Source of the DNA: Bacillus sp. ISL-37
Lineage (GTDB): Bacteria; Bacillota; Bacilli; Bacillales; Cytobacillaceae
DNA: 64,000 bases
Assembly (NCBI RefSeq): GCF_018613315.1
Contig: NZ_JAGGQL010000008.1
Coordinates: 1 to 64,000 of the forward strand
Reading direction: 5' to 3'
How positions within the stretch are numbered: the first letter of the stretch is position 1; the number at the start of each line of letters is the position of its first letter. A program made the position numbers and the translations under genes. The notes under the pieces were generated by a model. The model worked only from the letters and a program-made list of their open reading frames with translations. It searched no databases and was not told the origin of the DNA. Shown piece after piece: positions 1 to 64,000 of the stretch.

Positions 1-140
1 TTTCCGCTTCAAACCTGTCACTATTCCAAGCTTTTCTGCTTCGTGCCTCATAATACGAGCTTTATTTTGAGAGCTTAAGGTGCTTTAAGCTTAAACTAGT
101 CTGAGCCTGAATTAAACTATCCGTTTGACAAGCCAAATCA
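1..140. repeat. Decayed 52-bp-type (CCTGTC/TTGACA) repeats
   Basis: A CCTGTC motif at 14 is followed by AGCTTTTC. A degenerate CCTCATAATACG with TTTTGAGAGCTT and a later GCCTGAATTAA with TTTGACAAGC look like eroded units of the intact array at 19.9 kb. The array may continue to the left of the window. Confidence 0.5.
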
Positions 141-154
141 CCATGAATCTACAA

Positions 155-187
155 TAAAAAATCCGCCCATTTCCGGGCGGATTTTTT
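155..187 (-). terminator. Intrinsic terminator after the 97-aa gene
   Basis: The stem ATCCGCCC/GGGCGGAT has a short loop and flanking A/T tracts, and it directly abuts the stop codon of the minus-strand gene. Confidence 0.85.
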
Positions 188-480
188 CAGTCTTCTTCAG
201 GATAGTTCACGTATTTGTCTGGTTCTTGCCTGATTTGGTCAAGCATGACTTCAATCAGGTCGCGTGGGAAACGGTATTCTTTAGAATTACCTTCCTGCAC
301 GACAGTGACATAATACATTAGTGCGTCCCGTTTTAATTCTTTTGATTCAACATTATGTTCTTCGGCAAGAATTTGATCAAATAACTGTGTAGTTTCTTGA
401 GCTGCTGTATCTTCTGGCCGAGCGTCGCTGACAATTTTGATTGTAAGCCAATTATAAATTGCATCTTGGAGTGATTTCAT
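187..480 (-). CDS. Conserved uncharacterised 97-aa protein
   Basis: I do not recognise a named family. The protein is small, soluble and acidic, with helical character, no membrane segment and no cysteines. An AGGAG ribosome site precedes the ATG. It is the last gene of a minus-strand run typA-ylaH-this gene and ends in a strong terminator, so it is probably cotranscribed with them. It is not YlaI or YlaN, which lie near typA in B. subtilis, because the sequences differ. The coding call is secure; the function is unknown. Confidence 0.8.
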   Translation of the reverse strand: MKSLQDAIYNWLTIKIVSDARPEDTAAQETTQLFDQILAEEHNVESKELKRDALMYYVTVVQEGNSKEYRFPRDLIEVMLDQIRQEPDKYVNYPEED

Positions 481-491
481 ATCGCCAACTC

Positions 492-806
492 CTATTTGAC
501 ATTTGCTTCTGCTTTTTTATGCTGTCGCAGCCTGAGCTTATAGATGATCAGGATGAGTGCAGCGACCACAAGTCCTTCCGTGATGGGAAGGAAAATAGCA
601 AGGAAGGTAAGGACTGTAGAGCCAAGCAATAGAAAAGCATAGATGATGATACTTTTCAGCAACGGCAGCTTCTGAGCAAATCCAAGCTTATAAACAAGGA
701 TGCTCAATGCGGCAATCGTTAGATATAGCATCCACATGCCAACCGTCGGGTTCTCATCTACCCTGAATAATGCTGCAAAAAATGATAATCTCTGGCTTAC
801 ATCCAT
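492..806 (-). CDS. ylaH: YlaH-like membrane protein
   Basis: This 104-aa protein has about three hydrophobic segments (roughly residues 24-42, 50-70 and 72-92) and a basic C-terminal tail, so it should sit in the cytoplasmic membrane. Its position immediately after typA matches ylaH of B. subtilis, and the size fits. The start has an AGGGGGAAG ribosome site. No catalytic motif is visible. Cotranscription with typA (about 20 bp upstream) is likely. The name rests on size, topology and synteny. Confidence 0.8.
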
Positions 807-825
807 ACTTCTTCCCCCTACTTAA

Positions 826-2661
826 TTAAGCTTCAGCGAATTTTTTCTTTTTCGCCTGTCTTTCACGCTCATTCTTATCAAGAATCTTTTTACGGAGTCT
901 GATTGATTCTGGAGTTACTTCACAATACTCGTCATCGTTCAAGTATTCTAAAGATTCTTCCAGAGTCATGATTCTTGGCTTCTTGATGACAGATGTCTGG
1001 TCCTTATTAGCAGAACGAATATTAGTTGCTGCCTTCACCTTCGTGATATTTACAGTAATATCATTTTCACGAGTGTGCTCACCAACAATCATGCCCTCAT
1101 AAATTTCAGTTCCTGGCTCAACGAAAATCGTTCCGCGGTCTTCTACCTGCATGATACCATAAGTAGATGCCTTTCCTGATTCCATTGATACTAGAACACC
1201 TTGACGGCGTCCGCCTACCTGGCCTTGAAGCATTGGCTGGTAGCTGTCGAATGTATGGTTAATGATACCATAACCGCGAGTCAATGTTAAAAATTCTGTT
1301 GTGTATCCGATCAGTCCGCGTGCCGGTACATTGAAAATCAATCGAACCTGTCCGCTTCCGTTGTTGATCATATCGAGCATTTCGCCTTTACGTGCACCGA
1401 TTGATTCCATGATGGAACCAGTGTGTTCTTCAGGAACATCGATTTGAACGCGTTCTACCGGCTCACTTCTTACGCCATCAATTACTCGTACGATAACTTC
1501 AGGCTTTGATACTTGAAGTTCATAACCTTCACGGCGCATGTTTTCGATCAGGATAGACAGGTGCAATTCTCCACGGCCTGAAACGATCCATTCATCAGGT
1601 GAGTCCGTATTGTCTACTCTAAGACTAACGTCCGTTTGCAGCTGAGCGCGAAGTCTTTCTTCGATTTTCCTGGCAGTAAGGTATTTACCCTCACGGCCTG
1701 CGAATGGACTGTTGTTGACTAGGAATGTCATTTGAAGCGTAGGCTCATCGATTCGCAAAACCGGAAGTGGATCCTGGTTGTCGAATGGACATACAGTTTC
1801 ACCAACATTGATGTCTTCCATTCCGGATACTGCAATTAGATCACCAGCATTGGCTTCCTGAATTTCCTGGCGTTTCAGACCGAAGAAACCAAAAATCTTT
1901 GTTACACGGAATTGTTTTACAGAACCGTCAAGCTTCATAAGTGCTACCTGTTGGCCAACCTTCATTGTACCGCGGAATACACGGCCTATTCCGATTCTGC
2001 CCACATAGTCGTTGTAATCAAGAAGGGCAACCTGGAATTGAAGAGGCTCTTCACGGTTATCAACAGGTGCAGGGATGTGGTCAATGATTGACTCGTATAA
2101 TGACTGCATGTTTTCATCCTGTTTTTCAGGGTCCATACTTGCTGTTCCGTTGATTGCAGAAGCATAAACAACTGGGAATTCAAGCTGGTCCTCATCTGCA
2201 CCTAGTTCGATGAACAAGTCAATGACTTCATCAACAACCTCAGCAGGACGAGCAAAGTCACGGTCAATCTTATTCACTACCACAATTGGTGTTAAATGCT
2301 GTTCAAGTGCTTTCTTCAAAACAAAACGTGTTTGCGGCATGCAGCCTTCATACGCATCGACAACAAGCAATACGCCGTCAACCATTTTCATGATACGCTC
2401 AACCTCGCCGCCAAAGTCAGCGTGTCCTGGAGTATCAAGAATGTTAATACGTGTATCTTTATAGGAAATAGCTGTATTTTTCGCGAGGATCGTAATTCCT
2501 CGTTCTCTTTCCAAATCGTTTGAATCCATTGCACGCTCTTCCACATGCTCATTTATACGGAATGTGCCTGATTGCTTTAGAAGCTGGTCGACCAATGTCG
2601 TTTTACCGTGGTCAACGTGGGCAATGATCGCTATATTTCTAATATCTTCTCTTAATTTCAA
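826..2661 (-). CDS. typA: Ribosome-associated GTPase TypA/BipA
   Basis: TypA/BipA is a translational GTPase of the EF-G/EF-4 class that acts on the ribosome, especially in ribosome assembly and stress growth. The G domain shows G1 AHVDHGKTT (about 14-22), the ERERGITI switch, [11 protein letters not shown] and NKIDRD; the C-terminal half carries the domain V and BipA-specific regions ending in a lysine-rich tail. I choose the TTG at 2661, giving 611 aa and the usual [18 protein letters not shown]-terminus with an AGGGTGA ribosome site, rather than the GTG three codons upstream. It is followed by ylaH and the 97-aa gene. Confidence 0.97.
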
Positions 2662-2813
2662 AAAAGTCACCCTGCCTTTAATATCATAATTTATCTATTG
2701 GCTTTTTACACAACTTACATATTATAACACAATAAGAGTGGAAACCTATAGGCATTTTAATGTACAATTAAATATATTATTATTTGCACCAAATGTCGAA
2801 TGGGGGATTCACC

Positions 2814-2999
2814 TTGACTCAGATAAAATGGCCATTATTATTTTTCGCATTTGCAGCAGCTTCATGCATGATTGGTATTGGAATCGCCATTGGCGAAAGA
2901 AGTGTTGCCGGTACGTTCGCATGTATAATCGCATTGGTTTTCGTAATGGGATTCGGTTTTAAGAAAAAAAAGAAGATGAGAGAAGCTGGAGAGCTTTAA
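2814..2999 (+). CDS. ylaF: YlaF-like small membrane protein (DUF5325 type)
   Basis: This 61-aa protein has two hydrophobic helices, a short RS turn and a KKKKK cytoplasmic tail. The N-terminus IKWPLLFFAFAA resembles B. subtilis YlaF, and the position divergent to typA agrees. The TTG at 2814 follows GGGGG with 7-nt spacing and is preferred over the in-frame ATG at 2784, which would put the ribosome site inside the gene. The function is unknown. Confidence 0.85.
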   Translation: MTQIKWPLLFFAFAAASCMIGIGIAIGERSVAGTFACIIALVFVMGFGFKKKKKMREAGEL

Positions 3000-3052
3000 T
3001 TCAATTAAAGTGCAAGTGTTTTGATCAACCACTAGCAGGTACAATTAAATAA

Positions 3053-3083
3053 TAAAACCGGCTGGATTTCATTTCAGCCGGTC
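3053..3083. terminator. Bidirectional terminator between ylaF and a GNAT gene
   Basis: The stem ACCGGCTG/CAGCCGGT lies between convergent genes. The minus-strand side is followed by TTTTATT. Confidence 0.75.
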
Positions 3084-3543
3084 ATTCGAGGGGGCGGACC
3101 ATGATCAAATAGGTTTCGCCCTTATTTTCTTCTGTTTTGAATTGTTCAAAGCCACAGTCTGTAAGGAAGTTGGACCACTCGTATTCATCGATTGGAACAG
3201 CGGCAAAAAGTGCCTTTTGCCCATTCAGTTTAAATTCGTCTGAGAGATGGTTCATAATCGCTGATGCGATTCCTTGCCGTCTTTCCTCCGCTTTTACCAA
3301 TATTGTACCAAGCCATGGCTTTTGGTTGGAAGGGGCGGGTTCCACATGAAAAGAAATTGCCACAGGCCTTCCTGTCGTTTCCCAAGCTCTCCATTCGCCA
3401 GACAAGCCATCATATTGCTCCATGTATTCTTCTATGGACAAACCCTGCAACTCATTTTCACTCCACTTAGAACTCGAAGATATAAGATCCTCAAAAAACG
3501 GCAGATCTGAGCTTTTAAACTGCCGCCAAGTTAAAATTACCAT
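3082..3543 (-). CDS. GNAT-family N-acetyltransferase
   Basis: This 153-aa protein has the GNAT acetyl-CoA signature around residues 80-100, where VKAEERRQGIASAIM matches the R/Q-x-x-G-x-G/A pyrophosphate loop. It would transfer an acetyl group from acetyl-CoA to an unknown amine. The start ATG overlaps the last codons of yktC upstream, so the two are probably translationally coupled. The substrate cannot be predicted. Confidence 0.85.
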   Translation of the reverse strand: MVILTWRQFKSSDLPFFEDLISSSSKWSENELQGLSIEEYMEQYDGLSGEWRAWETTGRPVAISFHVEPAPSNQKPWLGTILVKAEERRQGIASAIMNHLSDEFKLNGQKALFAAVPIDEYEWSNFLTDCGFEQFKTEENKGETYLIMVRPLE

Positions 3544-4340
3544 TTTCCATCCTTAAGATAATTCTTCAGGATATCACCGTGCAGGCCAGGCTTTGAAACA
3601 AATAAGGAATTCTGCTGGAGCATATCCAGCTCTTCTCCCCGCAGGTCAGTAGTTACTCCACCAAGTTCCTTTATTATGATGATGCCAGCGGCAATATCCC
3701 ATGGTGCAAGTCTTGGGGTCAGATAAGCATCGATTCTCCCCGTTGCGACATATACCATCTCCATGGCCGCAGAACCATAGGAACGAGTCCCTCTAACGTC
3801 TTTCACAAGGGGTATAAGCAATTCGTGATCTATCCGTTTATTAGGAGCTACCCAGACTGCATTGAGAGCAATAACTGCTTCACTCACCTGTGCTTCTGTT
3901 AGTTTCGGAATAGATTTTTCGTTTAAATAAGCTCCTTGGCCTTTTACACAATGATAGAGTTCATCATGGACGACATCATAGATAAGACCAATCATTCCTT
4001 CCCCATCAACATAAATGCCGATTGAAATGGCGAAATTCCGCTGTTGGTGGACAAAGTTCATGGTTCCATCGATTGGATCGATAATCCACACGACCCCTGT
4101 TAAAGATTTCACTTCATCTCCATACCCTTCCTCACCCATGATTCGATGATCCGGAAAAGTACCTTTGATTTTCTCGATAAAATATTGCTCTGTCTCTTTA
4201 TCTATATCTGTAACCAGGTCATTAGGATTGGATTTTGAAGTAACATTTAAAGTCTTTGGAAAAGAAGCCCTGATATTTTCACCCGCCTCTTTGACCCAGC
4301 TTTTCGCGTATGTATAAATTTCTTTTAGATTATATTCCAT
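3537..4340 (-). CDS. yktC: Inositol-1-monophosphatase family phosphatase YktC
   Basis: This 267-aa Mg-dependent, Li-sensitive-type phosphatase of the IMPase/FBPase superfamily hydrolyses inositol monophosphate and probably related sugar phosphates in the cytoplasm. Metal-binding motifs are GEEGYGDE (about 70), IDPIDGTMNFVH (about 87-98) and WDIAAGIII (about 214). Flanking by ykzI and the yktAB genes matches B. subtilis yktC. A GGGGG ribosome site precedes the ATG. Confidence 0.93.
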   Translation of the reverse strand: MEYNLKEIYTYAKSWVKEAGENIRASFPKTLNVTSKSNPNDLVTDIDKETEQYFIEKIKGTFPDHRIMGEEGYGDEVKSLTGVVWIIDPIDGTMNFVHQQRNFAISIGIYVDGEGMIGLIYDVVHDELYHCVKGQGAYLNEKSIPKLTEAQVSEAVIALNAVWVAPNKRIDHELLIPLVKDVRGTRSYGSAAMEMVYVATGRIDAYLTPRLAPWDIAAGIIIIKELGGVTTDLRGEELDMLQQNSLFVSKPGLHGDILKNYLKDGKW

Positions 4341-4521
4341 TCAGCTTTCCCCCGTTTCATATATTTTTACCTTCACTCAAGCTTTTGGAATCTATATTAT
4401 CGGATTAGCTTCGTTTTCATCAAGTATTAGGATTCCCCTTGTCATCTCCATAACATGCAAAACTCCTTAGGAAGTTAATGACCATATAGAAGCTTGTCAA
4501 ACCATTTATCATTCGGACATA

Positions 4522-4554
4522 AGAAACGAACTCCATCAACTTTACAGGAGTTCG
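4522..4554 (-). terminator. Probable terminator after ykzI
   Basis: The stem CGAACTCC/GGAGTTCG with a 12-nt loop is followed on the minus strand by TTTCTT, just downstream of ykzI. Confidence 0.55.
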
Positions 4555-4634
4555 TCAAGTGTATCGGTTGCTGCAGTTTTCCATTATTCTCACCATCATA
4601 TAATACCTTATTCTTTCGTAAAACTTTATAGCTA

Positions 4635-4829
4635 TTATAGAGCTTTTAAACGTAATAATTCTTGTCGAATTCGTTCGAGTTTTTGTTTACATTCTTTCAT
4701 TTTCGATTTATCAGCATCTGTCATTGCATCAAAAAGGGTGGCTAATTCATAATCCATCTCCAAACGTAGTACAGCTGTTCTCTGGAGCTCACCATTTTTC
4801 TTCCTTGTTGAATTTATAAGTTGCTTCAT
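4635..4829 (-). CDS. ykzI: YkzI-like small protein
   Basis: This 64-aa protein is charged, strongly helical and leucine/lysine-rich, and may form a coiled coil. The ATG at 4829 is preceded by GAGGAG with 9-nt spacing. The longer frame reaching 4922 lacks such a site. Its location between yktB and yktC matches ykzI in B. subtilis, and the size is similar. No function is known. Confidence 0.75.
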   Translation of the reverse strand: MKQLINSTRKKNGELQRTAVLRLEMDYELATLFDAMTDADKSKMKECKQKLERIRQELLRLKAL

Positions 4830-4994
4830 TAATTTACACTCCTCTATTAATTTCTGTTTTTTATTATTGTATGAATTTCCATTTGGCTGTGGTACAAATT
4901 TGTGCGTATACCTAGGACTCAAAAAATGCCTGTCGCTTCTTTTTTTATAAAGATTTTGCTACAATATTTGACAAAGTACTAGGAGGTTTTTATA

Positions 4995-5615
4995 TTGTCA
5001 TTTTCAGGATTTGAACAAGCAGACTTCGATGTTTTTAAAATAGACGGTCTCGACGAAAGAATGGATGCCTTAAAATCCCAGATCCGCCCTAAGCTGGAAG
5101 AGCTCGGCCAGCACTTCGCTCCCACCCTTTCAAGCATTGCCGGTGATGAGATGCATTACCATGTTGCAAAACATGCCCGGAGAACGAAGAATCCGCCTAA
5201 AGACACGTGGGTAGCTTTCGCCAGTAATCCAAGAGGCTATAAGATGCTGCCTCATTTCCAGATTGGTTTGTGGGAAACCCATGTTTTTATCTGGTTTGCT
5301 GTCATTTACGAAGCACCTGATAAAGAATCGATTGGTAAGAAACTTGAAGCGAACATCGATTCAATCTTCACCCGTACTCCAAAGGATTTCTATTGGTCAA
5401 TCAATCATATGAAGCCTGAAGCCACTATTCACAGTGAGCTTTCCAAGGAAGAGCTTCTTTCCATGTTCAAGCGTCTGCAAACAGTGAAAAAGGCTGAAAT
5501 CCTTTGCGGCCTGAACATTCCTCGCGAGGAAGCCGCCAAACTAAGTGGTGATGAAATGCTTTCCAAAATTGAGTTTGTATTTAAAGAAATATTACCCCTA
5601 TATAAATTGGCATAA
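4995..5615 (+). CDS. yktB: YktB-like DUF1054 protein
   Basis: This 206-aa soluble protein of the UPF0637/DUF1054 family has a perfect AGGAGG ribosome site before a TTG start. The region around residues 50-110 (conserved H and W residues, THVFIWFAV) is typical of YktB as I recall it. The biochemical function is unknown. Synteny with ykzI, yktA and speA supports the name. Confidence 0.9.
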   Translation: MSFSGFEQADFDVFKIDGLDERMDALKSQIRPKLEELGQHFAPTLSSIAGDEMHYHVAKHARRTKNPPKDTWVAFASNPRGYKMLPHFQIGLWETHVFIWFAVIYEAPDKESIGKKLEANIDSIFTRTPKDFYWSINHMKPEATIHSELSKEELLSMFKRLQTVKKAEILCGLNIPREEAAKLSGDEMLSKIEFVFKEILPLYKLA

Positions 5616-5737
5616 ACCATGAAATGCGTAGGCGACCGCCCATTTTCGACAATTGCTAAGCAACCTGACAGCGAACTCGCTCGATGATCTCACTGCCTGG
5701 GTCGAAACCTCACGCGTTCCGAAGAAAATCATAAATA
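5616..5737. other. GC-rich structured spacer after yktB
   Basis: No open frame is seen. The segment holds partly complementary ends (GCGTAGGCGACC with GGTCGAAACCTCACGCG) and several short inverted repeats. It may be a dispersed repeat, but only one copy lies in this window. Confidence 0.3.
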
Positions 5738-5766
5738 AAGAGCCCATTTCCATGGGCTCTTCCTTA
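5738..5766. terminator. Bidirectional terminator between yktB and yktA
   Basis: The stem AAGAGCCCAT/ATGGGCTCTT lies between convergent genes. The minus-strand side is followed by TTTATTTAT. Confidence 0.8.
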
Positions 5767-5770
5767 TAAC

Positions 5771-6058
5771 TTAGTTTTTTCTTTTTTGAACCACTTTGAT
5801 CTTTTCACCAGTTCCTGTCTCTTTTATCCCTTTTACTGCCTGATATGGTACGTAGCCGCTTACTTCTTCAAATTCATTGAAAAGTGTTTTTTCCTGGGCT
5901 TTTCCTGGTACGATTTCTTTAAAACGCCTGTAAGCGTTAAGCAATGAATCCCGATCGATCCCTTTTTCATATGCTTTTTCAATACATTCGTAAAAGTGGA
6001 TGACATCAACAATTTCATCTGTGGACCATGTGTAGTCAATTGGATATTGGTATTCCAT
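5771..6058 (-). CDS. yktA: YktA, UPF0223 family
   Basis: This 95-aa protein begins MEYQYPIDY-WSTDEI, the characteristic N-terminus of B. subtilis YktA (UPF0223). It is cytosolic, with no known activity. An AGGTG ribosome site precedes the ATG. The gene is convergent with yktB. Confidence 0.92.
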   Translation of the reverse strand: MEYQYPIDYTWSTDEIVDVIHFYECIEKAYEKGIDRDSLLNAYRRFKEIVPGKAQEKTLFNEFEEVSGYVPYQAVKGIKETGTGEKIKVVQKRKN

Positions 6059-6169
6059 TATTTCACCTGCTTTTTGTGCAATGACAGGAACCTTCTGCTC
6101 CAGTGCATTCCTTGTATATGTTAATCGATTTTACCGTTATTTAATTTAGAGCGCAAGGAAATCGCAGGT

Positions 6170-7129
6170 TCATCTTCCCCATTTCGTTCTTATTTCTTCA
6201 GCTTCGTTGATCATTCTGGCAAATAGCTCAGCTACTGTAGGAGAATCCTTAATTATTCCCATCACCTGGCCTGCCCATCCGAACCCATTTTCATCATCAC
6301 CTTCATAGATATACTTACGGTTTGCTTTTCCGCTGATCAGCTCTTTTAATTCTTCATAACCCCCGCCTTGTTTCTCAATTTCGAGGATCTTTTGCGTCAA
6401 TGGGTTGGCAACCGCTCTTGCTGGCATCCCGAGGGATCTTTTTATTACAGTAGTATCATTTTCGGTACCTTCAACAAGCTTTTGCTTGTACAACTCATTC
6501 GCATGGACGCATTCTTGAGTAGCGATGAAGCGGGTTCCCATTTCAATGCCCTGAGCCCCAAGACCCAATGCCGCCATTAGTCCTCGGCCATCTCCAATTC
6601 CTCCCGAAGCGATTACAGGTATGTTGACTGCATCAACAACCGATGGAATGAGCACCATCGTTCCGATATCGCTCTTTCCTAGATGTCCGCCACCTTCCTG
6701 GCCGACAACCATGACTGCGTCCGCTCCCAACTCCTCTGCTTTCTGCGCCTGCCTTTTCGCAGCAACAAGAACAAGCTTTTTAACATTTGTTCCTTTTAGC
6801 TGTTCAAAAATTGATGACGGGTTTCCACCCGTCATAGAAATAACAGGAACTTCTTCTTCAATCGCTACATCCAGATAATGCGAAAACGGCCTGCCATGCT
6901 GACCAATCGCAAAATTGACTCCGAACGGCTTGTCAGTCAACTTTCTCACTTTATGAATTTCATTCCTTAACGAGTCAGGATCAGGAAGGGACATTGCCGT
7001 TATCTGACCTAATCCCCCTGCATTCGATACAGCTGCGGCCAATTCTGAATAAGCCAGATAAGCAAGACCTCCCTGGACAATTGGATATTGTATACCTAAT
7101 AGGTCCGTTACATCAGTATTCCAGTTCAT
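6170..7129 (-). CDS. Nitronate monooxygenase / FabK-like flavoprotein
   Basis: This 319-aa TIM-barrel FMN protein belongs to the 2-nitropropane dioxygenase family, which oxidises nitronates; the same fold includes enoyl-ACP reductase FabK. Visible motifs are the N-terminal YPIVQGGLAYLA, a GGGHLG loop (about 150), IPVIASGGIGDG and GAQGIEMGTRF, which form the FMN phosphate site. I start at 7129 because GGGAGAGAG lies just upstream; the ATG at 7147 would precede that site. It sits between yktA and the divergent speA. Substrate choice is not resolved. Confidence 0.88.
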   Translation of the reverse strand: MNWNTDVTDLLGIQYPIVQGGLAYLAYSELAAAVSNAGGLGQITAMSLPDPDSLRNEIHKVRKLTDKPFGVNFAIGQHGRPFSHYLDVAIEEEVPVISMTGGNPSSIFEQLKGTNVKKLVLVAAKRQAQKAEELGADAVMVVGQEGGGHLGKSDIGTMVLIPSVVDAVNIPVIASGGIGDGRGLMAALGLGAQGIEMGTRFIATQECVHANELYKQKLVEGTENDTTVIKRSLGMPARAVANPLTQKILEIEKQGGGYEELKELISGKANRKYIYEGDDENGFGWAGQVMGIIKDSPTVAELFARMINEAEEIRTKWGR

Positions 7130-7237
7130 ATTCTCTCTCCCTCTCATGATTGTTTCGATATAACTTCTATTTTCACAGCTGTTTTTCCTGTTTCTTAAAT
7201 TTATTGATTAAGGACTTTATTGATATTCTGAAATTCT

Positions 7238-7265
7238 TTGCAAACACCTTGATTAGTGCTATAAT
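7238..7265 (+). promoter_or_regulatory. Putative sigma-A promoter of speA
   Basis: TTGCAA and TATAAT are separated by 16 bp, about 90 bp before the speA start. Confidence 0.6.
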
Positions 7266-7352
7266 GCATGTGTTTTATTTTTTTAAAAGCAAAACCTAAT
7301 CATAACCCTATAAATAAAGAAATCTAATACAATAAAGAGGTGTGATCATCAA

Positions 7353-8822
7353 TTGTCACAAAAAGAGACACCGTTGTTTACCAGCCTATTAAAACACGCA
7401 AAAAATAATCCGATTCAGTTCCATATTCCCGGTCATAAAAAAGGAAGCGGGATTGACCCGGAGTTCAGAGAATTCATTGGTGATAATGCACTTTCTATCG
7501 ATTTGATCAATATCGGGCCCCTTGATGACCTGCATTCTCCTAAAGGCATCATCAAACAGGCTCAGGAGCTGGCCGCTGAAGCATTTGGTGCTGATCATAC
7601 TTTCTTTTCAGTACAGGGAACAAGCGGCGCAATCATGACCATGATCATGACAGTCTGCGGACCTGGAGATAAGATCATCGTACCGAGAAACGTGCATAAA
7701 TCGATTATGTCCGCTATCGTTTTTTCCGGTGCCATTCCAATCTTCATCCACCCTGAGATAGATAAGAAGCTCGGAATTTCTCACGGAATCTCAACTGATT
7801 CAGTCGAGAAGGCGCTGGAACAGCATCCGGATGCAAAAGGCCTTCTTGTGATCAACCCAACCTATTTCGGCTTTGCAGCTGACCTGAAAAAAATTGTTGA
7901 GATAGCCCATTCTTACAGTGTCCCAGTTCTCGTGGATGAAGCCCATGGCGTGCATATCCACTTCCATGAAGACCTGCCGCTTTCAGCTATGCAAGCAGGC
8001 GCGGACATGGCAGCAACGAGCGTCCATAAGCTTGGAGGTTCAATGACGCAAAGCTCGATCCTGAATGTAAAAGAAGGTTTGGTATCGTCAAAGCGCGTTC
8101 AATCAATCATCAGCATGCTGACAACTACCTCTACTTCTTACCTCTTGCTCGCATCACTGGATACAGCGAGAAGAAGGCTTTCCATTGAAGGAAGAGAAAT
8201 CATTGATCGAACGATTAAATTAGCACAGTGGATCCGGGGTCAGGTTAATGCCATTGAGCATCTTTACTGTCCGGGAGAAGACTTACTTGGTACGAACGCT
8301 ACTTACGACTTTGATCCAACAAAAGTACTGATAAGCATAAAGGATTTAAATATCACAGGATACGAGGTCGAAAATTGGCTTCGGGAAAAATACAATATCG
8401 AAGTTGAACTTTCAGATTTGTATAATATCCTTTGCATCATTACCCCTGGAGACACTCAAAAGGAAGCTGAAATTCTAGTTCAGGCATTACGTGAACTTTC
8501 AAAAGAATTCCACCATCTTGCTGAGAAAGTGCATGCAGAAGTTATGCTTCCTGACATTCCGTTATTGGCGTTGACACCTCGGGATGCGTTCTACGCAGAT
8601 ACCGAAGTCGTACCTGTAGAGGAATCGGAAGGACGAATCATTGCAGAATTTGTTATGGTGTATCCACCTGGGATTCCAATTTTCATTCCAGGAGAAATCA
8701 TCACCGAAGAAAACCTTATATATATCAAGACCAATATGGAAGCCGGACTTCCAGTACAAGGCCCAGAAGATGATGAACTTAAATCATTCAGGGTAATCAA
8801 GGAACATAAAGCAATCAGATAA
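7353..8822 (+). CDS. speA: Arginine/lysine/ornithine decarboxylase SpeA
   Basis: This 489-aa PLP-dependent decarboxylase of the Orn/Lys/Arg family (fold III-like) is the likely biosynthetic arginine decarboxylase that makes agmatine for polyamine synthesis. The PLP lysine lies in SVHKLGGS (about residues 223-230), preceded by VDEAHGVHIHF. The start is TTG with AAAGAGGTG upstream. Its placement next to SR1P and the yktAB genes is as in B. subtilis. Lysine decarboxylase activity cannot be excluded from sequence alone. Confidence 0.92.
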   Translation: MSQKETPLFTSLLKHAKNNPIQFHIPGHKKGSGIDPEFREFIGDNALSIDLINIGPLDDLHSPKGIIKQAQELAAEAFGADHTFFSVQGTSGAIMTMIMTVCGPGDKIIVPRNVHKSIMSAIVFSGAIPIFIHPEIDKKLGISHGISTDSVEKALEQHPDAKGLLVINPTYFGFAADLKKIVEIAHSYSVPVLVDEAHGVHIHFHEDLPLSAMQAGADMAATSVHKLGGSMTQSSILNVKEGLVSSKRVQSIISMLTTTSTSYLLLASLDTARRRLSIEGREIIDRTIKLAQWIRGQVNAIEHLYCPGEDLLGTNATYDFDPTKVLISIKDLNITGYEVENWLREKYNIEVELSDLYNILCIITPGDTQKEAEILVQALRELSKEFHHLAEKVHAEVMLPDIPLLALTPRDAFYADTEVVPVEESEGRIIAEFVMVYPPGIPIFIPGEIITEENLIYIKTNMEAGLPVQGPEDDELKSFRVIKEHKAIR

Positions 8823-8826
8823 GAAA

Positions 8827-8940
8827 TGCGCAAGCGCCTTGTTCAGCCCCGACAAGCGCTGGAGGTCTGACCAGTGAAGTCGTTCTTTGACTTCATTGGG
8901 CAGACCGAAGCGACTTGAGGGGCTAGGCGCTGAAGCAAGA
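8827..8940. repeat. bcr-like hairpin repeat, copy R1
   Basis: Outer arms AAGCGCCTTGTTCAGCCCC and GGGGCTAGGCGC enclose an inner hairpin, TGAAGTC-gttctt-GACTTCA with flanking GGTCTG/CAGACC. It shares sequence with elements at 18.9 kb and 46.3 kb and lies between convergent speA and SR1. Confidence 0.8.
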
Positions 8941-8977
8941 CAAATCTCGATGTGAAAATTTTAACTTCCTTATCTTG

Positions 8978-9010
8978 TAAAAAAGAAGGGCATGCAGCAT
9001 GCATGCCCTT
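8978..9010 (-). terminator. SR1 intrinsic terminator
   Basis: The stem AAGGGCATGC/GCATGCCCTT with loop ATGCT is followed on the minus strand by CTTTTTT. Confidence 0.85.
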
Positions 9011-9020
9011 TTATCTATTC

Positions 9021-9143
9021 TTATCTTTCTTCTGCACCTTCATGGTCGCAGCAGTTGCATTTTTTTGAATATAATACCGTTACTTTCTCATCTTCGAAAT
9101 GGTCAATTGTTGCATTGCAAGTTTGACAAACGATTGTGCCCAT
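9021..9143 (-). CDS. sr1P: SR1P peptide
   Basis: This 40-aa peptide begins MGTIVCQTCNATIDHFEDEK and carries Cys6, Cys9 and a C-terminal CNCC cluster, all features of the SR1P family. In B. subtilis SR1P binds GapA and promotes RNase J1 association and activity; rnjA is also in this window. AAGGAG lies 7-8 nt before the ATG. The match in sequence, length and location makes the call firm. Confidence 0.93.
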   Translation of the reverse strand: MGTIVCQTCNATIDHFEDEKVTVLYSKKCNCCDHEGAEER

Positions 9144-9171
9144 ATTTTCAAACTCCTTTTCGTTTTGAATT

Positions 9172-9188
9172 TTGAAAGCGCTTTATCA
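9172..9188 (-). promoter_or_regulatory. cre-like element in the SR1 leader
   Basis: TTGAAAGCGCTTTATCA has the palindromic core AAAGCGCTTT expected for CcpA binding, but the right arm deviates from consensus. It lies just downstream of the predicted SR1 start, so it would act as a roadblock. Confidence 0.45.
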
Positions 9189-9200
9189 GTTTCTAATTAT

Positions 9201-9229
9201 ATAATAATATAACACTATTAAGAATTCAA
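9201..9229 (-). promoter_or_regulatory. SR1 sigma-A promoter
   Basis: On the minus strand TTGAAT (9224-9229) and TATTAT (9201-9206) are separated by 17 bp, ahead of the SR1 leader. Confidence 0.7.
9206..9216 (-). promoter_or_regulatory. CcpN-like operator, proximal
   Basis: AGTGTTATATT fits the remembered CcpN consensus TRTGHYATAYW at 10 of 11 positions and abuts the -10 hexamer. Confidence 0.65.
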
Positions 9230-9237
9230 GCCTAAAC

Positions 9238-9248
9238 TGTATAACACT
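9238..9248 (-). promoter_or_regulatory. CcpN-like operator, distal
   Basis: AGTGTTATACA fits the CcpN consensus at 10 of 11 positions. It lies upstream of the -35 box and exactly 32 bp (about three helical turns) from the proximal site, in the same orientation. Confidence 0.65.
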
Positions 9249-9408
9249 TTTATTTTTTATTAGGTATTTTTTGTTATATGCACCCACAATATATGTATTA
9301 ATAATAATTAGTATGACACTTTTTGCGAAAAGTGGAATTGTTATCCGACTTTCATCTAAATTTAAGCAAACTAAAAACAGGCCTACTTGGCCTGCTCTTC
9401 TCTCAAGC

Positions 9409-9708
9409 TTATTCGTATTGAGTCTGGAACGGGGCTGTCGGCAACTCTTCATTGAAAAATAATGCAAGATCCTCAGCCTGCCGGACTTCAGTAATATGGA
9501 ATGCTTTCTGCAAATATTCTACGTCTTCAATGTCCTTAGGGTCGAGGAGTGCTGAACGCCCCGTCTGCATGCAAACTACAAGAGGTTTCCCGAAAAACAT
9601 ATTGGTATACACGATCCCAAAGTCATAACGAGTATCATCAGTAGTGAACCCCACAAACCTGACGTGAACCCTTTCGTGCTCATCATAAAGCTTATCGAAT
9701 AGTTCCAT
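9409..9708 (-). CDS. Conserved 99-aa protein, probably DUF3055
   Basis: This small soluble protein has a clear GGAGGAGG-type ribosome site before its ATG. Its sequence (FVGFTTDDTRYDFGIVYTN, then a CMQTGRSALL stretch) looks like the Bacillus DUF3055 family, a name I give from memory. No catalytic motif or membrane segment is visible. It stands alone between SR1 and the next divergent gene. Confidence 0.75.
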   Translation of the reverse strand: MELFDKLYDEHERVHVRFVGFTTDDTRYDFGIVYTNMFFGKPLVVCMQTGRSALLDPKDIEDVEYLQKAFHITEVRQAEDLALFFNEELPTAPFQTQYE

Positions 9709-9867
9709 ATGCCTCCTCCTTTTTAATTAAATATTTAGAATATTATTATAATTTATTTTTGACAAAAAGGCAAGTGCCAAGGAAGCTAAAAAGCTTTTAT
9801 TCTATTGTCAATGCTTTTTCAGGAGTGATAAAATGATGAGGAATAGATAGGAAAAGGGGATTGGACG

Positions 9868-10302
9868 ATGTCTAGTAATGCTTATATCAAACTTGTTCCA
9901 TCATCATCTCAGCAAGCCATTTCCACCGAAGAACTAAAGGATTTATTTAATTACTATAAGGAAATAACTGCTAAAACAGGCGACCAGGTTGATTGGAATT
10001 ATGAAAATTCAGCATTTCCTTATGATCTGAAGGAAAAAGAGGATGGGAAAGGCACATGGTTCTATCTGCAATCATCCCAGGACCGTTATAATGCAATTTT
10101 GATCGGCGTTGATAAAGAAAAAGTTGCCGAGGAAGACGGGACAGAACGCGAGCAATCATACATACAAATTACCCTGCCGCCGACAGCAACTGCTGGTGAT
10201 AAGGGGAAAGCAAACGAATTCAGTAAATTTATCGGTAAAAAATTAAAGGGAGAGCTCCATTTATTCAACGGAAGGGTTATGTACTTCTATCCACGCAAAT
10301 AA
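9868..10302 (+). CDS. Conserved 144-aa protein, probably DUF1885
   Basis: This soluble 144-aa protein begins SSNAYIKLVPSS, consistent with the DUF1885 family found in Bacillus and Geobacillus (from memory). It has an alternating alpha/beta pattern, no cysteines and no signal peptide. GGGG lies upstream of the ATG. Its function is unknown; it is monocistronic and convergent with the deacetylase gene. Confidence 0.75.
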   Translation: MSSNAYIKLVPSSSQQAISTEELKDLFNYYKEITAKTGDQVDWNYENSAFPYDLKEKEDGKGTWFYLQSSQDRYNAILIGVDKEKVAEEDGTEREQSYIQITLPPTATAGDKGKANEFSKFIGKKLKGELHLFNGRVMYFYPRK

Positions 10303-10368
10303 AGTATTTCCATTTGAACTTCGGGAACCCTTCCACCAAATACCGTGAGAAGAAATTTGTTTAAACAC

Positions 10369-10400
10369 CAAAAACGGCTGCTATTGAGCAGCCGTTTCTT
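10369..10400. terminator. Bidirectional terminator
   Basis: The stem AAACGGCTGCT/AGCAGCCGTTT has a 4-nt loop. It serves the 144-aa gene and overlaps the end of the convergent deacetylase gene. Confidence 0.85.
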
Positions 10401-11253
10401 TGTTTGCTGGAGTTTCGATTTGAGCTGGATCAACGATTTTATACCCTTTATTTTGCAGGCCTTTTACAATATCACCAAGGGCCGCGCTTGTCCACTGCCG
10501 GTCATGCATCAGCAAATTCGCGCCATTCCGGAGCAATGGTGTATTAACCATAATATCCGCGAGAGCTTCCTTTGATTGATAATCCTTTTCCCAGTCATAT
10601 CCGTAGGTCCAATTCATAAGCAGCATTTTTTCATCAGCAGCTACCTGCTTGCTATAATCAGTATTCATTCCAAACGGAGCCCTGAAAAATTGTGGCCTTT
10701 CGCCAATGAGTTCCTCGACCCTGTCATTAAGGTCTACTATTTCTTTCCTTTGTTGTTCCTCAGATAAATCTCTCAACGATTTATGGTTATATGTATGGTT
10801 TCCAATCGGAAAGCCCATTTGATGAATCTGTTTCAGGACTTCCCCTTCTTCAGGAGTATCAAGGAAATGGCCATTCACAAAAAAGATAGCTTTTACATTC
10901 AAATCTTTTAACGTTTTGGCCATCTCGAGAGCATTTTTGTCTGGAGCATCGTCAATTGTCAATAAAACTATTTGTTCATCAGGGTTATCGATATTTTGGA
11001 TAGAAAAATCGCTCTTCATTTCATACCGAGGTGCTGCTTGTATTACTTCTTCGCTCTGTGAAACATCTACAGAAGAGTCCTCAGCTGTTACTGTTCCTTC
11101 TGTTTCAGGCTTTTCCTCTGCGGCTTTTTCCTGTTTTTGGACTTGTTCTGTAGCTTCTTCACTTGTACCTGTTGGCTTCTGCGCTTCTTCTGCGGCTCCA
11201 CATCCAGCCAAAATAATCGAAGCTGATATCGTTAATAATAACGTTCTTTTCAA
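10381..11253 (-). CDS. Polysaccharide deacetylase lipoprotein
   Basis: This 290-aa protein is an exported lipoprotein (lipobox LAGC at residues 16-19) with a low-complexity E/T/A-rich linker (20-75) and a NodB-type CE4 domain. Motifs are TIDDAP (motif 1, normally TFDDGP), NHTYNH (motif 2), FRAPFG (motif 3), YGYDW (motif 4) and LLMHD (motif 5), so the metal ligands and catalytic Asp are kept. It probably deacetylates a cell-wall glycan. The start is TTG with GGAGGGG upstream. Confidence 0.9.
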   Translation of the reverse strand: MKRTLLLTISASIILAGCGAAEEAQKPTGTSEEATEQVQKQEKAAEEKPETEGTVTAEDSSVDVSQSEEVIQAAPRYEMKSDFSIQNIDNPDEQIVLLTIDDAPDKNALEMAKTLKDLNVKAIFFVNGHFLDTPEEGEVLKQIHQMGFPIGNHTYNHKSLRDLSEEQQRKEIVDLNDRVEELIGERPQFFRAPFGMNTDYSKQVAADEKMLLMNWTYGYDWEKDYQSKEALADIMVNTPLLRNGANLLMHDRQWTSAALGDIVKGLQNKGYKIVDPAQIETPANKETAAQ

Positions 11254-11334
11254 GACTTTCCCCTCCTGCTAGTAACTCTTAGCTGACAAAGCTGATGGAT
11301 TAGCTGTTTTTACTGCTCGGTATTATCAGGAAAT

Positions 11335-11574
11335 CTAGATAGAAGAAATAAAAGACATTGTCATATGAAACGATACATAAATGGCAAGGCTCAAGACCGT
11401 TATGAAAAAGGTTTTCCTCGCCGATTTCACTATATTATTGCCTATTATTATTGCTAAATAGAAAAACACCAAGAACATAATACCATTATAAATCGGATGA
11501 TCGTGTTTGGATAGCCATTCTATTAAGGTATATCCACTCCAGATAATTAATTGAAGCAGCAATACTGTATACAC
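11335..11574 (-). CDS. Small three-helix membrane protein
   Basis: This 79-aa hydrophobic protein has three predicted membrane helices (about 2-19, 30-47 and 55-75). I place the start at the GTG at 11574 because GGAGGG lies 7 nt upstream; an ATG at 11595 would precede the site. I recognise no family. It lies upstream of and divergent to slp. Confidence 0.65.
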   Translation of the reverse strand: MYTVLLLQLIIWSGYTLIEWLSKHDHPIYNGIMFLVFFYLAIIIGNNIVKSARKTFFITVLSLAIYVSFHMTMSFISSI

Positions 11575-11795
11575 CTTCAAACCCTCCACCACCATGTCTA
11601 AATTATCTTTTTCCCAAGTCAGTGTAAGATAAACATTCAGATCTTTTTACTAGTATATGTCCGGTCGGTGCGGATATTTTTCATTTATGTAACAATTCAA
11701 TAACATTCCATTCTTTTGGAAATAGCTGTGATAGAATATGGACAATCAGTTACTCGTGTGAAACAACAATCCGAAAAAAAGTGAGGCAAAGATAA

Positions 11796-12173
11796 ATGAA
11801 AAGTTTGTCTTTTGTTTTTGTCGCAACGTTCCTATTTCTTACGGCTTCATGCAACCCAGTCAACGATTCAGATCAATTGGAACTAAATAAAGATATAAAA
11901 CAAGTCGTTTTCTTTTCCGATGATGAGAACTATAAACAAGAAGCATCCTATTATGATGCTATTATTGAATTAAAGAAAGAATATCCTGCCGAATTTGATA
12001 AAATTGTCGTCATTTCCGCAGCAAACGCCAATAGATACTATGACCTTTTTAAGGTAAAACAGTTCCCGGCAATCCTGGTCGTCCATCAGGATCAAGTACT
12101 TGCCAATGTGAATGGCAATGTAACAAAGGATCAGATTATCGAACCTCTATCAGCTGTCTTGAATAATGAATAA
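11796..12173 (+). CDS. slp: Slp, small peptidoglycan-associated lipoprotein
   Basis: This 125-aa lipoprotein has lipobox LTASC near residue 19. The rest resembles a thioredoxin fold without the CxxC: VVFFSDDENYKQEASYYDAI and an FPAILVV cis-proline-like strand. Slp next to pdhD is the B. subtilis arrangement. Its exact role is unknown. Confidence 0.85.
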   Translation: MKSLSFVFVATFLFLTASCNPVNDSDQLELNKDIKQVVFFSDDENYKQEASYYDAIIELKKEYPAEFDKIVVISAANANRYYDLFKVKQFPAILVVHQDQVLANVNGNVTKDQIIEPLSAVLNNE

Positions 12174-12278
12174 GGGTCTCGTTTCGAATGCATTATCAGT
12201 TAGGGAGCAGGAAGAATAAGAGCGCCGAAGCCCTTCATTATCAGGTTTGTAACTTTCATACTAAAACCAGCCAAAACA

Positions 12279-12314
12279 TAAAAAAATCCTTTCCTGATGG
12301 AAAGGATTTTTTTA
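12279..12314. terminator. Terminator of the pdh operon and slp
   Basis: The stem AAATCCTTTCC/GGAAAGGATTT with a TGAT loop and T-tracts on both strands lies between the convergent genes. Confidence 0.9.
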
Positions 12315-12317
12315 TGT

Positions 12318-13727
12318 TTATTTTACGATATGAATCGGATTTCCAAGTGCTACTTCTGCAGCTTCCATGGTAATCTCACCGAGAGTTGGGTGAGCATGGA
12401 TTGTCATTGCCAGGTCTTCAGCAGTCATACCTGCTTCAATAGCAAGACCAAGCTCTGCAATCATGTCAGACGCATTCGGGCCAGCGATTTGAGCACCGAT
12501 GACAATGTCATCTTCTTTACGAGTAATCAACTTCAAGAAGCCGTCTGTCTGATTAAGTGATAGTGCACGGCCATTTGCAGCAAATGGGAATTTAGATGCT
12601 GTAATATTGATGCCTGCATCTTTCGCTTCTTTTTCAGAATAACCAACTGATGCTAATTCTGGATCAGAGAATACAACTGCTGGGATTGCCAGGTAGTCGA
12701 TCTCTGAAGGATGTCCAGCGATTGCTTCAGCAGCAATTTTACCTTCATAAGATGCTTTGTGTGCAAGTGGCGGTCCTTCAACAATGTCACCAATCGCATA
12801 GATGTTGCTTACACTTGTGCGGCATTGTTTGTCGATTTTGATAACGCCACGATCAGACATCTCGATGCCAACTTGTTCAAGTCCTAGTTCGTCAGTGTTA
12901 GGCTTTCTTCCTACCATGACAAATACGTAGTCTGCTTCGATTTTCTTCTCTTCACCGTTTACTTCATACGCAACCGTTACGCCAGACTCAGTCTCCTCGA
13001 CACCCTTTGCAAGTGCCTTAGTGATGATTTCCGCACCCTTCTTCTTTAGGTTGCGTTTTACTAGAGCTGACATTTGCTTTTCGAATCCATTAAGGATTTC
13101 ATCTGCGCCTTCAAGAATTGTCACCTTAGTGCCAAAGCTTGCGTATGCTCCGCCTAGCTCAGTTCCAATGTAGCCTCCGCCAATAACGACGATGCTCTCT
13201 GGAAGCTCCTGAAGATTAAGTGCTCCAGTTGAATCAAGGACGCGCTTGGAGTATTTGAAAGCTGGAATCTCGATTGGACGAGATCCAGTAGCGATAATCG
13301 CATTTTTGAAAGTATATGTCTGGGCTGAATTTTCATCCATTACACGAATTGTATTGGAATCGACAAAATAAGCTTCACCACTTACGATATCGATTTTGTT
13401 GCCCTTCAATAGACCTTCGACGCCGCCAGTTAGTTTTTTTACTACTCCAGCCTTAAACTCCTGAACTTTAGAGAAATCAAGCGTGACGTTTTCCGCTATG
13501 ATACCCATATCCTCAGAATGCTTAGCGTTTTCGAATCTGTGGCCTGCAGAAATCAAAGCTTTTGAAGGAATACATCCCACGTTCAGGCACACTCCGCCAA
13601 GAGTTGCTTTTTCCACGATTGTTACTTTTTGGCCTAGCTGGGCAGCGCGAATCGCTGCCACATATCCGCCAGGACCGGCACCAATGACAAGAGTATCAGT
13701 TTCGATTGGAAAATCTCCTACTACCAT
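12318..13727 (-). CDS. pdhD: Dihydrolipoyl dehydrogenase, E3 of pyruvate dehydrogenase
   Basis: This 469-aa FAD/NAD flavoprotein reoxidises dihydrolipoamide on E2. It shows [15 protein letters not shown] (FAD fold), the redox disulfide [15 protein letters not shown] (about 42-54), a second Rossmann site [13 protein letters not shown] (about 180) and the active-site HAHPTLGE near the C-terminus. It is the last gene of pdhABCD, 3 bp after pdhC, and is followed by the shared terminator. Confidence 0.98.
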
Positions 13728-13730
13728 TTA

Positions 13731-15098
13731 TTACCCCTCCATTAACAATAGTTCTGGATCGTTCAACAGGCGCTTGATGTGATTCAAAGCGTGCTGTGCA
13801 GTAGCGCCGTCAATCATGCGGTGGTCGAAGCTTAGGGAAAGCGCTAGTACAGGAGCAGCTACAATTTCTCCATCCTTGACTACTGGCTTTTCTGCAATTC
13901 GGCCGATTCCAAGGATTGCAACTTCCGGATGGTTGATAACCGGAGTGAACCATTGTCCGCCAGCAGATCCGATGTTCGTGATTGTGCAAGAAGCACCTTT
14001 CATTTCATCTGGAGCAAGCTTTCCATCACGAGCTTTTCCTGCTAGTTCATTGATCTCATTAGAGATAGAGAATACAGATTTCCGGTCAGCGTCCTTCACG
14101 ACTGGAACAAGCAAGCCTTTATCTGTGTCTGCTGCAATACCAATATTATAATAGTGCTTGTGGACGATTTCGCTTGTTGCATCATCAAGAGATGTATTCA
14201 ACGCAGGGTATTCACGCAATGCACTTGTTAATGCCTTTACCACATAAGGAAGGAATGTAAGCTTGATTCCTTTTTCTGCAGCTACTTCTTTGAACTTTTT
14301 GCGATGAGCGACAAGGTTTGCGACATCCACTTCGTCCATTAAAGTAACGTGTGGAGCTGTATGCTTGGAGTTAACCATTGCCTTAGCGATCGCTTTTCTG
14401 ATTCCGCTCATCTTTTCGCGTGTCTCAGGGTATTGTCCTTCTGGAATTGCCTGAGCTGCTGCAGCTTTAGGTGCCTCTTCAGTTTGTGCTGCCTGTGCTT
14501 GATCTGCCTGTGGAGCTGCAGTTGTTGCACCTCCGCTTAGGAAGCTATCGATATCTTCTTTTACGATTCGGCCATTCTTGCCTGAACCGGAAACCCGACG
14601 AATATCCACGCCTTTTTCACGAGCATATTTACGGACTGATGGCATTGCCACGATTCGGCGGTTAGGATCAACCTCTGCTTGTGGTGCAGCCGCTGCGCCA
14701 GCACCAGTTTGACCTGCAGGAGCAGGAGCATCTACTGCTTCTTTTTCAATTTTTTGTCCAGCTTCCAATGTAGACTGAACCTGAGCTTCGGTCTTTTCCT
14801 GTTTAGGCTGTTCAGCAGGTGCATCTTCTTCTTCACCTTTAAACTTAAGGTGCTCATAGCCTGGAGCATCGAACGTTACAAGAACCTGTCCTACTGTTGC
14901 TACTGTTCCTTCTTCTACTAAAACCTCTTCGACTGTACCAGCGACAGGTGAAGGAATCTCAACAACCGCTTTGTCATTTTGCACTTCGCAAAGTACATCG
15001 TCTTCCTGGACTTTATCGCCAGGCTTTACGAACCACTTGACTATTTCACCTTCGTGAATACCTTCACCGATGTCTGGCAGCTTAAATTGGAATGCCAA
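13731..15098 (-). CDS. pdhC: Dihydrolipoyl acetyltransferase, E2 of pyruvate dehydrogenase
   Basis: This 455-aa core subunit has one N-terminal lipoyl domain with the lipoylated Lys in QNDKAVVEI (about 43), an A/P/Q-rich linker (about 90-145), a peripheral-subunit-binding domain ([15 protein letters not shown]), a second Ala/Gln linker, and the catalytic domain ending with the DHRMIDG active site. The start is TTG with AGGAGGG upstream. Confidence 0.97.
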
Positions 15099-15150
15099 TG
15101 GAATTCACCCTCCTAAGTTTTTATCAAACCTTTATAATTTCAACGATTAA

Positions 15151-16128
15151 TTAGAATGTAAGTACTTTTTTAGCTGTTGCAATTACATCTTTGTAGTTAG
15201 GCAGCCAAACAGATTCTGCTTGAGAGAATGCGAAAACAGTATCTGGAGCTGCTACGCGCAACACAGGTGCCTCGAGACTAAGGATTGCACGATCATTGAT
15301 TTCTGCAACAATCTGTCCAGCCATACCAGCTTGTTTTTGTGCTTCCTGCACGACAATCGCTCTTCCTGTTTTTTCAACAGAAGCGATGATTGTTTCAATA
15401 TCGAAAGGCATTACTGTTCTTAAGTCGATTACTTCTACAGAGTAACCTTCTTTTTCAAGCTCTTCAGCTGCCTTTAATGATTCGTGAACCATAGCACCAT
15501 AAGTGATGATTGAAAGGTCTTTTCCTTCACGCTTAACATCTGCTTTTCCTAGTGGAATTGTGTATTCTTCTTCCGGTACTTCCTGACGGAAAGAGCGGTA
15601 AAGCTTCATGTGCTCAAGGAAAATGACTGGATCGTTATCGCGGATGGATGAAATCAACAATCCTTTTGCATCATATGGAGTTGATGGGATTACGACCTTT
15701 AGACCAGGCTGCTGTGCAACCATTCCTTCAAGGCTGTCAGCGTGCATCTCTGGAGTATGTACGCCACCGCCAAATGGTGAACGGATTGTTACTGGCGAGC
15801 TGTAGCGGCCGCCTGAACGGTAACGCATACGAGCCATTTGTCCTGCAATAGAATCCATAACTTCGAAAACAAAGCCGAAGAATTGGATTTCAGGAACAGG
15901 ACGGTAACCTTGAAGTGCAAGACCGATCGCCAATCCGCCAATTCCGGATTCTGCTAGCGGTGTATCAAATACGCGGTCTTCTCCAAATTCATTTTGAAGG
16001 CCTTCAGTCGCACGGAACACACCGCCGTTGACGCCTACGTCTTCCCCGAATACAAGTACGTTTGGATCGTTCTTCATCTCTACGCGAAGAGCGTCTGTAA
16101 TTGCTTGAATCATTGTCATTTGAGCCAT
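15151..16128 (-). CDS. pdhB: Pyruvate dehydrogenase E1 beta subunit
   Basis: This 325-aa transketolase-like subunit pairs with PdhA to form the thiamine diphosphate active site. Typical segments are [31 protein letters not shown] and [17 protein letters not shown]. Three bases separate it from pdhA and about 50 bp from pdhC, so it belongs to the same transcript. Confidence 0.97.
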
Positions 16129-16131
16129 GGC

Positions 16132-17805
<1,674 letters not shown>

Positions 17806-17836
17806 AACAAAAAGCCGCTCTTAAAAGGCGGCTTTA
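17806..17836 (-). terminator. ykyA terminator
   Basis: The stem AAAGCCGC/GCGGCTTT with T-tracts lies just downstream of the minus-strand ykyA. Confidence 0.8.
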
Positions 17837-17847
17837 CATTTCACTTA

Positions 17848-18522
17848 TTACTTTTCCTTATCCGTGCTAACTTCTATTCCAGCTTTTTTGTAAAAATCCA
17901 TTTTCTCTTGATTATACTGGTCAGTCTTTTCATTGAATTCTTGATTGTTATTCAAGACAATTTCATATACTTCATTCACTTTATTGATTTGTTCTTCTAG
18001 TTTCTCAAAGCTTAATTCCTTATCTTTTAGCATTTCATAAAGCTCTTTGTCATATTGGAGTCCTTGTTTGTAGTTTTCATAAAGCTTGTCATGAATTCCA
18101 TATCTTTCTTTCATAGTCGCCTGCAGTTCAGTTGCCTGTTTCTTCAGGTTTGAGTCATCTATTTCGTCGATGATTTTGTCTACATTTCCAAACTCTTTTT
18201 CAGATTCATCTATACTTTCTTTTTCTTTATCAATATGTTCTGCACGTTTGTCAGCTATGGCCAATGCCTCATCTGCCAGCTTAACAATTTGGTCATATTC
18301 TTTCATTCCAAGTGAAATGATTTGCTCGTAAATTTCCTTTTCCTTCTTCTCCAACTCTACAAGCGGATCCTGCTGATCCTCAAACCCTTTTTCAATTGAA
18401 ACGACCTTCTCAAGCGCTTCAAACATTTTCTCCTCTGGTGATTGCTTGTCCAGACACCCAGCTAGACTGAAAACTCCAGCCATCATTATAATAGCTAAAC
18501 TTATTTTTTTGATTATGGACAA
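17848..18522 (-). CDS. ykyA: YkyA-like cell-wall-binding lipoprotein
   Basis: This 224-aa exported lipoprotein has lipobox LAGC near residue 23 followed by a long, highly charged, mostly helical region rich in E, K and Q, probably coiled coil. Its position upstream of pdhA and next to defB matches ykyA. The start is TTG with GAGGAGG upstream. The function is unknown; putative cell-wall binding is the family annotation. Confidence 0.85.
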   Translation of the reverse strand: MSIIKKISLAIIMMAGVFSLAGCLDKQSPEEKMFEALEKVVSIEKGFEDQQDPLVELEKKEKEIYEQIISLGMKEYDQIVKLADEALAIADKRAEHIDKEKESIDESEKEFGNVDKIIDEIDDSNLKKQATELQATMKERYGIHDKLYENYKQGLQYDKELYEMLKDKELSFEKLEEQINKVNEVYEIVLNNNQEFNEKTDQYNQEKMDFYKKAGIEVSTDKEK

Positions 18523-18768
18523 AATATTAACCTCCTCATTGATACCAATTTTACTATAGCGATTGCGACGGGATTTGACAATAGATATGAAATTTTGCGG
18601 GAATAATTGTTAATCCTGGAAGTGGTAAGTGCTTGTCCTTTCCTAAATATATTCACTCCTCAGTGTGTTTATGCTCTGGGCTTACGCCTACACTTTATAT
18701 TTTCTTGTGCATAGGCTATAGCAATCGACCGATTTACGGGCGAAAAATACAATTGAGGAGGTTTCCTA

Positions 18769-18894
18769 ATGCACGGTTACGGATATGGATGTGGTTATCC
18801 CGTGGCAGGAGCAGGATATGGCAATGGATTCGCTTTGATTGTCGTGTTGTTCATCCTGCTGATCATTGTTGGCTGCGCCTGCTGGAAGTTTTAA
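18769..18894 (+). CDS. YjcZ-family sporulation peptide
   Basis: This 41-aa peptide has a Gly/Tyr-rich N-terminus ([11 protein letters not shown]) and one hydrophobic helix ending CACWKF, the hallmark of YjcZ-like small spore-associated proteins. GAGGAGG lies 6-7 nt before the ATG. It is a short monocistronic unit. Confidence 0.85.
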
Positions 18895-18900
18895 TTAGAA

Positions 18901-19086
18901 AAGCACAAACGCTAGAGGTCCTGACAGTGAAGTCGCTTTTGACTTCATTGGCAGGACCGAAGCGTCTGAGGAGTTAGGAGACGTAGCTAGACAAACGACT
19001 CGAGCTGCTCAAAGCTTACGCTTCTCGCAAGATACTCGAGGAAGCACTAGCAGGGATGAAAACTGGCTAGGCGCTGGAGCTTGACA
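18901..19086. repeat. bcr-like hairpin repeat, copy R2 (divergent)
   Basis: The inner hairpin TGAAGTC-gctttt-GACTTCA with GGTCC/GGACC flanks and a terminal GGCTAGGCGCTGGAGCT are shared with R1 and R3. The two parts are separated by about 70 bp of extra sequence containing CTCGAG and AAGC inverted segments. Confidence 0.7.
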
Positions 19087-19225
19087 CTAATCTAAATGAT
19101 AAAAGCTTCCTAATAAGATGATTTAAAAGAGGGAGGTTCTTCACCTCTCTCTTTTAACATTTCTAGTTAACTTTTTACTGTTCATTTGATAGACTTAACA
19201 TTATTACATACTAGAGGTGAAGTTA

Positions 19226-19780
19226 ATGTTGACGATGAATGATATCGTCCGTGATGGACATCCCGTGCTCCGAAAAGTCGCGGAAGAGGTTCCTATGCCT
19301 CCTACACAGGAAGATAAGGCAGTTCTTGAAAGCCTGATTGAATATGTTAAAAACAGCCAGGACCCTGAAGTTGCCCAAAAATATGGTCTCCGTCCTGGAA
19401 TCGGCCTTGCCGCACCACAGATAAATGTATCGAAAAGAATGATTGCTGTTCATGTGACTGATGAAAAAGATAATACATTAAGCCATGCCCTCTTCAACCC
19501 AAAAATCGTCAGCCATTCGGTTGAACGTTCCTACCTTGCAGCCGGTGAGGGATGCCTGTCAGTTGATGAGTCAATCCCAGGTTTCGTGCCGAGATATGCC
19601 AGGATAACGGTAAAAGGGGTAGACCTTGAAGGAAACGAAGTCAAGCTTCGCCTGAAAGGCCTGCCAGCGATTGTATTCCAGCATGAAATCGATCATTTGA
19701 ATGGCATCATGTTTTACGACCACATCAATAAACAAGATCCATACGCTGAAGTTCCCGATGCAAAGCCAGTTGAAAGATAA
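19226..19780 (+). CDS. defB: Peptide deformylase DefB
   Basis: This 184-aa metalloenzyme removes the formyl group from nascent proteins. All three motifs are intact: GIGLAAPQ (about 57-64), EGCLS (about 110) and QHEIDHLNG (about 152-160). I start at the ATG at 19226, preceded by GAGGTG, giving the B. subtilis DefB length; the upstream GTG lies within that ribosome site. Confidence 0.97.
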   Translation: MLTMNDIVRDGHPVLRKVAEEVPMPPTQEDKAVLESLIEYVKNSQDPEVAQKYGLRPGIGLAAPQINVSKRMIAVHVTDEKDNTLSHALFNPKIVSHSVERSYLAAGEGCLSVDESIPGFVPRYARITVKGVDLEGNEVKLRLKGLPAIVFQHEIDHLNGIMFYDHINKQDPYAEVPDAKPVER

Positions 19781-19812
19781 AAGCCGAATCCTGAGTGATT
19801 CGGCTTTTTTGT
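19780..19812 (+). terminator. defB terminator
   Basis: The stem AAGCCGAATC/GATTCGGCTT is followed by TTTT, directly after the defB stop. Confidence 0.88.
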
Positions 19813-19900
19813 GGCTTTAACTACCTTACCAATACTAATATTGTATGTTTTGGCTAAATCGGAGTTCATTTATGACAGGTTTCCGGTTTCACCCTCTAAA

Positions 19901-20452
19901 CCTGTCTGAATTCCGATGGTTTCTTGACAGCTTTTCTCTCAATGGGCTTGTACCTGTCATAATACCGGCATATTCTTGACAGCTTTTCGCCTTTTCACGG
20001 CCAACCTGTCTGAATTACGCCCTTTTCTTGACAGCTTTTCCGGTTTACCCCTTCAACCTGTCATAATTCCCACGGTTTCTTGACAGCTTTTCGCCTTTTC
20101 ATGGCCAACCTGTCTGAATTACGGCCTTTTCTTGACAGCTTTTCTCTCAATGGGCTTGAACCTGTCATAATTCCGGCATATTCTTGACAGCTTTTCACCT
20201 TTTCACCGCCAACCTGTCTGAATTACGGTCTTTTCTTGACAGCTTTTCCGGTTTACTTCTTCAACCTGTCATAATTCCCACGGTTTCTTGACAGCTTTTC
20301 GCCTTTTCACGGCCAACCTGTCTGAATTACGGTCTTTTCTTGACAGCTTTTCTCTCAATGGGCTTGAACCTGTCATAATTCCGGCATATTCTTGACAGCT
20401 TTTCCGTTTTTCCTATTCATCCTGTCATAATAACTACCTCTACAGAACATCA
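19901..20452. repeat. 52-bp tandem repeat array (family A)
   Basis: Ten full units start exactly every 52 bp (19901, 19953 ... 20369), followed by a partial unit at 20421. Each begins CCTGTC, then TGAATT or ATAATT, then TTCTTGACAGCTTTTC at a fixed offset, so CTGTC and GACAG form spaced inverted arms. Units alternate in type, and units 3-6 and 7-10 repeat as a four-unit block. No open frame runs through. The array lies between convergent defB and ykrA. Confidence 0.95.
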
Positions 20453-20502
20453 TCAGGCATTTCACATCAAACCTGTTTCAATTACTCTCGAATTGCTTTG
20501 AT

Positions 20503-21273
20503 CTATATCAACTTCAGCTCTTTCAATCCATGCCAGATACCGTCGTCATCTACATCTCGGGTTACTTTATTCGCCAGTTCTTTTAGTTCTGGAACGGCAT
20601 TCCCCATGGCTACCCCTGTGCCAACTGCCTTTAGCATTTCAAGATCATTCAGTCCATCACCAAAAGCGTACACATCTTCCGGCTTGAAACCTAATCGCTC
20701 CACCATTTTCTTTATCCCTTCCGCCTTAGATCCTCCTGCAGGGAGAATATCCACTGAAAACGGATGCCACCTGATAAATGTGAATTCGGGATAAGTCTCC
20801 CGGTAATACTCTTCTTGCCCTTCTTCACAGAACAAAAGTGTTTGATAGAGCTCTCGGTCTACATAAAACCGGTCATCATGTTCTGGATGAGTGAACTTCA
20901 GGCCACCAAGGCTTGTTTCAATGTAGTTGTGGTGTTTCACTGAGGACTTCATTGTCTTGTGGTTCATAAATACGACTGGATGTCCCTTACCAGAAGCCTC
21001 CTGGTATATTTCTTCTATCTTTTTATTATTCAAAGGGTTTTGGTAAATTGGCTCCCCTTCGAATACAACATATTGCCCATTGAAACTCACAAATGAATCG
21101 ATCTCCAGCTCTTTTCTAAGGCTCTCGAACATGAACGGAGCTCGTCCTGTAGCAATGGCTACGAAAACTCCATTTTCCTTCAATGTTTCGATCGCCTCTT
21201 TAGCAGACGCCGGCAGGTTTTTATCATGGTCCAGCAATGTACCATCAATATCAAAAAATACAATTTTACTCAT
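20503..21273 (-). CDS. ykrA: HAD-superfamily Cof-type phosphatase YkrA
   Basis: This 256-aa phosphatase, probably acting on sugar phosphates or FMN-like substrates, has motif I FFDIDGTLLDHD (about 6-16), a C2-type cap, and the C-terminal FGDGLNDLEML motif. I start at 21273 with AAGGAG upstream; the longer frame to 21324 has no such site. Its place between defB and rpoY-rnjA is as in B. subtilis. Confidence 0.92.
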   Translation of the reverse strand: MSKIVFFDIDGTLLDHDKNLPASAKEAIETLKENGVFVAIATGRAPFMFESLRKELEIDSFVSFNGQYVVFEGEPIYQNPLNNKKIEEIYQEASGKGHPVVFMNHKTMKSSVKHHNYIETSLGGLKFTHPEHDDRFYVDRELYQTLLFCEEGQEEYYRETYPEFTFIRWHPFSVDILPAGGSKAEGIKKMVERLGFKPEDVYAFGDGLNDLEMLKAVGTGVAMGNAVPELKELANKVTRDVDDDGIWHGLKELKLI

Positions 21274-21560
21274 GATCTTCTCCTTCGATGCTTTTCTTGA
21301 AAGTATTTTCTTATTTTTTCCCAAATGCTCTTTTCATAATATTTGTTAAAAACAAAATTTGATTTATATGTAGTAATCACGGTAGTCTATCAAATTCACT
21401 TGTGCGTGTACAGAAATAAGAAATGAAAAACTGTGTCAAAACAATGACAATTTATGTCATTCCAACAATAACCATGAAAAAATTTGCTATTTCATCATAT
21501 AATATAAACAAAAAGATAGGATTTTGAAAAATAATCTTTGCTAAACTTTTCCTTGTTTAC
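21274..21560. other. AT-rich intergenic region
   Basis: I see no gene, repeat or terminator here apart from upstream sequence of ykrA and of the small ORF at 21612. Confidence 0.4.
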
Positions 21561-21588
21561 TTTACTTTGGACAAGGATAGTTTAAAAT
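21561..21588 (+). promoter_or_regulatory. Possible promoter of the 23-aa ORF
   Basis: TTTACT and TAAAAT are separated by 16 bp and lie just upstream of the ORF ribosome site. Confidence 0.4.
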
Positions 21589-21611
21589 AAGAACTAAGGA
21601 GATGATCCACT

Positions 21612-21683
21612 ATGTTAAAGAAGCTAAGAAAGAAGCTTTTAAAACAGTGGAAAGATTTACTTCGAAAAAAAACAATCGCTTAA
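21612..21683 (+). CDS. 23-aa basic amphipathic peptide ORF
   Basis: A strong AAGGAG site precedes the ATG. The peptide begins MLKKLRKKLLKQWKDLLRKK and should form a cationic amphipathic helix. It has its own terminator immediately downstream, so it is a compact transcription unit. I do not recognise a family. A small RNA with an incidental frame is the alternative. Confidence 0.6.
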   Translation: MLKKLRKKLLKQWKDLLRKKTIA

Positions 21684-21686
21684 CTT

Positions 21687-21723
21687 TTTGAGCCCTTCAA
21701 ACTTGCGAAGGGCTCCTTCCTTA
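21687..21723 (+). terminator. Terminator after the 23-aa ORF
   Basis: The perfect 9-bp stem GAGCCCTTC/GAAGGGCTC with an 8-nt loop is followed by CTTCCTTATT, seven bases after the stop codon. Confidence 0.8.
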
Positions 21724-21765
21724 TTGTAAATTGGTTAATAGCGGAAAACATGGCAGGATGGATAA

Positions 21766-21785
21766 TAACAATGTTAACATTGTTA
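21766..21785. promoter_or_regulatory. 20-bp perfect palindrome upstream of rpoY-rnjA
   Basis: TAACAATGTTAACATTGTTA is perfectly self-complementary and about 175 bp before rpoY. It is a candidate repressor operator. The regulator is unknown. Confidence 0.45.
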
Positions 21786-21959
21786 ATTTTTATATAAGGC
21801 TGATTTCGAATATTGTTTTGACAGAATTATGCTTTACCTACTTATTTGAGTTCGTCTACCTTGAGATTTTCCAGACTGGGAATCGCATAACCCTGCAAAA
21901 CGTTTCATCGAAAATTGCCTATAAAATAGAAAAAGTTAATTTAAGGAGAGAGATTTTTA

Positions 21960-22172
21960 ATGATTTTTAAAGTTTACTTCCAGGAATCAAACAAGCAAGT
22001 ACCAGTTCGCGAAAAAACGCAAACCATTTATGTAAAAGGTGACTCTGAGAGAGATGTACGGACAAAAATTGCTGACCGTCAATATAATATTGAATATGTC
22101 GAGGCAGTTGAGGGTAACTATTTCGAGTATGAGAAGCAAAAAGAAGACTTTGAAGTATTGGAGATCGAATAA
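21960..22172 (+). CDS. rpoY: RNA polymerase epsilon subunit RpoY
   Basis: This 70-aa protein (YkzG/RpoY) is the small auxiliary epsilon subunit of Firmicute RNA polymerase. It begins MIFKVYFQES and contains the GDSERDVRTKIADRQYNIEYVE segment split by the usual loop. AAGGAGAG precedes the ATG. The stop is 3 bp before rnjA, the conserved rpoY-rnjA operon, so translation is likely coupled. Confidence 0.95.
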   Translation: MIFKVYFQESNKQVPVREKTQTIYVKGDSERDVRTKIADRQYNIEYVEAVEGNYFEYEKQKEDFEVLEIE

Positions 22173-22175
22173 TTT

Positions 22176-23843
22176 ATGAAATTCGTTAAAAATGACCAAA
22201 CAGCCGTTTTCGCGCTCGGTGGATTAGGCGAAATCGGTAAGAATACGTACGGTGTGCAGTTCCAGGATGAAATCATCTTGATTGATGCCGGCATAAAATT
22301 CCCAGAGGATGAATTACTCGGCATCGATTATGTAATCCCTGACTATTCCTACTTAGTTAAAAATGAAGACAAAATCAAGGGCCTATTCATTACTCATGGC
22401 CATGAAGACCACATTGGCGGTATTCCTTATTTACTGCGTGAAATCAATGTTCCGATCTATGGAGGCAAGCTTGCACTTGGCCTGATCAAAAACAAGCTTG
22501 AAGAGCACGGCCTGTTGCGAAAAGCGAAGTTGATTGAAATCAAAGAAGACGATATCATCAAATTCCGTAAAACATCCGTCACTTTCTTCAGGACTACACA
22601 CAGTATCCCTGATTCCTATGGTGTCGTAGTGAAAACGCCTCCTGGACAAATCGTTCACACGGGCGATTTCAAGTTTGACTTTACACCAGTAGGTGAGCCA
22701 GCCAATTTGACCAAAATGGCTGAAATCGGCAAAGAAGGTGTCCTTTGCTTGCTATCGGACAGCACAAATGCCGAAGTTCCTCATTTCACGATGTCAGAGC
22801 GCCGTGTTGGCGAAAGCATTCATGATATTTTCCGAAAAGTGGATGGGCGGATCATCTTCGCTACTTTCGCTTCCAATATCCATCGATTGCAGCAGGTTGT
22901 AGAAGCAGCAGTTGCTAACGGCAGAAAAGTTGCCGTATTCGGGCGAAGCATGGAATCAGCTATCAATATTGGACAAGAACTAGGCTATATCACTGCGCCA
23001 AAGGATACATTCATTGAAGCGCAACAAATCAACAGGCTCCCTGCTAATCAGGTTACAATCCTTTGTACTGGAAGCCAGGGCGAGCCAATGGCTGCTTTAT
23101 CAAGGATTGCGAATGGTACACACCGCCAAATCCAAATTCAGCCTGGCGATACAGTTGTATTCTCGTCTTCACCAATCCCGGGTAACACCATCAGTGTTAA
23201 CAGGACCATCAACATGCTTTCCCGCGCAGGTGCTGATGTTATCCATGGATCATTGAATGACATCCATACTTCAGGTCATGGTGGTCAGGAAGAACAGAAA
23301 TTGATGCTTCGCCTGATCAAACCAAAATACTTCATGCCAATCCATGGTGAGTACCGCATGCAGAAGATGCATACGAAACTCGCTACTGATTGTGGAGTTC
23401 CTGAAGAGAACTGCTTCATTATGGATAACGGTGAAGTACTTGCTCTTGGCGATAATGAAGTTAGCGTCGCTGGCAAGATTCCTTCCGGCAATGTTTACAT
23501 TGATGGAAGCGGGGTTGGCGATATCGGAAACATCGTTCTTCGCGACCGCCGAATCCTTTCCGAGGAAGGCCTTGTCGTTGTTGTGGTAAGCATCAATATG
23601 AAGGAATTCAAAATTGCAGCAGGTCCAGACCTGATCTCACGTGGATTTGTCTACATGAGAGAGTCCGGTGACTTGATCAATGATGCCCAGAGCTTAATCA
23701 ATAAGCACTTGAATAAAGTTATGGAAAGAAAAACAACTCAGTGGTCAGAAATCAAAAACGAAATCACTGATACTCTAGCACCTTTCCTTTATGAAAAAAC
23801 AAAACGTCGTCCAATGATCCTGCCGATCATCATGGAAGTATAA
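22176..23843 (+). CDS. rnjA: Ribonuclease J1
   Basis: This 555-aa beta-CASP metallo-beta-lactamase nuclease has 5'-3' exonuclease and endonuclease activity in mRNA decay and 16S rRNA maturation. The zinc motif [10 protein letters not shown] (about 72-81), the HTGDFKFD strand, the beta-CASP region ([15 protein letters not shown]) and the C-terminal domain are present. SR1P, encoded at 9.0 kb, is a known modulator of this enzyme in B. subtilis. Confidence 0.97.
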
Positions 23844-23844
23844 G

Positions 23845-23880
23845 CAAAAACCGTTGCGATTGTCGCAACGGTTTTTTTAT
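23845..23880 (+). terminator. rnjA terminator
   Basis: The stem AAACCGTTGCGA/TCGCAACGGTTT with a 3-nt loop is followed by TTTT. Confidence 0.92.
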
Positions 23881-23952
23881 TGTTTTGTTTAATAACTCGT
23901 CCTGGTTAACTATATATGATTTTTTTTAATCCAACTCCAGCACTGCTTGTTT

Positions 23953-24894
23953 TTAACTATTGGAATCAATATTATTATTTTGTCTTTGTCCTGCCTTTTT
24001 TCTTACAAAATATATGATAGCAGCCACAATTGCTCCTACAATCATGAGGATAGGGAGGTTTCCAATAAGGAATACAATGATTCCTGAACCTGCTGCCAGA
24101 AGAATGTTAATATTATCAGCAAATTGTTTCTTTATTTTCTGCCAGGTGTTCAGGCTGTCGTTATCTATTTTCGGAACTGGCACTTCATTTTCCTGCAGGG
24201 TGATGGTTACAGTCGAAAGCGCTGTCTGGTTTTCGAGGAACTTCTTCCTGCCCGCAATTTGTTCAATCTGTTCCTGGACATCTGCTAAATCGGATGAGAT
24301 CTTTAAAAGATCCTCAGTTTTTTGCGCTTGCTTCATGAAATCAAGCAGCCTCTCTTCAACGGCCTTCTTTGATTTCAACCGAGATTCCAGGTCAACATAC
24401 TCCTCTGTAACGTCCTGCCCGCTTACGTGGCGATTATTAACTTGAACTGAAAGACCTTCAGCATCATTCAAAAACGCATTAAAATGCTCCTGGGGAATCC
24501 TGAACGTCATCGTGCCACTTTGCTGCTCGCCATCATAACGATTTGAATTTGACTGTACAATATATCCATTGTACGCTTTTGCTTTCTGCTCTAGAGCATT
24601 GCGCGCTTTTTCAAAGTTGTCCACTCTGATATCCATTTCGGCATTATAGATGACCATCCGCTGAGCAGCACCTTCATCGATATCTTGGCTGGCTTGACCC
24701 TCTGCTTTTGCATCCTCCCCAGAATCAGCTTTATCAGATTCTGAGAAACCAATTTCATCTTCACTAACATTTTCCATGCTAGAATTCATGTCACCATCAG
24801 CACTCATTTTACTATCTTCCTGTGACATGCCTCCGCTGCAGCCGGCAAGTAGGAAAACAAACAAAAAACCCATAAAAGATATCTTCTTTAACAA
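23953..24894 (-). CDS. DUF4349-type lipoprotein
   Basis: This 313-aa exported lipoprotein has lipobox LAGCSG near residue 18, an acidic linker (about 20-75), a domain opening MVIYNAEMDIRVDNFEKARN that fits DUF4349, a coiled-coil stretch of about 60 residues, and a C-terminal membrane helix (about 265-295) with a KK tail. I start at TTG 24894, 7 nt after GGGGG. Family assignment is from memory; the function is unknown. Confidence 0.82.
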   Translation of the reverse strand: MLKKISFMGFLFVFLLAGCSGGMSQEDSKMSADGDMNSSMENVSEDEIGFSESDKADSGEDAKAEGQASQDIDEGAAQRMVIYNAEMDIRVDNFEKARNALEQKAKAYNGYIVQSNSNRYDGEQQSGTMTFRIPQEHFNAFLNDAEGLSVQVNNRHVSGQDVTEEYVDLESRLKSKKAVEERLLDFMKQAQKTEDLLKISSDLADVQEQIEQIAGRKKFLENQTALSTVTITLQENEVPVPKIDNDSLNTWQKIKKQFADNINILLAAGSGIIVFLIGNLPILMIVGAIVAAIIYFVRKKAGQRQNNNIDSNS

Positions 24895-24997
24895 TGAAAA
24901 GCCCCCTTGAAACACTTCTATTTATGAATATGACGGTAATTCTGTTAAAAAGTTACAGATTTTCGATAAAGTGAAAGCCCCTACCTTTTTACGTTTA

Positions 24998-25106
24998 TGT
25001 TAGCTCTACTTGTGACAGAAATATCGCAGGCGCACTCTTCTCGGGCACACATGTTAGCATCACTTGTAACCGAAATACCATAGATGCTCTCATCTCGGGC
25101 ACATAT
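24998..25106. repeat. Two-copy 54-bp tandem repeat (family C)
   Basis: Two units, starting at 24998 and 25052, share TGTTAGC-x-CACTTGT/TACTTGT, GAAATA and TCTCGGGCACA with about 54-bp spacing. They lie between the lipoprotein gene and the ABC operon. Confidence 0.8.
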
Positions 25107-25151
25107 TTTCCTTTCTGTTCATCACGACTCGGAATTGCTCCTAATTTAATC

Positions 25152-25182
25152 ACAAAAAAGCCTTCACGAAGAAGGCTTTTTA
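25152..25182 (-). terminator. Terminator of the ABC exporter operon
   Basis: The stem AAAAAGCCTTC/GAAGGCTTTTT with loop ACGAA abuts the stop of the minus-strand ABC gene. Confidence 0.9.
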
Positions 25183-25185
25183 CAT

Positions 25186-27003
25186 TTACACTGCATCTAG
25201 CATATTGAATTGTGCTTTGACAAGGTCATGATATTCTCCCTCGAGCTCCATAAGTTGAGCATGATTACCTTGCTCGATGATCATACCATTCTCTAGCACG
25301 AAGATGTTATCCGATTCCCTGATGGTCGACAGTCTGTGGGCTATGATAATTGCCGTTCTGCCTTTCAGCAGGGTTTTGAATGCCTTTTGGATTTTCATTT
25401 CCGTTTCTGTGTCGATGCTTGCCGTCGCTTCATCCATGATCAGGATTCTTGGATTGGCTAACAATGCCCTGGCGAAGGAAAGCAGCTGTCTTTCACCTAC
25501 TGAAAGGATATTACCCCTTTCTTCCACTTCTGTTTTATATCCATTAGGCAGCTTCTTAATGAATTCGGCTGCTCCTACAGCTTCTGCGGCAGCTATTACA
25601 TCTTCCTCTGTAGCATCCGGCCTGCCGAACAGAATATTATCGTAGATCGTTCCAGAAAAAATAAAGGTATCCTGCAAGACGATACTGATATGCTTCCTAA
25701 GGCTGCCTATGGAGACTTCTTTTAGGTCATGACCGTCAACCAATACCCTGCCCGAAGTAGGATCATAAAACCGGCTGATCAAATTGGCGATTGTCGTTTT
25801 CCCTGATCCTGTATGACCAACGAGGGCAACCGTCTGTCCAGCCTTCATTTCAAGGCTGATCTCCCTAAGCGCTGTTCGCTTGTCATCGTATGAAAAGACC
25901 ACTTTTTCAAATTTAATTTCTCCGCGCAAATCTTCCAGCTCAACCGGATGATCTGCCTCAGAAACAATTGGCTTCTCATCAAGAAATTCAAAGATACGTT
26001 CCGATGAAGCCATCCCCATCAATAACTGGTTATACACCTGACCCAGTCTTGAGATTGGTTCCCAGAACATACCAAGATAGAAGGCAAAGGAGACAAATAC
26101 ACCAATTGTGATTGTTCCATTTTGGATTAAACTCGCTCCATACCAAATCAAGACAGCAGTTCCAAGAGCGTTGGTCAGTTCAACCATCGGACGGAACATC
26201 GCATTTTTCTGTGAAGCCGACTTCCAGCTTTGGAAGGTCTCATCGTTGACCCCATCAAAAAACGCCATGTTTTCCTTTTCCTGCGTAAAAGATTGTGTAA
26301 CCCTGATTCCCTGGATACTTTCATTCAGGTGGGAATTTAACTTGGATTGTTTCATGCGAACATCCTGCCATGAGCGTCTGATATTTTTCCTCAGCTTTGT
26401 TGAAATCAAGAACATGATCGGTAAAATAATCATGATTGCCAGTGTAAGCTGGGGACTTAACGAGAACAAGATAAAGAAAATACCAATCAGCAGAACGATA
26501 TCCATCAATAAGTTGATGACACCGTTTGTGAACAATTCCTGGAGGGAATTGATATCATTCATAATCCGCACAAGTATGGATCCAGCTGAACGCTGGTCAA
26601 AAAAGCGATGGGAGAGATTTTGCACATGTGTGAATAAGTGTTTTCGTAAATCATATATCACATTTTGTCCCAATTGATTCATCCAGCGGATCCGGAAAAT
26701 ATTTGCGATATAGGACGCTGAATATAGCCCTGCGATTAGAGCGACTAGCCACAACAGCATAGTAGCATCCTTGTTTTTAACAGCTCTATCCAACGTGTAT
26801 ATACCGATCAAAATTGGAATAACCAGCCTTACCGCTGTAGTGATCAATACCATAGCAATCGAAAGCGGAACAAGATCCTTCTTGTATGGCAACATATAAC
26901 CGAAAAGCCTTGACATCTGTTTCCAGTTAAAAGGCTTATCAATAACTTGATCAGTAGAATAATGAAACCTTTTTAATACTTCAGAGTTGCTTTTCCTGCT
27001 CAA
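25186..27003 (-). CDS. ABC exporter half-transporter, catalytic-type NBD
   Basis: This 605-aa protein has six membrane helices (ABC type-I exporter fold) then an ATPase domain: Walker A GHTGSGKTT, Walker B ILIMDEATA with the catalytic Glu, and H-loop IIAHR. Its signature is LSVGERQ rather than LSGGQ. With the preceding half-transporter it forms a heterodimer of the YfiBC/YknUV/BmrCD kind. The TTG at 27003, just after GGGGGAAGG, is preferred over an upstream ATG. Substrate unknown, probably drugs or lipids. Confidence 0.92.
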   Translation of the reverse strand: MSRKSNSEVLKRFHYSTDQVIDKPFNWKQMSRLFGYMLPYKKDLVPLSIAMVLITTAVRLVIPILIGIYTLDRAVKNKDATMLLWLVALIAGLYSASYIANIFRIRWMNQLGQNVIYDLRKHLFTHVQNLSHRFFDQRSAGSILVRIMNDINSLQELFTNGVINLLMDIVLLIGIFFILFSLSPQLTLAIMIILPIMFLISTKLRKNIRRSWQDVRMKQSKLNSHLNESIQGIRVTQSFTQEKENMAFFDGVNDETFQSWKSASQKNAMFRPMVELTNALGTAVLIWYGASLIQNGTITIGVFVSFAFYLGMFWEPISRLGQVYNQLLMGMASSERIFEFLDEKPIVSEADHPVELEDLRGEIKFEKVVFSYDDKRTALREISLEMKAGQTVALVGHTGSGKTTIANLISRFYDPTSGRVLVDGHDLKEVSIGSLRKHISIVLQDTFIFSGTIYDNILFGRPDATEEDVIAAAEAVGAAEFIKKLPNGYKTEVEERGNILSVGERQLLSFARALLANPRILIMDEATASIDTETEMKIQKAFKTLLKGRTAIIIAHRLSTIRESDNIFVLENGMIIEQGNHAQLMELEGEYHDLVKAQFNMLDAV

Positions 27004-27082
27004 AACCTTCCCCCCTGTACATTTGTAGTTAATTGGTGCTATGACCATAATGACGAAAAAAATCATCATTCCGATTTTTTAA

Positions 27083-28831
27083 TCAACCAGTTTGCGATAC
27101 CTTTTCACGGTCTTTGAATTGAATATCATAGATTTTTTGATATGTTCCGCCATTCTTAATCAGTTGTTCATGGGTTCCTCGTTCAGCAATTGATCCATTT
27201 TCAAGCACGAGAATCTCATCTGCATGCTTAAGGGAAGAAATACGGTGTGCGATGATGAAGGTCGTCCGTCCCTTCATGACTTCCAGTAATGCTTGTTGAA
27301 TCTTGAATTCAGTTTCCATATCTACTGCACTTGTGGCATCATCAAGAATTAACACACTTGGATTGACACAAATCGCCCTGGCAATCGCGATTCTTTGCTT
27401 TTGGCCCCCAGAGAGCCCCATACCTCTTTCTCCCAAAATTGTATCGTATCCATCCGGCAGCTCCGTAATGAAACTATGTGCCTGGGCCCGTTTTGCGGCA
27501 GCAATGATAACCTCCATTGTAGCGTCAGGATTGCCATAAGAAATATTAGCTTTGATAGAAGAAGAAAACAGGAAAGATTCCTGGAGGACAATCCCTATAT
27601 TGCTGCGGAGTGAACGAATTGAATAATCCTTTATATCCAGGCCATCAACGAGGACCTGGCCAGCGACTGGCTCGTAAAACCTTGTCATCAGCTGGGTAAT
27701 GCTTGTTTTTCCTGAACCTGTCGATCCAATCAAGCCAATTGTCTGTCCAGGCCGGGCCTTAAAGGTAATATTATATAAAGCTTCATTTTCGTCATCTCCA
27801 TATCGGAGTGTCACATCATTGAATTCTACGTCCCCTGAAAGCTTTTCAATTTTCAGAGCCCCGCGCTTCTCTTCAATCTCCTCATCAGCCTCAAGTATTT
27901 CTAATAATCTTTCACCTGAAGCTTTTGATTGAGAAAATAGATTCACGACGAAACCGAGGTTCATGATTGGCCACATGATGTACCAAACGAGGCTGTAAAA
28001 AGCCACCAACTCCCCCGGGAGCAAAGATTCATTCATAACAAGGAAACCGCCGTATCCTAACAGCAGGACAACACTCAAATTCCCCAAGAACTCCATTAAC
28101 GGAAAATACTTCGCCCAAATTTCCGATGTGAATAAGTATTGATCTTTATAATTTCCATTCGAAGCATTGAATCTGCCAATCTCATAATCTTCGCGGGAAA
28201 GAGATTTTACCGTGTTAATTCCGCTAATATTCTCCTGGACCTTCGTATTCAGGTTTCCAAAAGATTTCCTGATGCCCCTGAACGCTGGATGGACTGCCCT
28301 GTCAAACTTATATACAACTACCGCAAGGAAAGGCAGAGTCGCGAGTGTCACAAAAGTCAATGAAATAGAATAATAGAACATAACAGAAAAACTTATGCCG
28401 ATTAAGAGAACAAAACGAATCAACTCAGAGAAGCCAAAGCTTAGGAAAAAGCGGAAGCCCTCTACATCCGCAGTAAGCCTTGACATCAAATCCCCTGTCT
28501 TCGCATTATCGTAATACCGGAAAGAAAGAAATTGAAGTTTTTCATAAAGCGAGTTTCTTAGCTTATAGACAGAGTGAATCCCGAAGAGGTCCCCTGTATA
28601 TTGATAAATGTAGGTACAGATACCTTTCACGACCATCGATCCGACAAATCCGACAGCAAGAAGCGGGATCAGGTCATACCGTCCTCCAATGACGGCTTCG
28701 TCAATTGTAAGCTGCAGGATCATTGGGTAAACTACTGTAATCGCTGTTACAATCAACATAAATAATATGGACCATATAAAGTAATTTTTAAAAGGCCAAT
28801 AATATTCCTTTAATTTTTTGAATGTCTCCAT
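27083..28831 (-). CDS. ABC exporter half-transporter, degenerate NBD
   Basis: This 582-aa protein has six N-terminal membrane helices and an ATPase domain with Walker A GSTGSGKTS, canonical signature LSGGQKQRIAIARA and H-loop IIAHR. Walker B ends LILDDATSA, so Asp replaces the catalytic Glu. That substitution paired with the altered signature of the partner is the known asymmetric-site pattern of heterodimeric exporters. It lies about 80 bp before its partner in one operon. Confidence 0.92.
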   Translation of the reverse strand: METFKKLKEYYWPFKNYFIWSILFMLIVTAITVVYPMILQLTIDEAVIGGRYDLIPLLAVGFVGSMVVKGICTYIYQYTGDLFGIHSVYKLRNSLYEKLQFLSFRYYDNAKTGDLMSRLTADVEGFRFFLSFGFSELIRFVLLIGISFSVMFYYSISLTFVTLATLPFLAVVVYKFDRAVHPAFRGIRKSFGNLNTKVQENISGINTVKSLSREDYEIGRFNASNGNYKDQYLFTSEIWAKYFPLMEFLGNLSVVLLLGYGGFLVMNESLLPGELVAFYSLVWYIMWPIMNLGFVVNLFSQSKASGERLLEILEADEEIEEKRGALKIEKLSGDVEFNDVTLRYGDDENEALYNITFKARPGQTIGLIGSTGSGKTSITQLMTRFYEPVAGQVLVDGLDIKDYSIRSLRSNIGIVLQESFLFSSSIKANISYGNPDATMEVIIAAAKRAQAHSFITELPDGYDTILGERGMGLSGGQKQRIAIARAICVNPSVLILDDATSAVDMETEFKIQQALLEVMKGRTTFIIAHRISSLKHADEILVLENGSIAERGTHEQLIKNGGTYQKIYDIQFKDREKVSQTG

Positions 28832-29110
28832 TCATTTCCCCCCTTTGAAAAATTAGAGATTCTTTTTTGGGCTAGAGTGCTTTTGTTTCTTTTTCGAAAA
28901 GCGGCTTGTAAAAGTCAACACTTTACGGAATCCTTTGGAAAAGCTTAACAAAAAGAAAATGCACGTATACATTAATATATCGAGTTTCGAAATATTTTTC
29001 CAGTACTTTATTAGAATTTTTTTATTTTTTTGTATATGTGAATTATCTGATATTAGTAGGTGAAAAGCAGTTCCAATAGGTTATGGATGTAAGAAACAAT
29101 GGTGAGCAAG
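28832..29110. other. AT-rich region upstream of the ABC operon
   Basis: No gene is seen. It should hold the ABC operon promoter on the minus strand, but no unambiguous hexamers stand out. Confidence 0.35.
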
Positions 29111-29335
29111 AAAAATGTCCGTTAGAATTACTCTAACGGACAAAAAGGTGATTCTTATTATGAAATGTGTCCATTAGAAGGGCTCTATCGGACAAATGCG
29201 TAGTTTTACTGAAGAAATGTGTCCTTTAGAGGGGCTCTATCGGACAAATGCGTAGTTTTACTGAAAAATGTGTCCTTTAGAGGGGCTCTATCGGACAAAC
29301 TCGTGCTCTTCCTGAAGAAATGTGTCCATTAGCCT
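29111..29335. repeat. 52-bp tandem repeat array (family B)
   Basis: Units start at 29111, 29163, 29215, 29266 and 29318 (spacing 52, 52, 51, 52; the last is partial). The shared core is AATGTGTCC-xTTAGA-GGGGCTCTATCGGACAAA. TGTCC and GGACA form spaced inverted arms, and in the first unit these extend to a 10-bp hairpin (GTCCGTTAGA/TCTAACGGAC). The sequence is unrelated to family A. Confidence 0.92.
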
Positions 29336-29349
29336 ACAGAAGTTCCCCT

Positions 29350-29805
29350 TTATGCTTCCTTTTCCATTTCTTCGAGTACCCTGTCCACGCGCTTTTCTAG
29401 CATCTTCAATCCGCTGCCGCCAGCCTGGAAATGCCTTAACAGACCGTTTCTGTCAAAAAGATAGTAAGCAGGGACGTACTGATTTTCAAAGGCAGCTGTC
29501 AATTTATGTTCATCGTCAATGAAGATGGGCTGTGAAATCTGATGTTCTGCTGCTACTTGTTTGATTTCTTCCATATTCATGTCTTTTTCGGATCGGGGCA
29601 TATGGACAGCCAACACATTCAGTTCATCTTTATAATTGTCACGAAGTTCATTCAACGATGGCATCGCTACCTTGCATAGATGGCAGCTGATCGACCAAAA
29701 ATGAATCAATGTGGGCTTTTCACCAACCAGCTGATCCCTCGTAAACTCTCCATTTAGCCATTCAGTGGCTCCGGATATTTCAGGCATAGGTTGACGCAAT
29801 CTCAA
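29350..29805 (-). CDS. ykuV: Thioredoxin-like thiol-disulfide oxidoreductase YkuV
   Basis: This 151-aa protein of the TlpA/ResA thioredoxin fold has active site SCHLC (about 38-42), a VPAYYLFD cis-proline strand and no signal peptide, so it acts in the cytoplasm. It begins MRLRQPMPE, as in B. subtilis YkuV. The TTG at 29805 follows GAGGTG by 6 nt. Confidence 0.93.
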   Translation of the reverse strand: MRLRQPMPEISGATEWLNGEFTRDQLVGEKPTLIHFWSISCHLCKVAMPSLNELRDNYKDELNVLAVHMPRSEKDMNMEEIKQVAAEHQISQPIFIDDEHKLTAAFENQYVPAYYLFDRNGLLRHFQAGGSGLKMLEKRVDRVLEEMEKEA

Positions 29806-29876
29806 ATCGAACACCTCTTTTTTGGAATGTCAATTTCACTGACACTTTAAAGCCGGGTTTGACAAATATCATGGGT

Positions 29877-31001
29877 TTAGTTGCTTTTGTACTCAATATA
29901 CTTTGTCAGCAAGTCAATCGCAGTCTTGATGGCGTCCTCATCTGGGTCCAGTTTGGCATGATGAAGTCCATGGTCTGAATCGACACCCAGCCAGAACATG
30001 AAGCCGGGAATCTCTTTGAGCATATAACCAAAGTCTTCTCCTGTCATCGCTTCTTTACAAATTACCACGTCGATATTACCCCTTTTTTCAGCAAAGGCAA
30101 TAAAATCTCGTGCCAGTTCTTTATTATTATAAACTTGATGGTACATGGCCCCATAGTCAATCGAGGTCCTGCATTGGTACCCAACTTCGATTCCCTTGAC
30201 CAGTGCCTCGATTCTTTCTTTCACTCTGGCCATAGATTCAACGGACAGTGTTCGTATCGTTCCTTCAAGCCTTGATGTTTCCGCGATGATATTTTGCACG
30301 GTCCCCCCCGTTATCTTGCCAATCGTGATAACGGCACTGTCGAGTGGGTCAATGTTTCTTGAGACGACCGACTGAAGCTGGTTTACGAGAGCACAAGCTG
30401 CAACAACCATATCATTTGTTTGGTGCGGATAAGCTGCATGCCCGCCTTTCCCCTCAAGGTCAATGAACAGCTCGGAAGTATTGGCAAAAAGCAGCCCCTC
30501 CTTTGTTGCAATGGTTCCAACTGGATATTCGGGTGCAATATGCAAAGCTATGATCATATCAGGCTTCCATTCCTGCATGATATCAGTCTTAAGCAGTGGC
30601 TCAGCACCACCTGGTCCTTCCTCGGCAGGCTGGAAAATGAACAGCAGATGATCATCAATCGGGTGGGCAACGAAGTAGGAAATCAATCCAAGGGCAATGG
30701 ACATATGAAAATCATGACCGCATGCATGCATCTGCCCTTCATGAATTGATTTGAATTCCAAACCAGTTGCTTCCGTGATCGGGAGACCGTCGATATCTGC
30801 TCTGTAACCAATCGTCTTCTTTGGATTACTTCCCTTAATCCTGACAAAGATTCCAGTCTTCCATGTCTTGATTTCCAAGCGGTCCTGAGGGAGACTGCTT
30901 AAATAATCAAGAAGATAGGCCTGCGTTTTGAACTCCTTGAAGCCAAGTTCAGGAATCTGGTGCAAATCTCTTCTAATTTTTACGAAAGTAGTAAAATCCA
31001 T
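29877..31001 (-). CDS. dapL: N-acetyldiaminopimelate deacetylase
   Basis: This 374-aa M20D-family metallohydrolase (YkuR) removes the acetyl group in the last acetyl-branch step to L,L-diaminopimelate. Metal-ligand motifs include HACGHDFHM (about 93-101), PAEEGPGGA (about 130-138), [10 protein letters not shown] and the C-terminal [10 protein letters not shown]. It follows dapH in the same direction with a hairpin between them. Confidence 0.94.
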
Positions 31002-31021
31002 AGAGTTCTCTCCCTTTATAA

Positions 31022-31052
31022 AAGAAAGCGCGGACTAAAAATCCACGCTTTC
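31022..31052 (-). terminator. Hairpin terminator/attenuator between dapH and dapL
   Basis: The stem GAAAGCGTGGA/TCCGCGCTTTC is followed on the minus strand by TTTTAT, between two same-strand pathway genes. Partial read-through is likely. Confidence 0.75.
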
Positions 31053-31062
31053 AATCCTCCTA

Positions 31063-31773
31063 TTAAAGCTGGCGAAGCTCCTGTTTGATTTCAGTTTTTG
31101 ATTTCGTTTTTTCGTCGATTTCTTTGATAACGCGAGCTGGTGTTCCAGCTACCACTGTATATGGAGGCACATCATCGATAACAATTGCGCCTGCAGCAAC
31201 AACTGCACCCTTGCCTACTGTTACTCCTTCAAGGACAACAGCGTTGGCTCCGATTACTACATCATCTTCAACAATGACTGGCTTCGCTGAAGGTGGCTCG
31301 ATAACACCAGCTAGCACAGAACCTGCACCGATGTGGCAGTTCTTTCCGACTGTTGCACGTCCGCCAAGTACCACGTTCATATCGATCATCGTGCCTTCGC
31401 CTACAACAGCGCCAATATTAATTGAAGCACCCATCATAATAACGGCATTATCACCGATTTCCACCTGGTCCCTGATGATTGCACCAGGTTCAATACGAGC
31501 CTTGATATTCTTCATGTCTAGCAATGGAATAGCTGAATTTCTTCGGTCATTTTCAACGACATAATCTTCAATCTTATCCTGGTTAGCTTCGATTGCCGGA
31601 TTGATTTCAGCCCACTCACCGAAAACAACGCCAGTATTGCCTGTAATGAAAGTCTTTGAATTTTCACCAAAGTCGATTCCTTCCAGGTCACCTTTAATAT
31701 ATACCTTTACCGGAGTGGCTTTTTTGCTATTTTGAATAAACGAAATAATTTCATTAGCATCCATCATTTTCAT
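31063..31773 (-). CDS. dapH: Tetrahydrodipicolinate N-acetyltransferase
   Basis: This 236-aa left-handed beta-helix acetyltransferase (YkuQ) acetylates tetrahydrodipicolinate, the branch point to diaminopimelate. It begins [16 protein letters not shown] and shows the hexapeptide-repeat region from about 90 to 200 ([24 protein letters not shown]-type turns). The length equals B. subtilis DapH. AGGAGG precedes the ATG. PatA at 47.3 kb supplies the intervening aminotransferase. Confidence 0.96.
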
Positions 31774-31920
31774 AAACTATTCCTCCAATTATGTATGTAT
31801 TCTAGCCTCTTCCCGTTAACAAGTTGCTCTTACATAGAATTAATGTGCTAAAGCAACAGCGCGGAAACAGCCTTTTCTAAAAATTACTTTAACAAACAAA
31901 AGTTTTTAAAACAAGAAAAA

Positions 31921-32814
31921 CTATTTATCTGTTTTCTTGGATTCAACAATATGTTCTTTGACGATGTCAATGAAGGCCTGGACTTGCTTTAACCGGAAGG
32001 CTGATTCATATCCAAGAAGCCAGGTATCCCTTCCCAATGGTTCATTGTTTTCGTCGTGCAGCGGGACTTTAAAAATGTCCTTTTCCGCCCCATTAAGTGT
32101 TATTGCCGGAAGGATTGCGTAGCCGATGCCGTTAAAGGTCATTTGTTTGCAGGTTTCAATTTGGTCTACAATGATTGTCCTTTTTGGCGCTGTCTGGAAT
32201 TGCCGTAACCACCAATCCTGGATTTCCTGGTAGTAGTTAGAATCACTTTTAAACTGGATAAACGGCCGGTCTGTATCCAATACTTGTTCAGGGCTCGTTA
32301 TTTCCGTATCCACCAAATACAGGCTGTCCTTGAATAAGTGGATTTTGACACCCTTCCAGTCTGGTGTGCCCCTGATAATTCCGATGTGCACCTGATCTTC
32401 ATATAGTGCCTTTGAAATTTCACTGCTCCACCCAGTAACAAGCGAAATTTTCGCTTGAGGGTAACGATTTACATATTTCTTCAATACCTGTGGCAGCCAA
32501 TTTTGACCGACAATCGAAGCGACAGCTATTTTAAGGGTTCCATACACCTCTGAATTTAATGCATGGATTGATTCCCTGGCTTTTTCCTCTCTGGCAATTG
32601 TCTCATTGACAAATTGGATTACGATTTCTCCCGATGGAGTTAAAGTCAGCCCTTTTTGGGACCGAAGGAAAAGCTTGGTACCCCAATCCTTCTCAAGCGA
32701 TTGAAGTCGCTGTGACAAAGCTGGCTGGGATACAAATAATCTCTCCGCGGCCTTCCTCATATTCATTTCCTGTGCAAGCACAGATAACAGGTGAAACTCT
32801 GAAATAGATGACAT
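31921..32814 (-). CDS. ccpC: LysR-family regulator CcpC
   Basis: This 297-aa LysR-type regulator has an N-terminal winged helix (residues 1-60: MRKAAERLFVSQPALSQRLQSLE) and a C-terminal effector domain. In B. subtilis CcpC represses citB and citZ and responds to citrate. Identification rests on sequence resemblance and position between darB and dapH. Bsub has flavodoxin genes ykuNOP in between; none are seen here. Confidence 0.85.
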   Translation of the reverse strand: MSSISEFHLLSVLAQEMNMRKAAERLFVSQPALSQRLQSLEKDWGTKLFLRSQKGLTLTPSGEIVIQFVNETIAREEKARESIHALNSEVYGTLKIAVASIVGQNWLPQVLKKYVNRYPQAKISLVTGWSSEISKALYEDQVHIGIIRGTPDWKGVKIHLFKDSLYLVDTEITSPEQVLDTDRPFIQFKSDSNYYQEIQDWWLRQFQTAPKRTIIVDQIETCKQMTFNGIGYAILPAITLNGAEKDIFKVPLHDENNEPLGRDTWLLGYESAFRLKQVQAFIDIVKEHIVESKKTDK

Positions 32815-32877
32815 AACTGAACCTCTTGATAAGATTTTCTTATATTATAAATGAAATTTCATCTTTTTACATTATAG

Positions 32878-32907
32878 AAAAAACTGCAGATCACTCTGCA
32901 GTTTTTT
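32878..32907 (-). terminator. Terminator of the MFS gene
   Basis: The stem AAAACTGCAGA/TCTGCAGTTTT overlaps the stop codon of the MFS gene. Confidence 0.85.
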
Positions 32908-34396
32908 CCTTTTTAGGCAGGAATAAGATGAACAGCAAACTTATAATAGCAAAAATGAATACGACAATGTAAACCGAATGAAGTGCATTTGTCAGCGCAT
33001 CCTGAAGCATTGTCTTCAACTCTGCCGGAAGCTTCATCCGTTCTGATTCATTGAGCAGGACATTGGCAGTATCTATCGTGAGATCCTGTTCTTCTGCACC
33101 ATTCTTTTTCATATAGCTCAAGATGCTGCTATTAAGTACTCCACCTAGCAAGGCAGCTCCCACTGTATTGCCCAGGTTTCTCATGAACATATTGGCCGCC
33201 GTTGCGATTCCTCTTTGCTGCCAGGCAACTGTACTTTGGATGGAAACAATGAATGCTGTACTAGTAAGACCCATCCCCACTCCAACGAAAAACGACGCTG
33301 TTGCAGCCCATAATGGACCTGCTTCAGGCTTGAGGGTGACGAATAGAATACTTCCGAGAATCAATGCCGCACCACCAAATATAGAAGTCTTGCGATATCC
33401 GATACTCAAGAGCAGGCGACCACTTAAAGCTGCTGCAATTGGCCAGCCTATTGACATGGCCGTCAAGGTGAAGCCAGCTACAATCGGAGACCTCTCCATG
33501 ACTCCCTGTACAAAGGCAGGCAAAAAGCTGGAAATTCCAATCAGCATGACACCGGTTGTCAAGGAAGTCATATTCGCAATGAATATGGACCGTTCACGCC
33601 AAATATTAAATGGCATCATCGGCTCTTCTGCCCTTCTCTCTTGAAAAATAAAGAGGATCAAGGTCAGAACACTCAAGCCGATCAGGCCGATCGTTTTTGG
33701 GGATGTCCACGCCCAATTTGCCCCCGCTTCGACCAGGACAATCATCAGTGAACTTATCGCCACAGTAAGGAGCACTGCTCCAGGATAATCAATCTTATGC
33801 TTCTTTTTCTCAATATCTTCATGAAGATAAAGCCAAAGACCCGCGATTGCAAGGATACCGAGTGGGACGTTGATCCAGAAAACATATCTCCAGCTTGCAT
33901 ATTCCACTAGCAAGCCTCCAAGCGCCGGCCCCGAAACAGCGGAAATTCCCCATACACTGGAGAGATACCCTTGAATCTTAGCTCTTTCTTCCCTTGAATA
34001 GATATCTCCGACAATTGTAGTCGCAATCGGCATGACTGCACCAGCTCCAAAACCCTGTATGAACCGGTATAGAATCAGCATTTCCATGGTTTCGGCCGTC
34101 CCGGATAGAATCGAACCAATCAAGAAAACGATAATTCCGAATGTTAATATCGGTTTCCTGCCAAATAAATCGGATAATTTCCCATAGATAAGAACAGTAA
34201 CTGCATTCATAAGCAAATATGCAGAGAAAACCCAGCTATATAACGCAAAACCGCCCAGATCGCCGACGATTGCCGGCATGGCAGTAGAAACAATCGTTCC
34301 TTCAACAGCTCCCATAAACATGGCAAGCATGACCGTCGCCAGGACAAAAGAGCGTTTCGTTACTTTCTTGTTCATTTTTTGTTCAGCTTGTCCCAT
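32891..34396 (-). CDS. MFS drug exporter, DHA2 (14-helix) type
   Basis: This 501-aa membrane protein should have about 14 helices. It has motif A as GKLSDLFGRKPIL (about 72-84) and the motif C-like region GPALGGLLVEYASWRYVFWINVP (positions about 157-180). It is an EmrB/QacA-type proton antiporter for toxic compounds. It is inserted between ccpC and darB relative to B. subtilis. AGAGGTG precedes the ATG. The substrate is unknown. Confidence 0.92.
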   Translation of the reverse strand: MGQAEQKMNKKVTKRSFVLATVMLAMFMGAVEGTIVSTAMPAIVGDLGGFALYSWVFSAYLLMNAVTVLIYGKLSDLFGRKPILTFGIIVFLIGSILSGTAETMEMLILYRFIQGFGAGAVMPIATTIVGDIYSREERAKIQGYLSSVWGISAVSGPALGGLLVEYASWRYVFWINVPLGILAIAGLWLYLHEDIEKKKHKIDYPGAVLLTVAISSLMIVLVEAGANWAWTSPKTIGLIGLSVLTLILFIFQERRAEEPMMPFNIWRERSIFIANMTSLTTGVMLIGISSFLPAFVQGVMERSPIVAGFTLTAMSIGWPIAAALSGRLLLSIGYRKTSIFGGAALILGSILFVTLKPEAGPLWAATASFFVGVGMGLTSTAFIVSIQSTVAWQQRGIATAANMFMRNLGNTVGAALLGGVLNSSILSYMKKNGAEEQDLTIDTANVLLNESERMKLPAELKTMLQDALTNALHSVYIVVFIFAIISLLFILFLPKKEKTAE

Positions 34397-34416
34397 TATT
34401 CACCTCTAGAAAAGTA

Positions 34417-34447
34417 AAAAATTCAGCCCCCGTCTCCGGGAGCTGCC
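34417..34447 (-). terminator. darB terminator
   Basis: The stem CAGCTCCC/GGGGGCTG with one wobble pair is followed on the minus strand by AATTTTTT. Confidence 0.8.
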
Positions 34448-34454
34448 TTATGAT

Positions 34455-34901
34455 CTATTTCTTATTATACCTTTTAACTTGCTTGCTTAATTTCAGCAAT
34501 ACGGTTCGTCTTGTCAGAATACCTTCAAAAATTCCTGAATCATCTTCTATACAGAGAAAAGGGTGATCTACAAGAAGGTCTAAGGAGGATTGAAGAGTTG
34601 AGTGGATGTTGATTCTTGGTATTTTCGAATTCATAGCTTCTTCGACTCGTTTTTTCTCAAGCTGCTCAAACTCGATTCTCTCCAGTCCGAGAATTGAATC
34701 CATTATAATAGGTGTACTGATTAAACCCATTAAACGGTAATGAGGATCAAGGACAGGAATCGCAGTATACCCACTCTTTGTTAAAACAAGAAGAGCATGC
34801 TCAAGGCTATTGCCGACTTGGACATGGGCTACGCGTTCAGAAGGTATCATCACGTCTCTAATTGACACTTCCAAAAACTCACCGCTGTAAAGACTAATCA
34901 T
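34455..34901 (-). CDS. darB: c-di-AMP-binding CBS protein DarB (CbpB)
   Basis: This 148-aa protein (YkuL) has two CBS motifs (about 15-65 and 88-135). In B. subtilis and Listeria it binds cyclic di-AMP and, in the apo form, activates Rel and pyruvate carboxylase. The first CBS opens VRDVMIPSERVAHVQVGNS-like sequence and ends in the TRRTVLLKLSK helix. Position near ccpC and ykuJ matches B. subtilis. Confidence 0.9.
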   Translation of the reverse strand: MISLYSGEFLEVSIRDVMIPSERVAHVQVGNSLEHALLVLTKSGYTAIPVLDPHYRLMGLISTPIIMDSILGLERIEFEQLEKKRVEEAMNSKIPRINIHSTLQSSLDLLVDHPFLCIEDDSGIFEGILTRRTVLLKLSKQVKRYNKK

Positions 34902-35015
34902 GGCGAAAACTCCCTAATATGGATTTCTTTCCATTACATTTTATCACAAAACGAATGGAGGCGCTTTTAATTAGTTTGCTTCAAGAAAAAGAGGATATTA
35001 AATACAGAATTCAAA

Positions 35016-35043
35016 ACAAAAAAGGACCGCAGATGGGTCCCAT
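35016..35043 (-). terminator. ykuJ terminator
   Basis: The stem GGACC/GGTCC with a 7-nt loop is followed on the minus strand by TTTTTT. Confidence 0.8.
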
Positions 35044-35055
35044 TGTTATTGAAGC

Positions 35056-35292
35056 TTACTGAATAAGATCAAAGATCTCGATTGTAATCATATCAATGTT
35101 GTCGAATTGATATTTTTTAGGCTTTTCCTTGTCAGTGTATACTTCCAATTCGTATGTTTCAGTTTTTGGATGGTATGTAACCTGGCATTTGCGCTCTCCA
35201 TTCACTTCAAAAAAGCGTTGAGCAGGTTCTCCTCCATTGGACTGCTCTTGCAGATTCTTTAAACGAGTGACTATTCCCTGAAGCTGTGACAT
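35056..35292 (-). CDS. ykuJ: YkuJ-like protein
   Basis: This 78-aa soluble protein begins MSQLQGIVTRLKNLQEQ and continues with a predicted beta-rich part (RKCQVTYHPKTETYELEVY), consistent with YkuJ. GGAGAGGGAG precedes the ATG. The function is unknown. Synteny with darB supports the name. Confidence 0.88.
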   Translation of the reverse strand: MSQLQGIVTRLKNLQEQSNGGEPAQRFFEVNGERKCQVTYHPKTETYELEVYTDKEKPKKYQFDNIDMITIEIFDLIQ

Positions 35293-35475
35293 TATGCTCC
35301 CTCTCCTTTCAAGACAAAAACCAATAACTTATAAATAGATTTTGCAATTGGCCTATTTATATCCATGTAAAATGATTTCAGAATTTTCTATACACAATTC
35401 TTTACATGTCAATATTAACAGAATAAAATAATGTCAGACGATGTACAAGTAAAAGCTTTGAAAAGGAGTGATTTT

Positions 35476-36438
35476 TTGAAAAAACCAGTGCAACTATCAG
35501 AAAATGTCTATCTAATCGATGATTTTGATTTAAATATGGCAGAACGCACCGGTACATATGTTTTAACGGAAGAAAAGGTAACACTTATAGAAACATCCGC
35601 AAGCCCCTCTATTCCCTATATCCTTGAAGGCTTACAAACACTAGGTGTATCTCCAGCAGATATCTCATACATAATTGTGACACATATACACCTCGACCAT
35701 GCAGGGGGAGCGGGATTGATGCTCCAGCATTGCCCTAATGCTAAAGTAATCGTTCATCCAAAGGGTGCCAGGCATCTAGCTGATCCTTCAAGATTGATTA
35801 TGGGAGCAAAGGCTGTATATGGTGAAAAGTTTTCGCAGCTATTTGACCCAATCGTTGAGATTCCGGAAGAACGACTGGTGGTTAAAGGCGACGGCGACAC
35901 ACTAAAAATCAGCGAGACACTGACACTTGAATTTTTAGATACGCCAGGCCATGCAAACCACCACTTCAGTATCTATCACCCGCAAACAAAAGGGATTTTC
36001 TCTGGTGACACTGCCGGTATTTTTTATCCGCAGCTTGATCGCGAAGGTATAGAATTCTACCTGCCAACGACCTCACCCAACCAGTTTGATCCAGAAAAGA
36101 TGCTTCATTCCATAAGCCGTTTTAAGGAACTCGGGATAGAGCGAATTTATTTTGGACATTATGGCATGTCAAAAAAACCATCTGAAGCTTTCAGGCAAGT
36201 GGAGAGTTGGCTGGAAGTTTTCGTTGAAGAAGCAAAACAGGTAGTCCTAGAGGAAAAACATCTAGAAAAGCAAGTTGAGTACATTACACAGAAACTTTAT
36301 GATAAAATTAAAACTCACTTGAGCCAGCTGGGACTGCCAGATCAGCATCCGATATATGAACTGCTATATCTCGATGTAAATGTGAGCGCGATGGGACTAG
36401 CTCATTATTTAAACAAGAATACCGGAGGAACCCATTAA
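35476..36438 (+). CDS. MBL-fold metallohydrolase
   Basis: This 320-aa protein has a metallo-beta-lactamase fold with zinc motif THIHLDHAGG (about 75-84), a later DTPGHANHHFS and an FSGDTAGIFY strand. It ends with a helical C-terminal domain, typical of glyoxalase II-like or rhodanese-partner hydrolases. I start at TTG 35476, 4-5 nt after AAAGGAGTGA. The downstream glutaredoxin begins 1 bp after its stop, suggesting a thiol-linked substrate. The exact reaction is unknown. Confidence 0.88.
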   Translation: MKKPVQLSENVYLIDDFDLNMAERTGTYVLTEEKVTLIETSASPSIPYILEGLQTLGVSPADISYIIVTHIHLDHAGGAGLMLQHCPNAKVIVHPKGARHLADPSRLIMGAKAVYGEKFSQLFDPIVEIPEERLVVKGDGDTLKISETLTLEFLDTPGHANHHFSIYHPQTKGIFSGDTAGIFYPQLDREGIEFYLPTTSPNQFDPEKMLHSISRFKELGIERIYFGHYGMSKKPSEAFRQVESWLEVFVEEAKQVVLEEKHLEKQVEYITQKLYDKIKTHLSQLGLPDQHPIYELLYLDVNVSAMGLAHYLNKNTGGTH

Positions 36439-36439
36439 A

Positions 36440-36679
36440 ATGAACGACATCATTGTGTACACCCAGAACGATTGCCCTCCCTGCCAAATCATTAAAATGT
36501 TCCTTAGTGAATACGGCTTTTCCTATACAGAAAAAAATATCAACGAAGATGAAAAAAGCAGGCAGGAGCTTACCGAAATTTACAACTCCTATTCCACACC
36601 AACTATCGTGATTGGAGAAGAAATCATCACAGGCTTTGACCTCGAGAAGTTGAAAAAGGTTTTGGATATCAAAGAATAA
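36440..36679 (+). CDS. Glutaredoxin-like (NrdH type) redox protein
   Basis: This 79-aa thioredoxin-fold protein has active site DCPPC (about 11-15) and a STPTIVIG cis-proline strand. The GGAGG site lies inside the end of the MBL gene, so the pair is translationally coupled. It could reduce a disulfide or mixed thiol formed on or by the hydrolase. Confidence 0.9.
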   Translation: MNDIIVYTQNDCPPCQIIKMFLSEYGFSYTEKNINEDEKSRQELTEIYNSYSTPTIVIGEEIITGFDLEKLKKVLDIKE

Positions 36680-36680
36680 A

Positions 36681-36726
36681 AAAATTAAAGCGTGAAATCT
36701 CATATCAGATTTCACGCTTTAATTAT
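36681..36726. terminator. Bidirectional terminator
   Basis: The perfect 16-bp stem TTAAAGCGTGAAATCT/AGATTTCACGCTTTAA with a 6-nt loop lies between convergent genes. Confidence 0.93.
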
Positions 36727-36738
36727 TTGTATCAATTT

Positions 36739-37410
36739 TTATAATAACCCGAACAACAATGTCCTGCTCTCATTCTTGAAGATTACACCTAACTCCATGA
36801 ACGTCTTCAGCGTTGAGAAATTCGGTCCAAAAACCATTTTCCCAATCGTAGACTTTTCTTCGTCCTCAGTGTTTGCAGCATGATGCTGCTCCTTTGCTTT
36901 TTCCGGATAGGCTTTATTGATCACTTCCTGTGGAACCTCATCATACAGGTAATCAGCTACCTTCCAATTACCAGTCTCTTTAACGAGCTTCAAGCCTTCA
37001 TAATGATCTTCATAGCTTACAGGTCCTTCCGTATCGCCAGGGAAAAACTCGACTACATAAATTTCATTCTCCATTTCCACGACTTTTGTCTTTTCTGAAA
37101 AGGCGTAAAACGGAATATAATATAAAGCAAAATCCGTTCCATAAGTCTGGTACTCATTTTCCTGTCCTACAACATTCTCTTCTATGAATCGGGATTTATA
37201 GTCGTCAGTAAAATAAGGATCCAGTACTCCTTCAATTTCCTCCATTGTCCTGCTTTTTTCACTTAAGGAAACCTGTGAATCAAAGGCTTTTCCGAGGAAT
37301 GCGAAAACTTCTTCCCTGCCATCCAAATCTGAATTGGCATATGCATTGGCCGGTACCAGAAATAATAAAAACGATAAAATCAAAAATAATAACTTTAATT
37401 GCTTGTCCAT
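36739..37410 (-). CDS. Exported uncharacterised protein (DUF3993-like)
   Basis: This 223-aa protein has a cleavable signal peptide (KQLKLLFLILSFLLFLVPANAYA, cut after about residue 24). The mature part is acidic with conserved aromatic residues and resembles DUF3993, a name from memory. I start at 37410, after GGAGGGGGAG; the longer frame to 37458 has no site. No catalytic motif is visible. Confidence 0.75.
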   Translation of the reverse strand: MDKQLKLLFLILSFLLFLVPANAYANSDLDGREEVFAFLGKAFDSQVSLSEKSRTMEEIEGVLDPYFTDDYKSRFIEENVVGQENEYQTYGTDFALYYIPFYAFSEKTKVVEMENEIYVVEFFPGDTEGPVSYEDHYEGLKLVKETGNWKVADYLYDEVPQEVINKAYPEKAKEQHHAANTEDEEKSTIGKMVFGPNFSTLKTFMELGVIFKNESRTLLFGLL

Positions 37411-37600
37411 TTTCTCCCCCTCCTCCATGATGACTAGTAAATACAATTTTACCAACATTTACCCTATTTGATTACGAAATTAATTCGTAAAATAACATCA
37501 ACATCTGACAGAAAAACTTGTTTTACAATATCAATTTACCCTTATCTGACTCGAACTAACGCATATGTTAAAAAAATTGTAGTTTTATCAGGTAACTTTT

Positions 37601-37784
37601 CATTTTTACCAAAGACTTTGTTGCTATTGAATACAAAATTGGAGTGAATTACCTATATTCCTTCGTAAAGTTGACGCTCATTATGAGAAAAGAGCATGCA
37701 TGCTTACTACCGACCTGCAAAATGGGGATATATTACGTTAAAATCGGCTTTAGGATTTTAACAACAATCTTTACGAAAACAGCA
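37601..37784 (+). mobile_element. MITE copy A (left end degenerate)
   Basis: It aligns along its length with the copies at 46.5 kb (inverted) and 59.5 kb, sharing TATGAGAAAAGAGCATGCAT, ACCGACCTGCAAAATGG and TTACGTTAAAATCGGCTTTAGGATTTTAACAACA-type segments. The right end reads TTTACGAAAACAGC. The left end and any target duplication are eroded. Confidence 0.85.
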
Positions 37785-37788
37785 TTAC

Positions 37789-37820
37789 CAAAAAAAATAA
37801 CCCCCGTTTGGAGGTTAATA
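37789..37820 (-). terminator. Terminator of the 81-aa membrane gene
   Basis: The stem TAACCTCC/GGGGGTTA is followed on the minus strand by ATTTTTTTT. It sits directly beside MITE copy A. Confidence 0.7.
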
Positions 37821-38060
37821 TCCTGTTCCTGTGGTCACCGCAAAATAAATGACGAACAACAGGGCTATGGAGAGAACGATTATATATGTCAAAAAAATCG
37901 GGTTACGGATATAAGCGTGCTCCTGGACAGCGCCAGGGATCTGGGAATCCAGATTGCCTTGAGCCCTCTTCTGTCCCTTTCCGAAAGTCCAGGTATAGAA
38001 AAGGCCAGCAACCAGAACCCCTGCACCTGCCAGTAAAAGCATTGTCGTATATATGCTCAA
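37815..38060 (-). CDS. Two-helix membrane protein, unknown
   Basis: This 81-aa protein has two predicted membrane helices (about 7-24 and 55-75) and a polar loop containing TWTFGKGQKRAQGNLD. GGGGG lies 7 nt before the TTG start. I recognise no family. It lies just downstream of ykuI on the same strand and may be cotranscribed. Confidence 0.7.
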   Translation of the reverse strand: MSIYTTMLLLAGAGVLVAGLFYTWTFGKGQKRAQGNLDSQIPGAVQEHAYIRNPIFLTYIIVLSIALLFVIYFAVTTGTGY

Positions 38061-38133
38061 GTTAAATCCCCCTTATAGAAGGCTGTATATATAAATTGTG
38101 CATATTCCGTTTTACTATGCTCTTTTCCGCTTG

Positions 38134-39342
38134 TTAAAATAACCCTTCACGTTGATTAAGAAAGGAGGCGCTCAAATCAACAAATAAAAATTCTGTTCCA
38201 TTTAAAGGCAGCGAAAACGTCCGAATGACCTCCCCTGTTTCAATATCACTGTAGCGGTCTGACAGGATCCCTTTTTTCCCTGTCCTCATTCTAATGATAT
38301 TCTCGAGGAAGTAAGGTCTCCAGCTCCAGTTCTTACCCTCGTATTTTGGCTGCAGCAGCCACTGATCCCCTGTTTTATAAAGGTTTGGCGATAGCTGGAA
38401 ACCATCTTCATCACATATATACATCCGGAAGGCAATTCCATCGAGGCTGTCTCCTAGAGAAATGAGGAACTCGCTTGAATTTTGCCATTTTTTATTGCGG
38501 TTGATCAGTTCCTGGAACTTCGTGTGCAACTCGATTCTCAAGTCAAAAAAAGAATGAAGCCGTTTCTTCTCGGAAAGAATAAACCCATGAATTTCAGACT
38601 TTAACTTTTCCCTCAGGATATCCTTTTCCACTAATCGCCTTTGAGGTTTAATCAGATAAAACCCTTGATAAAACCTGCCCCCGTTCTTCCAGGCAAACTG
38701 CAGCTGGTATGGAGTTTCGATGTTTTCAAACAATAGGGTTGCGCCAATTTTGCGCGCGAGAATGGATAAAGAATGAAGGACATCTATATAAGCTGGGCCT
38801 GAGTTATTGGACTTTAGGGAGGACATATCAATTTTTAGGATTTCAGGCTCAATACCTGCTATGTGCTCGAAATAGCTGCTTTCACTTCCGACTTTATCCA
38901 TCGCGATTTTAATCCCAAAGGATTTGTAATAGTTGATTAGATGTTCTATATGAACTTGTTCATTCGAAACAGAAATTTCAAGAACTATATTTTCAGGTTT
39001 GACTCCCATTTCCTGGTGCGAAAGAATCAATTGTAATAATCCTTCTCCATCATCCATCATTAATAAGCTTGCATCCCTGTTTATAAACCATAAAAGCTCC
39101 TGTTCCCCTGATTGAGAGGCAACTTCCATCGCTTTTATAAAAACGACATTTTCAACTTCGATCCGGTACTCTTCCGGGATGGTATCATCCTGAAAAAAAG
39201 ACCCGAGACTTATATCATCATTTCCGTTAATATACCGGCCCAATACTTCATACCCAATGATCTTATGCTCATCTGCATTAAAAATCGGCTGAAAAAAAGG
39301 AACGACATGTTCTAGGTTAGTTAAAATATCCAGAGCATCCAA
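38134..39342 (-). CDS. ykuI: YkuI, EAL-domain c-di-GMP-binding protein
   Basis: This 402-aa protein has an N-terminal EAL domain (1-245) and a C-terminal PAS-like domain, as in B. subtilis YkuI. The EAL signature is EVL (GYEVLGR), and the usual DDFG loop reads DKVGSESS, so hydrolysis is doubtful while c-di-GMP binding is likely. I use TTG 39342 after GGAGGGAGG, matching the Bsub N-terminus; an in-frame ATG at 39411 would add 23 residues. Confidence 0.9.
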   Translation of the reverse strand: MDALDILTNLEHVVPFFQPIFNADEHKIIGYEVLGRYINGNDDISLGSFFQDDTIPEEYRIEVENVVFIKAMEVASQSGEQELLWFINRDASLLMMDDGEGLLQLILSHQEMGVKPENIVLEISVSNEQVHIEHLINYYKSFGIKIAMDKVGSESSYFEHIAGIEPEILKIDMSSLKSNNSGPAYIDVLHSLSILARKIGATLLFENIETPYQLQFAWKNGGRFYQGFYLIKPQRRLVEKDILREKLKSEIHGFILSEKKRLHSFFDLRIELHTKFQELINRNKKWQNSSEFLISLGDSLDGIAFRMYICDEDGFQLSPNLYKTGDQWLLQPKYEGKNWSWRPYFLENIIRMRTGKKGILSDRYSDIETGEVIRTFSLPLNGTEFLFVDLSASFLNQREGLF

Positions 39343-39537
39343 TTCAAACTGAAACCTCCCTCCAAAATGCAACTGCTTGCGAATACAATTAACGACCATT
39401 TTTCTACTCATTAATGTGATATGAATGATTTTACCATAATATGAGTATTCCCTCAGTTACACTGTTTCCATTTTCCTCATGTCATAAAATCATCTTTTTA
39501 ACCAAAAATAAATATAGGCTTATGGAAGGATGATGAC

Positions 39538-40329
39538 ATGAAAACGTGGCATTTCATCGGCATTCTTCTTCCATTGCTTGGATGCAGCCACGGCTCGCCC
39601 GCCGAAAATGAAGCACAAACGCAGAAAACCTTAAATACACCAATCATCACGAATGAAAGTCCTGAGCCAATTCAGGAAATGGCGGTCCCAAACCCTATTC
39701 AAAAACAGGAAAAACGACAGCAACAACAAAAAAGCAAAGCGTTAATGAACGTACCTTTGATCAAACAAAATCCAGAGTTGAAATACGGTTGTGAAGTAAC
39801 CAGCCTGGCGATGATGCTGAAATATGCCGGAGCTGATACAGATAAAATGAAGCTTTTCAACGAGATAAAGAAAGATAATGATCCTTTGAAGAGATCAGCA
39901 AACGGTGATATTTTGAGCTGGGGGAACCCTGCTGAAGGTTTTGTTGGAGATATGACCGGAAAGCAGGCAGGTTACGCGGTCTTCGATAAACCAATGATTG
40001 ATTTAATTAATCGGTATTTACCAGGCAGAGCCGTCAATTTGACAGGCAAAGATTTTAACGAAGTACTTGAGCATGTATCTGCTGGTTATCCAGCAGTTGT
40101 ATGGACTACCGGCGATTATCGACTTCCAGATCGGTGGGAATCCTGGACGCATGGCAATGAGGTCATTAAAACGCCACTAGACCTTCACGCAGTCGTCCTG
40201 GTCGGTTTCAATGAAACAAATGTCTTCTTGAACGACCCTCTGTCTGGCCGAAAACAGGTGCCAGTAAACAAGATTCGCTTTATCGAAACATGGAAAGCGA
40301 TGCAATCAAGAGCAGTCAGTTACCGATAA
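39538..40329 (+). CDS. C39-like cysteine peptidase lipoprotein
   Basis: This 263-aa exported lipoprotein has lipobox LLGC (residues 13-16) and a Q/E/K-rich linker, followed by a peptidase C39-like domain (papain fold, YvpB type). The catalytic Cys is in KYGCEVTSLAMML (about 82), His in DLHAVVLVGF (about 222) and the Asn/Asp in FLNDPLSG. The substrate is unknown. Confidence 0.87.
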   Translation: MKTWHFIGILLPLLGCSHGSPAENEAQTQKTLNTPIITNESPEPIQEMAVPNPIQKQEKRQQQQKSKALMNVPLIKQNPELKYGCEVTSLAMMLKYAGADTDKMKLFNEIKKDNDPLKRSANGDILSWGNPAEGFVGDMTGKQAGYAVFDKPMIDLINRYLPGRAVNLTGKDFNEVLEHVSAGYPAVVWTTGDYRLPDRWESWTHGNEVIKTPLDLHAVVLVGFNETNVFLNDPLSGRKQVPVNKIRFIETWKAMQSRAVSYR

Positions 40330-40339
40330 AATATTGGAT

Positions 40340-40373
40340 AAGGCTGGATTTTATTCCGGCCTTGTCTTTTTTA
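40340..40373 (+). terminator. Terminator after the C39-like gene
   Basis: The stem AAGGCTGGA/TTCCGGCCTT with one wobble pair is followed by GTCTTTTTT. Confidence 0.8.
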
Positions 40374-40464
40374 TTATTCAGAGTGGTCGACTCAAAAGTC
40401 TCCCGAGCCGGTTGCCCGGAGGAAAGCCGATTCAGGAAAAAACAGGCAACAACTAATGTAACTT

Positions 40465-40689
40465 TTAGTTTTCTCTTCTCTTTTTTTCAAGTGATCTGTG
40501 AAGCTTTACAAGCGAATGGACGATGGTCCTTTTCTTATTAAAACCTTTCGCGGTAACACTTTCGCCATTAAAGACAGCTACTGCATTCCCCCATGTTCCT
40601 AAACGATTAAAACCATAAACAAAAACCTTTATATGTCCATGTTTTGCGGGAATAAATATCATTTCCATCCTAATATCATAATCATCCAT
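40465..40689 (-). CDS. Small conserved-looking 74-aa protein
   Basis: The protein starts MDDYDIRMEMIF and ends in a basic tail, KKRREN. The ATG at 40689 has GAGGTG 6 nt upstream. It is predicted to be beta-rich, then helical, with no membrane segment. I recognise no family. Confidence 0.6.
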   Translation of the reverse strand: MDDYDIRMEMIFIPAKHGHIKVFVYGFNRLGTWGNAVAVFNGESVTAKGFNKKRTIVHSLVKLHRSLEKKRREN

Positions 40690-40865
40690 CAACAACACCT
40701 CGAATTCATTTACCTATAAAGGACTTGACATATTTCCTTCCTCTTCCCTTTTAAAATTAATTAAAAACATCATGATTCAGGACCTTTCCCTAAAATGGCA
40801 CTTCTAATTTCCTTGTTTGTTTGCTAGTATAGTAGAGAAAATTCGGGAATAGGTTGGTATTTTTC

Positions 40866-41747
40866 ATGTCTGAACAAATCACTCGGAGGACTTTTATTAA
40901 AAGGGCAGTTGGAACTTTGTTGACTGCTGGAGGACTCGGCACAGGGAGCTATTTTTATGCCCGTGAAGTCGAACCCCGCATGCTTGATATTACCCGTCAT
41001 ACTATTAAAAATGCCGCGTTGCCATCCGGGTTTAATGGAGTCAGGGTCATTCAGTTCAGCGATACCCATATCGGATTCCAGTATACAATGGAACAGCTGA
41101 AGCAATTGATTACCAAAATCAATAAACTGAAGCCTGACCTGATTGTTTTCACTGGGGATTTACTTGACGACCCCCGACACTTCACTGAAAAAAACAAGCT
41201 TATTTCCATGTTGAGCAACCTGGATGCCCCGCTAGGAAAGTTTGCCGTGTATGGTAACCATGACCATGGGGGATACGGGTCAGATCTATATAAACAAATA
41301 ATGGAGCAATCAGGATTCACATTATTACTGAACACCTCAGCTAACATCAAGCTTCTCGATGGCAGTTCGATATGGATTGCCGGAATCGATGATGCTATGC
41401 TCGGTAAACCTGATCTGAATGCGTCCATGGCCAAAATACCAACTAACTCATATACAATCCTTTTATCCCATGCCCCAGACAAAGCAGAAGAAGCAGCACA
41501 ATTCCCAATTCAAATGCAGATGAGCGGACATAGCCATGGAGGACAGATCCAAGTTCCCTTTTACGGGCCATTGGTTACCCCGCCTTTTGCCGAAAAATAT
41601 GTGGAGGGCTTTTATACTGTTGGCTCCAACGACGGTCTGACTCTATATGTGAATCGCGGTCTTGGAACGACCAGGCTTCCGTTCAGGTTTTTGTCCCAGC
41701 CTGAACTTGCGATTTTCACCTTAAAAAGTGAAAAAACAAGCAGCTGA
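40866..41747 (+). CDS. ykuE: Tat-exported metallophosphoesterase YkuE
   Basis: This 293-aa calcineurin-like phosphoesterase starts with a twin-arginine signal (TRRTFIKRAVGTLL). Metal motifs are FSDTHIG, TGDLLDD, GNHDHGG, LSHAPD and SGHSHGGQ, all intact. B. subtilis YkuE is a Tat substrate targeted to the cell wall. I choose ATG 40866 over a TTG 12 bp upstream because it fits the usual signal length. It ends one base before the convergent GGDEF-EAL gene. Confidence 0.94.
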   Translation: MSEQITRRTFIKRAVGTLLTAGGLGTGSYFYAREVEPRMLDITRHTIKNAALPSGFNGVRVIQFSDTHIGFQYTMEQLKQLITKINKLKPDLIVFTGDLLDDPRHFTEKNKLISMLSNLDAPLGKFAVYGNHDHGGYGSDLYKQIMEQSGFTLLLNTSANIKLLDGSSIWIAGIDDAMLGKPDLNASMAKIPTNSYTILLSHAPDKAEEAAQFPIQMQMSGHSHGGQIQVPFYGPLVTPPFAEKYVEGFYTVGSNDGLTLYVNRGLGTTRLPFRFLSQPELAIFTLKSEKTSS

Positions 41748-41763
41748 TCAGCTGCTTGTTTTT
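41731..41763. terminator. Shared terminator of convergent genes
   Basis: The perfect palindrome AACAAGCAGCTG/CAGCTGCTTGTT overlaps the stop codons of ykuE and the GGDEF-EAL gene. Confidence 0.9.
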
Positions 41764-43865
41764 GGTTTCAGGATGAACTTTTCCTCCGCTTCCTGCGCTC
41801 TTAATGGTCTGGCAAAAAAGAACCCCTGTGCTTTTTCACAATCGGCATTTGTCAGGAAATCAACCTGGCTCTGCTCCTCCACACCCTCGGCAATCACTTC
41901 CATTCCAAGACTGTTGCCCAAGTGGATGATCGTTGTTATGATGGCGGCATCCTTGCCGTTATACTTTATATCTCTTATAAAACTTTGGTCAATTTTCAAT
42001 ACATCAATAGGGAACTGTTTCAAATAACTAAGCGATGAATACCCAGTGCCAAAATCATCTACCGAAATTTTGATTCCCAAGTCCTTCAACCGCTTCAGGA
42101 TTGGGATCGTCTCCTTTGTATCCTGCATTGCTCCCTCGGTAATTTCGATCTCCAGAAGAGATGGCTCAATATTGTACTTCTCTATCGAACTCTTGATGAC
42201 CCGCACTAAGTCCAACTGCATGAATTGCTTAGGAGATATATTAATAGCAATCCTGATTGGCTTTCCGGTCTTCTCCGTCCATTCCTTGATTTGCCGGCAT
42301 GCCCCGTCAATTACCCAATTGCCAATCGGGATAATCAATCCAGTGTCCTCTGCAAGAGGGATGAATTCGGCTGGTGAAATAAAACCGAATTCACTGTTGT
42401 TCCAGCGCAGCAATGCTTCGAAGCTTGATATTTCATTGGTAAGCAGATGGATCTGCGGCTGGTAATAGAGTTCTAGTTCGTCCCGTTCAATTGCTTTTCG
42501 CAAATGAGCCTCGAGCGCTATGATATTTACCCCGGTAGACTGCATGTCTGAGCGATAAAATTGATAATGGGCCTTTCCTTTTTCTTTTACGCTATATAAA
42601 GCTTCATCAGCATATTTAATCAGTGTTTCAGCATCCTTCCCGTCATTGGGGAAAAGGCTGATACCAATACTCGGTGTAATATAGTACTCCTGAGAATTAA
42701 AATAAAATGATTCATTGAACCTGAATAAAACTTTTTGCGCAAACTCCCCTGCACTTTGCCTGTCTGTTTTTTCCAATAGAATGATAAATTCATCGCCGCC
42801 CTGCCTATATACAGTACAGTTTTCTTTTTGGATGTCGATCAATCGATGTGCTACCTGCTTTAAAATCTGGTCACCAACAAGATGTCCAAGTGTATCATTC
42901 AAATACTTGAAACGATCTATATCCAGAAACAGAAGGGCAAATTCAGTCTTTTGCTTTTTTTTATTTTTGACAAGACTATCCAGTTGATCAAGGAGGGCAC
43001 GCCTGTTGCGCAATCCAGTCAGCTGGTCATGAAATGCCATGTACTTAATCAGTTCTGTGCTTTTTGCCTGCTCGGAAAGATCTCTGATTATGATATACAT
43101 ACCCTTAATTTCAGAATGAATTACAATCGGAATTGTCTTTAAATGGACCGTCAGGAATTTTCCTTTTCGATGCATGAACCGACAATCGAGCGATTCTTTT
43201 GCATTACCCATTTTCGTATCGGATATGACTTCCTTAAAGGGAGGCAGGTCACTTTCACATATTAAGCTCGTGATTCTCTTCGATTTTAGCTGTCTGACAG
43301 TATAGCCTGTCAATAATTGAGCGGCCGGGTTGACATCAAGGATCTTCCCCTTTAAATCAATTGAAAAAACAGCATCCAGATTATGGTCAATGAGCGAACG
43401 ATATCGTTGCTCGCTATCAATCAATCTATTTTTTTCTTTAAAATTCTCTGTAATATCCCTAGTTACCGCTACAACATATTTTACTTCCCCGTCTTCATCC
43501 TTGATGGGGGTCAAAAGTGTCTCTCCAAGAACCTGATTGTCATTATCCAAGTCTACTTCATCATGGAAAACGACTTCCACGCCCTCATTTACTGCCTTAA
43601 TATATTGTTTTTTCAATGGATTCAGATGGTTTAGAGGTAAAACCTCATCCATCGTCCTGCCGATATCACTAATAGCCATCCCTGCATGGAGCAGACCATT
43701 CTCATTGGCAAATAAATAACGCAATTGGTAACCCGGTTCGACCTGCATAATAAAAACAAGATCTTTTACATGTTTAAAGATGATATCTGAAATCATCTGT
43801 TCTATTTTTGTCGAAGCAGAAACGCCTCTTCTTTTAGTTATTCTTGATTGCTTCATCTGATTCAT
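41748..43865 (-). CDS. PAS-PAS-GGDEF-EAL cyclic di-GMP protein
   Basis: This 705-aa cytoplasmic protein has two PAS-like domains (about 20-130 and 145-265; second opens RYRSLIDHNLDAVFS), a GGDEF domain (about 270-430) with intact GGDEF, and a complete EAL domain (about 445-700) with EALLRW, DDFGTGYSSL and KIDQSFI. It could therefore make and degrade c-di-GMP. No membrane helices are visible. ATG 43865 follows GAGG; the ATG at 43907 does not. Confidence 0.94.
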   Translation of the reverse strand: MNQMKQSRITKRRGVSASTKIEQMISDIIFKHVKDLVFIMQVEPGYQLRYLFANENGLLHAGMAISDIGRTMDEVLPLNHLNPLKKQYIKAVNEGVEVVFHDEVDLDNDNQVLGETLLTPIKDEDGEVKYVVAVTRDITENFKEKNRLIDSEQRYRSLIDHNLDAVFSIDLKGKILDVNPAAQLLTGYTVRQLKSKRITSLICESDLPPFKEVISDTKMGNAKESLDCRFMHRKGKFLTVHLKTIPIVIHSEIKGMYIIIRDLSEQAKSTELIKYMAFHDQLTGLRNRRALLDQLDSLVKNKKKQKTEFALLFLDIDRFKYLNDTLGHLVGDQILKQVAHRLIDIQKENCTVYRQGGDEFIILLEKTDRQSAGEFAQKVLFRFNESFYFNSQEYYITPSIGISLFPNDGKDAETLIKYADEALYSVKEKGKAHYQFYRSDMQSTGVNIIALEAHLRKAIERDELELYYQPQIHLLTNEISSFEALLRWNNSEFGFISPAEFIPLAEDTGLIIPIGNWVIDGACRQIKEWTEKTGKPIRIAINISPKQFMQLDLVRVIKSSIEKYNIEPSLLEIEITEGAMQDTKETIPILKRLKDLGIKISVDDFGTGYSSLSYLKQFPIDVLKIDQSFIRDIKYNGKDAAIITTIIHLGNSLGMEVIAEGVEEQSQVDFLTNADCEKAQGFFFARPLRAQEAEEKFILKPKTSS

Positions 43866-44068
43866 CAAACCATCCTCATTCCAGAAGTACAATAGTACCT
43901 GGTCCATGATTGCGAACTAGTTTTATATTCCTATTTTACTCTTTAAAATAAGGAAAAACGATACTATTTTTTTAAAATTTACAATCTTTCGCTAAAAAAC
44001 GACAAAAGATACTCGAAAGGTGCCCTCTCCAATCATCCAGCATAGACTGCATTAGAGGAGGAGATTCC

Positions 44069-44566
44069 ATGTATCACATTGTTAAAAGAGGAGAAACGCT
44101 AGCGGTGATTGCCGCTAATTATCGCAGGCCGCTTCAACAAATCCTTGCGGCCAATCCTGGTATCACGAATCCTGCACTCATCTATCCTGGCCAGCGAATC
44201 GCAATTCCGGGACTTCCAGACCCAGCTTCTATTCCTTTTTCGATTTCCGTTTCACTGGGCAACAGAAGGCTTACACTTTTTCGATCAGGCACGCTGATAA
44301 AATCCTATCCCGTTGGCATCGGGAAAATGCTGACGCAAACCCCGGTTGGCGAATATGTGATTGTGAACAGAGAACCTAATCCCGGCGGCCCATACGGCTC
44401 CATGTGGTTGTCGTTATCAAAACTTGGATATGGTATTCATGGAACAAATAATCCTGCTTCGATCGGCAAAGAAGTTTCGAAAGGATGTATACGGATGCAT
44501 AACAAAGATGTTCTTGAGCTGGCACGGCAAGTTCCCAATGGAACTAGAGTCAGAATCATCCGATAG
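44069..44566 (+). CDS. ykuD: L,D-transpeptidase YkuD
   Basis: This 165-aa protein has an N-terminal LysM domain (about 2-49: [18 protein letters not shown]) and a YkuD catalytic domain with HGTN and SKGCIRM (catalytic Cys about 142). It crosslinks peptidoglycan through L,D bonds and in B. subtilis is made in the mother cell during sporulation. There is no classical signal peptide. GAGGAGG precedes the ATG. Confidence 0.96.
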
Positions 44567-44669
44567 TTTTCTATTAAATGGCTTCTATTTCTCAATCAGC
44601 CAAATTAAGGGTATAATGAAAATAGTTTAAAAAAGACTTGCTTAACAAAAATGAAAGGAGCCTAACCCA

Positions 44670-45140
44670 TTGAATAATGAAAGGAACGAGATCCCCTTAC
44701 TCCGTCCAACGATTGAGAACCTCTCACAAGCAATCTTCACTGTGAACCGTCATGCCAAGACTGCTCCCAATCCGAAGTTTTTATATCAGTTAAAACATGA
44801 TGCGATAAAAAAAATGCTGCGTGAAGGCAAAGCTAAAAAAACAGGACTCCATTTTTCAAACAACCCGAGAAACAGCCAGCAGCAATCAGACGTACTAGTG
44901 GTTTGCGGTGATTACACATTCCATATCCCGCCGACTAAACAGGATTTTGAGCAGCTTCCCCACTTAGGAAAACTCGATCAGTCAGTGAGGAACCCAAGGA
45001 CAACGATCTCTTTGACCACCGCGAAAAGGTTATTGTCAGCCTACACAGGATTGACAGAATCCACCGAAACAGCCGGAGCAGGCAAGACGAGGAAATATGC
45101 GAAACCCGTATTCAAGAAGCTTGGAGAACGCTACCCTTAA
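44670..45140 (+). CDS. ykyB: YkyB-like protein
   Basis: This 156-aa basic soluble protein contains LSQAIFTVNRHAKTA and a lysine-rich middle, as in B. subtilis YkyB. The start is TTG with AAAGGAG upstream. Its location between ykuD and cheV agrees. The function is unknown. Confidence 0.88.
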   Translation: MNNERNEIPLLRPTIENLSQAIFTVNRHAKTAPNPKFLYQLKHDAIKKMLREGKAKKTGLHFSNNPRNSQQQSDVLVVCGDYTFHIPPTKQDFEQLPHLGKLDQSVRNPRTTISLTTAKRLLSAYTGLTESTETAGAGKTRKYAKPVFKKLGERYP

Positions 45141-45172
45141 AAGAAAGCTGATAACCAGCTTTCTTTTTTTTT
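45138..45172. terminator. Bidirectional terminator ykyB/cheV
   Basis: The stem AAGAAAGCTG/CAGCTTTCTT with loop ATAAC is followed by a T run, between convergent genes. Confidence 0.9.
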
Positions 45173-46073
45173 ATAAAATCAATTCATCTATTTTAAGGAC
45201 CAATTCACTTATCTCTGGCTTGCTGATCTGGGCATCTGCTCCGACGACACTACCCTTATGGCGCAGCTCATTCGTGATTAACGAAGAAAAAATGATAACT
45301 GGAAGTTTTTCCAGAACCGGATGTTCTTTTATCCTTTTTGTCAGGTGATGTCCATCCATCTGCGGCATTTCTATGTCTGTGATCACAAGCTGTACTGCCT
45401 GTGCAAAAACGTCAGTATTCTCTGCCAGGTGTTCAAGATATGTAATGGCATCCTGTCCATTCTCAAAAAATTCAAGGTACTGGAATCCAGCTTCACTCAA
45501 AGTGTCATGAAGCATTTTTCTTAACATCGCAGAGTCTTCCGCAATCACGATTTTCTTCAAAGATCGCTCCCTCGGACCAAGTTTCTTGACATCGCTGACC
45601 TTGATTCCAGAATCAGGATTTATCTCAAGAAGGATTTTTTCAAAGTCCAGGAAAAGTACCATTTCTCCGCCTAACTTGATTACTCCGATTATTTGGCTCT
45701 CCTGTCCCTGATACATGTCTGACGGCTTCTCAATATGAGCCCAGGATATGCGGTGAATTTGCGAAACGGTATGGACATGGAAGACTGTCTTCATCTGATT
45801 GAATTCGGCGACAATCAACTTGTCCTGCTGTGGATTTGTTGACTCCTTTAGGCCCAGCGCAGCAGCGACATTGATGACCGGCAGCACTTCTCCCCTAAGC
45901 TCCATGATTCCCTCAACAAATGGATGGGCGTTCGGAATTGCCACTACAGGTACAGGATTGAGGATTTCTTTCACTTTCATGACATTTATCGCAAATTTAT
46001 TCTGGCCAATGCCGAACTCGACAATTTCCAGTTCATTCGTGCCTGATTCTAATAAAATACTGCTATCATTCAT
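45171..46073 (-). CDS. cheV: Chemotaxis protein CheV
   Basis: This 300-aa protein fuses a CheW-like scaffold (about 12-155) to a C-terminal response-regulator receiver (about 172-300). Receiver landmarks are IVIAEDSAML (acidic pocket), VITDIEMPQMDG (phospho-acceptor Asp) and the VIIFSS strand. It couples receptors to CheA and takes part in adaptation. The place beside patA and ykyB is as in B. subtilis. Confidence 0.95.
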   Translation of the reverse strand: MNDSSILLESGTNELEIVEFGIGQNKFAINVMKVKEILNPVPVVAIPNAHPFVEGIMELRGEVLPVINVAAALGLKESTNPQQDKLIVAEFNQMKTVFHVHTVSQIHRISWAHIEKPSDMYQGQESQIIGVIKLGGEMVLFLDFEKILLEINPDSGIKVSDVKKLGPRERSLKKIVIAEDSAMLRKMLHDTLSEAGFQYLEFFENGQDAITYLEHLAENTDVFAQAVQLVITDIEMPQMDGHHLTKRIKEHPVLEKLPVIIFSSLITNELRHKGSVVGADAQISKPEISELVLKIDELIL

Positions 46074-46252
46074 ATTGTTCTTCCTTCTCTATATAAAATT
46101 AGTACTATATACCTCTTATCGGCACCACTATTTAAACTGTTTAGTCAAAGACTTGAGAATCAAGGTGCTTCAAACTAAAAATGTTCTATTGTCACGAAAA
46201 TGGCAAAATCCGTTGGAGAATTTACCAACCAAGTTCTGAGACCAAAGAACAA

Positions 46253-46422
46253 AAAGCGCAAGCGCCTTGTTCAGCCCCAAGCGCTGCCCGACTATAACGC
46301 CACATCCTGTGGCAGTCGGGTCTGCACGTCCTGTGCCTCAGAGGTCCTGCCAGTGAAGTCGTTCTTTGACTTCATTGGCAGGACCGAAGCGACTCGAGGG
46401 GCTAGGCGCTGGAGCTAGATTA
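46253..46422. repeat. bcr-like hairpin repeat, copy R3
   Basis: It shares R1's outer arms (AAGCGCCTTGTTCAGCCCC and GGGGCTAGGCGCTGGAGCT) and the inner hairpin GGTCCTGCCAGTGAAGTC/GACTTCATTGGCAGGACC. It also holds an extra hairpin block, about 46288-46340 (GCCCGACT/AGTCGGGT around GCCAC/GTGGC), that R1 lacks. Confidence 0.85.
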
Positions 46423-46478
46423 AGAATACTACATGTATTTATCCACAACTAAATAATTTTTATAATTTCCTACACGAT

Positions 46479-46508
46479 AAAAAAGCAAACCGAAAGCTCG
46501 GTTTGCCA
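46479..46508 (-). terminator. Displaced terminator of the DinB gene
   Basis: The stem GCAAACCGA/TCGGTTTGC is followed on the minus strand by TTTTTT. The MITE at 46520-46704 now separates it from the gene it probably served. Confidence 0.8.
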
Positions 46509-46519
46509 TGTTAATTATT

Positions 46520-46704
46520 GGCTGTTTCCGTAAAAATTGTTGTTAAAGTCCTAAAGCCGATTTTAACGTATTATAAAGCCATTTTGCAGGTCGGTATTAA
46601 GTTTGCATGCTCTTTTCTCATAAAAAGAGTCAACTTTGCGAAGAAACATAGGTCATTCAATTCCTATTTTGTAGTCCATAGTAACAAATTTTGAAAATAG
46701 AGCC
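46520..46704 (-). mobile_element. MITE copy B with 8-bp target duplication
   Basis: This 185-bp element has imperfect terminal inverted repeats of about 25 bp (GGCTGTTTCCGTAAAAATTG and GGCTCTATTTTCAAAATTTG). It is flanked by TAATTATT at 46512-46519 and at 46705-46712. It has no coding capacity. TIR sequence and 8-bp duplication suggest mobilisation by an ISL3-family transposase. Confidence 0.9.
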
Positions 46705-46707
46705 TAA

Positions 46708-47178
46708 TTATTTCACCAATGTCCTGCCTAATGCTACATCTACTTGCTTTTGATGATGAAGGTCGTGCTGGATAAAATCGATGAAATATTCCCCAACCGT
46801 CATATGGTGTTCGGAAATTTTAAATGACACAGCCAACTTGTCATTGTCCATTTCTTCAAGCATCTTAAGGAATTCTTCTCGAACAGCAAGAAGGCCACCG
46901 AGAACCTCTTCTTTTTTGGTACTCTCTGCGTATTCACGTGCTCGCTCGTTGACACTTTGAAAATCAGGGTAGGAAGGCAATTCAGCTCCTTCTTTGAAAT
47001 AAGGGAACCTTTCCTTTAATGAGTATTGATCCCAGAAAAGCAGATGCGACACAACCGCGGCAACCGACCATTTACCATCCCCTAAAGGCTTATTCCATTC
47101 AGCATCTGCCAGCCCCTTGAGCGAATGGATCCATCCATCAAATTCTTTATAATGTTGTCTTATCTCTTCCAAATTCAA
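46708..47178 (-). CDS. DinB-family protein
   Basis: This 156-aa four-helix-bundle protein of the DinB/YfiT superfamily has the metal-site histidines in AAVVSHLLFWDQ (about 46) and in IQHDLHHQKQVD near the C-terminus. Such proteins are often bacillithiol-linked transferases, but the specific role is unknown. The stop codon lies within the MITE target duplication, and the frame is intact. Confidence 0.88.
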   Translation of the reverse strand: MNLEEIRQHYKEFDGWIHSLKGLADAEWNKPLGDGKWSVAAVVSHLLFWDQYSLKERFPYFKEGAELPSYPDFQSVNERAREYAESTKKEEVLGGLLAVREEFLKMLEEMDNDKLAVSFKISEHHMTVGEYFIDFIQHDLHHQKQVDVALGRTLVK

Positions 47179-47318
47179 TTGAATCTCTCCTTTTGATTTT
47201 TTCTTAAATTAATATTCGCCACGGCACTTAAATAACCTTTTTGCCTGAGAGGACGAATTTTACATCTTTCTCATTCATCATGGTAAAATAGTGATATTCA
47301 ATCGGAGGGATGAAAGAA

Positions 47319-48464
47319 GTGGAACATTTAATTAACAATAGAGTAAAAAATATAGAAATCTCGGGAATCCGAAAATTCTTTAATATGGTTGCAGATGTGA
47401 AAGACATGGTTTCCTTGACCATAGGCCAGCCCGACTTTCCGACACCTGAACATGTCAAAGAAGCTGGCAAGAAAGCGATAGATGATAACATCACTACATA
47501 TACCCATAACGCAGGACTAATCCAGCTAAGGAAGGCTGCGGCGGACTTTTACCGCAAAAAATATAATGTCGATTATTCAGCAGAACATGAAGCAATTATC
47601 ACTGTAGGAGCAAGTGAGGCTATTGATATAACTTTCAGGACCATTCTTGAACAAGGATGTGAAGTCATCATCCCGGGGCCTGTTTACCCAGGGTATGAAC
47701 CAATTATCAAACTTTGCGGTGCTATACCGGTCTATGCGGATATCAGGAATACACAATTCAGGATGACTGCCGAGTTGATTGATAGCCTGATCACCGACAA
47801 AACAAGGTGTATCGTCCTCCCATATCCATCAAATCCGACCGGGGTCAGCTTAAATGAAGAGGAACTGAAAGAAATTGTACAGCTACTAAAAGACAGGGAA
47901 ATCTTTGTCCTGGCAGATGAAATCTACAGTGAGCTTGTTTATGAGCAGCAGCATGTTTCAATTGCCCAGTTCATGAAAGAAAAAACCATTGTTATCAATG
48001 GACTATCCAAATCCCACTCGATGACCGGCTGGCGAATAGGGATGCTATTTGCGCCTGAATATCTTGCAAAACATATTCTGAAAGTGCATCAATACAATGT
48101 GACATGTGCGACTTCGATTTCACAAATGGCTGCTTTAGAGGCGTTAACAGCCGGGATTGATGACGCATTGCCAATGAAGCAGGAGTATGCTTCAAGGCGG
48201 GATTATGTATTCAACAGACTACAGTCCATGGGTCTTGATGTAATCAAGCCTGATGGCGCATTTTACTTTTTTGTCAAAATTCCGGCATCCAATATCTCAT
48301 CATTTGATTTTTGTATGGAATTGGTCAATGAAGCGAAGCTTGCAGTGGTTCCAGGGAGTGCATTCTCTGAATTAGGAGAAGGATATTTCAGACTTTCCTA
48401 CGCATACTCAATGGATACGCTAAAAGAAGGGCTCGATCGTTTGGAAAGTTATTTGCGGAAGTAA
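47319..48464 (+). CDS. patA: N-acetyl-L,L-diaminopimelate aminotransferase PatA
   Basis: This 381-aa class I/II PLP aminotransferase has the Schiff-base Lys in NGLSKSHSMTGWRIG (about 228-242) and PYPSNPTG upstream. It converts the N-acetyl keto acid to N-acetyl-diaminopimelate, between DapH and DapL. I start at GTG 47319, 9 nt after GGAGGG, giving the MEHLIN N-terminus seen in B. subtilis PatA; the ATG at 47310 touches the ribosome site. Confidence 0.94.
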   Translation: MEHLINNRVKNIEISGIRKFFNMVADVKDMVSLTIGQPDFPTPEHVKEAGKKAIDDNITTYTHNAGLIQLRKAAADFYRKKYNVDYSAEHEAIITVGASEAIDITFRTILEQGCEVIIPGPVYPGYEPIIKLCGAIPVYADIRNTQFRMTAELIDSLITDKTRCIVLPYPSNPTGVSLNEEELKEIVQLLKDREIFVLADEIYSELVYEQQHVSIAQFMKEKTIVINGLSKSHSMTGWRIGMLFAPEYLAKHILKVHQYNVTCATSISQMAALEALTAGIDDALPMKQEYASRRDYVFNRLQSMGLDVIKPDGAFYFFVKIPASNISSFDFCMELVNEAKLAVVPGSAFSELGEGYFRLSYAYSMDTLKEGLDRLESYLRK

Positions 48465-48468
48465 AGTG

Positions 48469-48503
48469 GAAAGCCGTTCCTCATCGGCAGGAACGGCTTT
48501 TTA
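48469..48503. terminator. Bidirectional terminator after patA
   Basis: The stem AAGCCGTTCCT/AGGAACGGCTT has a 7-nt loop and is followed by TTTT. Confidence 0.9.
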
Positions 48504-48680
48504 TTATCCCTTGTATTTCCCGTTATTCTTAGAAGCTTTCTCTTTTTTCGCCTTATCCTTATGGATCTTATTGGTTGCTGCACTGCCAATTTCATGTGAA
48601 AACTCAGAATCAATTACAGCAGAGTCAAAACCCTTTTTGTTCTTTTGCTGCGGGTCGTTCTTTTTCGTCCTTTTAGCCAT
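48504..48680 (-). CDS. 58-aa lysine-rich protein
   Basis: AAAGGAGGGG precedes the ATG with good spacing. The protein begins MAKRTKKNDPQQKNKKGFDS, is very basic at both ends, and contains a central FSHEIGSAATNK segment. It resembles small spore or nucleic-acid-binding proteins in composition, but I recognise no family. It is convergent with patA and follows ykwC's opposite end. Confidence 0.7.
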   Translation of the reverse strand: MAKRTKKNDPQQKNKKGFDSAVIDSEFSHEIGSAATNKIHKDKAKKEKASKNNGKYKG

Positions 48681-48742
48681 AAAAATCCCCTCCTTTAGGT
48701 TTTAGTATCTTTACCTGGGGAGGGGTCTATGACTAGAAAATA

Positions 48743-49624
48743 TTATGATTGTTTCCAGTACTTATATAGTGCCTGTGTACCGCTGTTTTCTTCGCCTTTT
48801 TCCGCGATTTGCTCATATAGCGACAACGCCAAAGAAAGTCCTGGTACTTGCATGTCCATACGCTTGGCTTCATCTAGGGCGATTTTCATGTCCTTGATAA
48901 AGTGCTTGATGTAAAACCCGGGCTCGAAATTACCATCAATCATCCTTGGTGCCAGATTGGAAAGCGACCAACTGCCTGCAGCTCCTGTCGATATACTCTT
49001 CAATACGGTTTCAGGATCAAGGCCAGAGTTTTCTGCATAGATAATCGCTTCGCACACACCGATCATATTGGAAGCAATCGCAATTTGGTTGCACATTTTT
49101 GTGTGCTGACCTGCACCAGCCTGACCCTGATGAACAATATTAGTGCCCAAGATATTGAGCAAAGGCTCTACCTTAAGAAAAGCCTCATCATCGCCACCTG
49201 CCATAATAGCAAGCCTTGCTTCACGGGCACCGATGTCCCCGCCGGAAACAGGCGCATCAATTGAATGAACCTCCTTCTCTTTTGCCTTTTCATAAATCTC
49301 TTTTGCAAGGGAAGGAGTCGAGGTTGTCATATCAATTAAATAACTACCTGGCTTGGCATGGGCGATGAGACCGTTCTCCCCCAAATAAACCTCTTTCACG
49401 TCTGATGGATAGCCAACGATCGTAAAAACAACATCTGCCTTCTGTGCTACATCACGCGGTGATTCTGACCATACCGCTCCTTTATCCAGCAGATCAGCAG
49501 CCTTATCCTTTGTTCTGGTATATACGGTGAGCTGATAACCCGCATCAAGCAGATGGCCCGCCATGCTTTTCCCCATAACTCCTGTACCAATAAAGCCAAT
49601 AACCGTATTTTCTTTAGACAGCAT
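48743..49624 (-). CDS. ykwC: Beta-hydroxyacid dehydrogenase YkwC
   Basis: This 293-aa NAD(P)-dependent dehydrogenase of the 3-hydroxyisobutyrate/tartronate semialdehyde group has a Rossmann motif [17 protein letters not shown] (about 9-25), [11 protein letters not shown] (substrate loop) and catalytic Lys in [15 protein letters not shown] 49624 follows GAAGGAG by 5 nt; the longer frame to 49723 runs through a hairpin. The substrate is unknown. Confidence 0.92.
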
Positions 49625-49674
49625 ATGTACTCCTTCTTCCCTTTGCAATTTTAGTTTTATTTTAACATTAGACA

Positions 49675-49706
49675 TAACAAAAGGCCGAGAATTTACTCCT
49701 CGGCCT
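49675..49706 (-). terminator. Hairpin upstream of ykwC (possible attenuator)
   Basis: The stem AGGCCGAG/CTCGGCCT is followed on the minus strand by TTTTGTTATG. It lies about 50 bp before ykwC with no recognised gene ahead of it. Confidence 0.6.
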
Positions 49707-49902
49707 CCAGAACGATCTACCATTTTATGCGCAATATTAGTTTACCCTTCCTGTAATAGTTCTAAACCTAATTTTGACTAAACCAATAATAGGCAACAAC
49801 TAGAATCTTCATTGAGGAAAATACTTTTTTACACTTAACGATTTGACCTTGTGTTCGCAATCTTTTTATACTGTGCTTATACTATATTTTCGAGGTGCGG
49901 AT

Positions 49903-50568
49903 ATGTTTTATAAAGAGCTTTATATTTACGACAGCAACAAACCAGTAAAAGCCGTCATAAGAAACTACACGAAAGATGATTTTGACCAGTTGATCCAGGT
50001 ACAAAAGGAAGCCTTCCCGCCGCCGTTTCCAGAAGAACTCTTGTGGAATACCGAACAACTGACCAATCATATTAGCTTATTTCCGGATGGTGCACTCTGC
50101 GTGGAAATCGGTGGCAGAATCGCCGGTTCAATAACTGGCTTGATTGTTCATTTAGACAATGGTGACGAAGACCATTCTTGGGCAGAAATAACTGATAAGG
50201 GCTATATACGGAATCATGACCCGGAGGGCAATACTCTCTACATTGTCGACATATGCATAAGCCCTGCTTATCGCAAATTGGGCCTTGGAAAATGGATGAT
50301 GCAATCTATGTATGAGACCGTTGTGCAATTGGGGCTCGAACGGCTTTTGGGCGGTGGCCGAATGCCAGGTTACAACTCGCATTCCGCCGAATTGTCCATT
50401 GAGGAATATGTTGAAAAGGTGCTTCAAGGTGAATTGAAGGACCCTGTCGTTTCATTTCTACTGCGCTGCGGCCGTACACCTGTCAAACCCGTAGCAAATT
50501 ACCTTGAGGACGAAGAATCCTTGAATTATGGAATGCTGATGGAATGGAAGAATCCTTTTAAAGCTTAG
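49903..50568 (+). CDS. ykwB: GNAT acetyltransferase, YkwB-like
   Basis: This 221-aa protein has a GNAT core (about 20-175) with the acetyl-CoA loop SPAYRKLGLGKWMM (about 127-140), and an added C-terminal stretch with EDEESLNYG. ATG 49903 follows GAGGTG by 5 nt. In B. subtilis ykwB lies between ptsI and ykwC, as here; the Bsub protein is shorter as I recall. The substrate is unknown. Confidence 0.82.
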   Translation: MFYKELYIYDSNKPVKAVIRNYTKDDFDQLIQVQKEAFPPPFPEELLWNTEQLTNHISLFPDGALCVEIGGRIAGSITGLIVHLDNGDEDHSWAEITDKGYIRNHDPEGNTLYIVDICISPAYRKLGLGKWMMQSMYETVVQLGLERLLGGGRMPGYNSHSAELSIEEYVEKVLQGELKDPVVSFLLRCGRTPVKPVANYLEDEESLNYGMLMEWKNPFKA

Positions 50569-50603
50569 AAGCTGCCGAGCTGTGTGACAGGCAGCTTTTT
50601 TAA
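50569..50603 (+). terminator. ykwB terminator
   Basis: The stem AAGCTGCC/GGCAGCTT with a 13-nt loop is followed by TTTT, just after the stop codon. Confidence 0.85.
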
Positions 50604-50642
50604 TTGTACAGTCTTAAGCGGACAGTTATGAGAAATTTTGAA

Positions 50643-50778
50643 CCTGTCTGAAGTTGCTCTTTCTTTTGACAGCTTTTCTGCTTTTTCATCTGAACCTGTC
50701 TGAAGTTGCTCCTTCTTCTGACAGCTTTTCTTCTTTTTCCTTCAAACCTGTCTGAAGTTACTTTTTCATCTGACATTT
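50643..50778. repeat. Family A 52-bp repeat, second locus
   Basis: CCTGTCTGAAGTT occurs at 50643, 50695 and 50747, an exact 52-bp period, with TGACAGCTTTTC at the same offset as in the 19.9-kb array. There are two complete units and one partial. It lies between convergent ykwB and ptsI. Confidence 0.93.
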
Positions 50779-50792
50779 AAAAAGCTTAAACA

Positions 50793-50824
50793 CAAAAAAA
50801 TGCCGGCTGATAAACAGCCGGCCA
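50793..50824 (-). terminator. ptsHI terminator
   Basis: The stem GCCGGCTG/CAGCCGGC with a 5-nt loop is followed on the minus strand by ATTTTTTT, about 110 bp past the ptsI stop. Confidence 0.85.
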
Positions 50825-50932
50825 AATCTGGGGGAAAATGAGAATGATTAGCTTACTTTCAGTCTAACCAAAGTGCTTACTCATCTATACCCGCTCTATA
50901 TAGGTTAAAACATTTTTTATGTTACAATTATG

Positions 50933-52648
50933 TTACAAAGAAATTGCCTGGTTTACTGCTTCTACGACTTCTTCTGTTGTGCTCATGTTCAACACATCAG
51001 AAGCCAACTTCTCCATATCCGCTTTGTTTAAGTTCCTGATCAATGAGCGTGCTTTCAGAATGGAAGAAGCACTCATGGAGAACTCGTCAAGGCCAAGGCC
51101 AAGCAGGATTGGAATCGCCGTTTCGTCTCCGGCCATTTCTCCGCACATACCAGCCCACTTGCCTTCCTTATGAGCAGCATCAATGACCATTTTCACAAGA
51201 CGAAGGATTGATGGGTTGTATGGCTGATACAGGTATGATACTTGCTGGTTCATCCTGTCCGCTGCCATTGTGTATTGAATCAAGTCATTTGTTCCAATGC
51301 TGAAGAAGTCGACTTCCTTAGCAAATTGGTCTGCAAGGACTGCAGTAGAAGGAATCTCAACCATGATGCCAAACTCGATATGCTCAGCAACCTCGATGCC
51401 TTCCTCAACCAATTTCGCCTTTTCTTCTTCAAGCATTGCTTTTGCTTCCCTGAACTCATTAAGAGTAGCAATCATCGGGAACATAACCTTCAGGTTGCCA
51501 TGCACACTGGCACGTAAAAGAGCGCGCAGTTGAGTGCGGAAAATTTCCACTTCCTCAAGGCAAAGGCGGATTGCCCTGAAGCCAAGGAACGGGTTCATTT
51601 CTTTAGGCAGGTTCAAATACGGAAGTTCTTTGTCTCCGCCGATATCCAAAGTTCGGACAACGACTGGCTTGCCTTCCATGCCTTCTAGCACTGCCTTATA
51701 TGCTGTATATTGTTCCTCTTCTGTAGGAAGCTGGTCCCTGTCCATGTAAAGGAACTCTGTACGGTAAAGCCCGATTCCCTCGCCGCCATTTTCAACTACA
51801 CCCTTTAAATCCTTAGGTGTACCGATATTTGCTGCAAGTTCTACATGATGGCCGTCAGCTGTAACTGATTTTTCATTGACCAGCTTAGCCCATTCAGCTT
51901 TTTGCTTTTCGAAATCTTCCTGAACCTTCTTATAAGCTTCAAGCACTTCAGGAGTAGGGTTGAAATGAACTTCGCCATTCAATCCGTCAACAACAACGAT
52001 ATCCCCGTTGTTGATTTCTTCTGTAGCTGCTTTCGTACCTACGACTGCAGGAATTTCCATTGAACGAGCCATGATCGCTGAGTGGGAAGTTCGGCCGCCG
52101 ATATTCGTTGTAAAGCCTTTTACAAACTGGCGATTCAATTGAGCAGTATCTGAAGGAGTCAAATCCTCTGCCACAATGACTACTTCTTCCGCAATCATGC
52201 TGGGATTCGGAATCTGGATTCCCAGGAGATGAGCCAATACGCGTTTTGTTACATCGCGGATATCAGCTGCTCGCTCTTTCATATATTCATTGTCCATGGA
52301 TTCGAACATGCCAATGAACATGTCAGCTGTTTCTTTCAAAGCATGCTCTGCATTGACATTTTCAGTTTTGATTTTATCTTCGATGGGTGAAATTAATTCT
52401 GGATCGCTCAATACTAGAAGATGAGCATCAAAAATCGCTGCTTTATCAGCACCTAAAGCCGTTCCGGCATGATCGCGGATCTTTTCAAGCTCAGCTTTTG
52501 ATGTCTGAAGCGCTGACTGGAAACGCGCAATTTCTTCAGCAGGAGCCTCTATTGTTCTTTTTTCAAAAGAAAAATCCGGTTCAACAAGCTTATAGGCTTT
52601 CGCGATTGCAATGCCGTTTGAAGCGGCAATTCCCTGGAGAAAGCCCAT
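50933..52648 (-). CDS. ptsI: PTS enzyme I
   Basis: This 571-aa phosphoenolpyruvate-protein phosphotransferase starts the PTS phosphate relay. It shows the phospho-His motif [12 protein letters not shown] (His about 190), the PEP-binding TIM barrel with [41 protein letters not shown] and the Cys-containing GMCGEMAGD. Its ATG overlaps the ptsH stop in TAATG. Confidence 0.98.
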
Positions 52649-52914
52649 TATTCAGCTAAACCTTCTTTTTTAAGAGCTTCTTCTAGTGTATTAAGAGCAT
52701 CTTGCTCGTCGCTTCCTTCAGCGAAGATTGTGATATCTGCTCCCTGGCCGATTCCTAATGACATTACACCCATGATTGACTTAAGGTTAACCTTTTTTTC
52801 TTTATATTCTAAGTGGATTTCTGAATCGAACTTGCTTGCAGCCTGTACAAGCATCGTAGCAGGACGTGCGTGAATTCCTGTTTCAGCAACAACCTTGAAT
52901 TGTTTTTGTACCAT
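52648..52914 (-). CDS. ptsH: PTS phosphocarrier HPr
   Basis: This 88-aa phosphocarrier has the catalytic His15 in [13 protein letters not shown] and the regulatory Ser46 in [12 protein letters not shown], phosphorylated by HPr kinase for CcpA-dependent catabolite repression. No ptsG lies upstream, unlike B. subtilis, so ptsHI must have its own promoter. AAAAGGAG precedes the ATG. Confidence 0.98.
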
Positions 52915-53142
52915 ACTATATCATTCTCCTTTTAAATAGATGATTAAGATGACCATACATGATGCCTTCCAAACTAAATGGTTCAATTCAGCGAAAGGTC
53001 AAAACTTTAGGCCGCTAAAATGATATTTATATTTTACCCATTTGTATTGTTCTTTCACACCATATATTGTTTCCAATCATTTCCGCAGAAATTAGAATTG
53101 GCATCCCACACAAAAGAATAGCATTTTGGATAGGCTTAGACA
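52915..53142 (-). promoter_or_regulatory. ptsH upstream region
   Basis: AT-rich with no gene. On the minus strand TAAAATATAAA near 53025-53040 could supply a -10, but I cannot fix a -35 with confidence. Confidence 0.35.
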
Positions 53143-53170
53143 ATGAAAAAACCTTGTTTTTTAAAGGTTT
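53143..53170 (-). terminator. Terminator of the moxR operon
   Basis: The stem AAACCTT/AAGGTTT is followed on the minus strand by TTTTC, between the 418-aa gene and ptsH. Confidence 0.65.
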
Positions 53171-53183
53171 AGAGCATTTTTTT

Positions 53184-53200
53184 CAGTAAAACGTTTTCAT
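53184..53200 (-). promoter_or_regulatory. Weak cre-like sequence
   Basis: ATGAAAACGTTTTACTG has the core AAAACGTTTT of a catabolite-responsive element but a mismatched right arm. Confidence 0.25.
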
Positions 53201-53228
53201 TTTATCGAAATTGTGACAAAAACATATT

Positions 53229-54485
53229 TTATCGCCTGAAGATGTTCTTTATGTTATCTTTCAACCCTGTTTTGCCCTCTTCCTTCTGTAATTTTTCAAG
53301 TGTATTGAATTGTTTTTTTAATTCTTTGACTTCAGCCTTGAACCACCCATTCATTTGTTCATCCAAATGCTCGCCATACCTGACCCATTCGTATGCCTGA
53401 ATGGTCCGTAGGTCATATTGGATGCCAAGTCTGTCGAACCATTCCCTGACATCCTCATGATGAAGTCTTCCCAGCTCCTTTTTATGGGCATATTTTTCGA
53501 GCTGAAAGATTTCCTTCCTTATAAGGTTGTCTGGAACTGCTGTCCGCATTCTTGTCAGCAGGCCGCTGCTTGCTGAACCATCAATGAGAGTTGTGGTAAC
53601 AACCCCTGCTTGTACCGCTTCTTCCTCGGGCTGCCTCCTAAATAAATTGGACTTTTTATATATAAAGTAAAAAGCAAATCCAATTATTACTGCGAACAGG
53701 ATAGGACCCCAAAGGTCAGGATCGAAAACCTGCCTGGCCTGCTCGATCGATGTGTCATTTTCAATATTGGGCATTTGCCCGGAGAATACTTTATTTGCCC
53801 TGGCTTGCATACTTGGAGAGGCAATCCAGGCAAACAAAGGATATAACAGAAGTGAAAGTGTCCAGCCTATCACTTGCAGGACAATAAAGAAAATTTCTTT
53901 CAGAATATCCCTTCCAAACGTTAATACCGCAACCAGGAGCAATATAAACCCCAGCAGCTTCGAATAGGTGACAACGAATCTCTTTTTCGAGCCCAACTCG
54001 ACGTCAATCCACTTCAGCAAAAATTGCCCAGATAAAATAAACAGCAGCTGAAAGATTAAAAGGAACCCGATTTGGATTAAATAGGACCCGCCATAAAAAT
54101 AAGCAAGCGGTGAAACGAACACCCCAATCAGAAAGGTAACCACAAGCCATACACTTTCTGAATGACTTGTTGAATCCTGATGGAACTTAAGCACCCTCCA
54201 AAAAATCAATATTGCCATAATTCCTATATAAAAGTGCTCCAGATTGCTCAAGCTGCCTGCAATGAAAAGAAGAGGCATGATTACCAGAAAATACAAAGGC
54301 TTTGCAAGATGTGGCTTCAGCTCCAATAAAACCGTAAAAATGATCGAGGCTGCGGCAGCTGTTCCCATGGTTGCCAGTAAAGGCATTTGTTGGGAAGATA
54401 GCAAATGAAATATCACAAATATGAGGCTTGCAAAGGTCCATTCTATATAAAAACGAAAAAAGACATTTAAAACCCTGCTTTTCAT
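53229..54485 (-). CDS. Multi-spanning membrane protein of a MoxR-DUF58 operon
   Basis: This 418-aa protein has about nine hydrophobic segments in the first 290 residues and a charged helical cytoplasmic tail (about 320-418; LGRLHHEDVREWFDRLG). It holds the place usually taken by a transglutaminase/DUF4129 membrane protein in MoxR-DUF58 operons. I see no transglutaminase triad. Its ATG overlaps the DUF58 stop, so translation is coupled. Confidence 0.8.
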   Translation of the reverse strand: MKSRVLNVFFRFYIEWTFASLIFVIFHLLSSQQMPLLATMGTAAAASIIFTVLLELKPHLAKPLYFLVIMPLLFIAGSLSNLEHFYIGIMAILIFWRVLKFHQDSTSHSESVWLVVTFLIGVFVSPLAYFYGGSYLIQIGFLLIFQLLFILSGQFLLKWIDVELGSKKRFVVTYSKLLGFILLLVAVLTFGRDILKEIFFIVLQVIGWTLSLLLYPLFAWIASPSMQARANKVFSGQMPNIENDTSIEQARQVFDPDLWGPILFAVIIGFAFYFIYKKSNLFRRQPEEEAVQAGVVTTTLIDGSASSGLLTRMRTAVPDNLIRKEIFQLEKYAHKKELGRLHHEDVREWFDRLGIQYDLRTIQAYEWVRYGEHLDEQMNGWFKAEVKELKKQFNTLEKLQKEEGKTGLKDNIKNIFRR

Positions 54486-55678
54486 TTGCCAGCCACATCC
54501 TTCAACTTCATTTTCATTGGTTCCAGGAAGGCATTTTCGTTATGCATTTGCAGCTCTAATAATTGAACTCCCTCTCTTAACCATTCCTGGATATATCCAT
54601 CTGATCCTGTTGAACGAATCCCTGCATGTATCATGGTTGGTGCAATCGGTAAATGCCTTTTATAAAAAAATAGCACCTGCTCATGTGGAATAGTTGGTGA
54701 ATGAAAGTCTGCAATTGCCAATAAATCAAGCAGCTTTTGCAGATGATCCTTGCCAGACCCTAACGGCAGATAAGTAAATGGTGTGAATCCTGCTGACCTG
54801 ATATTCATGCAGAGCGAGAAGGGAATATTCCGCTTATGAAAAAAGTAAGCCATTTCTGCTGTGCTGCTCATCAAAAATTCCAGCTTGCTAGTCACTGAAT
54901 AGCCGTCACTAACATTAATGAAAAGAACCGCACCAGCCTCATTGATCCGCTCATACTCTTTCGTTTGTAATGTCATTTTCCTTGCACTTGCTTTCCAGTT
55001 GATTCTATTGAAGCTGTCTGTCGGCAGATAATCTCTTGTTCCGATGGGCCCCATATTATCTTCAAACAGTGAAAAATTGGATGGATTGTGTCCAGGCTTA
55101 ACTGACTTATGTTTATCGATATTGCGCACTGAAATAGCCTTAGGATAGACGAGTGCCTCTATGTTGATAACGTCAGAGAACTCGAGAATCGTATCGCCGA
55201 ACCCAAAGAAATGCGGGATATGGAGCTCCATTTTTCTAATTTTTGATAATCCCCGCTTTTCAGCTATAAAAGGAATTTTGATGTTGACTTTTTCTTTTTG
55301 TCCCATTGAAAATGGCAGGCTTACATCAACTCTGGCCGAATGGATATGATACTCGCCTGAAACAGGGACAACAGCACTGTCAAAATAGATGGAGAGATTG
55401 CCTTTCATGATCGGCAGACCTTGATTAAGGAACTGAAGGCTCCACTCCCCTTTGTCTCCTATAAAAAAACGATTTCGCTTGCGGCTGTTATCAAAAAACA
55501 AGCCTTCGCCAATATGTTTCAGATAATAAGAATTACCGGCTGCCATAAAAATAATCATCAGTCCGGCTCCAAACATCAGCCAGGAATTTATGTAAAAGCT
55601 TGAAATCAGTAAAAGGATTCCGAGAAAAGCCAATATGGACAGAAAACGGTCCTCAATGACGATTTTTTTCCATTGCAT
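54482..55678 (-). CDS. DUF58-domain protein
   Basis: This 398-aa protein has two N-terminal membrane helices (about 12-50) and a cytoplasmic part ending in a DUF58 (von Willebrand A-like) domain. The DUF58 hallmark is present as RDYLPTDSFNRINWKASARK (about 210-229). ATG 55678 follows GAGGT and lies 4 bp past the moxR stop. It probably forms a client or partner of the MoxR ATPase at the membrane. Confidence 0.88.
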   Translation of the reverse strand: MQWKKIVIEDRFLSILAFLGILLLISSFYINSWLMFGAGLMIIFMAAGNSYYLKHIGEGLFFDNSRKRNRFFIGDKGEWSLQFLNQGLPIMKGNLSIYFDSAVVPVSGEYHIHSARVDVSLPFSMGQKEKVNIKIPFIAEKRGLSKIRKMELHIPHFFGFGDTILEFSDVINIEALVYPKAISVRNIDKHKSVKPGHNPSNFSLFEDNMGPIGTRDYLPTDSFNRINWKASARKMTLQTKEYERINEAGAVLFINVSDGYSVTSKLEFLMSSTAEMAYFFHKRNIPFSLCMNIRSAGFTPFTYLPLGSGKDHLQKLLDLLAIADFHSPTIPHEQVLFFYKRHLPIAPTMIHAGIRSTGSDGYIQEWLREGVQLLELQMHNENAFLEPMKMKLKDVAGK

Positions 55679-55682
55679 TGGC

Positions 55683-56627
55683 TTATACCTCAACTTCAAC
55701 CGGAAGCGGAATAGATTCCAGCAAATCCTCGACTACTTTTTCTGGTGTCATCGTCAGCGAAGCCTCCGCAGATAGATAAATTCTGTGTCCTAACACAAAA
55801 GGCGCCATCTCCTTCACATCATTTGGTACTACATAGCTGCGCCCCTTTATAAGTGCCCTTCCTTGAGCAGCTTTTACTAAAGCAAGCGTTCCCCGAGGGC
55901 TGATCCCTAATTCTATAGAAGGATGATTCCTTGTTTTGCGGGTGATTTGCAATAGATACTCTTCGACCACCTCAGTTAACTTTACATTCTTGAGTTCCTC
56001 CTTTATAGAATTGATATCCTCCTCACTTATTACAGAGTTGACCTCTGTCGTTGCAGTCCCAAACCGATGTTTCTTAATCATTTCCCTCTCTTCTTTTACT
56101 TCTGGATACCCAAGAGATAGTTTAATAAAGAAACGGTCCATCTGTGCAACCGGAAGCTGGAATGTCCCCTGCTGTGATTCCACCGGGTTCTGGGTTGCGA
56201 TAACGAGGAAAGGGGATTTCAAGGAAATCGTATGGCCATCAATCGTTACCTGGTTTTCCTCCATCGCCTCCAGCAGGCTTGATTGCGTCCGTGGAGTTGC
56301 ACGGTTAATTTCATCTGCCAGAAGAATATTAGTGACAATTGGACCAGGTTTTAATTCGAATTCCTGAAGCTTCGGGTTGAAAAACTGGATACCGGTAATA
56401 TCACTAGGCAAAACATCAGGTGTAAATTGGATCCTTGAAAAATGACCGCTTATACCTTTTGCAAATGTTTTAGCAAGCAATGTTTTCCCCGTTCCTGGCA
56501 CACTTTCCATCAGAATATGGCCATTATTCAAAAGCGCGATTACCATCATCTCTACCTCATGCTCTCGTCCGACCACGATTTTACTAATTTCTATTTTTAA
56601 CTGCTCTAGTTTATTTACCAATTCCAT
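55683..56627 (-). CDS. MoxR-family AAA+ ATPase
   Basis: This 314-aa ATPase has Walker A VPGTGKTLLAKTF (about 41-53), Walker B LLADEINRA (about 101-109), sensor-1 ATQNPV and an arginine region PVAQMDRF. MoxR proteins act as chaperones for assembly of partner complexes, here the DUF58 protein and the membrane protein that follow. AAAGGAA lies upstream of the ATG. Confidence 0.93.
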   Translation of the reverse strand: MELVNKLEQLKIEISKIVVGREHEVEMMVIALLNNGHILMESVPGTGKTLLAKTFAKGISGHFSRIQFTPDVLPSDITGIQFFNPKLQEFELKPGPIVTNILLADEINRATPRTQSSLLEAMEENQVTIDGHTISLKSPFLVIATQNPVESQQGTFQLPVAQMDRFFIKLSLGYPEVKEEREMIKKHRFGTATTEVNSVISEEDINSIKEELKNVKLTEVVEEYLLQITRKTRNHPSIELGISPRGTLALVKAAQGRALIKGRSYVVPNDVKEMAPFVLGHRIYLSAEASLTMTPEKVVEDLLESIPLPVEVEV

Positions 56628-56734
56628 TCCTTTTTCCTCCCCTTGTGAGTGACTCTTGTTTTCTCTCTATAAAAGGCTTATGAAAAGTTTAACACCACAT
56701 CATAAAAAAGTGAATTTTCAACCAATTTTATCCA

Positions 56735-56764
56735 AATAAAAAGGAACACTTTTTTAGTGTTCCC
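56735..56764 (-). terminator. Terminator of the Spo0E-like gene
   Basis: The stem GGAACACT/AGTGTTCC is followed on the minus strand by TTTTTATTT. Confidence 0.87.
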
Positions 56765-56771
56765 GCAAAAT

Positions 56772-56945
56772 TTATTTTGAAAAAATATGTAGTTCTTCCT
56801 GAATAATATTTAAAAGCTTATCAAGTTCCTGGCTTGCTGATATGGTTTGAACGCTTAGAAACCCTGTTTCCCTTGCTGCTGAAATCATCTCACTTCTTTT
56901 ATGTTCGATTTCTTCCATTATTTTTTCAGGGCACACAGTTTCCAT
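56772..56945 (-). CDS. Spo0E-like aspartyl-phosphate phosphatase
   Basis: This 57-aa protein has the Spo0E-family pattern: a first helix EEIEHKRSEMISAARETGF, then SVQTISASQELDKLLNIIQ with the signature SQxLD (about 38-42). Members dephosphorylate Spo0A-P and delay sporulation. A GAGGTGA site precedes the ATG. The gene is monocistronic with its own terminator. Which response regulator it targets is inferred. Confidence 0.88.
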   Translation of the reverse strand: METVCPEKIMEEIEHKRSEMISAARETGFLSVQTISASQELDKLLNIIQEELHIFSK

Positions 56946-57039
56946 CAGCGATCACCTCATCAGTCTGTGTTAATATTTTACTACTATTCCACTAATAGGG
57001 ATAGTAAAATTTACTTTAGCACAAAGTTTTTTTCACAGT

Positions 57040-57234
57040 TTAGCTCCTCGCCTCGTCCACATATCTAAAAATGACATCTCCGCCTCTTTGGGCGATTCCC
57101 CTGAAGTGTTTAAAGTCATCCCTTTTTACGAGGAATTCACGAAATTCCATAAAATCCTGTTTTGAGACAAAGATTTCTTCCACTTCTTTATTTTTCAAAC
57201 TTTCCAGCATTCGGACAGCCTGTTCTTTATCCAA
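57040..57234 (-). CDS. Uncharacterised 64-aa protein
   Basis: A small charged protein starting DKEQAVRMLESLKNKEVEEI, with a basic centre and an acidic end. GAGGTGG lies 5 nt before TTG 57234; a GTG at 57243 overlaps that site. I recognise no family. It lies 94 bp before the Spo0E-like gene on the same strand and may be cotranscribed. Confidence 0.65.
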   Translation of the reverse strand: MDKEQAVRMLESLKNKEVEEIFVSKQDFMEFREFLVKRDDFKHFRGIAQRGGDVIFRYVDEARS

Positions 57235-57528
57235 ATAAACCACCTCTGTTTCTTAAGCTAAAACTATTTTATCTCCTATTACTCAATTTGCAAAACCCAA
57301 CTGTTTTAAGATTTGTAAAATGGGAAATGAAATGACGAGAACATTTTAAATTTCCGCTGGATGGAAATATGATTATTCTATATAATAGATAATATAAATT
57401 GAATTTTCTAACTTTTATAAAATGAAAATTTCGTGAACATTTGAAATTTAATACGATTTTCCTTTACGCTAGGTAAAAATTAAGGCAAAATGTTAGTAAT
57501 TCGAAATATAACGAAGGAGCGAGTTTAT

Positions 57529-57717
57529 TTGAAGAAAGCCGATGTTGGAAATGTAATCGAATTCAAAGAAGGATTGCAAGGTGTTGTAGAAAAGGTCAAT
57601 GAAAACTCCGTTATTGTTGATTTAACATATATGAACAATTTCCGGGATCTAGAGCTCGATCAACGCACTGTCATCAATCATAAAAACTATAAAATTGTTA
57701 AAGAAACAGCCTATTAA
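57529..57717 (+). CDS. ykvS: YkvS-like DUF2187 protein
   Basis: This 62-aa small beta-barrel-like protein starts KKADVGNVIEFKEGLQGVVEKV, consistent with YkvS of B. subtilis. I choose TTG 57529 with GAAGGAG upstream, rather than the ATG at 57490, which has no site. The KOW-like FKEGLQGVVEKVNENSV segment suggests a nucleic-acid-binding fold, but no function is known. Confidence 0.85.
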   Translation: MKKADVGNVIEFKEGLQGVVEKVNENSVIVDLTYMNNFRDLELDQRTVINHKNYKIVKETAY

Positions 57718-57736
57718 AATATGAAATCGCAGAAGA

Positions 57737-57764
57737 GAAAAAGCAGCCACAGCTGCTTTTTCTT
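57737..57764. terminator. Bidirectional terminator after ykvS
   Basis: The stem AAAAAGCAGC/GCTGCTTTTT has a 4-nt loop. Confidence 0.88.
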
Positions 57765-57766
57765 CT

Positions 57767-57883
57767 TTATTCCTTATTTTCCTTACCAGCGAGTTCCTTA
57801 AAGGATTTTACTTTTCCATGCGGGTGCTGGTCCTGCTTACGTACAGTCCAATTACGCTCCCTCTCGCGCTTTGATTCTGACAT
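57767..57883 (-). CDS. 38-aa basic protein (possibly DUF6254)
   Basis: GGAGGG lies 6-7 nt before the ATG. The peptide is rich in R, K and E, with WTVRKQDQHPHGKVKSFKEL in the middle; I recall a DUF6254 family of this size and look. It is convergent with ykvS and shares its terminator. The function is unknown. Confidence 0.65.
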   Translation of the reverse strand: MSESKRERERNWTVRKQDQHPHGKVKSFKELAGKENKE

Positions 57884-58010
57884 GATCTTCCCTCCATTCA
57901 TATTTTCGTTCATTATTACGATGCCCCATCTGGAAGAAATCATTTCCTTACAAATTTAATGAATTATTTGGTACAATAAATTTTGTTTCTGGAAAGGGGT
58001 TTTATGAAAA

Positions 58011-58622
58011 ATGAAAAATTGGATGGCGGATCGCAGATTAATTATTGGTATTTTGATCGCTCATCTACTGCTATTTTTTACCTTCGAGGATAAAGACGTA
58101 TTCTGGTATATATTCACAGCTTCGATGCTGGTTCTGATCAGTTATTCCATCATAAACGAAGAAATCGAGGACGATACATCCACACTAACATATTTAACGT
58201 TAGGAATTGCTTCAGGTCTCGGTTTATTTGGCCTCTTTTGGCTCGGAAGCTTCTTGATCGAGATGCTTAATCTACCTTTCGCCAATCAAATCTCGCGTCT
58301 GTACAGTAGGTTCTCACCTGAATTATTCTGGCATTATCTCGTCTTGGTGTTAATCCTGGCTCCCGGCGAAGAAATCTTTTGGCGGGGATTTATCCAAAAA
58401 CGACTTAGCAAATACTTTAGTTTGAAAATATCGATTGGCCTGTCAGTAATATTATATGCTTCCGTTCATCTTTATTCCGGGGAGTTCATTCTTGTACTAG
58501 CCGCAATGATCGCCGGACTAGCGTGGAGTATTTTATATGCTTGGAAACGAAGCATGCCACTCGTTATTGTCTCTCACATCGTCTTTGATTTATTATTATT
58601 TGTTTTCATTCCTCTAAGCTAA
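58011..58622 (+). CDS. CPBP-family intramembrane protease
   Basis: This 203-aa protein has about six membrane helices and the CPBP/Abi signature: APGEEIFWRGF (EExxxR, about 120-130), a downstream ASVHLY and a final SHIVFD His. Such proteins are putative glutamic or metalloproteases, sometimes linked to bacteriocin immunity. It is monocistronic with its own terminator. Confidence 0.88.
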   Translation: MKNWMADRRLIIGILIAHLLLFFTFEDKDVFWYIFTASMLVLISYSIINEEIEDDTSTLTYLTLGIASGLGLFGLFWLGSFLIEMLNLPFANQISRLYSRFSPELFWHYLVLVLILAPGEEIFWRGFIQKRLSKYFSLKISIGLSVILYASVHLYSGEFILVLAAMIAGLAWSILYAWKRSMPLVIVSHIVFDLLLFVFIPLS

Positions 58623-58638
58623 GGTAAGCTTTTCACCC

Positions 58639-58683
58639 TTAAAATGACCCATGCCAACCATTGGCTTATGGGTCATTTTTATT
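58639..58683 (+). terminator. Terminator of the CPBP gene
   Basis: The stem AAAATGACCCAT/ATGGGTCATTTT encloses an inner GCCAA/TTGGC stem and is followed by T. Confidence 0.85.
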
Positions 58684-58803
58684 ATTGTCCAATTTGTCTG
58701 TCCATGATATTTTTGTAAATGCGACAAGTATTGTAACTTTCGTTATTATATTCCGTCTAAAAATGTAGAAATCACCATACGAAATAACAGGGGGCAATTA
58801 GAC

Positions 58804-59460
58804 ATGAACAAATTAGCAAAGTCATTTGCAATTATCGGATTATCAGCATTATTCATTGCAGGCTGTGGTTCTCCCGAAGAATCTGATTCAACAGACAAGG
58901 CACCTGCAGCCCAGCCGGCTGCTGCGCCAGAAAAAAATGAAGAAGACCAAAAGAAAACAGAGCAGGAGAAAGATACTGAAGAAGGCTTAATCCGCATTAT
59001 GGAGCAAAACATTGCTTATACAGTGAATGGCGAACAAAAGGAAGAAACTGCTTTCTTGAAATACAATGATAATCAACACTACTCCATATATGTTTTGCCT
59101 GAATATGAATTGTCAGCAGAGGAACCTAACAAAGATGTACTGATGTGGACTGAAGACGACAGTGTGTTCATGAGGATAGAATTGCTTCCAGCTGACGCAG
59201 AGTGGGCTTTAGTAGAGGAAAATTCAAAAGCACAACTTGCCGCTGTTGGCCCCGAGGTAAAAGAAGCCCAAACACCCGAAGACCCATTCTTCAACAATAC
59301 TTGGGCAATGGAAACTAAAAGTGGATCAGACATCGTCACTACTTATTTAATTAAAAATGAGGAACAACCTTTAAAGCTGACTCTATTCACAAAAGAAGAG
59401 GCTGACCACCGTAACGCATTCCTAGAAATGGCCAAGACGATTATGAAAGAGAATAAATAA
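58804..59460 (+). CDS. Uncharacterised lipoprotein
   Basis: This 218-aa exported lipoprotein has lipobox IAGCG near residue 20, an A/P/E/K-rich linker (25-60) and a globular acidic domain (about 62-215) with a conserved-looking W-rich part. I recognise no family. GGGGG lies upstream of the ATG. The terminator after it was interrupted by a MITE. Confidence 0.8.
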   Translation: MNKLAKSFAIIGLSALFIAGCGSPEESDSTDKAPAAQPAAAPEKNEEDQKKTEQEKDTEEGLIRIMEQNIAYTVNGEQKEETAFLKYNDNQHYSIYVLPEYELSAEEPNKDVLMWTEDDSVFMRIELLPADAEWALVEENSKAQLAAVGPEVKEAQTPEDPFFNNTWAMETKSGSDIVTTYLIKNEEQPLKLTLFTKEEADHRNAFLEMAKTIMKENK

Positions 59461-59487
59461 AGAAGGGGCTGCTCCCCTTCTTTTTTT
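59459..59487. terminator. Shared terminator, T-tract joined to a MITE
   Basis: The stem AGAAGGGG/CCCCTTCT is followed by a T run. The T run is the left target-site copy of MITE copy C. Confidence 0.88.
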
Positions 59488-59488
59488 A

Positions 59489-59672
59489 GGCTCTTTTCTC
59501 AAACTTTGTTGTTATTGTCTACAAAATAAAATTGAATCACTTATGATTCTTCACAAATTTGACTCTTTGTATGAGAAAAGAGCATGCATAATTAATACCG
59601 ACCTGCAAAATGGCTTTATATTACGTTAAAATCGGCTTTAGGATTTTAACAACATTCTTTACGAAAACAGCC
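59489..59672 (+). mobile_element. MITE copy C
   Basis: This 184-bp element has terminal inverted repeats GGCTCTTTTCTCAAACTTTG and GGCTGTTTTCGTAAAGAATG, both continuing with TTGTT. The flanking octamers are TTTTTTTA (59481-59488) and ATTTTTTA (59673-59680), a 7/8 match. It is noncoding and has the same layout as copies A and B. Confidence 0.88.
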
Positions 59673-59677
59673 ATTTT

Positions 59678-60721
59678 TTATTTATTCGCATTAACTGGTT
59701 TCATCCATAACAACACTATAAAGATTAAACTGATATAGCCAAAAACTGGGTACAAGATTGAAAGAAGTGTTCCATAATCGATCAAGCTGATGAAATAACA
59801 AATTAAGAAGAGCAGTGAGACAACGAGCAGGCTTGGCAACTTGATATATTTTTGAATCTGCCTTTCAAGCCCAAAAATATTGCCGATTACAGATGTGAAG
59901 ATTTCACCATATACAATCAGGACAAAAATCCAGTAAAGTCCTGCAGCTAGCTGCTTCATGACGACTGCCATCGGTATTTCAAATGTTTCGAACCCCGGGA
60001 GCATGATTAAGGTCAAATGACTCGAAAGCAGGATTAAAGTCAGCGCAATCCCACCGAGGATTCCTCCCCATTTTACAGTATTATCGTCTTTCATCTCTGC
60101 TGCAACAGGAACCAGCACTGCCTGGGCAAGCGACAGGTTCAAGGCTGTATAAGAAAACGGACCAATGACCGCCTTCCAGCCATCCTCTGCATATGGAATA
60201 AAAACGACCTGCTCTATGAATCCAGGCAACCTGACTGACAGGAAAAATAAAATCAGACTGAACAAGATCATCATCGGCACAACAAAGGTATTAACAGCAA
60301 AAACGCCCTTCAACCCAACGACCATAACGGCAAGTGATAATGCAATTGTGATAAAGATTCCAAGTGATTTTGTCAATCCAAGCTGTTCCTCAAAAACTGC
60401 CCCTGCACCTGAAAGCATAACAGCACAAACTCCAAGCAGCATAAACAGCATCATGATATTAATGATTCTCCCAAAAAACTTCCCAAATAAATGCACATTC
60501 ATTTCTTCATAAGATTGGGCCCCGATAGCTGCTGCGATGCGCATTAATTTTGCACCAAGATATGTAAGAATGTATCCCGCCATGAAAACTCCAATCAATC
60601 CAAATATGCCAAAGCGGGAAAAGAATTCAACGATTTCCCTCCCCGTCGCAAAGCCGGCTCCCACAACAGTACCAACATAAACAGCAGCGATTTGAAAGGC
60701 AGCACCCCAATTCGTCTTCAA
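59678..60721 (-). CDS. ykvI: YkvI-like membrane transporter
   Basis: This 347-aa protein has about ten membrane helices and begins with an AAVYVGTVVGAGFATGREI segment that resembles the unwound first helix of APC/LeuT-fold transporters. Length and look equal B. subtilis YkvI, an uncharacterised carrier, and clpE is its neighbour there too. TTG 60721 follows GGAGGGAGGGG. The stop codon lies within the MITE target duplication. Confidence 0.88.
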   Translation of the reverse strand: MKTNWGAAFQIAAVYVGTVVGAGFATGREIVEFFSRFGIFGLIGVFMAGYILTYLGAKLMRIAAAIGAQSYEEMNVHLFGKFFGRIINIMMLFMLLGVCAVMLSGAGAVFEEQLGLTKSLGIFITIALSLAVMVVGLKGVFAVNTFVVPMMILFSLILFFLSVRLPGFIEQVVFIPYAEDGWKAVIGPFSYTALNLSLAQAVLVPVAAEMKDDNTVKWGGILGGIALTLILLSSHLTLIMLPGFETFEIPMAVVMKQLAAGLYWIFVLIVYGEIFTSVIGNIFGLERQIQKYIKLPSLLVVSLLFLICYFISLIDYGTLLSILYPVFGYISLIFIVLLWMKPVNANK

Positions 60722-60834
60722 ATCGTTCCCCTCCCTCCTTTTCAATATATGTAAGGATAGACAAACCATGACGAGCTTTTTTTAAAAGGAGAATCTTACA
60801 GAAATGTTACTAAAAATTACCACAATCAAAATTG

Positions 60835-60863
60835 TTGAAAGTCAAATAAGGTCAAATTATAAT
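60835..60863 (+). promoter_or_regulatory. clpE sigma-A promoter
   Basis: TTGAAA and TATAAT are separated by exactly 17 bp. The spacer is occupied by a CtsR box. Confidence 0.85.
60840..60856 (+). promoter_or_regulatory. CtsR operator 1
   Basis: AGTCAAATAAGGTCAAA matches the CtsR heptad repeat (A/GGTCAAA-NAN-A/GGTCAAA) and fills the clpE promoter spacer. Confidence 0.9.
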
Positions 60864-60874
60864 AAAACTAAATT

Positions 60875-60891
60875 GATCAAAGATAGTCAAA
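60875..60891 (+). promoter_or_regulatory. CtsR operator 2
   Basis: GATCAAAGATAGTCAAA is a near-consensus second CtsR heptad pair, just downstream of the predicted start. B. subtilis clpE also has several CtsR boxes. Confidence 0.75.
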
Positions 60892-60952
60892 GTCAAAACA
60901 AAAACCTTTGATCATTTTAAATAGAAATTACATTTCTGAAGGAGGAATTTAA

Positions 60953-63103
60953 ATGCTTTGCCAAAATTGCCAGGAAAAACATGCAAATATCCAGTTGAGA
61001 GTAAATTTAAACGGTAATCAGAAGCATTTAATGCTCTGCGAAGATTGCTACCAAACAGAAAAAGAGAAATTAGGTGCTTCCTTTGGCAATCCGATGTCCG
61101 GATTTTCCGGCTTTGACGGCTCGCCTTTTAACGATATGTTCAAACAGTTTTCAGGTAATAATCCAGACCCTAACCATCACCCGGCCGCTGCTGCTACGAA
61201 AACAGCTGGCGGAGGAAATGGCTTTATCGATCAATATGGAAGAAATCTCACCCAAATCGCAAAGACCGGCTTGATTGACCCGGTAATTGGACGAGATGAA
61301 GAAGTAAAACGAGTGATTGAGATTTTAAATAGAAGAAATAAAAACAACCCTGTGCTTATTGGTGAACCTGGTGTGGGTAAAACAGCCATTGCTGAAGGAC
61401 TCGCTCTAAAGATTATTGAAGGTGCTGTCCCAGATAAGCTGAAGAACAAGGAAGTTTATCTTTTAGATGTAGCCTCTATGGTTTCCAATACAGGAATTCG
61501 CGGGCAATTTGAGGAGAGAATGAAACAGCTTATTTCTGAATTACAAGCTCGTAAAAATATCATTCTGTTCATTGATGAAATCCACCAGCTTGTTGGTGCA
61601 GGTTCTGCCGAAGGATCCATGGATGCAGGCAATATCCTGAAGCCAGCACTTGCCCGCGGTGAACTACAAGTAGTTGGTGCGACAACTCTAAAGGAATATC
61701 GTCAGATTGAAAAGGATGCAGCTCTCGAGAGACGCTTTCAGCCAGTACATGTGTTTGAGCCAACAGTTGATGAGGCTGTCGAAATCCTGAAAGGAATCCA
61801 GTCCAAGTACGAAGATTTCCATCAGGTTTCCTTTTCAAAAGAAACAATCAAGGCATGTGTACAGCTATCACATCGTTATATCCAGGATCGCTTCCTTCCT
61901 GACAAAGCAATCGATTTAATGGATGAAGCCGGTTCGAAGCTGAACCTCGTTTCTGAATATACAGATAAAAATGATGCCGAAATCCGCCTTACTGAAATCG
62001 CAAAGAAAAAGGAAGAAGCATTGAAGCATGAAGACTATGAAACAGCTGCAAAGCTTCGTGACGAGGAAGCAAAGCTGGAAAAAGCATTAAACGACAATGG
62101 TCATGCAGTACGCCCTGTTGTAACAGTCCAGCATATCCAGGAAATCATCGAGACGAAGACTGGAATTCCAGTGGGCAAACTTCAGGAGGACGAACAAGCA
62201 AGGATGAAGAACCTTGTTGTCAACCTTAATGGCAAAGTGATCGGCCAAGAGGAAGCTGTGCAAAAAGTAGCGAAGGCCATCCGCCGCAGCCGTGCTGGTC
62301 TGAAATCAAAGAACCGCCCGATTGGATCCTTCCTATTTGTGGGACCAACAGGTGTCGGTAAAACGGAACTGACCAAAACATTGGCAGAAGAGCTTTTTGG
62401 CTTTAAAGATGCCATGGTTCGTCTTGACATGAGTGAATATATGGAAAAGCACAGTGTTTCGAAGCTGATTGGTTCGCCCCCAGGATATGTAGGCCATGAT
62501 GAAGCTGGCCAGCTGACTGAAAAGGTTCGTCGCAACCCGTACAGCATCATTCTATTGGATGAAATCGAAAAAGCTCATCCAGATGTCCAGCACATGTTCC
62601 TGCAGATTCTTGAGGATGGCCGTTTGACTGATAGCCAGGGTCGCACTGTAAGCTTCAAGGACACTGTCATCATCATGACAAGCAATGCAGGAGTCGGACA
62701 TAAAACAATCAAGGTCGGATTTGATCAGAACACAGCAGTCAATGAATCAAGTATCCTTGAATCCCTTGGGGGCTTCTTCAAGCCAGAATTCCTGAACCGC
62801 TTCGACAGCATCATCGAGTTCAAGGCACTTGAAAAAGAGCATCTTCTTCAAATTGTCGACTTGATGCTTGTTGAACTGAAGAATACACTTTCAGAGCAGA
62901 ACATCAGCCTTGAGGTGGAAACTGAAGTTAAGGAAAAGCTTGCTGAGCTTGGATACCACCCTGCGTTTGGCGCCCGCCCTCTGCGTCGCTCGATTCAGGA
63001 ACAGCTCGAGGATTCCATCGCGGACTTCATACTTGAAGAGCCGGATGCAGTTGAATTACAAGCAATCTTTGAGAATGAGGAAATTGTTATTAAACGAAAA
63101 TAA
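60953..63103 (+). CDS. clpE: ATP-dependent unfoldase ClpE
   Basis: This 716-aa HSP100 ATPase partners ClpP in heat-shock proteolysis. It has an N-terminal zinc finger (MLCQNC ... LCEDC, residues 1-35), AAA-1 with Walker [14 protein letters not shown], a UVR domain (about 345-380), AAA-2 with Walker [13 protein letters not shown] and the pore and substrate segment [13 protein letters not shown]. The zinc finger and UVR mark ClpE rather than ClpC. GGAGG precedes the ATG. CtsR regulation is visible upstream. Confidence 0.97.
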
Positions 63104-63111
63104 TAGCTTTT

Positions 63112-63141
63112 GAGGTTCGGAGTGAATCCGGACCTTTTTTA
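63112..63141 (+). terminator. clpE terminator
   Basis: The stem GGTTCGGA/TCCGGACC with one wobble pair is followed by TTTTTT. Confidence 0.88.
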
Positions 63142-63333
63142 TGCCCTTTTCACCTTTGTTGTTACACCTATCTTAGAATTTTTTGTAAAGAGTCCCAGTG
63201 CAGGTTAAGCTTTGTCACAAAGTAACAATCCATGCGAAAAATCTATTTAAAATTTTTACAGTTTAAAAATGAAATGAACATAGAAGACATATAGAATAAG
63301 AGCATAACTTTTGAAAGAAATGAGGTAAACCTA

Positions 63334-64000
63334 ATGGGTTTTTTAACAAAATTCAGTCTTAAAAATGCTTTTGCTGTTTTTATCATCTCCTTTTTATTGA
63401 TACTCGGCGGACTGTATTCCTTCACTCGCCTGAAGGTCGATTTACTGCCGAATATCGAGTTCCCACAACTTTCTGTTGAAGTCATTTATCCAGGGGCATC
63501 GCCTCAGGATATAAATGAGCAAGTGACAGAGAAGCTAGAAACCAAATTCAAGGGAATTGATGGGATCAAGAAACTCCAGAGTTCTTCATTTGAAAGCATC
63601 TCAATCATCAATCTTGAATTCCCTTTTGATACCGAACTGGATGATGCTGAACAGCAGGTCAATTCCTTCATTAAGGAGGCAGGACTTCCTGAAAATGTAC
63701 AGACAAGTGTAAACCGATTTTCATTTGGCACATTCCCGATTTTCAATATTTCCCTTTTTGCCAAAGGTGATCAGGACCTGGAACAGCTTGTGAACGAAGA
63801 AATCATTCCTGAACTGAACAAAATCCAGGGAATAAACAGTGTTTCAGTTGGCGGTATGACTGAGGACATTCTCCAAATTACCGTTGACCAGGAAAAGGCT
63901 TCCCAGCTTGCCCTTAGCTTGAATGAAATTAAAGAAACAATCAATAGCAAGAAATTCAGCTTTCCTGCTGGCAACTTGAATGAAAACGAAATCCAGATTC
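63334..64000 (+). CDS. RND efflux permease, 5' part (SwrC-like)
   Basis: The frame starts at ATG 63334 after a TGAGG site and stays open to the window end (222 codons visible). It shows the N-terminal membrane helix NAFAVFIISFLLILGGLYSF, then TRLKVDLLPNIEFPQLSVEV and YPGASPQDINEQVTEKLE, the standard AcrB/HAE-1 opening of the porter domain. In Bacillus the closest known protein is SwrC/YerP (surfactin export), which is how I judge it; the specific substrate is unknown. Confidence 0.88.
   Translation, partial: MGFLTKFSLKNAFAVFIISFLLILGGLYSFTRLKVDLLPNIEFPQLSVEVIYPGASPQDINEQVTEKLETKFKGIDGIKKLQSSSFESISIINLEFPFDTELDDAEQQVNSFIKEAGLPENVQTSVNRFSFGTFPIFNISLFAKGDQDLEQLVNEEIIPELNKIQGINSVSVGGMTEDILQITVDQEKASQLALSLNEIKETINSKKFSFPAGNLNENEIQI

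Follow-up and report, generated by a model that had tools for sequence, protein, structure and literature searches.

The tandem array at 19901..20452 of the window (the whole stretch of 64,000 nucleotides that was analyzed) belongs to the Bacillales satellites with a 52-nt unit, a class that has already been published (PMC8161180), and in the genus to which it belongs the purine-rich strand of such arrays lies predominantly on the leading strand of replication. The class itself is known; what is new here is a replication polarity, near-absolute in two repeat families that are unrelated to each other and come from different bacterial families. Satellites of 52 nt have so far been described without a function. 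The reading that we prefer, with a probability of only about 0.4, is that the array is a helically phased DNA element tied to replication or segregation, which would serve as a dispersed platform for a candidate DNA-binding or architectural protein.

Within the array, CCTGTC starts at 19901, 19953, 20005, 20057, 20109, 20161, 20213, 20265, 20317, 20369, and 20421, each 52 bp from the last. The first ten of these open full units of the form CCTGTC-N17-TTGACAGCTTTTC-N16 (19901..20420, plus strand), just as the first-pass annotation had counted them at strict 52-bp steps, and the start at 20421 is an eleventh. An inverted half-unit (TGACAG..., 19873..19900, plus strand) stands ahead of the first full unit, and orthologous arrays open similarly; at the other end, decaying units 11 and 12 (CCTGTC at 20421, CCTGTT at 20472; 20421..20485, plus strand) carry the degeneration to its end at about 20485. 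The arms CTGTC and GACAG, described earlier as present in every unit, were found in ten of ten. An alternation of TGAATT in odd and ATAATT in even units had also been noted; it runs through the ten units, except that unit 2 reads ATAATA, and it is broken at the degenerate eleventh start by ATAATAA. TRF assigns the array a period of 52 with 10.2 copies, and also a period of 208 with 94% matches. The latter agrees with the four-unit block of 208 bp proposed before, since units 3-6 and units 7-10 (20005..20420, plus strand) are identical at 193 of 208 positions. Because the likeness at a lag of four reaches units 1 and 2 too (1/5/9 and 2/6/10), the array amounts to about 2.5 copies of this block, and unit variants recur within it.

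The array sits between two converging genes, which we take from their sequences to encode a peptide deformylase-like protein (19217..19780, plus strand; in the ORF list, with orthologs) and a HAD-type hydrolase (20503..21324, minus strand; in the ORF list). A terminator-like hairpin with a T run follows the deformylase gene (19780..19812, plus strand); it was recognized by eye and is absent from the pattern-scan list. Rfam gave no match on the array. A shorter second array of the CTGTC/GACAG family, with the same polarity, lies at 50639..50775 (plus strand), and TRF places an array of 52-bp period but different sequence (TGTCC...TAGAGGGGCTCTATCGGACA) at 29108..29332. The window thus holds two unrelated sequence types of period 52, those at 19901 and 29108. 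Two RNA genes were recorded besides: SR1 small RNA (RF02376, 86 bits) at window 8982-9196 on the minus strand, and Bacillaceae-1 RNA (RF01690) at 46276-46337 on the plus strand, the latter just above threshold (35.9 vs a gathering score of 35).

A genome-wide search of the kind proposed by the first-pass annotation turned up many further sites of the family. In the genome of the window (G000, 4.74 Mb), CCTGTC-N17-TTGACAG has 105 + 66 = 171 matches and a control pattern has 0, which excludes chance. Within the genus the pattern is present in 17 of 21 genomes: one of them, 66% complete, has a single match, and the other 16 have between 33 and 232 each (180 in G089). Of 172 genomes from the family's other genera, 12 have it, with 1 to 3 matches each. 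Among the matches listed, the carriers include Mesobacillus boroniphilus and M. selenatarsenatis, along with single matches in unrelated MAG records, and judging by the named carriers the genus is probably Mesobacillus. No match was found in the plasmid collection. A comparison of copy number between strains had been proposed as well, and at the locus of the array both presence and unit number vary between species. Among the 18 genomes with both flanking genes on one locus (20 loci examined), 9 lack the array, 1 has a degraded version, and 8 have a recognizable one (weak in G078), with unit numbers that differ. Since arrays are gained and lost between species, no single array is essential.

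Three further observations concern the records and sequences in which such repeats are met. Three G000 contigs start or end within 52-bp arrays (G000:C2:49, G000:C3:7, G000:C27:45), which indicates that the arrays break assemblies and that copy numbers from drafts are lower bounds. Contigs of JAGGQZ01 (L018, L020, L040, and others), titled Chryseobacterium sp. ISL-80, carry many such arrays and are probably mislabeled Mesobacillus. The palindrome TGTCCTTCAT-N6/7-ATGAAGGACA, often at 52-bp steps, occurs in 18 of 397 genomes and 15 of 135 genera of the order; one arm sequence therefore has a wider distribution than the term "species specific" suggests.

As far as its available text goes, the description of the class by Subirana and Messeguer in 2021 (PMC8161180) is of repeats with constant sizes of 52 and 20-21 nt and variable sequence in Bacillus and other Firmicutes, with function left open and nucleoid proteins or small RNAs as proposals. 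Its Table 1 gives B. selenatarsenatis 82 tandem repeats, 59.8% of them of 52 nt, and repeats shared with B. boroniphilus and B. subterraneus. Our sampling of the single-contig genome G074 found 43 arrays with periods of 51-53 bp over 1,160 kb, that is, in the 58 stretches of 20 kb, out of 60, that were picked without regard to arrays. We estimate about 172 arrays of 52-bp period for G074, with many unrelated consensus units; in the sampled DNA they occupy about 1.6% (19,078/1,160,000 bases). The arrays are largely non-coding, 39 of 45 in G074 overlapping ORFs of at least 100 aa from a simple ORF caller by less than half. Four genomes of the genus are free of the CTGTC family; small stretches of three of them were sampled, and a 52-bp array of another sequence turned up in two. 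Over 91 arrays of the genus, the refined consensus is 52 bp long in 86, 53 in 4, and 51 in 1. Inverted arms are significant against 60 mononucleotide shuffles in 58 of 70 arrays, and in 14 of 20 outside the CTGTC group; these 70 are what remained of 96 once arrays were dropped whose TRF consensus was not 52 letters, which were under 150 bp, or which had fewer than 3 units. Native 53-bp arrays with CTTATAAGGG-type arms were seen in G074 at L153:2887-3367, L158:12218-12492, and L164:17382-17926, the first with its purine-rich strand on the lagging side.

A constraint on the 52-bp spacing, where the first-pass annotation had suggested selection, is supported by the shared period and by a depletion of length changes, but it is mild. 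In the 91 arrays, 623 of 734 units measure 52 bp, and 53 arrays consist of such units alone; 10 arrays account for 69 of the 111 deviations, and four arrays are natively 53-bp. Aligned to the refined consensus with gaps allowed, the arrays show 168 gap openings to 3,233 substitutions, or 0.052 (0.067 if the raw TRF consensus is used instead), and 0.034 net length changes per substitution. For comparison, the window's orthologous intergenic sequence, arrays excluded, has 94 gap openings to 797 substitutions in G072 and 126 to 1,057 in G089 (0.118 and 0.119), and coding DNA has 0.012. Length changes per substitution are hence 2- to 3-fold rarer in arrays than in intergenic DNA, and a moderate constraint is supported. 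A stricter selected subset of 66 arrays gave 0.011, a value on which we do not rely because shifts within units are read there as substitutions. Among strongly diverged neighboring units, 25 of 102 pairs are unequal in length. Units at random spacing elsewhere in the genome, or freely varying unit length in close relatives, had been named as signs against selection on the period; we looked for both and saw neither.

The arms are conserved as sequence rather than as pairs. They are less variable than the rest of the unit (0.040 vs 0.129), and this holds in every one of the 54 arrays whose palindrome is significant, although such conservation could exist only because expansion needs the arms. 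At paired arm positions, 3 compensatory cells stand against 402 non-standard ones, with A-C at 97 and G-T at 72. So few compensatory pairs beside so many broken ones, with no excess of G-T, favor half-sites in DNA over an RNA hairpin.

The orientation of the arrays was scored against replication direction as read from GC skew. In the four single-contig genomes G072, G074, G080, and G089, multi-unit arrays of the CTGTC family have their purine-rich strand on the leading strand in 44 of 45 cases by regional skew, a count in which some regions are weak (G072 at 753 kb, with a skew of 0.004, was scored as agreeing). The lone exception has a skew of 0.011 and adjoins a skew switch in G072. With single-unit matches counted too, 50 of 53 agree with the sign of the skew. 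The stretches of G072, G080, and G089 were picked for holding the CTGTC family, not by strand, and took in 13 of 13 sites, 14 of 16 sites, and 6 sites among the matches listed, respectively; the terminus of G074 was placed at its GC-skew switch, at 2.3-2.4 Mb. The strand of the family flips between chromosome halves in G072, G080, and G089 (in G089 among the matches listed). In the window, the purine-rich strand of the 19901 array is the minus strand, which is the leading strand here (GC skew -0.06 to -0.09), and both CTGTC arrays follow the rule. As a separate observation, the polarity of the arrays and the GC skew both reverse at 4.69 Mb (L266), close to where the G072 record ends; the origin would accordingly lie ahead of the point where the record begins.

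Neighboring genes, in contexts taken from a simple ORF caller (100 aa), make no difference: the orientation holds for 21 of 21 arrays between genes that run with replication, 5 of 5 with both genes head-on, 6 of 6 between divergent and 11 of 12 between convergent genes, and for the 1 of 1 with one neighbor unseen. Because polarity is the same whatever the direction of the neighboring genes, it follows replication and not transcription, and a polarity that overrides gene direction sets models based on replication or segregation apart from RNA models. It also reaches beyond the CTGTC family. When 52-bp arrays are counted irrespective of sequence, the purine-rich strand is the leading one in 40 of 45 in G074, 17 of 19 in G072, 15 of 15 in G080, and 12 of 12 in G089; it leads in 28 of 33 arrays whose consensus lacks GACAG or CTGTC, and in 38 of 43 when G074 is restricted to the 58 stretches picked without regard to arrays. 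Spacers on the leading-sense strand are purine-rich, with purines at 0.72 of non-arm positions, and the background intergenic purine fraction is 0.526. Four arrays of the genus are counter-examples, their leading strand having a purine fraction under 0.43. Of the 5 arrays in G021, 2 have the purine-rich strand leading, and these are the ones with clear skew; the remaining 3 share a region whose skew is -0.007.

A second family behaves in the same manner. The B. horikoshii-type 52-nt repeat, taken from the available text of PMC8161180, is unrelated in sequence to the CTGTC family and is 0.65 purine. Of 397 genomes of the order, 7 carry it, and all 7 belong to genus g35 (family f11). In G360, 5 plus-strand sites at 0.69-1.64 Mb are followed by 10 minus-strand sites at 2.20-3.48 Mb; in G511, 6 plus-strand sites up to 1.95 Mb are followed by 6 minus-strand sites from 2.58 Mb. 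This is one flip per chromosome, without exception in 27 of 27 sites, with a switch point that was not fixed beforehand (G409, with 4 sites, all plus, is excluded from the 27). Flanking skew in g35 is positive at 22 of 24 plus-strand loci, the two negatives (-0.005 and -0.014) being one site, and in G360 the skew agrees at four places and is negative in two stretches with minus-strand sites. The plus strand of the repeat in the first chromosome half is the purine-rich strand, as in the CTGTC family. The B. coagulans-type family 1_52_139, with a purine fraction of 0.41 in its consensus as printed and 0.59 in the complement, is a real counter-example. Its strands are mixed in G402, with 9 plus and 12 minus sites interleaved, and of six stretches checked, 5 have a local skew above 0.01, which its purine-rich strand matches in 1. 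Polarity is therefore not universal in the 52-nt class.

Among protein binding, action in RNA, and a neutral array, which the first-pass annotation had left side by side, these results favor a replication-oriented DNA element and disfavor the RNA hairpin for want of covariation. On our preferred reading, the array would work at the level of DNA. Inverted half-sites would alternate about every 26 bp (in the CTGTC family with centers about 24 and 28 apart), and one 52-bp unit would make five helical turns, so that successive units would show the same face of the DNA; arithmetically, the published constant sizes of 20-21 and 52, as given in the available text of PMC8161180, are multiples of a 10.4-bp turn. 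With the strand of purine-rich spacers on the leading strand, that is, on the lagging-strand template, the element would be polar in this genus, and a putative bound protein may act together with the machinery of replication or segregation. It counts against this reading that the families within a genome have unlike half-sites, which one sequence-specific protein would not read. A bolder version, which we regard as doubtful, would make the purine-asymmetric 52-bp satellites parts of one directional system spanning the chromosome, in which helically phased protein arrays would be permissive or active one way only. Every array would then have to point with the replication fork, and unrelated sequences would have converged on a reader that senses phase, inverted arms, and strand asymmetry instead of a fixed word.

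A close rival, which we judge nearly as likely as the phased platform that we prefer, sees the arrays as selfish or by-product satellites made by slippage or template switching, with polarity marking where arrays survive. Expansion or survival would require the purine-rich strand, which is prone to hairpins, to serve as the lagging-strand template, and the 52 bp would come from the geometry of the process. Block duplications speak for it, periods of 104, 156, and 208 bp having been found in line with the earlier suggestion of expansion in blocks, and so do the gain and loss of arrays between species and the many unrelated sequences per genome. Folded as single-stranded DNA, moreover, the leading-sense strand is more stable than its complement in 58 of 66 arrays, an advantage that may follow from G content, and both the indifference of polarity to gene direction and the moderate constraint on length would be expected. 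The same explanation has to face the remaining 2- to 3-fold deficit of length changes relative to intergenic DNA; we also count against it that we know of no replication step with a 52-nt ruler.

That each unit is an RNA hairpin in a transcribed small RNA or RNA sponge, as Subirana and Messeguer proposed, we consider unlikely. The available text of PMC8625621 reports that 52-nt satellites of B. coagulans yield RNA-seq reads, and purine-rich spacers on the leading-sense strand would suit a transcript, but a hairpin would predict the reverse of the pair counts given above. Polarity is kept, too, in the five of five arrays where both neighbors are transcribed the opposite way, and a pattern scan of 19700-20600 found no promoter-like site.

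The remaining explanations have little to recommend them. Motifs of the SRS/KOPS type obey the same polarity rule, with the purine-rich strand leading, and the 44 of 45 arrays agree with what directional SpoIIIE/FtsK octamers packed in arrays would show; word counts nevertheless reject this very improbable reading, GAGAAGGG occurring in 1 of 91 arrays, GGGNAGGG in 0 of 91, and GAAGAAG in 9 of 91, with no 5-mer in more than 12 of 33 consensus units outside the CTGTC group. A neutral minisatellite free of constraint is slightly less credible still: it would account for the variation in presence and copy number between species at the locus, but not for a common period across unrelated sequences, conserved arms, and polarity. 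Least probable of all is a REP/BIME-like palindrome moved by a Y1 (IS200/IS605-type) transposase, which the alternating inverted arms recall but which is rejected because no PF01797 is found in G000 (100% complete) or single-contig G089, two repeat-rich genomes, despite 171 and 180 pattern matches. Avoidance of R-loops from read-through transcription was also rejected, since it would allow either orientation between two genes that run with replication and 21 of 21 such arrays show one.

Several known systems resemble these arrays in part. KOPS, SRS, and Chi are biased around the chromosome toward having their purine- or G-rich strand leading, and the arrays share this bias. They differ from KOPS and SRS in being long arrays with inverted arms and not single octamers, with the KOPS and SRS words nearly absent, and their polarity of 44 of 45 exceeds that of the most skewed non-array 8-mer (59 vs 7). 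Like REP/BIME elements, as the available text of PMC2817692 describes them, they are extragenic arrays of palindromic units in alternating orientation and regular spacing; unlike them, they share a 52-bp period over unrelated sequences, abound in two genomes that have no Y1 transposase match, and are polar with respect to replication. The 20-21-nt repeats of Subirana and Messeguer, also of constant size and a multiple of the helical turn, are present in this genus too. In G074 they form a second constant-size class of AT-rich 20-21-bp repeats (TATATCGACCAC, TCGCTATAAAAA, and TCGCCAATAAAA; for example, L122:13500-13612, L124:9803-9895, and L135:7685-7803), equal to two helical turns. They differ from the 52-bp arrays in being shorter and AT-rich and in having the purine-rich strand leading in only 20 of 31, even if single motifs lean (TCGCCAATAAA, 14 vs 3).

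A last comparison is with the 52-nt class itself. In the Subirana and Messeguer literature searched, as far as its available text goes, replication polarity is unreported, and the main text of PMC8161180 has 0 occurrences of "leading," "orientation," "palindrom," and "purine"; their 2020 paper in J. Bacteriol. (10.1128/JB.00229-20) lay outside this scope and may mention orientation. As in the available description of that class (PMC8161180), the arrays studied here have a constant unit, unrelated sequences within one genome, signals accompanied by their reverse, and a non-coding location; to that description, from which both are absent, we add the replication polarity and the test for compensatory pairs.
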